Under the pieces are notes generated by a model. It had not been told where the DNA came from. It did no database searches and worked only from the letters and a program-made list of their open reading frames with translations. From the NCBI GenBank assembly GCA_900319865.1, contig ONQD01000033.1:1-38328 (forward strand): a stretch of DNA of 38,328 bases. The letters are read 5' to 3'. Made by a program: the position numbers and the translations under genes. This stretch comes from an uncultured Bacteroidales bacterium. GTDB taxonomy: Bacteria > Bacteroidota > Bacteroidia > Bacteroidales > P3. Positions 1 to 38,328 of the stretch are shown piece by piece. Each line of letters starts with the position of its first letter. Position 1 is the first letter of the stretch.

Positions 1-321
1 AAAGGATTCGAGAATTACGGTCTGGGCATCGTCGCAGGATTCGACAAAGAGGTTCGCGAAAAGACCGTGGCCGACAAACCTGTGTTTCCCGTTTCCAGTC
101 TCTTGTCTTTCCTGAAACGCACCAAAGTCAAAATCGGCATCATCGCCGTTCCCGCTTCCGAGGCACAGCAGGTTGCCAACATGATGGTTACCGGTGGTGT
201 TCGTGCCATCTGGAACTTCGCTCCGGCCACACTCAACCTGCCCGACAACGTCCTTGTGAAAAACGAGAATCTTGCCGCATCGTTCGCCGCCATCTCCGCC
301 GCCCTCCGTCGCCGCCACTAA
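1..321 (+). CDS. rex: Redox-sensing transcriptional repressor Rex, C-terminal part
   Basis: The window opens inside this gene, which reads in frame from base 1 to the TAA at 319-321. About 106 C-terminal residues are visible. They match the Rex Rossmann domain: a GLGIVAGFD strand, then VFPVSSLLSFLKRTKVKIGI, IAVPASEAQQVANMM and GVRAIWNFAPATLNLP, ending in LAASFAAISAALRRRH. The IPA-like segment and the FAPxxLxxP segment are typical of Rex. Rex dimers sense the NADH/NAD+ ratio and repress fermentation and anaerobic-respiration genes when NADH is low. The N-terminal winged helix lies outside the window, so DNA specificity cannot be judged. No terminator hairpin follows; a long pyrimidine-rich spacer does. 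Confidence 0.9.
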   Translation, partial: KGFENYGLGIVAGFDKEVREKTVADKPVFPVSSLLSFLKRTKVKIGIIAVPASEAQQVANMMVTGGVRAIWNFAPATLNLPDNVLVKNENLAASFAAISAALRRRH

Positions 322-615
322 TCCCGTCCCCACCCTCTCCCTTCCACTCTCCACCGCTACAACTCATCCTATTATTCCCCTTTGGTTTCGTCCGGTTTCC
401 ACAACCTCGGTCGATACCATTCCTTTTGTTCCGTCATGTTTTCTCTTCCATCTACCGAAACGGACACCTTTAGCTCTGTCCCATCTCCGTTTCCTTCCGC
501 CGCCAATATTTCCTCAATTAGTTGTCTTTCAGGCGCTCTACCTATGTGCCTTCTTCCGTCCTTGCAGCTTCATTATCAGTTCATTCCCTCGATAGTCTTT
601 AATTATTTTTCCTCT

Positions 616-675
616 ACCGTCGTGGTGAAGAATGGCTTATTAAGAGCTTAATAAGAGGTGAGGAGGAAGCGAAGG
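616..675 (+). repeat. Copy A of a 60-bp intergenic repeat made of 11-bp units
   Basis: This segment aligns without gaps to 27680-27739, with 44 of 60 positions identical by hand count. After a shared ACCG it divides into five 11-bp units, the clearest being AGAGCTTAATA (643-653), AGAGGTGAGGA (654-664) and GGAAGCGAAGG (665-675). In this copy the second and third units form the inverted repeat CTTATTAAG-AG-CTTAATAAG at 636-655. Confidence 0.6.
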
Positions 676-698
676 CGGGATGGAAGGAAAAATAGTGT

Positions 699-726
699 GG
701 GGAGGAGGGAGAAAGGGGGTGGGGGG
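699..726 (+). other. G-quadruplex motif
   Basis: Four G runs occur on the + strand at 699-702, 707-709, 715-719 and 721-726, with loops of 4, 5 and 1 bases. This fits the canonical G3+N1-7 pattern. Another G-rich block follows at 786-799. Confidence 0.5.
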
Positions 727-865
727 CGTGTGTGGAGAAGGTTCGTTGAGGGTTCGGTGTGGGTTGGGGGAAGAAACGGTGCTGGCGGGGGGACGGGGAG
801 ACTTGGAATGGGGTAGGCAAGGAGCTGGAAGAATAGAGTGGGACGGGAAGTCTGGGCATAAACAA

Positions 866-923
866 TATCTTTGGGTATATTTGATAAAAATGTGTCGGAT
901 GAGCGAAAAAATATGTATATTTG
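866..923 (+). promoter_or_regulatory. Promoter region of aspA with three TAnnTTTG boxes
   Basis: TAnnTTTG boxes occur at 866-873 (TATCTTTG), 876-883 (TATATTTG) and 916-923 (TATATTTG). The last has the flanks seen at other promoters in this window: TG before and CA after. If transcription starts a few bases after 923, aspA has a leader of roughly 220 nt. Confidence 0.6.
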
Positions 924-935
924 CATTGCGAAAAA

Positions 936-961
936 ATGTGCCTATAATATATATAGCACAT
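936..961. promoter_or_regulatory. Dyad ATGTGC-N14-GCACAT, possible operator
   Basis: Perfect 6-bp inverted arms lie at 936-941 and 956-961, around an AT-only core apart from one C. The dyad sits just downstream of the 916-923 -7 box, where a repressor would block transcription. It does not match a Rex or CRP consensus well, so the binding protein is unknown. Confidence 0.3.
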
Positions 962-1151
962 ATTTTCAAGATGGTAGAAAAAAGTAAAAAAAGAAATAGA
1001 ATGTAAAAAACGTGGTAATCAAGGTCTGTAAAGGCGTTTTGGGCAATATAAGAGGTTTCAATAATGCCATTGATGACTTGAAAATAATGTTAAAAATGCA
1101 CAGCGGACTGATGGCTACCCGAAATTGATAAAAACACTTTTTAATTTTTAT

Positions 1152-2567
1152 ATGAACAACAAACAAAATTTCCGTACAGAGACCGATTTGCTCGGTTCTC
1201 GCGAAGTGCCAGAAGAGGCTCTTTATGGTGTACAAACATGTCGTGCTATTGAAAACTTCCATATCAGTGGTCAACTGTTGAGTAACTACCACAACTTTAT
1301 TAAAGGTATGGCCATCACGAAGAAGGCTGCTGCCATGGCCAACGTTGAGGTTGAGATGATTACCCCCGAACAGGGCGACGCTATTATCTGGGCTTGCGAC
1401 CAGCTTATTTCTGGCAAGTACCATGAGCAGTTCCCCATCGACATGATTCAGGGCGGTGCCGGTACCAGCACCAATATGGCCGCCAACGAGGTGATTGCCA
1501 ACCTGGCTTTGGAGCGTATGGGTCACAAGCGTGGCGAATATCAGTATTGCTCGCCCAACGATGTGGTCAATGCCTCACAGAGCACCAACGATGCATACCC
1601 CTGCGCTATACATATGGCCATGTGCCTGGAGCACCTGGAGTTCATGCCCCGCGTGGAGAAGATGATCGAGTCGCTCGACAAGAAGAGCAAGGAGTTTGCT
1701 CACGTCATCAAGATGGGCCGTACCCAGTTGCAGGACGCTGTGCCTATGACTTTGGGTCAGACTTTCGGCGGTTTTGCCGCATCGCTGCGTGGCGAGCTGG
1801 CCAACCTGCGTAATGCTGCCGACGAGTTTCTGATTGTCAATATGGGTGCCACCGCTATCGGAACCGGCATTTGCTCACGTCCCGGCTATAGCGAGGCTTG
1901 CATCCGTGCCCTCCGCAAGGTTACGGGTTGGAACATTTCGTTGGCCGACAACTTGATTGAGGCCACCAGCGCCACCAGCTGCATGATTCAGTACAGTAGC
2001 TCGATGAAGCGTTTGGCTATCAAGATCAACAAGATGTGCAACGACTTGCGTTTGCTCAGCAGCGGTCCCCGTTGTGGTTTGAACGAGATTCACCTGCCCG
2101 AGCGTCAGCCCGGTTCGAGCATCATGCCCGGCAAGGTCAACCCCGTTATCCCCGAGGTGATGAATCAGGTGTGCTACAAAGTGATTGGCAACGATATGAC
2201 CATCTCTCTGGCTTCCGACAACGGTCAGCTGGAGCTGAACGTGATGGAGCCCGTTATTGCCTACACCCTCTTCGAGAGCATCCATCTGCTTGAGAACGGT
2301 CTGGACACCCTGCGTACCCTCTGCATCGACGGCATCGTTGCCAACGAGGAGCGTTGCCGCCAGCTGGTGGAGCATTCTATCGGTATCGTCACCATGCTCA
2401 ACCCCATTATTGGATACAAGCAGAGCACCAAGATTGCCAAAGAGGCCAGCGAGACCGGCCGTGGCGTGTACGAACTGGTGCTGGAGCACAAGTTGCTCAC
2501 CAAGGAACAACTTGACGAGATTCTGAAACCCGAAAACATGCTTCAGCCTGTTGACATAAAGCTGTAA
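1152..2567 (+). CDS. aspA: Aspartate ammonia-lyase
   Basis: Converts L-aspartate to fumarate and ammonia in the cytoplasm, feeding fumarate reduction in anaerobic Bacteroidales. The product is 471 residues, close to the E. coli enzyme (478). The fumarase/aspartase signature GSSIMPGKVNP is at 321-331. The region after it (VIPEVMNQVCYKVIGND, then LELNVMEPVIAYTLFES) follows aspartase more closely than class II fumarase. Other landmarks are GGAGTSTNMAANE near 101 and MGRTQLQDAVPMT near 188. I chose the ATG at 1152 because homologues begin just before FRTETDLLG. A TTG at 1125 is in frame but would add an unconserved AT-rich leader. The gene is monocistronic: its own promoter region lies upstream and a strong terminator follows at 2594-2631. 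Confidence 0.95.
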   Translation: MNNKQNFRTETDLLGSREVPEEALYGVQTCRAIENFHISGQLLSNYHNFIKGMAITKKAAAMANVEVEMITPEQGDAIIWACDQLISGKYHEQFPIDMIQGGAGTSTNMAANEVIANLALERMGHKRGEYQYCSPNDVVNASQSTNDAYPCAIHMAMCLEHLEFMPRVEKMIESLDKKSKEFAHVIKMGRTQLQDAVPMTLGQTFGGFAASLRGELANLRNAADEFLIVNMGATAIGTGICSRPGYSEACIRALRKVTGWNISLADNLIEATSATSCMIQYSSSMKRLAIKINKMCNDLRLLSSGPRCGLNEIHLPERQPGSSIMPGKVNPVIPEVMNQVCYKVIGNDMTISLASDNGQLELNVMEPVIAYTLFESIHLLENGLDTLRTLCIDGIVANEERCRQLVEHSIGIVTMLNPIIGYKQSTKIAKEASETGRGVYELVLEHKLLTKEQLDEILKPENMLQPVDIKL

Positions 2568-2593
2568 AAATTATTTGTTTTATTGTTAATCTG

Positions 2594-2631
2594 CCACGGC
2601 ATCCAGCAAAGGGTGCCGTGGTTTTATTTTT
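2594..2631 (+). terminator. Rho-independent terminator of aspA
   Basis: Perfect 8-bp stem CCACGGCA / TGCCGTGG with a 12-base loop, followed by TTTTATTTTT. It begins 26 bases after the aspA stop codon. Confidence 0.85.
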
Positions 2632-2758
2632 GGGATGTGCCCACAAGAGGAGGAAGTAGGGGACAGGCATCGCAAAGTGCAAGGGTCAGGAAGCCATCAG
2701 CGTCATAGGCCATCAAGGGATGGCAAGATTGAATAGTGCTCAGTTGAAAAAAAAGTCG

Positions 2759-2766
2759 TAACTTTG
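2759..2766 (+). promoter_or_regulatory. -7 box TAACTTTG of the U32 gene
   Basis: TAACTTTG is preceded by CG and followed by CA, with TTG exactly 12 bases upstream (2744-2746). The spacer is mostly A. The arrangement is nearly the same as the ribF promoter at 21872-21879. Confidence 0.65.
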
Positions 2767-2817
2767 CAGACGGGTATTGCAGACGGGAATACCCAAAGTA
2801 TACAGACAATCAGAAGA

Positions 2818-4110
2818 ATGGAAACGATGAACCAGAAAGCCGGTGCTGCGGTGTCGCAGCAGCATGTTGAGATTATGGCTCCAGTGGGGAGCTACGAGAG
2901 CCTCAGTGCCGCCATACAGGCGGGTGCCGATGCCGTTTATTTCGGTGTGGGGAACTTGAATATGCGTTCGCGCTCGGCGGTCAATTTCACGGTGGAAGAT
3001 TTAGTACGCATAGCCGGGATAGCACAACAGCACGGAGTGCGTACTTACCTGACGGTGAACACGATTATATACAACGATGAGATAGATGAGATGCACGAAT
3101 TGGTGCAGGCAGCCAAGGCAGCGGGCATCACGGCCATCATTGCCAGCGACATGGCGGTGATAACATACGCCCACAGCATCGGGGTGGAGGTGCATATCTC
3201 GACGCAGTGCAATATATCCAATGTGGAGGCGGTGCGTTTCTTTGCCCAATGGGCGGACGTGGTGGTGACGGCGCGAGAGTTGCCCCTGAGGCAGGTGGCG
3301 GAAATTACGCAGTTTATCCGCGACAACGACATCCGCGGGCCGAAGGGGGAGCTGGTGCAGGTGGAGGTGTTTGCCCACGGTGCATTGTGCATGAGTGTGA
3401 GCGGGAAGTGCTATCTGAGTCTGGACGAGTATAACTATAGCGCCAACCGTGGTGCCTGTCTGCAACTATGCCGCAGAGAGTATCTGGTGAAAGACGTGGA
3501 GAGCGACACGGAGCTGCTGGTTAGCGGCAAATATATCATGTCGCCGAAGGACTTGTGCACCATTGGTTTCTTGGACAAGATAATACGTGCCGGCGTGCGG
3601 GTGCTGAAGATTGAGGGACGAGGCCGCTCGGCCGACTATGTGAAGACAGTGGTAGAGTGCTACAAGGAGGCGGTGCAGGCTGTGGCCGACGGCACTTACA
3701 CGCAGGAGCGGATAGCTGGATGGACCGAACGGCTGAGCACGGTGTTCAACCGTGGATTCTGGGACGGCTATTATCTGGGACGCAAAATGGGTGAGTGGAG
3801 TGAGCGGTATGGCTCGCAGGCCACAGAGAACAAAGTGTATTTAGGCAAGGTGACTAACTACTACAACCGTCCGCAGGTGGCCGAGATGAAGATAGAGACC
3901 GCGGAGCATCTGCGTGTGGGAGAGGACTTGATGGTGATAGGGCAGACCACGGGCGTGTACCGCGCCACAGTGGAGGAGCTGCGCCTGGGAGCCACAGCAC
4001 AGCCGGTGCAGGAGGTTGGGCAAGGCGATGTGTTCAGTGTGAAGACCACAGAGGTTCTGCACCGTGGAGACAAACTCTACCGAGTGGACAAAGTAGTTGA
4101 CGAGTTCTGA
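2818..4110 (+). CDS. U32 family protein (peptidase U32 / TrhP-like)
   Basis: The product is 430 residues from the ATG at 2818; a second ATG at 2827 is possible. The N-terminal half has the U32 TIM-barrel pattern: IMAPVGSYESLSAAIQAGAD, AVYFGVGNLNMRS, TYLTVNTIIYNDE and EVHISTQCNISN. The family signature follows as VLKIEGRGRSADYVKTVVE. Conserved cysteines occur in GKCYLSLDEY and GACLQLCRRE, the positions that bind an iron-sulfur cluster in characterised members. U32 proteins are named as collagenase-like peptidases, but the bacterial TrhP members act in tRNA 5-hydroxyuridine formation. The length and the C-terminal beta-domain (NKVYLGKVTNYYNRPQVAEM) suit the TrhP type. That role is inferred from family knowledge. 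The next gene, a Thr/Ser exporter, starts 107 bases downstream. Confidence 0.85.
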   Translation: METMNQKAGAAVSQQHVEIMAPVGSYESLSAAIQAGADAVYFGVGNLNMRSRSAVNFTVEDLVRIAGIAQQHGVRTYLTVNTIIYNDEIDEMHELVQAAKAAGITAIIASDMAVITYAHSIGVEVHISTQCNISNVEAVRFFAQWADVVVTARELPLRQVAEITQFIRDNDIRGPKGELVQVEVFAHGALCMSVSGKCYLSLDEYNYSANRGACLQLCRREYLVKDVESDTELLVSGKYIMSPKDLCTIGFLDKIIRAGVRVLKIEGRGRSADYVKTVVECYKEAVQAVADGTYTQERIAGWTERLSTVFNRGFWDGYYLGRKMGEWSERYGSQATENKVYLGKVTNYYNRPQVAEMKIETAEHLRVGEDLMVIGQTTGVYRATVEELRLGATAQPVQEVGQGDVFSVKTTEVLHRGDKLYRVDKVVDEF

Positions 4111-4217
4111 ATAAATGCATTAGCGAAAGTGTGACAGAATAACGTAATCATCGACTCGGAAACAAAACACTGACAGCAAAGCACTAACCATTAATAGAAG
4201 GGGAAAGAATAAAGACA

Positions 4218-5459
4218 ATGACAGAAGAGCAGGAACAGGCATTGCAGCTGGCCACAGAAGCGGGACATATACTCCTGGAGAACGGTGCTGAAATAAGCCG
4301 TGTGGAGGAGACGATGACCCGGATAGCCTCTACATACGGAGTTGAGGACGAGAGTTTCTTTGTGTTGAGCAACGGCATCATAGCTACGGGACAGCATTAT
4401 GCCCGTGCTGAGTTCATCCCTATCAAGGGGACACAACTGGCCAAGGTGGCGGCGGTAAACCAGCTGAGCCGCGATGTTGCAGCAGGCAAGATGTCTCTTG
4501 AAACCCTTGGGCAGAGCATTCAGGCCATACGTTCCATGCCAGGAAAGCCTTGGTGGGAGCTGCTGACAGGTATTGCGGTTGGAGTGGCAGCATTCTGTCT
4601 TATCTTTGGAGGTAGTTTGCTCGACTCTTTGGCGACACTTGTGGCTGGATTGGTTCTTGGTTCTTTCATCACTTTTGCCAGCCGTCATCTGTCGCGACTG
4701 GCGGGGAGCGTGGCAGGCGGCTTGGTGGGCGGAATGATGTGTATGCTGGTATACCGACTGGCAATGTATTTCCAGATAGCTCCGCAGCTGCATCTGGCCA
4801 ATATGGTGATAGGCACAATAATAGCACTTGTGCCCGGGGTGCCATTCACCAACGGGATGCGCGACTTGGCCAACGAAGACTATATAGCTGGCACTACCCG
4901 ACTCACGGATGCTTTTCTCGTATTCCTATGCATTGCGTTGGGAGTGGCGCTGTCGATTATTGTGGATGGCGAGGTGATGGGGGCGATAGTTCAGTTGGGG
5001 GTGCCGGTAAAGGATGCTGTGGCATCGAAATGGTTCATCCAGTTGTTGGCTGCCTTTATCGGGACGGTGGGATTCTCGGTTCTGTTCGGTGCCCCTCGAC
5101 ATAGTTATGTGGCATGTGGCCTTACGGGAACGATAGGCTGGGCTGTTTATTTGTGGTCGTTGACGGGATTGTCGGTGGTGGGTGCCGCTTTCTTCTCGGC
5201 TTTGGCAATTGCCACAGTGAGCCATGTGTTGGCACGTCTGGGGCATCAACCGGTGACAGTCTACCTGATATGCGGCATTATCCCGTTGGTGCCGGGAGGA
5301 GGGATTTTTTGGACAGCATACTATATTGTTACCAACCAGTTGTGGCAGGCAGCCACGACGGGGTTTGTGGCACTGAAGGTTACCATAGCCATTGCCTGCG
5401 GCATAATACTTGCATCGGGCGTGGTGAACAAATTTATTTTGAAAAAGAGAAATGGCTAA
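4218..5459 (+). CDS. Threonine/serine exporter family protein (ThrE type, fused)
   Basis: A 413-residue inner-membrane protein. Residues 1 to about 115 are the soluble ThrE N-terminal region, with LATEAGHILLENGAEISRVEETM and FFVLSNGIIATG. About ten hydrophobic segments follow. The first block has VPGVPFTNGMRDLANEDYIAG, a ThrE hallmark. The second block has the repeat-like IIPLVPGGGIFWTAYYIV. The protein therefore carries both the ThrE and ThrE_2 halves in one chain, as in many Bacteroidota. Corynebacterium ThrE exports L-threonine and L-serine; the substrate here is inferred from the family. It overlaps radA by 8 bases, so the two are probably co-translated. A serine dehydratase lies 2.5 kb downstream. 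Confidence 0.85.
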   Translation: MTEEQEQALQLATEAGHILLENGAEISRVEETMTRIASTYGVEDESFFVLSNGIIATGQHYARAEFIPIKGTQLAKVAAVNQLSRDVAAGKMSLETLGQSIQAIRSMPGKPWWELLTGIAVGVAAFCLIFGGSLLDSLATLVAGLVLGSFITFASRHLSRLAGSVAGGLVGGMMCMLVYRLAMYFQIAPQLHLANMVIGTIIALVPGVPFTNGMRDLANEDYIAGTTRLTDAFLVFLCIALGVALSIIVDGEVMGAIVQLGVPVKDAVASKWFIQLLAAFIGTVGFSVLFGAPRHSYVACGLTGTIGWAVYLWSLTGLSVVGAAFFSALAIATVSHVLARLGHQPVTVYLICGIIPLVPGGGIFWTAYYIVTNQLWQAATTGFVALKVTIAIACGIILASGVVNKFILKKRNG

Positions 5460-6813
5460 AGCAAAATCATATTACTTTTGTCAGGAGTGTGGCTACCAGT
5501 CGTCGTCGTGGTTGGGGCGATGCCCTGAATGTGGCAAGTGGAATACCCTAGTGGAAGAGGTGGTGAAAAGTGACGGCGGCAAGCGCAAAAGCAGCACAGT
5601 TACGGCCAAGTCGGCTCCTGTCCGCATACAGGAGGTGACATACAGCGAGACCAAACGCATACCGACCCATTGTGGGGAGTTCGACCGGGTGCTGGGTGGC
5701 GGCATAGTGCCGGGCAGCCTCTTGCTGCTGGGCGGAGAACCGGGTATAGGCAAGAGCACGCTATTGCTGCAAACGGCTCTGGCTATCCACGACCGCCGGC
5801 TGCTGTATGTGAGTGGCGAAGAGAGCGAGCAGCAAATCAAGATGAGGGCTGACCGCATAGGCATCAACACCGAGAGTTGCTATGTGGTAAGCGAGACGGT
5901 GACGCAGCGTATTTTTGAACATATCGATGCCGTGCAGCCCGACCTGCTCATTGTAGACTCAATACAGACGGTCACAACGGAGGAGGTGGAGTCGCCAGCG
6001 GGGAGTGTGAGCCAGATACGCCAATGCACTACCGAGTTTCAGCACTATGCCAAAACAACCGGGGTGCCAGTGTTGTTGATAGGCCATATCACCAAGGACG
6101 GTACTCTGGCTGGACCCAAAGTGATGGAACACATAGTGGATGCTGTGCTGCAGTTTGAAGGTGACAGAAACTACGGATTCCGCATACTGCGTGCATTGAA
6201 AAACCGTTTCGGCTCCACGTCAGAAATAGGAATATTCGAAATGCGCGGCAGTGGTCTGAGCGAGGTTTCGAACCCGTCGGCCTTGTTGCTCTCGCATCGC
6301 GACGAGGAATTGAGCGGCACAGCAGTGGCTGCAACTATAGAAGGGGCAAGACCGATGTTTGTGGAGGTACAGTCGTTGGTGAGCAGTGCTGTGTATGGCA
6401 CACCTCAGCGCAATGCCAACGGATTCGACATGCGGCGAATGAATATGTTGCTGGCTGTGCTGGAGAAACGTTGCGGTTTCAAGCTGGGAGCCAAGGATGT
6501 ATTTCTCAACATTGCCGGAGGCATGCGGGTGAATGATCCGGCTTTGGACTTGGCAGTGGCATGCAGCATATTGAGTAGCAATGTGGATATTCCCATATCC
6601 CCGCGCTATTGCTTTGCCGCCGAGGTGGGGCTGAGCGGTGAGGTGAGGCCGGTGAGCCGGATAGAGAACCGAGTAAGTGAAGCGGCACGGCTGGGATTTG
6701 AGAAGGTGTTCATATCAAAATATGATACTCGCAATCTCCAGCTCGCGGACTATGGCATCTCGTTGGTGTCGGTGGGCGTGATAGAGGAGGCATTCAGAGC
6801 CCTGTTCGCTTAG
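5452..6813 (+). CDS. radA: DNA repair protein RadA (Sms)
   Basis: A RecA-like ATPase and helicase that promotes branch migration in recombination repair. The 453 residues carry all diagnostic parts: an N-terminal C4 zinc finger (C10, C13, C24, C27), Walker A GGEPGIGKST at 94-103, LLYVSGEES after it, Walker B LLIVDSIQ at 165-172, the RadA-specific KNRFG at 250-254, and a C-terminal Lon-like domain (GGMRVNDPALDLAVACSILS, then FAAEVGLSGEVRPV). The ATG at 5452 lies inside the end of the exporter gene (8-base overlap). No terminator is visible after the stop codon; the small TSCPD gene follows 121 bases later. Confidence 0.95.
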   Translation: MAKAKSYYFCQECGYQSSSWLGRCPECGKWNTLVEEVVKSDGGKRKSSTVTAKSAPVRIQEVTYSETKRIPTHCGEFDRVLGGGIVPGSLLLLGGEPGIGKSTLLLQTALAIHDRRLLYVSGEESEQQIKMRADRIGINTESCYVVSETVTQRIFEHIDAVQPDLLIVDSIQTVTTEEVESPAGSVSQIRQCTTEFQHYAKTTGVPVLLIGHITKDGTLAGPKVMEHIVDAVLQFEGDRNYGFRILRALKNRFGSTSEIGIFEMRGSGLSEVSNPSALLLSHRDEELSGTAVAATIEGARPMFVEVQSLVSSAVYGTPQRNANGFDMRRMNMLLAVLEKRCGFKLGAKDVFLNIAGGMRVNDPALDLAVACSILSSNVDIPISPRYCFAAEVGLSGEVRPVSRIENRVSEAARLGFEKVFISKYDTRNLQLADYGISLVSVGVIEEAFRALFA

Positions 6814-6934
6814 TGACATACTATTGCTCGGGCAAAGCGACAGGAACAAGAAGTAGCGTGTGTGCAGTATTCGGGAATGCAGGAGTACGAAAGAGCAGGA
6901 CTTTATTATCAAAGAAAAGAAAAAAAAACAATAA

Positions 6935-7186
6935 ATGCAATATTCATATCAAACAGAACAGACCTGCAGTCAGCAGATTGATTTTGAGATAAAAGATGGC
7001 AAACTGTATAATGTAACATTCTATGGCGGATGCCACGGTAACCTTCAGGGCTTGAGCCGACTGGTGGAAGGGATGAAGGTGGAGGATGTGCTGGAACGGT
7101 TGGAAGGTATCCGCTGCGGATGGAAAGACACATCCTGTCCCGACCAGCTGTGCCGTGCCATCCGTCAGGCCTGTGCCAAAAGGTAA
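6935..7186 (+). CDS. TSCPD domain protein (TIGR03905-like), 83 residues
   Basis: This short protein is one TSCPD domain. It has VTFYGGCHGNLQGLSRLVEG at 27-46 and CGWKDTSCPDQLCRAI at 61-76, with cysteines at 11, 33, 61, 68, 73 and 80. The same domain occurs at the C-terminus of adenosylcobalamin-dependent ribonucleotide reductases, where it is thought to bind metal. Free-standing copies are common in anaerobes, and their function is not known to me. The gene may be read with radA. Its last 22 bases overlap the end of the convergent thiamine pyrophosphokinase gene, so neither has room for its own intrinsic terminator. Confidence 0.85.
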   Translation: MQYSYQTEQTCSQQIDFEIKDGKLYNVTFYGGCHGNLQGLSRLVEGMKVEDVLERLEGIRCGWKDTSCPDQLCRAIRQACAKR

Positions 7187-7845
7187 ACTACCAGTCGCCC
7201 GCCCCATACTTCAAAGCTGTCGCCCGTAGCCTCGTTGAGGGAGCCTTCCCACCACCATTCAAGTTGGCGGTTGTTGATAGGCCAGCGCAACCCTTCAACA
7301 GTGACGGGCTGATGAGGAGTGAGCGAGAACAGCGATACCTGTTGTCCTGGATGTGATTGGAATAACTGGTGACCCTGCATGGGAAGAAACATACCTTGGT
7401 CGGACAGCATACGGAAAGACACCTTTGGAAACTGCTCCATATACCAAGCCAGAAGGCTGATATTGCCAAGCGTATGGTCCTCTCTGAGACCGGTGGCTCC
7501 GATATAGTCCACATGGCATCCCTCCTGTTCCCCGTAGTCTACATTTGACAGCACATGGCGAGTGGCTTTGGTCAAGTCGTTGTCGTCCTGTTCGGCAATG
7601 CGGACAAAAGTCACATCCAGGCCTTGATTGCGTGCATGGTCGGGCAATTGGAATGGCATGGAGTCGCCATCGCCCACCACCGTCACTGCCGGTTGGTGGA
7701 CAGAGGCATGGGGATGGAGGCGGAGCCAATCAAGATATTTTTCGAGTGCGCCGTCGCAACACACTATTTTGTCGGCCTCTTCGAGCAGTGGGGAGACCCA
7801 AGCACCGGAGGGGAATAGTCCATTGGCTATAATAATGATATTCAT
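7165..7845 (-). CDS. thiN: Thiamine pyrophosphokinase
   Basis: Transfers pyrophosphate from ATP to thiamine to give thiamine diphosphate. The product is 226 residues. Motifs are ANGLFPS at 7-13, CCDGALEKYL at 29-38, VVGDGDS at 56-62, EQDDNDLTKA at 85-94 and GATGLREDHTLGN, all typical of bacterial and eukaryotic TPK. The C-terminal thiamine-binding domain carries LFSLTPHQPVTVEGLRWPIN. The ATG at 7845 starts at the conserved first strand (MNIIIIANG). A -7 box lies 37 bases upstream at 7889-7882, in a spacer shared with the divergent sdaA. The 3' end overlaps the TSCPD gene tail to tail. Confidence 0.9.
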   Translation of the reverse strand: MNIIIIANGLFPSGAWVSPLLEEADKIVCCDGALEKYLDWLRLHPHASVHQPAVTVVGDGDSMPFQLPDHARNQGLDVTFVRIAEQDDNDLTKATRHVLSNVDYGEQEGCHVDYIGATGLREDHTLGNISLLAWYMEQFPKVSFRMLSDQGMFLPMQGHQLFQSHPGQQVSLFSLTPHQPVTVEGLRWPINNRQLEWWWEGSLNEATGDSFEVWGGRLVVYLLAQA

Positions 7846-7881
7846 TTAGGTATAATGTTAGTGAGGTGAGTTATCATGCTA

Positions 7882-7889
7882 CAAAAATA
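7882..7889 (-). promoter_or_regulatory. -7 box TATTTTTG of the thiamine pyrophosphokinase gene
   Basis: On the minus strand TATTTTTG is preceded by TG, and TTG lies exactly 12 bases upstream (7904-7902). The box overlaps the upstream part of the divergent sdaA promoter, so the two promoters may compete. Confidence 0.6.
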
Positions 7890-7920
7890 CAAAATAATTC
7901 CCAATGTCGAAAAATAATCG

Positions 7921-7928
7921 TATTTTTG
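7921..7928 (+). promoter_or_regulatory. -7 box TATTTTTG of sdaA
   Basis: TATTTTTG is preceded by CG and followed by CA, 31 bases before the sdaA start codon. An A-rich stretch lies in the spacer, but there is no TTG at the 12-base position. Confidence 0.6.
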
Positions 7929-7959
7929 CACATTCAAACAATCTTGACAATAGAATTGA

Positions 7960-9153
7960 ATGGAGTCTATAAGAAAAATATACCGCAAAGGCTATGGACC
8001 GTCGAGCAGCCATACAATGGCTCCCCACGCTGCTGTGCTGCAGTTTAAAGAAAAGAATCCCAATGCTGTCAGCTTCAGGGTGACGCTTTATGGCAGTTTG
8101 GCCGCCACAGGACGTGGGCACCGGACCGACAAGGCGTTGCAGGACGGAGCGGCACCGATACCTGTCGAGATAGTGTGGAGGCCCGACAAAGTGCTTCCTT
8201 TCCACACCAACGGAATGTACTTTGAAGCACTGAATGCTGATGGCAACACTATAGACGACTGGACTATATACAGTGTTGGCGGTGGTGCACTGGCCAATGA
8301 GACCATGCATGAGGCCGATGAACAGGTATACAGCATGTCTACCCTTGCCGAGATTCTCCCATACATAGAGCGGGAAGGGCTTACATATTGGGAATATGTG
8401 GAACAGTGCGAAGGGGAAGGTATATGGGAGTATCTGCAGGATATGTGGCAGGTGATGCAAAAAACCATCAATGAGGGTTTGCAAGCCGAAGGAGTAATAC
8501 CCGGAGGATTGCATCTGCGCAGCAAGGCACGTCAATACTATGTGCGGGCCTCCAGCTATAAACCCTCGTTGCAGAGCCGGGCTCTCGTTATAGCCTATGC
8601 TTTGGCCACATCAGAGCGCAATGCCGTGGGTAGCTATATAGTCACAGCGCCCACATGCGGGTCGTCGGGAGTGTTGCCGGCAGTGCTATACCACCTAAAA
8701 AAATCCCATGACTTTACAGACACAGAGATACTGAGAGCCATGGCAACAGCTGCTTTGTTTGCCAACGTTATAAAGAATAATGCCTCCCTTTCGGGTGCAG
8801 AGGTGGGATGCCAGGGAGAGGTGGGCAGTGCCTGCGTTATGGCTGCCGTTGCCGCCAACCAGCTGTTTGGTGGCAGTCCACAGCAGATAGAGTATGCGGC
8901 CGAAATGGCTATGGAGCATAACCTTGGACTTACATGCGACCCCATGTGCGGGCTGGTGCAGATACCCTGCATAGAGCGAAACGCGATGGCAGCATTGCGT
9001 GCCCTCGACATCAATATCTACGCTATGATGAGTGACGGCAAGCACATCATCTCGTTCGACAAGGTGGTGCGCACCATGAAACGTACAGGGCATGACCTAC
9101 CAAGTCTATATAAAGAGACTTCGATGGGTGGTTTGGCTGTGGACGATATTTGA
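7960..9153 (+). CDS. sdaA: L-serine ammonia-lyase (serine dehydratase), single chain
   Basis: Deaminates L-serine to pyruvate and ammonia using an oxygen-sensitive [4Fe-4S] cluster. The 397-residue chain joins the beta part (GPSSSHTMAPHAA at 13-25, then LYGSLAATGRGHRTDKA) to the alpha part. Candidate cluster cysteines are C233 (PTCGSSGVLPA), C326 and C330 (CDPMCGLVQ) and C337 (PCIERNAMAA); GCQGEVGSACVMAA at 283-296 is also conserved. The ATG at 7960 gives the standard MESIRKIYRKGYGPSSSHT start. The gene has its own promoter. The next gene starts 71 bases downstream without a clear promoter, so read-through is possible. Confidence 0.95.
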   Translation: MESIRKIYRKGYGPSSSHTMAPHAAVLQFKEKNPNAVSFRVTLYGSLAATGRGHRTDKALQDGAAPIPVEIVWRPDKVLPFHTNGMYFEALNADGNTIDDWTIYSVGGGALANETMHEADEQVYSMSTLAEILPYIEREGLTYWEYVEQCEGEGIWEYLQDMWQVMQKTINEGLQAEGVIPGGLHLRSKARQYYVRASSYKPSLQSRALVIAYALATSERNAVGSYIVTAPTCGSSGVLPAVLYHLKKSHDFTDTEILRAMATAALFANVIKNNASLSGAEVGCQGEVGSACVMAAVAANQLFGGSPQQIEYAAEMAMEHNLGLTCDPMCGLVQIPCIERNAMAALRALDINIYAMMSDGKHIISFDKVVRTMKRTGHDLPSLYKETSMGGLAVDDI

Positions 9154-9224
9154 ACTCATAGATGAAACGAAATTATAATCAACAGAAATAGTAAGAGTAA
9201 AAAACCATTAGTTGTAATACGATT

Positions 9225-9722
9225 ATGAAGAGAACCTTATTTATTCTTGCAGCCCTTTTTATGGCCCAGTTGGGCATGGCTCAGCAGTTTTCGTTGCCTA
9301 TCATGCCTGAAAAGATGTGGCCGTCGGACTATGCAAAGTACGAGAACGATGTATTGAACTGCTGTAACTATCTTCTATCGGTAGACCCGGCATACAATCA
9401 GCCCAAACATGAGGAGTGCACTTCGTTCCTGATTCGTTGGCTCACCGGTACACCTGAGGTGAGTGTGGTGCTGCATCCCGATTTGGTTGATGTGAAGAAG
9501 GATGAGCTGATGATTGCTTATATGGCATCATGGACACGTCACGCCTTGCAAAACAAGGAGGACGGAGACCTGTTGTGTGCCCAAGTGGCAACCGAGGAGA
9601 TGTTGAACTTCTATTTCGCATACAAGGACTCGATAGGTAAGTCGAAACTGACAGAGAAACTGCTGAAAGAGCAGTCGAAAGGCAATTTGGCCACAGTGGT
9701 TACCAAGGCCTTGGTGCGCTGA
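9225..9722 (+). CDS. Uncharacterised secreted protein, 165 residues
   Basis: I do not recognise a named family. Residues 1-20 form a clear Sec signal peptide (MKRTLFILAALFMAQLGMAQ), probably cleaved at MAQ-Q. There is no lipobox, so the mature protein of about 145 residues should be periplasmic or exported. It is mostly helical in appearance, with the pair NCCNY, single cysteines in HEECTSF and LLCAQVATEE, and a lysine-rich C-terminus. It is the first of three short exported proteins with gaps of 15 and 6 bases. This suggests one transcript, perhaps continuing from sdaA. Confidence 0.75.
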   Translation: MKRTLFILAALFMAQLGMAQQFSLPIMPEKMWPSDYAKYENDVLNCCNYLLSVDPAYNQPKHEECTSFLIRWLTGTPEVSVVLHPDLVDVKKDELMIAYMASWTRHALQNKEDGDLLCAQVATEEMLNFYFAYKDSIGKSKLTEKLLKEQSKGNLATVVTKALVR

Positions 9723-9737
9723 ATGCATTTCTGACAC

Positions 9738-10592
9738 ATGACGCGTCGCTACCATCAGCGGTTTGCACTTCTGTTGATAGGAATGCTGTTGTTCACCTCC
9801 TGTGAGGAGGGGGTGCCTTTTCCGTATCTCCCAATCCACCCCACCGAATACAATCTCAATACTACCTATGCCGACGAGATGAGTGGTCCGGTGAGTATGT
9901 TTACATGTGAAGTGTTCCAGGAATACTATAACGGATTGGTGTCGCAAACGGTAGCCTGTTTCGACACTGCCGGGCATTGCTTGGATTATTACTATCGCGA
10001 TAGGGAAGAGTGCATACATTCAACATTTGTATACGACAGTATAGGGCGTCGCATAGAGCACCGCTGCTATCGTGACACAGCGGGTACATCGTTCGACAGC
10101 TTGGACCAGCTATTCACACATACGGACTATTCCTATTCACGCAATGGTCGCCGATGCAAGGCTAGAATTACAGGTCCTGACGGGAAACGGCACACATTCC
10201 GTTTGCGCTTTGACGACTCGGGACACCTTACAAAATACATATTTCCAGACGGGTCGCGAATGAGTTATAAGTACGACACATGCGGCCGACTAGTGGAGCG
10301 GATGTATCCCGATGCCTCGACTGAGCGATTTGAATACAGTAGCAGTGGCAATCTGACCACCTATGTGGACCGCGACGGGGTGTATAATTGGTATGCTCCA
10401 AACGCCCCTCAAGTGAGGTATGATAGTTTGGGACGAGTGGTAGAGGAACTGGTTTCGCGGGATGACCGGGACGGAGGACCGGTCTTGACTACATATAGCT
10501 ATGACGACCATGGTAACTGGGTGCGCCATACCACCACTGGCTCACATATACCCTCCACACTTGAAGTAAGAACCTTTAAATATTACAATTAA
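9738..10592 (+). CDS. Small lipoprotein with YD (RHS-type) repeats
   Basis: The 284 residues begin with a lipoprotein signal ending in LLFTSC; C22 would be lipidated and anchored in the envelope. From about residue 73 to 264 I count eight units of the form aromatic-x-Y/F-D-x-x-G-x, for example FVYDSIGRRIEH (97-108), YKYDTCGRLVER (177-188), VRYDSLGRVVEE (227-238) and YSYDDHGNWVRH (253-264). These are YD repeats, known from the large RHS and teneurin-like shells that encase toxins. Here there is no toxin domain and no RHS core, so it is a short repeat-only protein, probably a beta-strand spiral or sheet. The C-terminus VRTFKYYN is the last strand. Function unknown. Confidence 0.8.
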   Translation: MTRRYHQRFALLLIGMLLFTSCEEGVPFPYLPIHPTEYNLNTTYADEMSGPVSMFTCEVFQEYYNGLVSQTVACFDTAGHCLDYYYRDREECIHSTFVYDSIGRRIEHRCYRDTAGTSFDSLDQLFTHTDYSYSRNGRRCKARITGPDGKRHTFRLRFDDSGHLTKYIFPDGSRMSYKYDTCGRLVERMYPDASTERFEYSSSGNLTTYVDRDGVYNWYAPNAPQVRYDSLGRVVEELVSRDDRDGGPVLTTYSYDDHGNWVRHTTTGSHIPSTLEVRTFKYYN

Positions 10593-10598
10593 CAGAAT

Positions 10599-11324
10599 AT
10601 GAACAAGAAGCTGATTTTGCTTTCCATTGGCTTTGCCATGCTGTGCGTGGCCTGTAACAACTCCAAAGAGGAGGTTGCAACTTTCGATTTTAACAACACA
10701 TGCTGGTTTGACAGCTACGAATTCTTTGTGGGCAGCCGTGACACCATCACAAACAACCCCGATTTGTTCATCTTCCAAGGTGGCACTCTGCATGAAGGAG
10801 GCTCGACTTTCGCACTGCTACAGGTGGCAACGGACACTTTTGTCATTAATACTTACCCAGGAAATGGATGGACTTCAGTGGGTGTTGTGGGCGATACAGC
10901 AGTGCTGCAGCACATAGGAGAGAAGACCATTATTGTGTGCCACAACTCGGAGGACAACGAGGCAGACACGCTTTGGATGTACGACCCCGGTGACAAGGGA
11001 CCGATGAAGGCCTATGAGGACCTTCTGATTCAGACTCGGATTGCCGCATTGGCAGGAACCTACTATGACTCTATTAAGAAAGAGACCTACCAGTTCATTG
11101 ACACGACACTTGTCCGTACCAATGCCAAAGGCGTGGCCGACACTCAGACATTCCACTTCTTCTACTCGTTCGAGATGCCAAGTAACCTGTTGCAACTGTC
11201 CAACAAGGAGCAGTTCTGGTATGAAATTACCCCCACAGGTATGGACCTGTTCAATGCCCAATACTGGTCGGAAGAGGACGATTATTTGCGCCAATACCGC
11301 TTTGCACAGCTAAAAAGGCTGTAG
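10599..11324 (+). CDS. Uncharacterised lipoprotein, 241 residues
   Basis: The signal peptide ends in the lipobox LCVAC (C19), followed by NNSKEEV, so it is an envelope lipoprotein. The mature part is beta-rich, with many aromatic and Asp/Thr residues (FDFNNTCWFDSYEFFV, TWFx-like turns, FWYEITPTGMDLFNAQYW). I recognise no domain. It starts 6 bases after the YD-repeat lipoprotein and is surely on the same transcript. Its stop codon lies 4 bases from that of the convergent PHP phosphatase gene, with no intrinsic terminator between them. Confidence 0.75.
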   Translation: MNKKLILLSIGFAMLCVACNNSKEEVATFDFNNTCWFDSYEFFVGSRDTITNNPDLFIFQGGTLHEGGSTFALLQVATDTFVINTYPGNGWTSVGVVGDTAVLQHIGEKTIIVCHNSEDNEADTLWMYDPGDKGPMKAYEDLLIQTRIAALAGTYYDSIKKETYQFIDTTLVRTNAKGVADTQTFHFFYSFEMPSNLLQLSNKEQFWYEITPTGMDLFNAQYWSEEDDYLRQYRFAQLKRL

Positions 11325-11328
11325 AGCG

Positions 11329-12177
11329 TTATGGCAATTGGGTCACAATCTCAGAATAACCGATGGCGCGGAGGTAGTCCTCTGCGCCTTCTGTTTTTAG
11401 AAGATCCTCGGGACAATGGGCATCTGTGCTGACGATGACGGGGATGTGTTTCTCGTTCATGTAGCGCAGTAGCTCACGCGAGGGATAGAAATCATCATGG
11501 CGTTTCTTGTAGATGCCGCGGGTGTTGACTTCGGCTATGCAGCCTGTTTCGCGGATTAGTTCGATGGTTTCATATACAAGGTCGAGATACCATTTGTCGT
11601 GTTCCAGGAAATAGCGGTCGCGATTGTGCATGACTATCTTGTTGAAGTGGGCGACAATGGTGGGACGCTGGCTTTCTATCATGGCGTTGGTTTGACGGAA
11701 GAAGGAGGTAACACCTCGGCGAATGTCGCCGTGGAAGACCCGTTGCAGTCCCTCGTCGTAGGTTTCCTGCCGAGGACCATCGATGAACCAGATTCGCTGT
11801 GCCGCATCGGAGGGGTGATTGCGCAGCCAATCTGTGTCCTCGGGGTCGGTGACAAGATGGATTCCGCCTATGAAATAGTCAAGTCCACCTTTTTCGATGA
11901 GAGGACGGAAGTCGTCGTTCACCCCTGGCACATAGTCGATTTCGAGTCCAAGACGAATATCGATACGTCCACGATATTCCTCTTTAAGGGCACGCACCTC
12001 GTTGCAGTAGGCAAGATAGTCTTCGTTGTGGATGGAGAAGGTGTTGTTGAACGGCAGCGGTGCATGGCCGGAGAAGCCAAGTGCAGAAAAACCGTTGGCA
12101 AGGGCGAACTCGACGTATTCGCGCGGCTCGCCCTTGCCGTCGCAATAGCGGGAATGGGTGTGATAGTTAGAAAGCAT
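11329..12177 (-). CDS. PHP-domain phosphatase, histidinol-phosphatase type
   Basis: Member of the PHP metal-dependent phosphoesterases, HisK-type histidinol-phosphatase group, about 282 residues. The metal-binding start is NYHTHSRYCDG at 4-14. Further motifs are ALGFSGHAPLP, LGLEIDYVPG, YFIGGIHLV, IVAHFNKIVMHN, AEVNTRG and IVSTDAHCPED, the last holding the C-terminal Asp-His pair. It would remove phosphate from L-histidinol phosphate, although such proteins often act on other substrates. I use the ATG at 12177; a GTG at 12186 is three codons longer. The start lies inside the end of the barrel gene (11-base overlap), so translation is probably coupled. No other histidine genes are nearby, which weakens the assignment to histidine synthesis. 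Confidence 0.85.
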   Translation of the reverse strand: MLSNYHTHSRYCDGKGEPREYVEFALANGFSALGFSGHAPLPFNNTFSIHNEDYLAYCNEVRALKEEYRGRIDIRLGLEIDYVPGVNDDFRPLIEKGGLDYFIGGIHLVTDPEDTDWLRNHPSDAAQRIWFIDGPRQETYDEGLQRVFHGDIRRGVTSFFRQTNAMIESQRPTIVAHFNKIVMHNRDRYFLEHDKWYLDLVYETIELIRETGCIAEVNTRGIYKKRHDDFYPSRELLRYMNEKHIPVIVSTDAHCPEDLLKTEGAEDYLRAIGYSEIVTQLP

Positions 12178-13378
12178 ATACGGCACTTAAAGAAAGGCGC
12201 AAATTGCCCACGGGTTCATTGTATCCGGCATAGGTATATTCAGCCTCACCGGTGAAAGAGAGGCCTTTCTGTGTAGTGTAAGTAAGACGGGGCTGTATGC
12301 GCCAGAGGTAGCTGAGATCGTAGCCACGACCGAATACGGTGGCTGGACCATAAATGGCCAGTACCGGGCCTTCATCCATGATGTGCTTGGCGTAGCCCAT
12401 GAAGATTCCTGGTCGCCAGTGGCCGTGGGTGCGCTCGATGTCGAGCCACACGGTGTTGAAGTGCCAATCGCGAAAGTCCACAATGTTACCACCGCCCACA
12501 TCTTGATACATCAGGTATCCACCCAACGAACATCCTTCGTAGAGATTGTTGTTCAGGAGGGTTTGTACTTTTACGGTGACCTGATTTAGCTTGTAGCTGG
12601 CGAAGAAGGAGTAGCTGAATGACTGATATGTTTTTTGGGGCGAGGCTGTGCCTGCGGTATTGACAATGGGTTGGATGGATTTTAGGTTGGCGGCGGCACC
12701 AATCAGGAGATTTTTGTGGCGGTAACGCAGTTGTGCATTCATCTCGGGCAAGAGACTGTGGCGGGCAAAGAGGGTACTATTCTGTATAACGTTGTTGAGG
12801 AGTCCTTGACTGGTATTGTCCAGTTGCCATTGGGCAACCGCCATCAGTTCCCAGTTGGGGGAAGGGAAGAAGCTGTAGCGTATTTGTGGTTGCCGAGCGT
12901 ACGGATGGAATGGAGCACCCATGTTTAGTGGATTGGTCATTGGCATGATTTCGTGGACGACCATGGCATACCAGTATTGCCCCATAAGGAGTTTGTGTTT
13001 GTCCCATTCCAATGCAAGGTAGGCGTGACGCAGCCGGAGGTTGTTAATGGTGGCGTTGGTGGCTCCGGTGAAATCCCCTTCGATGAAGGCTCGGCTTTGC
13101 GCTCCCCATATCTCGGGGCCGTGGATGGTGAGATTGATCCGTGCAGTGATGGCCAGCATGTTGGCTTGCCACCCGTCATTGATGTCTCGGCCAAGGCTGT
13201 CGCGCACAATAGGCTTGGGGTAGAAGAGCATCATATCCTCACGTCCACCGACTACGCTACGGCTGTCGGCATAGTAGTGGGGGTTGACAAAACCATGGAA
13301 GCCGAAATGAAAGCCCTCTTGAGCCTCTAGTCTCACTAGAGATACTAGCAGTACTAGAAATACTAGTCTTTTCTTCAT
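12167..13378 (-). CDS. Outer-membrane beta-barrel (porin-like) protein
   Basis: A 403-residue protein with a signal peptide ending LEAQ-EG. The mature protein alternates polar and aromatic residues in amphipathic strands and ends in an aromatic (LSLSAVYAF), as outer-membrane barrels do. FHGFVNPHYYADSR and ARINLTIHGPEIWGAQSRAF resemble DcaP-like porins, but I cannot place it firmly. The substrate is unknown. The ATG at 13378 overlaps the previous stop codon in an ATGA junction, so it is coupled to the inner-membrane protein upstream. A longer open frame to 13531 has no signal-like start and is rejected. The signal-peptide region is encoded by an unusual 9-bp periodic sequence with five CTAG tetramers. 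Confidence 0.8.
   Translation of the reverse strand: MKKRLVFLVLLVSLVRLEAQEGFHFGFHGFVNPHYYADSRSVVGGREDMMLFYPKPIVRDSLGRDINDGWQANMLAITARINLTIHGPEIWGAQSRAFIEGDFTGATNATINNLRLRHAYLALEWDKHKLLMGQYWYAMVVHEIMPMTNPLNMGAPFHPYARQPQIRYSFFPSPNWELMAVAQWQLDNTSQGLLNNVIQNSTLFARHSLLPEMNAQLRYRHKNLLIGAAANLKSIQPIVNTAGTASPQKTYQSFSYSFFASYKLNQVTVKVQTLLNNNLYEGCSLGGYLMYQDVGGGNIVDFRDWHFNTVWLDIERTHGHWRPGIFMGYAKHIMDEGPVLAIYGPATVFGRGYDLSYLWRIQPRLTYTTQKGLSFTGEAEYTYAGYNEPVGNLRLSLSAVYAF
13327..13366 (-). repeat. Five CTAG tetramers at an exact 9-bp period
   Basis: CTAG starts at 13327, 13336, 13345, 13354 and 13363. On the coding strand this reads CTA-GTN-NNN several times and encodes Leu-Val repeats of the signal peptide hydrophobic core. 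CTA is otherwise a rare leucine codon in these genes. Confidence 0.9.
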
Positions 13379-14076
13379 TTCTTGCTGCCTCCCGCCAAAG
13401 CTAAGATGAGACCAAGAGCAACACCGAGCAGGGCGGCAAAGAGCACCTGGAAAGTCGGGAGCAGGATGAAAGTGATGGTGTGAGCGGGGAACCAGAAAAG
13501 GGGGATGGTCTTCTTGAAGACTACGTTCCATTGCACATCCCAGTTAATCTTGTTGGCGAAGATGTCGCGCATGTGCATTGGACGCAGTAGCCCGCGAACG
13601 GTGCCACCGTTTTCCAGGATGTGGATGTCGGTGCATTTGTGGAATGTCATCATGACGGGGGCGAAAATAGTGTTCATCAGCACGCTGACGGCAAAGGCTA
13701 CGCCCACTTTACCCCATGTGAGTTCGGGGGCGGCAAACACCTCAGCGGGGCAGTTGCAGCCACCTATCACTCCGAGGAATGCAGGAACGCCGCTCTTGAA
13801 GATAATCATGGCCATGGCAATGCACATGCCCAAGAATCCCCATACCATCATGCGGGGTACGATGCCGAAGCCTTTCTTGTTGTATACGCCTTCGCGGATA
13901 CGTAGAGCCAACATCTCGCCGAAGGTGGCAAGGATGGCAAACTTGAAAAATGCCATGATGAAGGGGTGAGCCTTGGTCGAAGCCTCGAACCAAGCAAAAA
14001 ATCCTGTGGCAGGGATAAAGAACGGGGCCAAAACAATGACCACAATAAGGATGACGAGCCAGTCTTGTTTCTTCAT
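13375..14076 (-). CDS. Polytopic inner-membrane protein, possibly Mpv17/PMP22-like
   Basis: The 233 residues contain five or six hydrophobic segments: near 6-22, 39-55, 78-94, 124-145, 190-210 and 211-228. The C-terminal part (IPLFWFPAHTITFILLPTFQ) faintly recalls the W-P-x-x-Q-x-I-N-F pattern of Mpv17/PMP22 proteins. That likeness is tentative. A GGCNCPAEVF segment and a single HKC sit in loops. The ATG at 14076 gives MKKQDWLVILIVV; an earlier in-frame codon near 14142 would start within the promoter and is rejected. The gene leads a minus-strand unit with the barrel protein (ATGA overlap) and the PHP phosphatase. Function unknown. Confidence 0.7.
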   Translation of the reverse strand: MKKQDWLVILIVVIVLAPFFIPATGFFAWFEASTKAHPFIMAFFKFAILATFGEMLALRIREGVYNKKGFGIVPRMMVWGFLGMCIAMAMIIFKSGVPAFLGVIGGCNCPAEVFAAPELTWGKVGVAFAVSVLMNTIFAPVMMTFHKCTDIHILENGGTVRGLLRPMHMRDIFANKINWDVQWNVVFKKTIPLFWFPAHTITFILLPTFQVLFAALLGVALGLILALAGGSKK

Positions 14077-14101
14077 AGTGATGTGTTTTGTTGATGTTTG
14101 T

Positions 14102-14118
14102 GGCGGAGAACTTCCGCC
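14102..14118. other. Leader hairpin GGCGGA / TCCGCC
   Basis: A 6-bp stem with a 5-base loop lies in the leader between the -7 box (14147-14140) and the start codon at 14076. No T run follows on the minus strand, so it is not a simple terminator. Confidence 0.4.
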
Positions 14119-14139
14119 AAGGATATTATAATTGATTTG

Positions 14140-14147
14140 CAAAGATA
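14140..14147 (-). promoter_or_regulatory. -7 box TATCTTTG of the membrane protein / barrel / PHP unit
   Basis: On the minus strand the box is preceded by AG and followed by CA, with GTG 12 bases upstream. It lies only 19 bases beyond the stop codon of the GH3 gene, whose transcript may also read through. Confidence 0.6.
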
Positions 14148-14166
14148 CTAAAAAAAATCCACATAT

Positions 14167-16266
14167 TTAAAACCCATTCAGAGGGATGGAGTTCAAAAGT
14201 GTGAGGTCGGAATCAGCGCTGCTGAAACCTATGTAGAAATGTGAAGTGCGGTTTTTTGGAAGGCCGCTTCGCCCTGTCGCTTCGTCAAACTGGCGGCAAA
14301 AAAAGTATTCTATAGGGATGGCAAATTGAGCAGTCTGTCCTGAGGCAACGGTGATTTTCTGGAATCCCACTAGGGTTTTGTTGGGGCCTTGAGGGTCGTC
14401 GGGGTTGGAGAAATAAACTTGGATTACCGTGCTTGCTGAGTCGGTGACGGCATCCGTGCAACTGATAGTACCCGTTACCATGCCGTCCTGCTGGAGCTCG
14501 ATGCTTTCAACGTTGAAGTTGGCATAGCTGAGGCCGTAGCCAAAGGGGAATAAAGGTTCCTCGGTCATATACCGATAGGTGCGACCCGCCATGCTGTAGT
14601 CCTCAAAGGGTGGCAACTGTTGTGTCGACTTGTAGAATGTGATGGGCAGTCGTCCGAAGTGGTCATGCTTCCCGGCCAGTGAACGGGCAATAGCCTCGCC
14701 CATGGCTTCGCCTCCATACCAGCAGGCCAAAATGGCTTTGGAGCGGAGGGCATGTTTGTCCAAAGCGATGGCGCTGCCACTGCAAAGCAAAAGCACTACT
14801 GGTTTGTGTTTGCGCTGCAGTTTGCGCAACTCCGCACTTTGGTCGGACGGCAGTTCAATCCTTGTGCGATCACCTTTGTAGAAACCCGGCATGTCGACAG
14901 GCAGCTCCTCGCCTTCCAGCTGGGGATTGAGGCCTGCGGCGTAGACTATGATATCAGCCTTACATGGCTTGTCTACGAGGGTGAAATATCGTTCCAGTCC
15001 TTCGCGGATACTGATGGTGTGTTGTGGAGTGCCGTTATAGTTGCCGAGGGGCATAAGTGTATCCTCTGCATTGGGGCCAGCGAGAAAGATTCGGGCACCT
15101 GCTTTTATGGGCAGAATACCTTGGTTTCGAAGCATTACTATACTCTCCTCTGCCATGCGGATGGGTGTCAGGTCGGTTTGGTCGTCGGTCAGTCCCAACC
15201 CTTTTTCCACACGCAGTCGTGTTGTGAGAATACGACGCACATGCTCGTTGATTTTCATCTCACTGATATAGCCGGAGTCTGTTGCGGAGCGCAGTGCATC
15301 AAGACCGCTGCCGCATTCCAAGTCTACCTCGCCACCAAAGGCCGCAGCTGCTGTCAGGGCTGCTGTAGGGTGGGTTTTGTGTCGGGGAATAACTGTGTCG
15401 CGCTCCCAGCAGTCGTTCAGTGCCCAGCAATCTGTGACTATCAGGTTGCGGTATTGCCACTTCTCGCGCAATATGCTGTCAAGCAGATTGTTGTTTGTGC
15501 AGCATGGCTCTCCGTTCAGTCGGTTGTAGCCACACATCACCTGCTGAACATCGCTTCCCTTAACAATGTATTCGAAAGCGGGCAGATAGGTGGTCCAAAG
15601 GTCGCGCGCGCTCACCTCGGCGTCAAATTCATGTCTGATGCCTTCGGGACCGCTGTGCACGGCAAGGTGTTTCAAACATGCTGCTGACAACAGGGGCGCA
15701 TCGGCGTTGGTTGGGGCTGGATGTCCACCAAACTGCAAGCCTTGCACGCATGCCAACCCCATGCGGGCGGTGAGGTAGGGGTCTTCTCCGTAGGTTTCCA
15801 TGCCGCGGCCCCAGCGTGGGTCGCGGAATATATTGATGTTCGGTGTAAAAAAGGTCAGTCCTGTGTAGTCAGTCGGCTCCCGTATGGCCGTGCATGTGTC
15901 ATTGCTGCGGGCCGCAAGATACTTTGTTCGAGCCTCGTAGGCAACGTTAGCAAACATTTCCTCTACTTTGCCGGTGTTGAAAGTGGCCGCCAAGGCTATG
16001 GGCATGGGCCACACCGTTGCCAGTCCGTTGCGCCCCACACCGTGAAGTGCCTCGTTCCACCAGCTGTAGGCCGGCAGTCCTAACGAAGGGATGGCAGGGT
16101 TACGGTGTTCCATCATGCTCAACTTCTCATCGAGGGTGAGCCGCGAAAGCAAGTCTTCCACTCGCTCGTGAAGGGTAAGGGTCGTGTCCTGGAATGGGAA
16201 GTTCTGGGCGTGGGAAATCGACTGGCATGCCAGTAACAGAAGGATGGCTATAAGAAGTCGTTTCAT
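14167..16266 (-). CDS. Glycoside hydrolase family 3 (beta-xylosidase/beta-glucosidase type), exported
   Basis: A 699-residue GH3 enzyme releasing sugars from the non-reducing ends of plant or dietary glycans. The signal peptide ends SHA-Q at residue 20, which suggests the periplasm. The N-terminal barrel has WWNEALHGVGRNGLATVWP (69-87), PNINIFRDPRWGRGMETYGE (142-161) and LKHLAVHSGPEG. The probable nucleophile is D279 in NLIVTDCWAL. The VTDCWAL context and the DMPGFYKGDRTRIELP segment near 458-473 resemble the xylosidase branch more than the glucosidase branch. The second domain has VLLLCSGSAIALD and GEAMGEAIA. FPFGYGLSYANF near 573-584 leads to a C-terminal fibronectin-III-like domain. The ATG at 16266 was chosen for the signal peptide. 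No SusC/SusD pair is nearby. Confidence 0.9.
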   Translation of the reverse strand: MKRLLIAILLLLACQSISHAQNFPFQDTTLTLHERVEDLLSRLTLDEKLSMMEHRNPAIPSLGLPAYSWWNEALHGVGRNGLATVWPMPIALAATFNTGKVEEMFANVAYEARTKYLAARSNDTCTAIREPTDYTGLTFFTPNINIFRDPRWGRGMETYGEDPYLTARMGLACVQGLQFGGHPAPTNADAPLLSAACLKHLAVHSGPEGIRHEFDAEVSARDLWTTYLPAFEYIVKGSDVQQVMCGYNRLNGEPCCTNNNLLDSILREKWQYRNLIVTDCWALNDCWERDTVIPRHKTHPTAALTAAAAFGGEVDLECGSGLDALRSATDSGYISEMKINEHVRRILTTRLRVEKGLGLTDDQTDLTPIRMAEESIVMLRNQGILPIKAGARIFLAGPNAEDTLMPLGNYNGTPQHTISIREGLERYFTLVDKPCKADIIVYAAGLNPQLEGEELPVDMPGFYKGDRTRIELPSDQSAELRKLQRKHKPVVLLLCSGSAIALDKHALRSKAILACWYGGEAMGEAIARSLAGKHDHFGRLPITFYKSTQQLPPFEDYSMAGRTYRYMTEEPLFPFGYGLSYANFNVESIELQQDGMVTGTISCTDAVTDSASTVIQVYFSNPDDPQGPNKTLVGFQKITVASGQTAQFAIPIEYFFCRQFDEATGRSGLPKNRTSHFYIGFSSADSDLTLLNSIPLNGF

Positions 16267-16360
16267 CTGATCGTTGACAATATTATGTTGTTTGTATTGG
16301 GATGGGCAATGGTAGTGATAACAAGCATTGCTGAGAATACAACCATTGATTTTTCCACTG

Positions 16361-16368
16361 CAAAAGTA
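16361..16368 (-). promoter_or_regulatory. -7 box TACTTTTG of the GH3 gene
   Basis: On the minus strand the box is preceded by TG and followed by CA, about 95 bases before the start codon. An A tract fills the upstream spacer. Confidence 0.55.
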
Positions 16369-16550
16369 CACATTTTTTTCTATAAAATAACTTTTTAATG
16401 CCGATTAGTTCCAATTATTGGTTTTGTGAATGATGATGAAAACTGTGGATGGTATTCTCGACAGGTTCTTTAAGATTGGTTTATGTGTGGAAATATCAGA
16501 TGTTTGTATTATGTGGTATTTGTTATTTTTCGTCGATTGGTATACTCTAT

Positions 16551-16583
16551 AAAAAAAGTGCCGACTGGGCTGTCGGCACTTTT
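16551..16583 (-). terminator. Rho-independent terminator of the ornithine aminotransferase gene
   Basis: The stem AAAAGTGCCGAC / GTCGGCACTTTT has a 6-base loop. On the minus strand it ends in a run of seven T. It begins 20 bases after the aminotransferase stop codon. Confidence 0.9.
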
Positions 16584-16603
16584 CGATTGCTGTATAGTAG
16601 GTA

Positions 16604-17824
16604 TTATTCGAAGGAAGCGATAGCTTTCTTGATAATTTCCATAGCTTCGCGCAGCTGTTCCTCGGTGATGACCAGTGGAGGAGCAAAGCGGATAATATGT
16701 TGGTGTGTGGGTTTGGCCAGCACGCCCATGTCGCGCATCTTCAGACAAACATCCCAAGCCTCCTTGCCGTTGTGGGGCTTGATGATGATGGCGTTCAAGA
16801 GACCCTTACCGCGTACTTTCTCAATCATGGGGCTCTTGAAATTGCTCATCTCCTCGCGGAATATTTTGCCCAAACGCTCGGCGTTCTCCATCAGGTGCTC
16901 GTCCTTGATAACCTGCAGGGCGGCAATGGAGACTTTGGCAGCAATGGGGTTGCCACCGAAAGTGGAGCCGTGCTCACCGGGTTTGATGTTCAGCATAATG
17001 TCGTCGTCAGCCAACACGCAGCTTACGGGAACTACGCCGCCACCGAGGGCTTTGCCGAGGATGAGGATGTCGGGGCGCACACCTTCGTGGTCGCAGGCCA
17101 GCATCTTGCCGGTACGTGCAATACCGCACTGCACCTCGTCAGCCATAAAGAGAACGTTATGCTTTTTGCAGATATCGTAGCATTTTTTCAGATAACCGTC
17201 ATCGGGTACGTATACACCCGCTTCGCCTTGAATGGGCTCGAGCAGGAAACCGGCAATCTTGTCGCCGTGCTCATCCAATACCTTTTCCAGTGCGGAGGGG
17301 TCGTTGTAGGGAATTCGGATGAAGCCAGGGGTCATGGGGCCATAGTTGGCATAGCTCTCGGGGTCGTTGCTCATGGTGATGATGGTGATGGTACGGCCGT
17401 GGAAGTTGCCTTCGCAGCATACAATCATTACCTCTTCGTTCTTAATGCCTTTCTTGACAACACCCCAACGGCGGGCAAGCTTCAATGCTGTTTCGTCGGC
17501 TTCTGCACCGCTATTCATGGGCAGCACCTTGTCGTAGCCGAAGTACTCGGTGACGTATTTCTCCCATTCGCCAAGGCAGTTGTTATAGAATGCGCGGCTG
17601 CTGAGGGTCAGTTTCTGAGCCTGGTCGCAGAGGGCTTTGATGATTTTTGGATGGCAGTGTCCTTGGTTCACAGCCGAGTAGGCGGAAAGAAAGTCGAAAT
17701 AGCGTTTGCCTTCGCAGTCCCATACAAATGCGCCCTCACCTTTGGCAAGAACAACGGGCAGAGGATGATAGTTGTGAGCACCATAGCGGGCTTCCAATTC
17801 CATGAATTCTTCAGATTTCGTCAT
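16604..17824 (-). CDS. rocD: Ornithine aminotransferase
   Basis: A PLP-dependent class III aminotransferase that converts L-ornithine and 2-oxoglutarate to glutamate-5-semialdehyde and glutamate. It links arginine and proline metabolism. The 406-residue length is typical. The N-terminus ([20 protein letters not shown]) is diagnostic of ornithine aminotransferase. [19 protein letters not shown] lies at 103-121, [17 protein letters not shown] follows, [12 protein letters not shown] is at 229-240, and the PLP lysine is K258 in [18 protein letters not shown] and [12 protein letters not shown] complete the match. It has its own promoter (-7 box 17939-17932) and a strong terminator, so it is a single-gene unit. 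Confidence 0.93.
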
Positions 17825-17931
17825 AATGTTGATGTTTTAATATTTTTTATTGTGTTGTTTGCATTTGTTGCCGCAGGTAAGAGAAATCCTGTTTGAGGGT
17901 AGGATAGGACATCCCTGCTTGAAATTTTTTG

Positions 17932-17939
17932 CAAATTTA
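17932..17939 (-). promoter_or_regulatory. -7 box TAAATTTG of the ornithine aminotransferase gene
   Basis: On the minus strand the box is preceded by TG and followed by CA, with TTTG ending exactly 12 bases upstream (17955-17952). Confidence 0.6.
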
Positions 17940-18019
17940 CACATTATATTTCAAATAAAAATACTTTTTTTCCGTTTCCCTAGAAAATAAATAATGCAAA
18001 GGCTCCTTTTGTGTTATGT

Positions 18020-18031
18020 ACCAACGTTGGT
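18020..18031. promoter_or_regulatory. 12-bp palindrome ACCAACGTTGGT
   Basis: A perfect palindrome in the 269-base spacer between the divergent aminotransferase and ABC genes, about 60 bases before the ABC start codon. It may be an operator, but no regulator can be named. I found no clear -7 box for the ABC gene. Confidence 0.3.
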
Positions 18032-18093
18032 TATATACTGATTAATAATGTTGTGACATTTCAGAGATGGTCATTGCTAACCCGACACAGAAA

Positions 18094-19758
18094 ATGGAAG
18101 AAAAGATTTTGACGATAAACAATCTTCATGTGGAATTCTTGCACGATGGGGTGTATCAGGAAGCCGTAAAGGGTGTGAGCCTGGATGTGTACCGCGGTAG
18201 GACTTTGGGCATTGTTGGAGAATCGGGTAGCGGCAAGTCGGTCACTTCTCTTGCTGTAATGGGGTTGTTGCCACAGCCGCCAGCCTGTCGCATGACGGGT
18301 CTCATCAACATGACTGGAAAAGGAACCTCTTCTTCCGACAATGGCAAACCCTTGCGCACCACAATGATTTTCCAAGAGCCCATGACTAGCCTAAATCCTG
18401 TGCAGAAGTGTGGTCCCCAAGTGGCCGAGATGCTCCTCGCACATGAAAAGGTGAGCAAACGCGAGGCTCGCCAGCGGGTAATAGACCTCTTTGCCGAAGT
18501 GATGCTTCCCCGTCCCGAAAAGATATACAACAGCTATCCTCATGAGATTAGTGGCGGTCAGAAACAACGTGTCATGATTGCCATGGCACTGATATGCCAT
18601 CCCGACTTGGTGATTGCCGATGAGCCAACCACTGCTTTGGATGTCACTGTGCAGAAAACCATTCTCGAACTACTCCGCACGCTACAGAAGAAATACAATA
18701 TCGGCATTATCTTTATTACACACGATTTAGGTGTCATTGCCCAGATAGCCGACGACGTACTGGTAATGTACAAAGGCGAGATTGTTGAGAGGGGAACGGT
18801 GGAACAGGTCTTATACCATCCCACTCAGTCCTACACGCGCGGCCTTTTGGCCTGCCGTCCGCCGCTCGACTGTCGGCCCCTGCGGTTGCCCACTGTGAAA
18901 GATTTCCTCGACAATCCCGATTACCAGACTCAACACGAGTTGCGGCCGATACATACACCCGACCCGGAAACTCGGCCGTTGTTGCGCGTACGCGACCTAG
19001 AGGTGACGTATGCTCTAAAGAAGAATATTTTTGGGAAGACTCTCCAGGAGTTGAAAGCGGTTGATGGTTTCTCGTTTGATGTATTCCGTGGCGAGACGCT
19101 TGGGCTGGTTGGTGAGTCCGGGTGTGGCAAAAGCACTCTCGGGCGTGCATTGCTGCATCTTGTGGATACCAGTTCGGGCACAATAGAGTATGACGGACAT
19201 CCGCTCGACAAGCTTGATTCGGAAGGATATACCCAGCTTCGCCGCAAGATGCAGATAGTGTTTCAAGACCCTTATTCCTCCCTCAATCCACGCATCACTA
19301 TCGGTGAGGCCATTAAAGAGCCATTGCAGTGTCATCGTATGTTCGACTCCGATAGCCAGCGTCGGCAACGGGTTCTCGAACTCATGCAGCAGGTGGGGCT
19401 CAGTCCGGAGTGGTACAACCGGTATCCACATGAGTTCAGTGGTGGGCAACGGCAACGCGTTTGCATTGCCCGTGCCTTGATACTTCAACCCGAGTTGGTG
19501 ATATGCGACGAGAGTGTCTCCGCCCTCGATGTCTCCGTTCAGGCTCAGGTGCTCAACCTCCTCAACGATTTAAAAGAGCAATATGGTTACACCTATATAT
19601 TTATAACTCACGACCTCTCTGTGGTCAAATTCTTTGCCGATCGCATCATGGTCATGGAGAAAGGTTGTTTGGTCGAGTGTGCCTCGTCCGACGAGCTGTT
19701 CCGCAATCCCCAACAGCCCTACACTCAACGCCTCCTCGCTGCCATCCCGCGATTGTGA
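18094..19758 (+). CDS. Peptide-type ABC transporter, two ATPase domains in one chain (DppD-DppF / YejF type)
   Basis: About 554 residues with two complete ABC domains. The first has Walker A GESGSGKS at 42-49, signature ISGGQKQR near 152 and Walker B LVIADEPTT. The second has Walker A GESGCGKS near 340, signature FSGGQRQR near 448 and LVICDESVS. Both halves carry the oligopeptide-type features SLNP after FQEPMT or FQDPYS and the C-terminal HPTQSYTRGLL / NPQQPYTQRLL motif. It therefore powers import of peptides or nickel-like solutes. The permeases and binding protein are not in the window, so it is an orphan ATPase here. I prefer the ATG at 18094 (MEEKILTINNL); an ATG at 18067 is nine codons longer. 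Confidence 0.9.
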   Translation: MEEKILTINNLHVEFLHDGVYQEAVKGVSLDVYRGRTLGIVGESGSGKSVTSLAVMGLLPQPPACRMTGLINMTGKGTSSSDNGKPLRTTMIFQEPMTSLNPVQKCGPQVAEMLLAHEKVSKREARQRVIDLFAEVMLPRPEKIYNSYPHEISGGQKQRVMIAMALICHPDLVIADEPTTALDVTVQKTILELLRTLQKKYNIGIIFITHDLGVIAQIADDVLVMYKGEIVERGTVEQVLYHPTQSYTRGLLACRPPLDCRPLRLPTVKDFLDNPDYQTQHELRPIHTPDPETRPLLRVRDLEVTYALKKNIFGKTLQELKAVDGFSFDVFRGETLGLVGESGCGKSTLGRALLHLVDTSSGTIEYDGHPLDKLDSEGYTQLRRKMQIVFQDPYSSLNPRITIGEAIKEPLQCHRMFDSDSQRRQRVLELMQQVGLSPEWYNRYPHEFSGGQRQRVCIARALILQPELVICDESVSALDVSVQAQVLNLLNDLKEQYGYTYIFITHDLSVVKFFADRIMVMEKGCLVECASSDELFRNPQQPYTQRLLAAIPRL

Positions 19759-19889
19759 TTCTTACATGTCTGAAGTCAATCCAGATGGCTTGAAAGTGGA
19801 ATATTATTCCATTCAGGCTTCGTCTACATGTATCATGCTGCCTGTCCTTTAAAGATGAGGTGCTGGTACCTCACCGGTGCGGAAGGAAC

Positions 19890-19919
19890 AAAAAAACAGG
19901 CAAGAACATTTCTTGCCTG
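19890..19919 (-). terminator. Rho-independent terminator of the DksA-like gene
   Basis: Perfect 10-bp stem CAGGCAAGAA / TTCTTGCCTG with a 3-base loop. On the minus strand it is followed by seven T. It begins 26 bases after the stop codon. Confidence 0.9.
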
Positions 19920-19944
19920 CCTAAAAAAGAGGATACAAGTGATA

Positions 19945-20346
19945 TCAATGTTTCTTTTTTTCCTGCATCTTGGCTTCGATAGTCATTGTGGCGTGGGGAA
20001 CTATCATCAAGCGCTCTTTGGGAATGAGTTTGCCCGTGACACGGCAAATGCCATAGGTCTTGTTTTCGATACGGATGAGGGCTGCATCCAAGTCTTTAAT
20101 GAATTTCTGTTGGCGTGCGGCAAGTCGGGAGTTTTCTTCTTTCGAAAGCACGTTGCTTCCTTCTTCCAGAGTCTTAAATGTAGGTGCAGTATCCGAAGCG
20201 TCATTCTCGCTGCCAGCAACGGCCTCGTTCAATAATTCGAGGCTTCTAACTGCTTCTTCTCTTTTTTTGAGAATTAATTCCTTGAAGAATTGTAGCTCTT
20301 CGGCGGAGTAGCAGTTCTTTTCTGGTAAATTATTTTTCTTCTCCAT
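19945..20346 (-). CDS. DksA/TraR-family protein with degenerate zinc-finger motif
   Basis: The 133 residues have a coiled-coil N-terminal part (about 15-95) and a short C-terminal motif like DksA. DksA binds in the RNA polymerase secondary channel and acts with ppGpp. Canonical DksA has C-x2-C-x17-C-x2-C. Here the spacing is kept but only the first cysteine remains: C101, T104, T122, A125. In the coiled-coil tip region, NDASDTAPTFKTLEEGS holds the acidic residues usually needed for activity. This form, with YGICRVTGKLIPKERL, is what I recall for Bacteroidota. It probably still acts on RNA polymerase but is unlikely to bind zinc through four cysteines. Single-gene unit with its own promoter and terminator. 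Confidence 0.85.
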   Translation of the reverse strand: MEKKNNLPEKNCYSAEELQFFKELILKKREEAVRSLELLNEAVAGSENDASDTAPTFKTLEEGSNVLSKEENSRLAARQQKFIKDLDAALIRIENKTYGICRVTGKLIPKERLMIVPHATMTIEAKMQEKKKH

Positions 20347-20392
20347 AGTACTACAGTTGTTCCTTGTTAATTCACACTATTATTTCACGCTG

Positions 20393-20400
20393 CAAAAATA
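20393..20400 (-). promoter_or_regulatory. -7 box TATTTTTG of the DksA-like gene
   Basis: On the minus strand the box is preceded by TG and followed by CA, 47 bases before the start codon. Confidence 0.6.
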
Positions 20401-20446
20401 CACATACTTTTGAATATAATAAAGAAAAAATATTAACAGGTTGTTA

Positions 20447-20971
20447 TTATTTATTTAAATACAACTCTATCAGTCCATTGGGAGCATTGATAAAAAGGGT
20501 CTTCTGTTCTCGGTCCACCTTTTTTATTACTGGATCGATGACTGGAATAAGGATTTCAGTGCCATCATCCATGATTTGAAACAGGGGTTGTGCCGGGTAC
20601 TCAATAATGCTTTGAATGGTTCCTATATCCCCGTGGGTCTCGTCAATAACTTTGAATCCAATTACTTCGTGGAAGTAAAACTGGTTCCCGGTAAGTTTAG
20701 GCAGCATGTCGAGCGGAAGGTAAAGGTCGTGCCCTACCAAGGCTTGAGCCTCTTCCGGCTTGAGGTCTTCAAATGTCACCGTGGCCTTGTTTCCTGCAAT
20801 ATTCTCTATCTTGAAGAAATAGGGTATTAGGTTGCCTTTTATCTCAACAAAAGCTGAGTCGAGGTCGGCATAGTCCTCGGGGCAGTCTACATCGAGAAAG
20901 AATATCACTTGACCCTTATAACCGAAAGGTTTGGTAATTCTTCCCAGTTGGTAGCATTCGTCTATGGTCAT
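20447..20971 (-). CDS. rimM: Ribosome maturation factor RimM
   Basis: Binds ribosomal protein S19 and helps mature the 3' domain of 16S rRNA in the 30S subunit. The product is 174 residues. The N-terminal domain starts at YQLGRITKPFGYKGQVIFFLD, the RimM entry motif. EEAQALVGHDLYLPLDMLP ends it. The C-terminal PRC-barrel domain carries FYFHEVIGFKVIDETHGDIG and ILIPVIDPVIKKVDREQKTL. The ATG at 20971 was chosen because an upstream in-frame start at 21013 lies inside the terminator-like hairpin. It follows rpsP, as in the classic rpsP-rimM order, but a strong hairpin separates them. Confidence 0.93.
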   Translation of the reverse strand: MTIDECYQLGRITKPFGYKGQVIFFLDVDCPEDYADLDSAFVEIKGNLIPYFFKIENIAGNKATVTFEDLKPEEAQALVGHDLYLPLDMLPKLTGNQFYFHEVIGFKVIDETHGDIGTIQSIIEYPAQPLFQIMDDGTEILIPVIDPVIKKVDREQKTLFINAPNGLIELYLNK

Positions 20972-20988
20972 GTGTTTTGTTGTTTTAC

Positions 20989-21022
20989 AAAAAAAGCGTG
21001 TCCTTCTGGGCACGCTTTTTTA
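20989..21022 (-). terminator. Hairpin with T run between rpsP and rimM
   Basis: The stem GCGTGTCC / GGGCACGC (one G-U pair) with loop TTCT is flanked by A and T runs. On the minus strand it ends in seven T, starting 16 bases after the rpsP stop codon. It should terminate or attenuate rpsP transcription before rimM, whose start codon lies only 18 bases beyond. Confidence 0.85.
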
Positions 21023-21037
21023 TCTTGTGTTGAACAA

Positions 21038-21592
21038 TTATTCAGCAGCGGGAGCTTCCTCGGCGGCAGGGGCCTCTTCGGTAGCAGCGGCGGCTTCAGC
21101 TTCAGCCTTTGCTGCGGCTTCGGCCTCGGCAGCAGCCTGACGTTTGGCGGCCACGGCGGCAGCCTTGGTCTCGTTGACTTTCTTCTCGGCATCCAGACGC
21201 TCTTTCTTAATGTTGCGGAGCTTGGTGTCGTTCTCGCTCTTGGCGTTGGCTATTTTGGTCTCTTTGGCTTGGAGCCACTCGTTGAACTTCACATCGGCCT
21301 GTTCCTGGCTGATAGCACCTTTCTCAACACCAATCTGCAGGTGGCGTTTCAGCAACACACCTTTGTAGGAAAGGATACGACGGGCAGTCTCGCTGGGCTG
21401 GGCACCGTTCTTGAGCCATTGCACGGATTTATCAACATCGAGAACAATGGTGGCAGGGTTGGTCATCGGGTTGTAGGTGCCTAATTTTTCAATAAATTTA
21501 CCGTCCCGAGGTACACGACCATCCGCAACAACGATATGATAGAAGGGTTGATTCTTCTTACCATGACGCTGTAATCTGATTCTTGTAGGCAT
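21038..21592 (-). CDS. rpsP: 30S ribosomal protein S16 with long C-terminal extension
   Basis: The first 80 residues are standard S16: MPTRIRLQRHGKKNQPFYHI, VVADGRVPRDGKFIEKLGTYN, then KSVQWLKNGAQPSETARRIL. Typical S16 is 80-90 residues, but this one is 184. The extra hundred residues begin with a helical Lys/Glu part (KFNEWLQAKETKIANAKSEN) and end in an Ala/Glu tail of near-repeats (EEAPAAEEAPAAE). Such tails are common in Bacteroidota S16. The tail probably lies on the ribosome surface. The gene has a promoter with both -33-like and -7 elements and is followed by a hairpin before rimM. Confidence 0.93.
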   Translation of the reverse strand: MPTRIRLQRHGKKNQPFYHIVVADGRVPRDGKFIEKLGTYNPMTNPATIVLDVDKSVQWLKNGAQPSETARRILSYKGVLLKRHLQIGVEKGAISQEQADVKFNEWLQAKETKIANAKSENDTKLRNIKKERLDAEKKVNETKAAAVAAKRQAAAEAEAAAKAEAEAAAATEEAPAAEEAPAAE

Positions 21593-21645
21593 AAATGTTT
21601 GTTGTTTAAATTGTTATTAAAAATTGTTTTGTTTAAAATGATTTG

Positions 21646-21677
21646 CAAAGATACACACTTTTTCCCAATCGTGCAAA
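21646..21677 (-). promoter_or_regulatory. Promoter of rpsP
   Basis: On the minus strand TTTG (21677-21674) is followed after 20 bases by TATCTTTG (21653-21646), the classic Bacteroidota -33/-7 pair. TTG also lies exactly 12 bases before the -7 box (21668-21666). The box is flanked by TG and CA. Confidence 0.75.
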
Positions 21678-21871
21678 TTTTTTTTCAATAAGTCTAAAAA
21701 CTTCTCACCATTCACTCGGTCAATTCACTTTGTTCTGTCGGCCCTCGGCTCTCGGTTGGCACCTTTTTCTGACGTTGACGGTTGGACCGTTATTCATTGG
21801 TTCAGATACTCTGTTTCTGCCAAATCCAAATTAATTTATTGGGTCATGATGCGATAATGAAAAAAATCTCG

Positions 21872-21879
21872 TAACTTTG
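21872..21879 (+). promoter_or_regulatory. -7 box TAACTTTG of ribF
   Basis: Flanked by CG and CA, with ATG 12 bases upstream and an A-rich spacer. The start codon of ribF is only 19 bases downstream, so the leader is very short. Confidence 0.65.
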
Positions 21880-21898
21880 CAACTCCTTTATTCGTTAT

Positions 21899-22849
21899 AT
21901 GAATATATATAAATTAGATAATATTAATGAGTTAGTGTCGCATGGCACTGCGGTTACTGTGGGTATGTTCGACGGTGTTCACATCGGCCACCGCCATATT
22001 TTGTCCATGTTGAGCCGTATGGCCAGTGAGTCGGGGGTCTCGCCTGTGGTGGTCACTTTCGACAGGCATCCGCGACAGGTGCTCACCAACGATGTCTCCA
22101 CCCGCTTCCGCATCACCACCAACGAGGAACGATACGCCCTCCTCGAGCAGTGCGGCGTGGCCTATGTGGTGGAAGTCCATTTCACTCCCCAGCTTGCCTC
22201 GATGTCGGCTTGCGAGTTCTTTAGTCAAATTCTGGTACAACAGCTCCACGTCAAAGCCTTGGTCTTGGGCTACGACAATGTGTTTGGCAGTCGCAGCCAC
22301 AATGATTTTGACCAATTGCCCGATTTGGCTGCGCAAATGGGAGTGAAGGTCTTTGTGGATACCGCTGTATCGCTCAACGATATTGATGTAAGCTCCACAC
22401 AGGTGCGCAATGCTCTGCATCGGGGCGATGTTGCCACTGCTTCTGCCATGCTTGGCCGGTTCTACCGCCTTTGGGGTAGCGTGGAACGAGGCCGTCAGGT
22501 GGGACGCCAAATAGGGTTCCCCACTGCCAATGTGTCTCTCAACGACCCTACCAAAGTACTGCCTGCCGAAGGCGTCTATGCCGTGCGTGTAACCCTCTCC
22601 GATGGCACTTCAGGGCTCATGGGCATGGCCAATATTGGGGGACAACCCACCTTCGGTCTGGAAAAACCGGTGTTCGAAGTGAATATTTTCGATTTCGACA
22701 GCGACATATACGATACCACACTCACCGTCGATTTTGTGTCACGCCTCCGCTCTATTGTCCGTTTCGACAGCGTCGATGCCCTGATTGGGCAACTCAAAAC
22801 CGACCGTGATGCGGCACGCCGGTTGCTCAGCCAGTATTCCAACCAATAA
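21899..22849 (+). CDS. ribF: Bifunctional riboflavin kinase / FAD synthetase
   Basis: Makes FMN from riboflavin and ATP, then FAD from FMN and ATP. The 316 residues hold the N-terminal FAD synthetase domain, with the nucleotidyltransferase motif GMFDGVHIGHRHIL at 22-35, VVTFDRHPRQVL after it, and VLGYDNVFGS. SSTQVRNALHRGD joins it to the riboflavin kinase domain, which begins YRLWGSVERGRQVGRQIGFP and contains PTANV, the kinase signature. EVNIFDFDSDIYD follows. It heads a tight + strand group: gaps to the LRR gene, the amidase and mutS2 are 13, 46 and 11 bases. Confidence 0.95.
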   Translation: MNIYKLDNINELVSHGTAVTVGMFDGVHIGHRHILSMLSRMASESGVSPVVVTFDRHPRQVLTNDVSTRFRITTNEERYALLEQCGVAYVVEVHFTPQLASMSACEFFSQILVQQLHVKALVLGYDNVFGSRSHNDFDQLPDLAAQMGVKVFVDTAVSLNDIDVSSTQVRNALHRGDVATASAMLGRFYRLWGSVERGRQVGRQIGFPTANVSLNDPTKVLPAEGVYAVRVTLSDGTSGLMGMANIGGQPTFGLEKPVFEVNIFDFDSDIYDTTLTVDFVSRLRSIVRFDSVDALIGQLKTDRDAARRLLSQYSNQ

Positions 22850-22862
22850 CAAACCAAACAAT

Positions 22863-23366
22863 ATGAAACGCTATTTCTTGTTCACACTTATGCTTCTCCT
22901 GGGCTGCACCCTCTTCGCTCAGCCTGACAAGGTGTATAAGTCGCTCAAAGATGTCAAAAACCCTGCCGATGTTTACATACTCCAGTTGCACAACAAGCGG
23001 CTGAAGACCATTCCGCGTGAGGTGTTCGCCATGACCAACCTACGCCAGCTCGACTTGCGCGGCAACCGTATAGCCTTCTTGCCCGACAGCATCTCCCAGC
23101 TCCAGAATCTGCAACGTTTGGAACTGAGCCGCAATCCACTCATGGCTCTTCCCGCCAGCATGGCCAATATGGAGCAACTGCGCGAACTGGTGTTGTGGTC
23201 TACCTATGTCACCGAGCTCCCTCCTCAGTTCTCCCGTCTTGATGGCACTCTCGAGCTTCTGGACCTTCGCCACTGCCCGCTGATGCTCGACGACCAGACC
23301 GCCATCAACACATTATTACCCTCCGTCAAAAAACTATGGGACTATGCCTGCAATTGTGCCGACTGA
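22863..23366 (+). CDS. Short exported leucine-rich-repeat protein
   Basis: The 167 residues start with a signal peptide (MKRYFLFTLMLLLGCTLFAQ); cleavage after FAQ is likely. LLGC could instead be read as a lipobox. About four 23-residue leucine-rich repeats follow: LQLHNKRLKTIPREVF, LRQLDLRGNRIAFLPDSI, LQRLELSRNPLMALPASM and LRELVLWSTYVTELPPQF, then a capping segment. LRR arcs bind other proteins, so a binding role in the envelope is likely; the partner is unknown. The start codon at 22863 is 13 bases after ribF. A longer frame from 22785 overlaps ribF and lacks a signal peptide. Confidence 0.8.
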   Translation: MKRYFLFTLMLLLGCTLFAQPDKVYKSLKDVKNPADVYILQLHNKRLKTIPREVFAMTNLRQLDLRGNRIAFLPDSISQLQNLQRLELSRNPLMALPASMANMEQLRELVLWSTYVTELPPQFSRLDGTLELLDLRHCPLMLDDQTAINTLLPSVKKLWDYACNCAD

Positions 23367-23412
23367 CTCCTTACAAATATATACCTTAATTGTTACGACT
23401 AAATCCCCCTAG

Positions 23413-24192
23413 ATGAAAGACCAACTGAAAATAGCATACTTCCAACAGGACATTGCATGGGAAGACCCCTCGGCAAACCACCGTATGGTCGAGGAGGCTT
23501 TCGCCTCTGTGCCCCACGATATAGATGTGTTGGTTGTGCCCGAAACTTTCGCCACAGGCTTCTCGGACAATATGGCCTCTATGGCCGAACCGCCCGAGGG
23601 CGACACTTACCGTTTCGCACACCGCATGGCGGTCAAGCACAACGCTCTCTTCGTTGGCACTTGGACTGTGAAAGAACCCTCCTTGGGTGACAGGGTCGTC
23701 AACCGTATGCACTGGGTGCGTCCCGATGGCACTTATGGCTACTATGACAAAGGCCACACTTTCCGTATGAGCAGTGAGGCTTCGCAGTTGGTTCGCGGCA
23801 CCCGTAGGGTCGTCTTCGAATGGCGCGGATGGCGTATCAAGCCTGCCGTGTGCTACGATTTGCGTTTCCCCAAATGGCTCCGCAACGAGAATCCGCCCGC
23901 TTACGACCTTCTGCTCGTGTGTGCCAACTGGCCCGGCTCCCGCCACGAGGCTTGGAGCACCCTGCTCAAAGCACGTGCCATCGAAAATCTTTGCTATGTG
24001 GTTGGGGTCAACCGTGTGGGCACTGATGGTGTGGGTATACCTTACACAGGCAACAGTGTGGCCATCAACTACAAGGGACAGGAGATAAGTTCCTGCAGCC
24101 CTCAGTGTCCTCAAGTCCAATTGGCCACTCTCGACCGCGAACCCCTCGACACTTTCCGCCAACATTGGCCTTTTTATTTAGACAACGATTAG
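23413..24192 (+). CDS. Nitrilase-superfamily amidohydrolase (omega-amidase type)
   Basis: A 259-residue cytoplasmic carbon-nitrogen hydrolase. The catalytic Glu-Lys-Cys triad is E44 (VVPETFATGF), K113 (YYDKGHTF) and C147 (KPAVCYDLRFP). The short length and the triad contexts resemble the YafV/omega-amidase branch, which hydrolyses 2-oxoglutaramate or 2-oxosuccinamate in metabolite repair. The substrate is inferred from this likeness. ARAIENLCYVVGVNRVGTDG is the usual C-terminal active-site wall. It sits between the LRR gene and mutS2, 11 bases before the latter, and is probably on the ribF transcript. Confidence 0.88.
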   Translation: MKDQLKIAYFQQDIAWEDPSANHRMVEEAFASVPHDIDVLVVPETFATGFSDNMASMAEPPEGDTYRFAHRMAVKHNALFVGTWTVKEPSLGDRVVNRMHWVRPDGTYGYYDKGHTFRMSSEASQLVRGTRRVVFEWRGWRIKPAVCYDLRFPKWLRNENPPAYDLLLVCANWPGSRHEAWSTLLKARAIENLCYVVGVNRVGTDGVGIPYTGNSVAINYKGQEISSCSPQCPQVQLATLDREPLDTFRQHWPFYLDND

Positions 24193-24203
24193 ATTATCCC
24201 TTT

Positions 24204-26690
24204 ATGACTATAGAAGAAAAACTCGGATTTACCAAGATTCGCCAACTGCTGGCCAACGAATGTACCAATGGACTTGCAGTACACATGGCCGAGGAGATGG
24301 CGTTTTCCAGCAACTACGACCGCGTGGTGCGCGAATTGCAGCAAACTGAGGAATTCCGCCAGATTCTGGTGCTCGAAAACAGTTTCCCCGCCCAGGATTT
24401 TATCGACCTCACCGACGAGCTCAACCGCCTTCGTGTATCCGGCACTGTGATCGAACTGGAGGCATTGTTCGACCTGAAATGCTCGCTCCACACTATCGGT
24501 GAATGTCTTCGTTTTCTGTTGCGCGACGACCCCATTCGCTATCCCCTGCTCCACGAGCTGGCCACGCATGTAGACCTTGACCCCGCCATCACCAAGGCCA
24601 TCAGCAAAATAGTGGATGACAAAGGTGAAATCTACGACAACGCTTCCGACCTCCTTCTCGACATCCGCCGTCAGATAAACCGCAAGCGCAACGATGTGGA
24701 TGTTCAAATCAGCAAACAGCTGGCTCGTGCCAAACATGAGGGCTGGGCTCCCGAAAATGCCGAAGTCACTATCCGCAACGGCCGCATGGTCATCCCCATG
24801 CTCGACACCCACCGCCGTAAAATAAAAGGCCTCATTCATGACGAGTCGGCCACTCGCCAAACCGCCTATCTCGAGCCCTCCGAGGTGGTGGAGCTGAACA
24901 ATGACCTCCGCGAACTGGAGTTTGCAGAACGTCATGAAATTCAGAAAATCCTTGCCCGTTTCACCGATATGATTCGCCCCCAGCTCGACTCGCTGGTCAA
25001 TGCCTATTGGTTCCTTGCACGCATCGATTTTATCCGCGCCAAGGCCCGTCTTGCCTTGCTGCTGCATTGCGGACGCCCTATTGTGGACAGCATCACCAAA
25101 ATCAATTGGCTCGATGCCCGCCATCCCTTGCTGTTCTTTAATTACAGCCAGCCATCCTCTGCCCAGCACAAAGGCAGCGATTCGTCCTCCTCTGTCAAAG
25201 AGGTGGTGCCGTTCAATCTCGAGCTTAACGACGATGCCCACATCCTTATCATCTCGGGGCCTAATGCCGGCGGCAAGTCGGTATGCCTCAAGGCTGTGGG
25301 GTTGATACAATATATGCTGCAATGCGGTTTGCTGGTGCCTTGCCGCGAAACTTCCGAATTCGGCATTTTCGATAACATCTTCATCGACATCGGCGACCAA
25401 CAGTCTATTGATAACGACCTTAGCACTTATACTTCCCATCTGCAAAACATGAAGCTCCTGCTCGAAACTGCCGATTCGAACACACTCTTCCTGCTCGACG
25501 AGCTTGGAGGTGGCACAGAACCCCGTTCGGGCTGCGCCATTGCCGAGGCCTTGCTCGAGGAGTTGTACCGCCGTCATGCTTTTGGAGTGGTAACCACCCA
25601 CTATGCTGACCTCAAACTGCTGGCCGACAAGTGTCCAGGCATACAGAACGGTGCCATGCTTTTCGACACCGAGAAGATGCGCCCCCTCTACCGCCTCTCC
25701 ATTGGCCATCCCGGCAGCTCGTTCGCTTTCGAAATAGCCCAGAATATAGGGTTCCCCGAAGAGGTGCTCAAGGCTGCAGGCGAGAAGGTGGGAGGCGAGA
25801 TGCTCAACTTCGAACACCAGTTGCAGCAGATCGAACTCGACAAACAAGAGATTGCCCGGCAGAAAACCGAGTTGCAGGTGGCCGACAATTTCCTGGCCGA
25901 AGTGACCGCTAAATACCAGCAACTCACCGCCAAACTCGAGAGCAAACGGTTTGAAATACTCAGCACCGCCCGTCAGGAGGCACAGCAGATACTTGCCGAT
26001 GCCAACCGTACGGTGGAGCAGACCATCAGCGACATCAAGACTGCCCAAGCCGAAAAGGAACAAACCCAGCAGGCCCGTCAACGCATCAAAGCCGAGGCCG
26101 AGCGACTGGCATCGGCCCAGGAGCGGCATCGCGAGGAAATGGCCAGCCACAAGGTGTCGGCAGCCGATTTGCAGACCGACAAGTCCGACTCCAAATCCGA
26201 ACCGGATGAAGGTACTGCCCCTATCACAGTGGGCAGCATCGTGCGCATCGACGGGCAGGATACCTTTGGCGAAGTGGTTGAGTTGAAAGGGAAAAAGGCC
26301 GTGGTGGAGAGCAACAGCATCCGCATGACTATCAACCTTAACCGCCTGGTTGGCACCAAAAAGAAGAGCATCCCCGTCGACAAACTCAGCCGGCAGAACA
26401 GTCGTTTCCAGTCCATCTACGACGACATCAACGAGAAACGCAAAACTTTCAACCCAACCCTCGACCTCCGTGGCCAGCGTGCCGACGAGGCATTGGACAA
26501 CCTCCAGCATTTCCTCGACGACGCACAGCTGCTCAGCGAGAAGGAATTGCGCGTTCTTCACGGCAAGGGCTATGGCATATTGAAGCAATTAATAAGGGAA
26601 TACCTGCAGGGCAACCGCGACGTTAAGTCGTTCCATTCCGAGCGTCTCGAGCTGGGCGGCGACGGCATAACGGTGGTCCACCTCAAATAA
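24204..26690 (+). CDS. mutS2: MutS2 family ATPase with Smr domain
   Basis: An 828-residue MutS2. It lacks the mismatch-recognition domain of MutS. The order is: a core/clamp region (1 to about 330), an ABC ATPase with Walker A GPNAGGKS at 352-359 and Walker B LFLLDELGGGTEP at 428-440, a long coiled coil at about 535-660, a KOW-like segment (VGSIVRIDGQDTFGEVVELK), and a C-terminal Smr nuclease domain from 751 with LDLRG (753-757) and HGKGYGILK (786-794). MutS2 suppresses recombination in some bacteria and acts on collided ribosomes in others; which applies here is unknown. The ATG at 24204 gives the standard MTIEEKLGFTKIRQLL start. Confidence 0.94.
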   Translation: MTIEEKLGFTKIRQLLANECTNGLAVHMAEEMAFSSNYDRVVRELQQTEEFRQILVLENSFPAQDFIDLTDELNRLRVSGTVIELEALFDLKCSLHTIGECLRFLLRDDPIRYPLLHELATHVDLDPAITKAISKIVDDKGEIYDNASDLLLDIRRQINRKRNDVDVQISKQLARAKHEGWAPENAEVTIRNGRMVIPMLDTHRRKIKGLIHDESATRQTAYLEPSEVVELNNDLRELEFAERHEIQKILARFTDMIRPQLDSLVNAYWFLARIDFIRAKARLALLLHCGRPIVDSITKINWLDARHPLLFFNYSQPSSAQHKGSDSSSSVKEVVPFNLELNDDAHILIISGPNAGGKSVCLKAVGLIQYMLQCGLLVPCRETSEFGIFDNIFIDIGDQQSIDNDLSTYTSHLQNMKLLLETADSNTLFLLDELGGGTEPRSGCAIAEALLEELYRRHAFGVVTTHYADLKLLADKCPGIQNGAMLFDTEKMRPLYRLSIGHPGSSFAFEIAQNIGFPEEVLKAAGEKVGGEMLNFEHQLQQIELDKQEIARQKTELQVADNFLAEVTAKYQQLTAKLESKRFEILSTARQEAQQILADANRTVEQTISDIKTAQAEKEQTQQARQRIKAEAERLASAQERHREEMASHKVSAADLQTDKSDSKSEPDEGTAPITVGSIVRIDGQDTFGEVVELKGKKAVVESNSIRMTINLNRLVGTKKKSIPVDKLSRQNSRFQSIYDDINEKRKTFNPTLDLRGQRADEALDNLQHFLDDAQLLSEKELRVLHGKGYGILKQLIREYLQGNRDVKSFHSERLELGGDGITVVHLK

Positions 26691-26835
26691 ACAGGGCCGA
26701 CGCTACCCCTTATCCCTGATGTGGCTGATGCCTACAACTATTTTCAATGTAAAAGCAATACAATAAAAAACAATGTTTTACGTTTTTTCGGGAAAAATAT
26801 GTTATTTGTAGGGAAAAATATTGTGAAAAATCCGC

Positions 26836-26843
26836 TATTTTTG
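26836..26843 (+). promoter_or_regulatory. -7 box TATTTTTG of the 26893 lipoprotein gene
   Basis: Followed by CA, with TTG exactly 12 bases upstream (26821-26823). The upstream 100 bases are AT-rich with A tracts, which suggests a strong promoter. This is the one box in the set not preceded by G. Confidence 0.6.
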
Positions 26844-26892
26844 CAACGTGATAAAAACAAGATATTAATCAATCAAAAGTAATAACAAGATT

Positions 26893-27390
26893 ATGAAACT
26901 GAAAAAATTCATTCTTCCCATGCTGACACTTGTGCTGTTGGCTTCCGGATGTACCAAGGAGTATGTTTACAATGGCTCTCAGGTTCAGACCATCCGTTTT
27001 AACATCACCCCCAGCGAGTGGAGACTAAATGAGGGTCAATACAAACCTGGTGCAAACAACTACCTCTATTGTGAAAAAGATGTTCCCGCCATCGACCAAC
27101 AGGTGTTCGACTACGGCACCGTCCAGGCCTACGTTTGGAACGTCTACGACCAGGCCACCAATTCCGGCGCCTGGAACACGCTGCCCTTCGTTTATCCTCT
27201 CGAGGTTCTTGAACAGACAGAGGATGGTGGCTACAATAGATATGTTATTGGCGAGAATCTCCGTTTCGAATGGGAAAAGGGTAAGGTGACATTTATCATT
27301 CAGGACCTCGACGGCTTCAAACCCGAGGATATGGTAAGCACCATCAGTGTGAAGGTGTGCATCACCTCCAACATGCGCAACGTACGTTAA
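26893..27390 (+). CDS. Uncharacterised lipoprotein, 165 residues
   Basis: The signal peptide ends LLASGC, with C20 as the lipidated residue. The mature part is short and beta-rich: QTIRFNITPSEWRLN, DYGTVQAYVWNVYDQ, LRFEWEKGKVTFIIQDLDG, then ISVKVCITSNMRNVR. I recognise no named domain, although such small single-domain lipoproteins are frequent in Bacteroidales. It has its own promoter and an excellent terminator at 27417-27449, so it is a monocistronic unit. Function unknown. Confidence 0.8.
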   Translation: MKLKKFILPMLTLVLLASGCTKEYVYNGSQVQTIRFNITPSEWRLNEGQYKPGANNYLYCEKDVPAIDQQVFDYGTVQAYVWNVYDQATNSGAWNTLPFVYPLEVLEQTEDGGYNRYVIGENLRFEWEKGKVTFIIQDLDGFKPEDMVSTISVKVCITSNMRNVR

Positions 27391-27416
27391 ATCAAGTAGA
27401 AAACACATCAAATTAC

Positions 27417-27449
27417 AAACCGGAGGTTTGCCAGTCAAACCTCCGGTTT
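27417..27449 (+). terminator. Rho-independent terminator of the 26893 lipoprotein gene
   Basis: A 14-bp perfect stem (AAACCGGAGGTTTG and its complement) with a 5-base loop, followed by TTTCTTATT. It begins 26 bases after the stop codon. Confidence 0.9.
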
Positions 27450-27854
27450 CTTATTATACCCCAAACCACCCAGTCGTGGTACCCACCAAACTGCATTAGC
27501 TAAAAACACAAATCATTGCATTTTAGTATTGCCGCAAAGAAAGGCTGCTATTATATTATATGTATAATAGACACCCCGTCCTTTTGCATCATTTCCGTTT
27601 CCCGTTTTGCTTCTTTTCGTCTTTTCCCCGTCTCCCTTACCCTTTCACGATGTAACAACTTCTTGTTGAAAGTATAATCACCGCAGAGGTTAAGAAGGGC
27701 TTGCGGAGAGCTTACGAAGAGCTTAAGAGTTAGCGAAGGTTGACGGAACTGGTAGGGGATGCGGGATGAATGCGGATTGGGCGCAGGACGAGGGCGGCAA
27801 CGGGACGGAGGGACGGTGCAATGTAGTGTGACCGATGTGATTATGGGAAAGACA
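27450..27854. other. Second long non-coding spacer with pyrimidine-to-purine switch
   Basis: No gene is visible between the lipoprotein terminator and the folD terminator. The + strand is pyrimidine-rich up to about 27660 (13 purines in 60 bases at 27601-27660). It is purine-rich afterwards (41 purines in 60 bases at 27721-27780). The change falls on the 11-bp repeat block at 27680-27739, as in the spacer at 322-865. Confidence 0.7.
27680..27739 (+). repeat. Copy B of the 60-bp intergenic repeat, tandem 11-bp units
   Basis: After a shared ACCG this copy shows consecutive 11-bp units: AGAGGTTAAGA (27685-27695), AGGGCTTGCGG (27696-27706), AGAGCTTACGA (27707-27717), AGAGCTTAAGA (27718-27728) and GTTAGCGAAGG (27729-27739). 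It aligns without gaps to 616-675. Confidence 0.65.
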
Positions 27855-27890
27855 AAGCCCGAAAGCAATGCGGGCAGGGCTTTCGGGCTT
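27855..27890 (-). terminator. Likely terminator of folD
   Basis: The 12-bp stem AAGCCCGAAAGC / GCTTTCGGGCTT has a 12-base loop and lies 46 bases after the folD stop codon. On the minus strand the tail is TTTGTCTTTCC, a weaker T run than the others here. Confidence 0.7.
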
Positions 27891-27935
27891 GGACGGTCCG
27901 GAAGTGGAGGTTTTCCGGAACGGTTAGAAAGAAGA

Positions 27936-28793
27936 CTATTTGATTTGAAGATTCTTCTTGTAGGATTTCATGGTGTTTTCGAGCAGCGACACAATGGTGA
28001 GCGGGCCAACGCCGCCGGGGACGGGTGTGGTCCAGGAGCAGAGGCGGTCCACCTCACTGTGTTTTACGTCGCCGATGATGCGGTAGCCGCGGTGGATGCC
28101 CACATCGATGACGACAGCACCTTCTTTCACCATGTCGGCGGTGACAAATTCGGGTTTGCCGATTGCCACAATCAGGATGTCGGCCTGGCGGGTGATTTCG
28201 GGGAGGTTGGTGGTGCGGCTGTGGCAGATGGTGACAGTGCAGTCAAATCCCTTGCGCGAAAGGAGGTTGGCGATGGGGGTTCCGACGATGTTGCTGCGGC
28301 CGATGACCACGCAGTGTTTGCCGGAGGTCTCGATGCCGTAGCGTTTGAGGAGGGTGCAGATGCCCATGGGGGTGGCGGGAATGAAGGCATCCTCGCTCAG
28401 CACCATGCGTCCGATATTGATGGGTGTGAATCCATCAACGTCTTTATCGGGCGAGATGGTGTTTATGATTTTCTGTTCGTTGATGTGTTTGGGCAGAGGG
28501 AGCTGGACGATGAAGCCGTCGACCTCGGGGTCGGAGTTGAGGAAGTTGATGACCTCCAGGAGCTCGTTCTCGGTGGTGTGCTCGGGCATGCGGTAGACCG
28601 AGGAGGTGAAGCCCACTTCGTGGCTTGACTTCTCTTTGTTGGCAACATAGGTTTGGCTTGCGCCGTCGTTGCCTACGATTACGGCAGCCAGATGCGGGGG
28701 GCGATGGCCTTGGGCGGTGAGTTGGCGCACTTCGTTTGCGATTTCTTCTTTGATTTGCAGGGACAGGGCCTTGCCGTCTAATAACTGTAGCAT
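27936..28793 (-). CDS. folD: Bifunctional methylenetetrahydrofolate dehydrogenase / cyclohydrolase
   Basis: Converts 5,10-methylene-THF to 10-formyl-THF in two steps, supplying one-carbon units for purines and formyl-Met. The 285-residue length is standard. The catalytic lysine is K53 in YVANKEK (49-55). Other motifs are [27 protein letters not shown], the NADP-binding [18 protein letters not shown], and [18 protein letters not shown]. The gene lies 50 bases downstream of ffh on the same strand with no promoter box between, so ffh and folD probably form an operon. Confidence 0.95.
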
Positions 28794-28843
28794 ATCGGGT
28801 TGTATGTGTTTTATTGATGAATAAACTGAGGCGGGGGAGGGGG

Positions 28844-30166
28844 TTAGCGCCGGCGGCGAGGCATTTGGGGTATTTTGCCTTTGGTGCTGACGGAGCGCAT
28901 CATCTTACGGGTGTCCTCGAATTGTTTGAGGAACCGGTTGAGTTCTTGGATGCTGCGGCCGCTGCCGGCGGCAATGCGTTGCTTGCGGCTGCTGTTGAGG
29001 CAGGAGGGGTTGCGGCGCTCGTAGGGGGTCATGCTGCCAATCATGGACTCGATAGGCTTGAAGGCGTCGTCGCCTATTTCCACATTCTTGGTCAGTTTGT
29101 CCATACCTGGAATCATGCCGAGGAGGTCTTTCATGCTGCCCATTTTCTTGATTTGGGCTATTTGGGAGAGGAAGTCTTCGAAGTTGTACTCGTTGTGGAT
29201 GAGTTTTTTCTGTATTTTGCGAGCTTCTTCTTCGTCGTATTGTTCCTGTGCGCGTTCCACCAGCGAGACCACATCGCCCATGCCGAGGATACGGCTGGCC
29301 ATACGGTCGGGGTGGAAGATGTCGAGAGCGTCCATTTTCTCACCGATGCCGATGAACTTGATGGGCTTTTGCACGGCATAGCGTATGGTGAGAGCGGCAC
29401 CGCCACGGGTATCGCCATCGAGTTTGGTGAGCACCACTCCGTCGTAGTCGATGCGTTCGTTGAAGGCCTTGGCTGTGTTTACGGCGTCCTGACCGGTCAT
29501 GGAGTCGACCACGAAGAGGGTTTCCTGTGGGTTGAGAGATTTTTTGAGGCCGGATATTTCGTCCATCATCTGTTCGTCCACAGCCAGACGGCCGGCGGTA
29601 TCGACGATGAGTATGTTGGCACCTTTCAGTTTGGCGTCCTTTAGGGCTTTCTGGGCGATGTCTATGGGGTTGGTGTTGCCCTCTTCGGTGAACACGGGCA
29701 CTCCGATTTGCTGTCCGAGGGTTTGCAGCTGGGAGATGGCTGCGGGGCGGTAAACGTCGCCGGCCACCAGCATGACGCTTTTGTTCTTTTTGGTTTTGAG
29801 ATAGTTGGCAAGCTTGGCGGAGAAAGTGGTTTTGCCCGAACCTTGCAGACCGGCAATGAGGATGATGGCGGGGCTGCCTTTGGTGTTGATTTCGACGGCC
29901 TCGGAACCCATCAGCTCGGTGAGTTTCTCGTGCACAATCTTAACCATCAGCTGTCCGGGCTCGATGCTCTGAATCACGTTGCGGCCGATTGCTTCGGCTT
30001 TGACTTTGTCGGTGAATTCTTTTGCTATGGGATAGCTGACATCGGCGTCGAGCAGGGCACGGCGCACTGCTTTCACCGTTTCGGCAATGTTGATATCGGT
30101 AATGCTACCTTTTCCTCGCAGCGTGTGTAACGCTTTCTCTATCTTGCTACTTATACTTTCAAACAT
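28844..30166 (-). CDS. ffh: Signal recognition particle protein Ffh
   Basis: The SRP54 GTPase that binds signal sequences on the ribosome and delivers them to FtsY and SecYEG. The product is 440 residues from the ATG at 30166. The N domain ([20 protein letters not shown]) leads to the G domain, with G1 GLQGSGKT at 106-113, [28 protein letters not shown] and [13 protein letters not shown]. The methionine-rich M domain ([20 protein letters not shown]) and a basic RNA-binding end ([10 protein letters not shown]) follow. An in-frame extension to 30217 crosses the -7 box and is rejected. I did not find the SRP RNA gene nearby. Confidence 0.95.
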
Positions 30167-30194
30167 AATCTTGGTTCGCTTGTAATTGAAATTG

Positions 30195-30202
30195 CAAATA
30201 TA
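30195..30202 (-). promoter_or_regulatory. -7 box TATATTTG of ffh-folD
   Basis: On the minus strand the box is flanked by CG and CA, with ATG 12 bases upstream and a spacer of ten A plus CG. The leader would be about 25 nt. Confidence 0.65.
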
Positions 30203-30391
30203 CGTTTTTTTTTTCATTCTGCGTCCATATCGAGGGAAATAGGGAATTTTTTTTTCAAAAAGATGAAACTTTTTTGATTTTTTGACGTTATTTAATAGTG
30301 TTTGAAATAATAAAAGAGAAGAATGCTCGTTGATAGGGGTGTTTGAGATTATTTCAATGACAGTAACAAGAAGTTGGATTAATATTTAGAT

Positions 30392-31252
30392 ATGAGACAG
30401 TTAAAGATTACCCATTCAATTACCAATCGTGACATCAAGTCGCTGGACAAATATCTGCAAGATATTTGCAGTGAGGAGCTTTTGACCCCTGAGGAGGAGG
30501 TTCAGCTGGCTCAGCGCATTAAAAACGGCGACCAGGAGGCATTGGACCGCCTGACGAAAGCCAATCTGCGTTTCGTGGTGTCGGTGGCCAAGCAGTACCA
30601 GAACCAGGGACTGAGCCTTCCGGACTTGATTAACGAGGGAAACGTAGGTCTGATAAAGGCCGCCAAACGTTTTGACGAAACACGCGGCTTCAAGTTCATT
30701 TCCTATGCTGTGTGGTGGATTCGCCAGTCAATATTGCAGGCCATTGCCGAGAATTCGCGCATTGTGCGTCTTCCATCCAACCAGTTGGGTGCTCTGAATA
30801 AGTTGAAGAAGGAAATAAGCCGTTTGGAACAGGAGCTGGAACGCCCACCATCGGAAGAGGAGTTGGCCGACATGCTTGATATACCCGAGGAGAAAATCAA
30901 GAGTATTTTGGGTATTTCGGGCCGCCATATCTCGATCGACGCTCCTTTGGTGGCGGACGAGGATGTGAATTTTGTGGATGTACTGCCCAACGAAGATACT
31001 CCTCCGACCGACAGTGCATTGATGCAGGAGTCGCTCTCGCAGGAGATAGAGCGTTCTCTGGCCACCCTCACGGAGTATGAACGCGAGGTAATCAAGATGT
31101 ATTTCGGCATCGGTATGCCCCATGCCTTGAGTCTTGACGAGATTGCCATGAAGTTCGGCCTCACCCGCGAGCGTGTGCGCCAAATCAAGGAGAAAGGTAT
31201 CAAGCGTCTGAGAGTGAGCAGTAAGAGCAAGCATCTCCAATCGTATCTCTAA
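30392..31252 (+). CDS. rpoD: Primary RNA polymerase sigma factor RpoD (SigA)
   Basis: The housekeeping sigma factor, 286 residues and without region 1.1, as usual for Bacteroidota. Region 1.2 is at about 14-45 ([20 protein letters not shown]). Region 2 has [16 protein letters not shown] and, for the -10 contact and melting, [19 protein letters not shown] at 100-118. Region 3 follows [20 protein letters not shown]. Region 4 has the helix-turn-helix [20 protein letters not shown] at 247-266. It should read the TAnnTTTG promoters seen across the window. Its own upstream region is AT-rich but lacks a clean TAnnTTTG box. rsmG follows 9 bases downstream, so the two are co-transcribed. Confidence 0.96.
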
Positions 31253-31261
31253 TCCATCTGT

Positions 31262-31882
31262 ATGGACAAAATACTGAGGTATTTCCCCGAGTTGACAGGG
31301 CGGCAACGTGAACAAATTGCCGCTCTGTTGCCATTGTATGAGGACTGGAATTCGAAGATAAACGTCATATCGCGCAAGGATATGGATTGTTTCTACGAGC
31401 ATCACGTGCTCCATAGCCTTGCTATCGCCAAAGTGCAGCCTTTTAAGACGATGGCCGAAATACTGGATGTGGGGACAGGAGGCGGATTTCCGGGGATTCC
31501 GTTGGCAATTATGTTTCCCCACGCCAACTTCTATCTGATAGATTCAATTGGGAAGAAAATCAAGGTGGTCCAGAATGTGGTGGAACAGCTGGGGCTGCAG
31601 AATGTGAGGGCCGAGCAGATTCGCGCCGAACAGGTGGAAGGCGAATACGACTTTATTGTGTCGCGGGCTGTGACCGATTTGAGCCAGTTTGTGCAGTGGG
31701 TGAGGGGGAAGGTGTCGAAGACGCAGTACCATCACCTGCATAATGGCATTCTCTATTTGAAAGGAGGAGACTTGGCCGAGGAGTTGAAGCCTTTCGGGAA
31801 GAAGGTGAAAGTTTGGGAGATTAGCAATTTCTATTCTGAAGAGTATTTCGAAACGAAGAAGGTGATACATCTCCCGCTTTGA
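31262..31882 (+). CDS. rsmG: 16S rRNA (guanine-N7)-methyltransferase RsmG
   Basis: Methylates N7 of G527 in 16S rRNA using S-adenosylmethionine. The product is 206 residues. YEDWNSKINVISRKD at 26-40 and the HHVLHSLAI segment match the RsmG N-terminus. The SAM-binding motif is LDVGTGGGFPGIPLA at 68-82, and YLIDSIGKKIKVVQNV carries the acidic adenosine contact. DFIVSRAVTDLSQFVQW is the catalytic-domain SRA motif. It lies 9 bases after rpoD with no promoter between. A 19-bp hairpin downstream ends both this transcript and the convergent mannosidase transcript. Confidence 0.95.
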   Translation: MDKILRYFPELTGRQREQIAALLPLYEDWNSKINVISRKDMDCFYEHHVLHSLAIAKVQPFKTMAEILDVGTGGGFPGIPLAIMFPHANFYLIDSIGKKIKVVQNVVEQLGLQNVRAEQIRAEQVEGEYDFIVSRAVTDLSQFVQWVRGKVSKTQYHHLHNGILYLKGGDLAEELKPFGKKVKVWEISNFYSEEYFETKKVIHLPL

Positions 31883-31907
31883 TTCCTCTGCTGTATCACT
31901 GATATAT

Positions 31908-31950
31908 AAACGGACGAAGGATTGAAATGAGTTCAATCCTTCGTCTGTTT
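31908..31950. terminator. Bidirectional hairpin terminator between rsmG and the mannosidase gene
   Basis: The stem of about 19 bp (from AAACGGACGAAGGATTGAA, one G-T pair) has the 5-base loop ATGAG. It is followed by CTGTTTTG on + and by TTTATATATC on minus. It lies between two convergent genes. Confidence 0.75.
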
Positions 31951-31971
31951 TGTAGGGGTGCCGACAGCGGG

Positions 31972-34059
31972 CTAACGTCTCGGCAACACCTCGTTGAGGC
32001 ATTTCAATGTCACGGTGGTTTTGGATAGGTCGCTGTTGGGGTTGTTGGGGATAAACACTATGTGTGCGGTTTGGCCAGCGGGGAGGTCGAAATAGTTGTT
32101 GCTGAAATGGCCGTCAACGTGGGGTTCGGTTTGCAGCATTACGTCTCTGAGGTCGGTTTGGGCGGTGAGTGTGACGGAAAGCTGTCCCTTGCGATTCAGG
32201 TTCGGTGTCAATTGGTACTTGGCTTTGGGCAGCCGGAGATTCTTTGGGAGGGTTTTGTAGTAGGATTTCCAATAGTTCATGTCCACGGTGTCGCTGTAGA
32301 GGTCGCGGGCGCGGTAGTGGAGGGCTTTCCAGTTGCCATAGCAGTCGATTGATGACCAAGAGGCCACAGGCCAGCAGTCGTTGAGTTGCCAAAAGAGGGT
32401 GCCCATGCAGTGGGGTTGTTGCTGCAGGTGCTGGAAAATGCCGTAGCCTGTGCCCCAGGCTTGGAGCAGTTGGCTCACATAGCAGAAGTCTTCGAGTGAG
32501 AGGCTGCGGCTGTCCACGCCATAGTATTGGCGCATGGCTTTGTCGATTATCTCTAATCCGCGACCGTGCTTTTGATGGCTCTTCATGACGGGCGAGTCGA
32601 TGTAGCGTTGGTCCTCGGGGCAGTAGCGGCAAACGGTGCTGTAGTCGGGATAGCTTTGGAAGCCGTATTCAGACATGAAGCGGCCGGTCTTCTCCTTGTA
32701 CATTTCAAAAGGCTGTTCGCCCCACCACACGCCCCAATAGTGGCTGTCGCCGTGAGTGACGCATTCGGGGTGGCCCCAGCCAAAGAGGGGCGAGGAGGTT
32801 ATGTAGGCGCGGTGCAGCGGGTCGTATTGCTTTACGGCATTTGCCAGTATTCCGTTGATGCCAAAGAGGGTGTCTATGCCGTGCTGGAGGGTGGCAATCT
32901 GTTCGGGGGTCCACTGGTATTGTTGCTGCCAGCCCCAGTCTTCCCAGCCGTTCTTCACCTCGTTGTTGCCGCACCACAGCACCACGCATGGATGCTGGGC
33001 AATGCGGCGAACCTGCTCCTCGGCTTCGGCCTTCACGTTGTTGAGGAAGGCGGAGTCGGAGGGGTAGAGGGCACAGCTGAAGTTGAAATCCTGCCACACC
33101 ATGATGCCCAGCGAGTCGCAGAGATGGTAGAAGTAGTCGGGCTCGTAGATGCCGCCGCCCCACACGCGAATCATGTTGAAGTGGGCTTCCTTGGCGGAGG
33201 TGAGGAGGTGGCGGTAGCGGGCGCGGTTGGCGCTGTCGAGCACGGGGAACGAGTGGACGGGAATCCAGTTGGCTCCCTTCACAAAGATGGGCTTGCCATT
33301 GCGGTAGAAGGTGAAGCTTTGGCCGATGGAGTCCTGCTCTTGGCGCAGGGTGACATTCCAGGAACGGGGTTTGGGCATAGGCTTTTCGGGTAGTTCGTCA
33401 TTGAAACATTCCAGTCTTGCTCCGCCCAGAATGCCGACGGTGCTAAGCTTTGGACCCCAGTCCCAACCCAGCATGTAGGGTGCCATGCGGGTCACGGCGC
33501 GGTGGTCGGGCAGGTTGTAGTCCAGGTCGGGCTGAGAGTAATACTCTTCGGAGTCAAAATGGGCTTCGTTGTTCTGCTCTATGGGATAGAAGGTAATCTC
33601 GATGACGATATCCTCGTCGGGGTCGGGAAGGGTGCCGCTGTCGATAAGTGACTCGAAGAGGCACACCCTGTGAGTGCGGAACATATTGTCTGGCGACATG
33701 AGCAGATGCTGAAACGGGGCGCCGAGGGTTTTGCCATAGATTCTGACGTCGCAGAGTGTGACCCCTTCGAGGACGAGGTCGCAGTGTTCAAAGCCTTCCC
33801 ACATGTCGCGGGTGATGGTGGTACGGTATTTCCAGATGCGTTTTCCAACCCATTGCACCGAGTCTTCGTTGGTGCCGTAGAAGGGGTCGGGGATGAGGCC
33901 TTGGGCCATGAGGTCGGTATGGATGCAGCCGGGCACAGTGGCGGGATACCATTGACCTTCATACTCGAATTCCCAATTGGAGAGATCGAAGACATCCATT
34001 TCACGGTTGCAGCCTACAAAGAGCAGCAATGCCAGCAGGAGGGGAACAATACGTTTCAT
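31972..34059 (-). CDS. GH2 beta-mannosidase, lipoprotein, lacking the usual second domain
   Basis: A 695-residue GH2 enzyme that would remove beta-mannose from the ends of mannans or N-glycan cores. The signal ends LLLFVGC, with C17 lipidated. The sugar-binding domain ends at [18 protein letters not shown] (197-213). The TIM barrel begins by residue 252 ([15 protein letters not shown]). The acid/base is E367 ([12 protein letters not shown]) and the nucleophile is E464 ([12 protein letters not shown]). Their spacing of 97 residues is close to that of Bacteroides mannosidase Man2A. The Ig-like domain 2, about 110 residues in Man2A, is reduced to a linker of about 30, and the C-terminus is also short. 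It is the last gene of a unit with cinA and the DUF486 gene (18-base gap). Confidence 0.9.
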
Positions 34060-34077
34060 AAGAATGGGATTGAATTA

Positions 34078-34455
34078 TCAGTCGGTTTTTAAAAAGGCAA
34101 AGAATACGGCCAAAATGATGAGGGCAAAGGCCACAAGGTGGTTCCAGCGGATGGGCTCGCCTTTGAAGACGGTGGCCACGATGACGGTGAAGACCACCAG
34201 CGAGACGCACTCCTGTATGACTTTGAGCTGCATGAGGGAGAAGGGACCACCGGTGATTTGCGAGCCAATGCGGTTGGCGGGAATCATGAAGGTGTACTCA
34301 AAGAAGGCCATGCCCCACGAGAGGACAATGATGGCGATGAGCGGCCAGTCTTTGATGACATTCATCTGCTGGAGTTTGAGATTGCCGTACCATGCAAAGG
34401 TCATGAAGACATTGGAGCAGACAAGCATTAGCACGGTGATTAATCCTTTGGACAT
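34078..34455 (-). CDS. DUF486 / DMT-superfamily small membrane protein
   Basis: The 125 residues have four predicted membrane segments: near 3-22, 39-58, 80-97 and 102-121. The protein matches the DUF486 family of the drug/metabolite transporter superfamily (FMTFAWYGNLKL, SWGMAFFEYTFMIPANRIG, PFSLMQLKVIQECVSLVVF). Transport substrates are unknown for this family. It starts 13 bases after cinA and ends 18 bases before the mannosidase gene, so it is in the middle of a three-gene transcript. It may form dimers like other four-helix DMT proteins, which is inference. Confidence 0.85.
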   Translation of the reverse strand: MSKGLITVLMLVCSNVFMTFAWYGNLKLQQMNVIKDWPLIAIIVLSWGMAFFEYTFMIPANRIGSQITGGPFSLMQLKVIQECVSLVVFTVIVATVFKGEPIRWNHLVAFALIILAVFFAFLKTD

Positions 34456-34468
34456 GGGAAGAGGGGTG

Positions 34469-35788
34469 TTAGAGGGGTTTGACAGGATTGTTTTGGTTGA
34501 CGAGTTTTATCAATTCGCTCCACACAGCGTTGCAGGTGCGCTCGATAGTTTGGGCTCTGCGGTCGCCGAATTTCAGCAGTCGGGCCGTGACGCCTTCGGC
34601 ATTCGCCACAGCAATCCAGACGGTGCCAACGGGCTTCTGGGGCGTGCCGCCACCGGGTCCGGCTATGCCTGTGGTGGCAACGGCGTAGTCGGCTCCTAAC
34701 CGTTGGCGCACTCCGTCAGCCATCTGGCGAACAGTCTCTTCGCTAACGGCACCATGGGCGGCCAAAGTGTCATGGCTCACGCCTAGGGCACACTCTTTCA
34801 CCTCGTTGCTATAGGCTACCACGCCTCCTTTATAGTACTCTGATGCTCCGGCAAGGGCTGTAAGTTGTGAGGCCAGGGCGCCACCGGTGCAGCTCTCGGC
34901 TGTGGCAAGTGTCTTGCCAGCCCGCTTCATGGTGTAGGCTACCAGTTCGGGCAGGCTCTCCAAGTCCTCGCCTACAATGTATTGACCAGCAATGGGGTAT
35001 AGACTTTTCACGGCATCGGCAATCTGCTGTTCCAGTTGCGGACGCTCGTTGTGCCCGCCACGTGCGGTGAGCCTCAGTTTCAGCATTCCAGCCTGCGGCA
35101 GATAGGCGAGGCGTATGCTCTTGGGCAGAGCAAGTTCCCAAGGCTCTATCAGGTCGCTCAGGAACGATTCGCCGATGCCTTGAACCAGTATGTTTTTGTT
35201 GATTATCTGGTCGGTGCGGAAATGTTGTTGCAGACGGGGGATGATTTCGGTTTCCATCAGGTTGACCATCTCGAAGGGCACACCGGGCATGGAAACCACC
35301 ACTTTGGGCGAGTTTTGGCTTGTCGGATGGGTGTTGACTCCATCGGGGCTTTCGTTGGCCTGTGGCAGTTCGAACCACATGCACGGGGCAGTACCTACCA
35401 CATTGTTAATCATTGTGCAGCAACGAGGCACCCAGGCCTGCTGGCGGTTGATGGGGGTGAGCTCATAGCCTCGGGCATCGAAAATGCGTTTAACGTTGGC
35501 CAAGGCCTCTTCGTTTTCGTATAGTTCGCTGTGGAAGAAATCGCAAAGGGTCTTCTTTGTGATGTCGTCTTTGGTGGGTCCCAGACCTCCGGTGATGAGC
35601 ACCACATCGCTCCGCTCCAGACAGTGACGGAGGTAGAAATTAATGTCTGCGCCGTTGTCTCCGATGACGTAAGTGCCACACACGTCTATGCCTGCGGCAA
35701 TGAGCATCTGCGACATTCGGCTTGCGTTAGTGTTGACTACCTGTCCAATAAGCAGTTCGTCGCCTATGTTGAGTATTGTTGCTTTCAT
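34469..35788 (-). CDS. cinA: CinA-like protein with nicotinamide-nucleotide amidase domain
   Basis: The 439 residues hold two domains. The N-terminal COG1058 domain has ILNIGDELLIGQVVNTNASR, LITGGLGPTKDDITKKT and VVSMPGVPFEM; in characterised proteins it is an ADP-ribose pyrophosphatase. The C-terminal PncC domain from about 275 has TLATAESCTGGALASQLT, GGVVAYSNEVK, GAVSEETVRQMA and TTGIAGPGGGTPQKPVG. It deamidates NMN to nicotinate mononucleotide in pyridine-nucleotide recycling. nadC, for de novo NAD synthesis, is divergent just upstream. The -7 box (35800-35793) lies so close to the ATG at 35788 that the transcript is probably leaderless. Confidence 0.93.
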   Translation of the reverse strand: MKATILNIGDELLIGQVVNTNASRMSQMLIAAGIDVCGTYVIGDNGADINFYLRHCLERSDVVLITGGLGPTKDDITKKTLCDFFHSELYENEEALANVKRIFDARGYELTPINRQQAWVPRCCTMINNVVGTAPCMWFELPQANESPDGVNTHPTSQNSPKVVVSMPGVPFEMVNLMETEIIPRLQQHFRTDQIINKNILVQGIGESFLSDLIEPWELALPKSIRLAYLPQAGMLKLRLTARGGHNERPQLEQQIADAVKSLYPIAGQYIVGEDLESLPELVAYTMKRAGKTLATAESCTGGALASQLTALAGASEYYKGGVVAYSNEVKECALGVSHDTLAAHGAVSEETVRQMADGVRQRLGADYAVATTGIAGPGGGTPQKPVGTVWIAVANAEGVTARLLKFGDRRAQTIERTCNAVWSELIKLVNQNNPVKPL

Positions 35789-35792
35789 GATG

Positions 35793-35800
35793 CAAAAATA
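35793..35800 (-). promoter_or_regulatory. -7 box TATTTTTG of cinA, abutting the start codon
   Basis: On the minus strand the box is preceded by AG and followed by CA. Only four bases separate its last G from the ATG at 35788. Confidence 0.6.
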
Positions 35801-36244
35801 CTACTTTTTTTTGAATTATGTGAGTAATGAAGTTTGAGACAACGCTACAGGGCATGTGTATGGAGCCTGTTATTGTGTGGTGTCCATTGCCTGTGGTTTC
35901 TATCTTTGGCAAGTATTGCCTGCTATGAAACAAACAGATAGTTCTGTAATTGGGTACCCACTCCAGCCATAGGGAATTCGGGAGAAAAATGTTCTTTTCA
36001 TTGTCGATATTAGTTTGTATACGCTGTGTTTGTAGTTGGTTATATCCTAATTTGAAGAACGCTTTTCCCACTGTGACGGACCGCTGCTTTTCAATGTGCA
36101 AAGGGACGTTTTTTTTCTCATATATCTGTTTTTTTAAGTAATAGCTCTGTTGCTTTTTGTGTAAAGTGTTGTTGGAATAGTCTGTAAATGAATGCCATGA
36201 GGGGCGAATGAAAAACTTTTGTACTTTTATTGTGAAATATTTTG
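35801..36244. other. Divergent non-coding spacer between cinA and nadC
   Basis: No protein gene is credible in these 444 bases. Visible elements are an isolated TATCTTTG at 35901-35908 without the usual flanks, a 10-bp palindrome TGGGTACCCA at 35951-35960, and a weak bulged hairpin ending in eight T at about 36076-36118. Together they could bound a small + strand RNA of roughly 200 nt, but this is speculative. Confidence 0.5.
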
Positions 36245-36252
36245 TATCTTTG
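36245..36252 (+). promoter_or_regulatory. -7 box TATCTTTG of nadC
   Basis: Flanked by TG and CA, with TTG exactly 12 bases upstream (36230-36232). A TTTG also lies 23 bases upstream (36218-36221). The start codon is 26 bases downstream. Confidence 0.65.
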
Positions 36253-36278
36253 CATTTTAAATTTAAACGTTGTTTGAC

Positions 36279-37148
36279 ATGATGACCAATATCCCTAATT
36301 TGGACGAATTGATTCGTATGGCACTCCTCGAAGATGTGGGCGATGGTGACCACAGTACTTTGGCGTGCATTCCTCCTACGGCCACAAACACTGCCAAGAT
36401 GGTGGCCAAAGCCGACGGAATAGTGTGTGGCATGGAAGTGGGCGAGCGTGTGTTCCGTTTCGTCAACGATTCTTTCTATCACAGCCTTATTCCCATCAAC
36501 ATCACGATGTTGAAGCATGATGGCGATTCAGTTTGCAAAGGGGATGTCCTCATGACCATAGAGGGGGCTTCGGGTGTAATCCTTACCGCCGAACGTACCG
36601 CCCTCAATTTTATGCAGCGTCTCAGCGGCATAGCCACGCAGACCCACCACATGGTGCAGATGCTCGACGGCCTCCACACCCGTCTGCTCGACACCCGCAA
36701 AACCACTCCCAACATGCGTCTTCTCGAGAAATATGCTGTGTACTGTGGCGGCGGCACCAATCACCGCATCGGTCTTTACGATATGATAATGCTCAAGGAT
36801 AACCATATCGACTTTGCCGGAGGCATCGAGGCGGCCATCGACCGCACCCATGCCTACCTCAAGGAGAAAGGCAAAAACCTGAAGATAGAGATAGAGGTGC
36901 GCAATCTCGACGAGCTGGAGCAGGTGTTGTGTCATGGTGGCGTCGACCGCATCATGCTTGATAATTTCGACACCGACACCCTCCGCGAGGCTGTGCGCCG
37001 CATCGACGGCAAGTACGAGACCGAGGCCTCCGGCGGCATTACCGAGGAAACCCTCCGCGCCTATGCCGAGACCGGTGTCGACTTCATCTCTGTGGGTGCC
37101 CTCACCCATCACATCAAAAGCATGGATATCTCCCTGGTCAAGAAATAA
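36279..37148 (+). CDS. nadC: Nicotinate-nucleotide pyrophosphorylase (quinolinate phosphoribosyltransferase)
   Basis: Makes nicotinate mononucleotide from quinolinate and PRPP in de novo NAD synthesis. The product is 289 residues from the ATG at 36279; a second ATG follows at once at 36282. Motifs are ALLEDVGDGDHSTL at 15-28, ERTALNFMQRLSGIAT at 105-120, DTRKTTPNMRLLEKYAV at 138-154 and GGGTNHRIGLYDMIMLKDNH at 157-176. The barrel then has IEIEVRNLDELEQVL, DRIMLDNF and EASGGITEETLRAYAETGVD. It has its own promoter and is divergent from cinA. The YihY-family gene follows after 72 bases. Confidence 0.95.
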   Translation: MMTNIPNLDELIRMALLEDVGDGDHSTLACIPPTATNTAKMVAKADGIVCGMEVGERVFRFVNDSFYHSLIPINITMLKHDGDSVCKGDVLMTIEGASGVILTAERTALNFMQRLSGIATQTHHMVQMLDGLHTRLLDTRKTTPNMRLLEKYAVYCGGGTNHRIGLYDMIMLKDNHIDFAGGIEAAIDRTHAYLKEKGKNLKIEIEVRNLDELEQVLCHGGVDRIMLDNFDTDTLREAVRRIDGKYETEASGGITEETLRAYAETGVDFISVGALTHHIKSMDISLVKK

Positions 37149-37220
37149 TACCCCTTAGGGCTTTCATCACCTTTGGTGTGGCAGCCCGGCACAGAATAGT
37201 TACCTCAATACACCCTCCCG

Positions 37221-38231
37221 GTGAACAAGCTGATTGATAAACTGAAGGCTCTTTGGCAACGTGTGGTTCAAAGCCGCATTGTGCGTCTTTCGCGCATGCT
37301 GGTACACAGCATCTCGCTTCCGGGCAACAAGGGTGTCCCCGTATACGATGTGGCACAATACCTGTTCAGAGGTATCTTCAACGGCGACCTCTGGCGTGCC
37401 TCCAAAGGGTTGGCGTTCTCATTTCTCATGGCGTTGCCTCCGCTGCTCATCTTCGTGTTCACCCTCATCGCGTTCCTGCCTGTCGATGGTCTGCAGAACG
37501 AGCTGCTTTACGAACTCGAGATTATCGTGCCGGAGAAAATCTATCAACCCCTCGCCAACACTATCAACGATGTAATGGGTCACAAGCACACTAGCCTGCT
37601 CTCCATTGGTTTTGCCACTTCGGTCATTTTGGCCGCCAATGCCATCAATGGCATGATGATGTATTTCGCCGACCGCCATATCGAGCGGCGCACCATTGTC
37701 ATCAGCTATGCTATCTGTCTTCTTTTGGTATTCCTGCTCTACATCATGCTGGTGTTGGTGCTGGTGCTGCTCATCGGCTATAAAACCATCCTCATGTGGC
37801 TTTTCCGCCAGGGCATCCTCGTTCCGGGGTCATTCACCCATATCATCATCAGTATTGGCCGTTGGATCATTCTTGTTGGCATGGCTCTTCTCACTCTCAG
37901 CGTCATCTACTATCTCATCCCCACCAAGAAGCAGCGTGTCGGTTTCTTTTCGGCTGGGGCTGTCTTCGCCACCCTGATGTTCATCCTTGTGTCGTGGGGC
38001 TTCAAAATCTATCTTGCCAACTTCAACCGCTACAACCTCCTCTATGGCTCTATCGGTACCCTGCTGGTGGTGATGCTTTGGCTGTTGCTCAACTGCTTCG
38101 TCATCATGCTGGGCTATGAACTCAACACCGCCATTTTCGACGGCAAAATCAAAGGCCGCACCATCAACCACCACTACCGCTGGCTGCTCAAACGGCGCAC
38201 CACCGACACCCCCGCCAAATCCCAAAACTGA
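37221..38231 (+). CDS. YihY/BrkB-family inner-membrane protein
   Basis: A 336-residue polytopic membrane protein with about six hydrophobic segments. The family pattern is visible in WRASKGLAFSFLMALPPLLIF near 59-79, LSIGFATSVILAANAINGMM, YYLIPTKKQRVGFFSAGAVFATLMF and GSIGTLLVVMLWLLLNCFVIMLGYELNTAIFD. It was once called RNase BN by error. Members are suspected transporters or envelope proteins and have no agreed function. I use the GTG at 37221 (VNKLIDKLKALW); no ATG occurs between the upstream in-frame stop at 37197 and this codon. It is probably on the nadC transcript. Confidence 0.88.
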   Translation: MNKLIDKLKALWQRVVQSRIVRLSRMLVHSISLPGNKGVPVYDVAQYLFRGIFNGDLWRASKGLAFSFLMALPPLLIFVFTLIAFLPVDGLQNELLYELEIIVPEKIYQPLANTINDVMGHKHTSLLSIGFATSVILAANAINGMMMYFADRHIERRTIVISYAICLLLVFLLYIMLVLVLVLLIGYKTILMWLFRQGILVPGSFTHIIISIGRWIILVGMALLTLSVIYYLIPTKKQRVGFFSAGAVFATLMFILVSWGFKIYLANFNRYNLLYGSIGTLLVVMLWLLLNCFVIMLGYELNTAIFDGKIKGRTINHHYRWLLKRRTTDTPAKSQN

Positions 38232-38285
38232 TTATTTATTATCCAATTATTAATTCATTGTTTTTATCACTCAATACACTTCCCA

Positions 38286-38328
38286 ATGATTATTCAGAAA
38301 CAAAATGGCAAAGTAGTGCCTGTCACCT
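38286..38328 (+). CDS. Start of an unidentified gene, truncated by the window edge
   Basis: An ATG at 38286 opens a frame reading MIIQKQNGKVVPVT to the edge of the window. It lies 54 bases after the YihY stop codon. The fragment is too short to identify, and its reality rests only on spacing and orientation. Confidence 0.35.
   Translation, partial: MIIQKQNGKVVPVT

Follow-up and report, generated by a model that had tools for sequence, protein, structure and literature searches.

Introduction

Among described bacterial repeats, the REP/BIME class is the nearest in kind, by copy number and placement, to the element analysed here. As set out in the parts of PMC3733652 that deal with them, these repeats share with it more than 100 intergenic copies per genome, palindromic sequence and species-specific families; the same parts place CGTC REPs in Bacteroidetes, without a dedicated transposase. 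REP/BIME and short intergenic palindromes are also treated in PMC2817692. BrickBuilt, a MITE of Porphyromonas gingivalis, comes from the same order, is dispersed, and contains tandem repeats (PMC4596501). PINSR of Prevotella intermedia is intergenic, numbers 177 copies in one strain and 184 in another, and is described in PMC4755523 as restricted to four related species of the order. The term-searchable text of the stem-loop survey PMC2267715 mentions neither Bacteroid- nor Porphyromonas. No 11-bp dyad arrays in Bacteroidales were found in the literature, within mostly narrow searches that covered titles and the openings of abstracts and took in few subscription journals.

Dispersed chromosome-organisation sites include matS (MatP), SBS (SlmA) and KOPS, which are short single sites of fixed sequence. 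The parC locus of plasmid R1 has 11-bp iterons; in iteron arrays of the ParR-parC type, an oligomer binds a contiguous run of 11-bp repeats.

The DNA analysed here (the window) is a stretch of 38,328 nucleotides, contig ONQD01000033.1, from an uncultured Bacteroidales bacterium. Two distant spacers in it had been predicted to share an ungapped 60-bp non-coding repeat, interpreted as a dispersed intergenic element that could be a protein-binding array, a structured RNA or a small mobile repeat.

Results

The predicted match between positions 616-675 and 27680-27739 is real. With 44 of 60 positions identical, it is the best ungapped 60-mer between both spacers; base shuffles within 60-bp blocks, which keep the local purine bias, gave 39 or less in 300 trials, and neither 60-bp copy touches a called gene. 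Its limits are incomplete, since a weight matrix made from 80 copies revealed elements of 117 bp at 563-679 (copy 1) and 27627-27743 (copy 2). The 60-mer covers the centre and the greater part of the right arm; a weaker inverted copy forms the left arm. On the forward strand, copy 1 matches the matrix with 98.4 bits (profile match 560-682, E 8.1e-22) and copy 2 with 104.6 bits (profile match 27625-27744, E 3.3e-23), and besides these two elements nothing in the window scored above 15 bits. The dyad axis of copy 1 is at 621 (column 58, counted from 0, of the 117-column alignment), between a pyrimidine-rich left arm that matches the family less well (563-620, plus strand) and a purine-rich right arm of five 11-bp units (622-679, plus strand), which holds most of 616-675. 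In copy 2, the axis, taken from that of the family, is at 27685, and the left and right arms, both on the plus strand, occupy 27627-27684 and 27686-27743. From 27688 the right arm reads GGTTAAGAAGG GCTTGCGGAGA GCTTACGAAGA GCTTAAGAGTT AGCGAAGGTTG, and an 11-bp tandem repeat spans 27685-27725.

Copy 1 is flanked by the 3' end of rex, whose stop codon ends at 321, and by aspA, whose ATG is at 1152. A weaker periodic flank was detected past its right arm by a de novo scan (702-822, plus strand; lag-11 score 55/110 at offset 701), and a promoter-like sequence, recognised by consensus match only, is located about 240 bp past the copy, upstream of aspA (920-948, plus strand). No intrinsic-terminator-like hairpin was found around copy 1. 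Copy 2 lies between two convergent genes, one at 26893-27390 (plus strand), for which no family matches were obtained, and folD at 27936-28793 (minus strand). The former gene is followed, upstream of copy 2, by an intrinsic-terminator-like hairpin at 27417-27449 (plus strand). On the folD side, an inverted repeat seen by eye, AAGCCCGAAAGC...GCTTTCGGGCTT (27855-27890, minus strand), is a possible folD terminator; its 12-nt loop exceeds the limits of the hairpin scan, and it is absent from the scan output.

The genome searched for further copies comprises 2.9 Mb in 84 contigs, and either window copy gave additional matches when used as a query. A sequence-only profile was built from 27 copies, three of the first 30 loci being duplicates that were left out of alignment A1. 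Among the best 150 of 666 profile candidates there were at least 109 distinct sites, so the claim of a dispersed element stands; 41 of the 109 were matched on both strands, as expected of a palindrome. Neither of the two outcomes named beforehand as refuting the prediction, equal scores in composition-matched shuffles and a lack of additional copies, was observed. That the element is intergenic was also borne out, as 76 of 80 copies examined overlap no called gene. For detailed analysis 80 of the 109 sites were fetched, and 70 of them, all less than 75% identical, served as representatives.

An ungapped alignment of the 80 copies spans 117 columns, with a content of about 93 bits. The element is two-fold symmetric, each arm consisting of five 11-bp units, and the dyad axis is exact: the complementary match is 0.485 across it versus 0.24-0.33 at neighbouring axes. 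In the outward direction, the consensus of the right arm is GGTTAAGAAAA GCTTAaTAAGA GgTTAaTAAGA GCTGAAGAGtT AGCGAAGCtGG; the left arm has the same pattern in weaker form. The purine fraction is 0.32 on the left side, which is pyrimidine-rich, and 0.69 on the purine-rich right side. The anticipated 11-bp phasing is evident: at lag 11 the self-match amounts to 0.475 for the right arm and 0.386 for the left one, versus about 0.27 further out. Pairwise identity across the 80 copies, unit by unit, is 0.72, 0.62, 0.60, 0.66 and 0.67 in the right arm and 0.56, 0.43, 0.40, 0.47 and 0.55 in the left, and drops to 0.38 and 0.31 beyond the right arm and to 0.37 and 0.31 beyond the left, in agreement with the predicted quick fading of flanking similarity. 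In both arms conservation is thus highest or nearly highest at the centre and in the outermost unit (0.72/0.67 right, 0.56/0.55 left).

All 80 elements score at least 62 bits and shuffled loci at most -39, the elements' own scores being somewhat inflated because they also served to train the matrix. No second element, and nothing else above 15 bits, was found in 425 kb scanned (the window and the stretches around sites). Two subfamilies in this genome reach about 80-93% identity with flanking DNA included; their homology extends into the flanks and stops at different points in each pair. Four elements were compared with DNA of a strain about 97-98% identical to this genome, giving identities of 0.940, 0.940, 0.966 and 0.974 inside the elements and of 0.969, 0.976, 0.979 and 0.974 in their surroundings. 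Conservation of these elements is no higher than that of the surroundings and there are zero indels inside them, a result that counts against strong selection on single copies.

Other repeats accompany the family. A repeat of about 57 bp (TGTGTTTTCCTGAAATCGCTTGACAG...GGCTTGTCA) is found directly past the right arm of nine of the 80 elements (L017, L023, L027, L029 and others), always in one orientation and at +81 to +105 relative to the centre of the element, and a tenth element has it at -125; this repeat is perhaps a small insertion element with a preference for these sites. Spacers of this genome also contain further dispersed repeats of about 70-180 bp (L154:15084-15223; L085, L111, L134 and L135).

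The possibility that the element acts as RNA was examined in several ways. RNAalifold returned 0 pairs for the family alignment. The match between arms was 0.4855 within copies versus 0.5037 between copies, with all 500 permutations at or above the former value (80 copies), and 0.4941 versus 0.5111 for the 70 representatives. RNA fold energies of real and arm-swapped elements were equal (-27.5 and -27.4; P 0.93). Rfam gave no match at the element in eight loci, and its single match, below the gathering score, was more than 1 kb away. The structured RNA option of the original prediction finds no support in these results, and a conserved hairpin was rejected for the family of this genome. In congener G025, where an array family occupies 14 places (one coding-like by eye; 13 were given to the centre finder and 12 were used), the arms match somewhat better within a copy than between copies (0.606 versus 0.571; 14/5000). 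This runs counter to a general statement that there is no hairpin, the number of copies being small. In congener G029, the five distinct copies left after those with identical cores had been merged are near-perfect palindromes (42-47 of 47 pairs), and the within-copy match was again lower, which the unlike orientation of these copies may alone account for.

Placement relative to genes was determined with gene calls from a simple hexamer model rather than a standard finder. The 77 elements with genes on both sides lie between convergent (19), divergent (20) and tandem (38) genes, in spacers with a median of 737 bp, and are therefore not tied to gene starts or ends. Arrays in nine congener samples were likewise intergenic (71 of 75). 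Array-bearing gene ends faced an element here in 11 of 20 cases versus 10 of 45 for other ends (P 0.011); with spacers of at least 200 bp only, the conservation of array position between species was 11/20 versus 8/21 (P 0.22). A conserved array position across species was therefore dropped, as the difference vanishes once spacer length is controlled. An array upstream of aspA is present here and in eight of 27 congeners. These arrays are not counted above the base rate because long spacers often carry arrays: among spacers of at least 300 bp, 16 of 31 do so in G016, 11 of 19 in G012 and 2 of 12 in G002.

Along the chromosome, 93 of the 109 sites fall in contigs of known length and define 55 gaps, with a mean of 22.5 kb, a CV of 0.52 and a minimum of 7.4 kb (P below 1/3000). 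The null in this case was uniform placement or a 2.5-kb grid, not the real spacers: the uniform model gives a CV of 0.96 and 17 gaps below 7.4 kb, and the grid gives 12 such gaps, versus none observed. In G016, 200 kb of contiguous sequence contains 21 array spacers with a mean gap of 9.5 kb and a CV of 0.43; drawing the same number from the real spacers of the contig gives a CV of 0.93-1.04 (P below 1/3000), and seven detection settings all gave P 0.021 or less. Two gaps below 5 kb were observed there versus 8.3-9.3 expected from the real spacers, and both join arrays of the same label. Differently labelled neighbours are separated by 7.7-18.2 kb (seven gaps), and four more gaps that involve an unassigned array measure 5.8-10.0 kb; the labels are rough because they are motif counts and some arrays carry units of two labels. 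That close pairs share a label is the reverse of the outcome expected if close pairs were lost through homology. For G012 the test of even spacing is borderline or falls short of significance (P 0.02 and 0.04 when spacers are at least 120 bp long, 0.053 with 200 and 0.44 with 300; 0.10-0.13 over seven settings), and the nine arrays of G002, too few, showed nothing clear (P 0.04-0.23). Arrays are thus evenly placed in this genome and in G016.

A profile search of 60 relatives, 36 of them congeners, identified family members in three only: G027, G017 and, weakly, G002. The contigs that carry the four members in G027 have, in the parts compared, 94-98% identity with this genome, and the aspA protein of G027 is 91% identical; the members were therefore read as contaminant and no second species was counted. 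In G027, C16, C41 and a portion of C27 (L075, L154, L155, L224) apparently represent a strain 94-98% identical to this genome, and this RUG264-like assembly appears to contain contamination or misbinned DNA. An exact-pattern scan of a genome-contig collection, from which records near this genome were possibly left out, returned one contig, of rumen assembly RUG264, which scores the same as C16. The single member in G017 is, by eye, nearly identical to a copy here, and G002 gave four weak profile matches.

The architecture recurs in congeners with other letters. The orthologous rex-aspA spacer of G025 contains an analogous array of different sequence, in which TATAGCG and GTAAGAG units surround the centre ACAAAAGT. 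Outside G025, this family gave single weak matches in G007 and G012 (41 genomes), and its sequence had no match in the genome analysed here. A de novo lag-11 scan of 1,173 kb from 15 sampled congeners revealed 68 arrays, distributed over 12 of them; applied to 519 kb from 18 genomes that belong to other families, the same scan found two arrays. One of these two, L288:2675-2800, is from another family of the order and is the sole array in 78 kb of its genome; with 11-bp units and a dyad score of 28/44, it looks genuine. Samples of G021, G028 and G061 (40, 20 and 20 kb) contained no array and 181 kb of G027 a single one at the scan threshold; the system can therefore be sparse. Units include TGAAGAAC in G016 and G023, TCGAAGAACAA in G029, GTAATACTACC, TAAAGAACTCG and AAGTCGAACTC in G012, and AACGTTAAACG in G002. 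A GAAGAAC core is common to several unit types, so not all families are unrelated. Congener arrays have the same architecture, that is, 11-bp units, an intergenic location and often a dyad, and mostly species-specific sequences. In G016 (contig C3) array families are regional, mainly of the TGAAGAAC type in 5-61 kb and mainly of the AAGGTCG type in 98-196 kb. With regard to the GTAG or CGTC tag that REPs have at one end, arms in G029 end, by eye, in GACGG (CCGTC on the other strand); those of the family here do not.

Tandem arrays with 7- and 8-bp periods also occur in the genus, and lag 11 was therefore compared with other lags. Arrays of 7 bp outnumber those of 11 bp in the genus samples (84 versus 68) and, at the threshold used to list 62 arrays, are absent in G016, G029 and G003. 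A dyad above the random 99th percentile was present in 20 of 68 11-bp arrays versus 7 of 83 7-bp and 0 of 38 8-bp arrays, and 34 of the 62 listed arrays exceed the random 95th percentile. The dyad is frequent in arrays and not universal. Samples G002:C2 and G012:C7 contained 42 and 16 lag-7 arrays; there is little dyad symmetry in 7- and 8-bp arrays.

In G029, 40 of 40 scored copies (query included; better strand, about 103-119 bp) are 94-100% identical, with 144 candidates at first look. The same query reached at most 79% in G019, matched G001, G004 and G012 over short stretches, and had no match in the other 36 genomes. In G012, all 21 of 21 scored copies (query included; better strand) are 94-100% identical, with 72 candidates, and the query matched elsewhere only in G019, G023 and G024, at 68-79%. 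To judge from these identities, some array families are young. The small mobile repeat of the original prediction is upheld as far as amplification in single species is concerned, which is clear; the analysis found neither convincing target duplications nor sharp ends, nor a Y1 transposase correlated with the arrays. When 104 settings were tried for target duplication in the 70 representatives, the best gave 0.283 versus 0.232 matching letters (z 3.7), and these representatives contained no exact 9-bp duplication. Repeats of 4-6 bp that bracket eight young G029 copies were no longer than at random centres. Past the outermost unit, which is well conserved, similarity falls off stepwise across another one to three 11-bp units. 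None of these marks of a MITE was convincing. The Y1 transposase family PF01797 was found in 29 of 41 genomes, including G027 and G021, which have few or no arrays, and was not found in the array-bearing G016 and G029; its distribution does not track the arrays, and on this ground a REP/RAYT reading was set aside. In G025 and G029 arms are shared between copies, by eye, as separate modules. In-place copying by gene conversion is at least as likely as transposition for the spread of the element, because there are no clear target duplications or Y1 link, homology tracts vary and arms are shared separately.

Discussion

We tentatively favour a reading in which each element is a DNA-level chromosome-organising site, and this may well be correct. 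A candidate DNA-binding protein would nucleate at the central dyad and then bind cooperatively outward in both directions, along one helix face, with one related motif per helical turn. The resulting nucleoprotein block between transcription units would be a boundary or anchor of a supercoil or nucleoid domain. The sites would be kept apart, at about 10 kb in one congener (G016) and 22 kb here, and concerted evolution would make the sequence of the unit uniform throughout a genome and exchange it for another from species to species, with architecture and spacing retained. The copies, the dyad and the mostly species-specific families are observed. The period, the intergenic placement and, in two genomes, the spacing are common to arrays of different letters; it is therefore mainly the geometry that is preserved. 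A protein that reads one motif per helical turn from a dyad would explain the period and the symmetry, and a chromosome-scale role would explain the spacing and the indifference to gene orientation; we infer both the protein and the role. Of the options in the original prediction, the protein-binding array fits best, given the 11-bp phase, the dyad, the even spacing and the lack of RNA co-variation, although no protein was identified. A spacing of about 10 kb is near the reported size of supercoil domains in E. coli.

A selfish, REP- or MITE-like mobile repeat appears rather unlikely. Non-autonomous palindromes would be copied into spacers by a putative enzyme, in species-specific bursts, with the 11-bp units as enzyme-binding subsites at both ends. 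The young amplification confined to G029 (40/40) and to G012 (21/21) agrees with this, and the strong conservation of the centre and the outermost unit here is like that of terminal repeats; however, the edge steps down gradually over further 11-bp units, and neither the 70 representatives nor the eight young G029 copies show a clear target duplication. The two subfamilies (about 80-93% identity) do take in flanking DNA, as a mobile unit might, but their homology endpoints differ pair by pair. PF01797, for its part, was not found in array-bearing G016 and G029 and was found in array-poor G027 and G021, and mobility alone does not predict even spacing. The variable length of the subfamily tracts, which include the centre, is what one would expect if the elements were break-prone palindromes repaired from other copies by ectopic gene conversion, with close pairs lost by recombination and no function involved. 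The lack of clear target duplications and the arms shared as modules in G025 and G029 (by eye) fit as well. Such functionless concerted evolution is nevertheless very improbable: it does not yield an 11-bp period, differently labelled neighbours in G016 are also kept apart and the only close pairs there share a label, and no decayed relics at 15-62 bits were present in the 425 kb scanned, all of it around matches.

It is improbable, too, that the elements are two-way Rho-loading sites. In this reading the transcript of a polymerase arriving from either side would be rich in pyrimidines, with more C than G and a C every 11 nt, and each arm would be a rut site that ends read-through and antisense transcription at the borders of transcription units. 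As quoted in the part of PMC6407284 that sets out RhoTermPredict, the criteria are a C/G ratio above 1 and cytosines every 11-13 nt. The inward arms here have a C/G of 3.54, with C over G in 97% of 160 arms, and ratios are 1.72 in G002, 1.49 in G023 and 1.21 in G029, but in G016 the ratio is 0.84 and the pyrimidine fraction 0.51, so the property is not general (congener values are from those of the 62 listed arrays with a dyad score of 26 or more). The location between genes in every orientation and arms that pair no better than swapped arms would suit Rho; about 93 bits of common sequence and the even spacing would be left unexplained, and copy 2 already adjoins an intrinsic-terminator-like hairpin. 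In its composition, a bidirectional Rho site fits this genome and fails in G016.

Returning to the chromosome-organising site, it is possible, if doubtful, that there is a class of bacterial domain sites defined by architecture (a dyad, a unit per helical turn, a spacing of about 10-22 kb), whose recognised sequence is rewritten across the genome in each species by co-evolution with the putative binding protein. This would be a bacterial parallel to fast-evolving centromere satellites. Were these proposals true, sequence alone would reveal the positions of chromosomal domains, about 10-22 kb apart, in a little-studied gut lineage, and the sites would allow tests of how bacterial supercoil domains are delimited, a question still open. 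They would further mean that about 100 non-coding sites turn over across the genome from one sister species to another, and that a single genome, that of G029, has palindromes of about 100 bp and nearly identical sequence at 40 or more positions (144 candidates).

The elements are a variant of dispersed intergenic palindromic repeats, and the chromosome-organising reading is a claim about what they work like. PINSR and BrickBuilt were rejected as the identity of the element, since their anatomy differs. BrickBuilt, as PMC4596501 outlines it, has 23-nt direct repeats, leader and tail segments, IS-like terminal repeats and 19 copies, and is not an inverted 11-bp array. PINSR measures 188 bp and is stated to be without terminal inverted repeats, and the relevant parts of PMC4755523 make no mention of 11-bp arrays or of spacing. 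Compared with REP/BIME, the elements here are longer (117 bp versus 20-40 bp), are arrays of 11-bp units and are evenly spaced, with no conserved hairpin and no link to a Y1 transposase (RAYT). ParR-parC is a single plasmid locus, whereas the elements occupy more than 100 dispersed intergenic sites. In the way they would work, they resemble matS, SBS and KOPS, with many dispersed sites and one DNA-binding protein, putative for the elements here; they differ from these in being long arrays in helical phase whose sequence changes between species.
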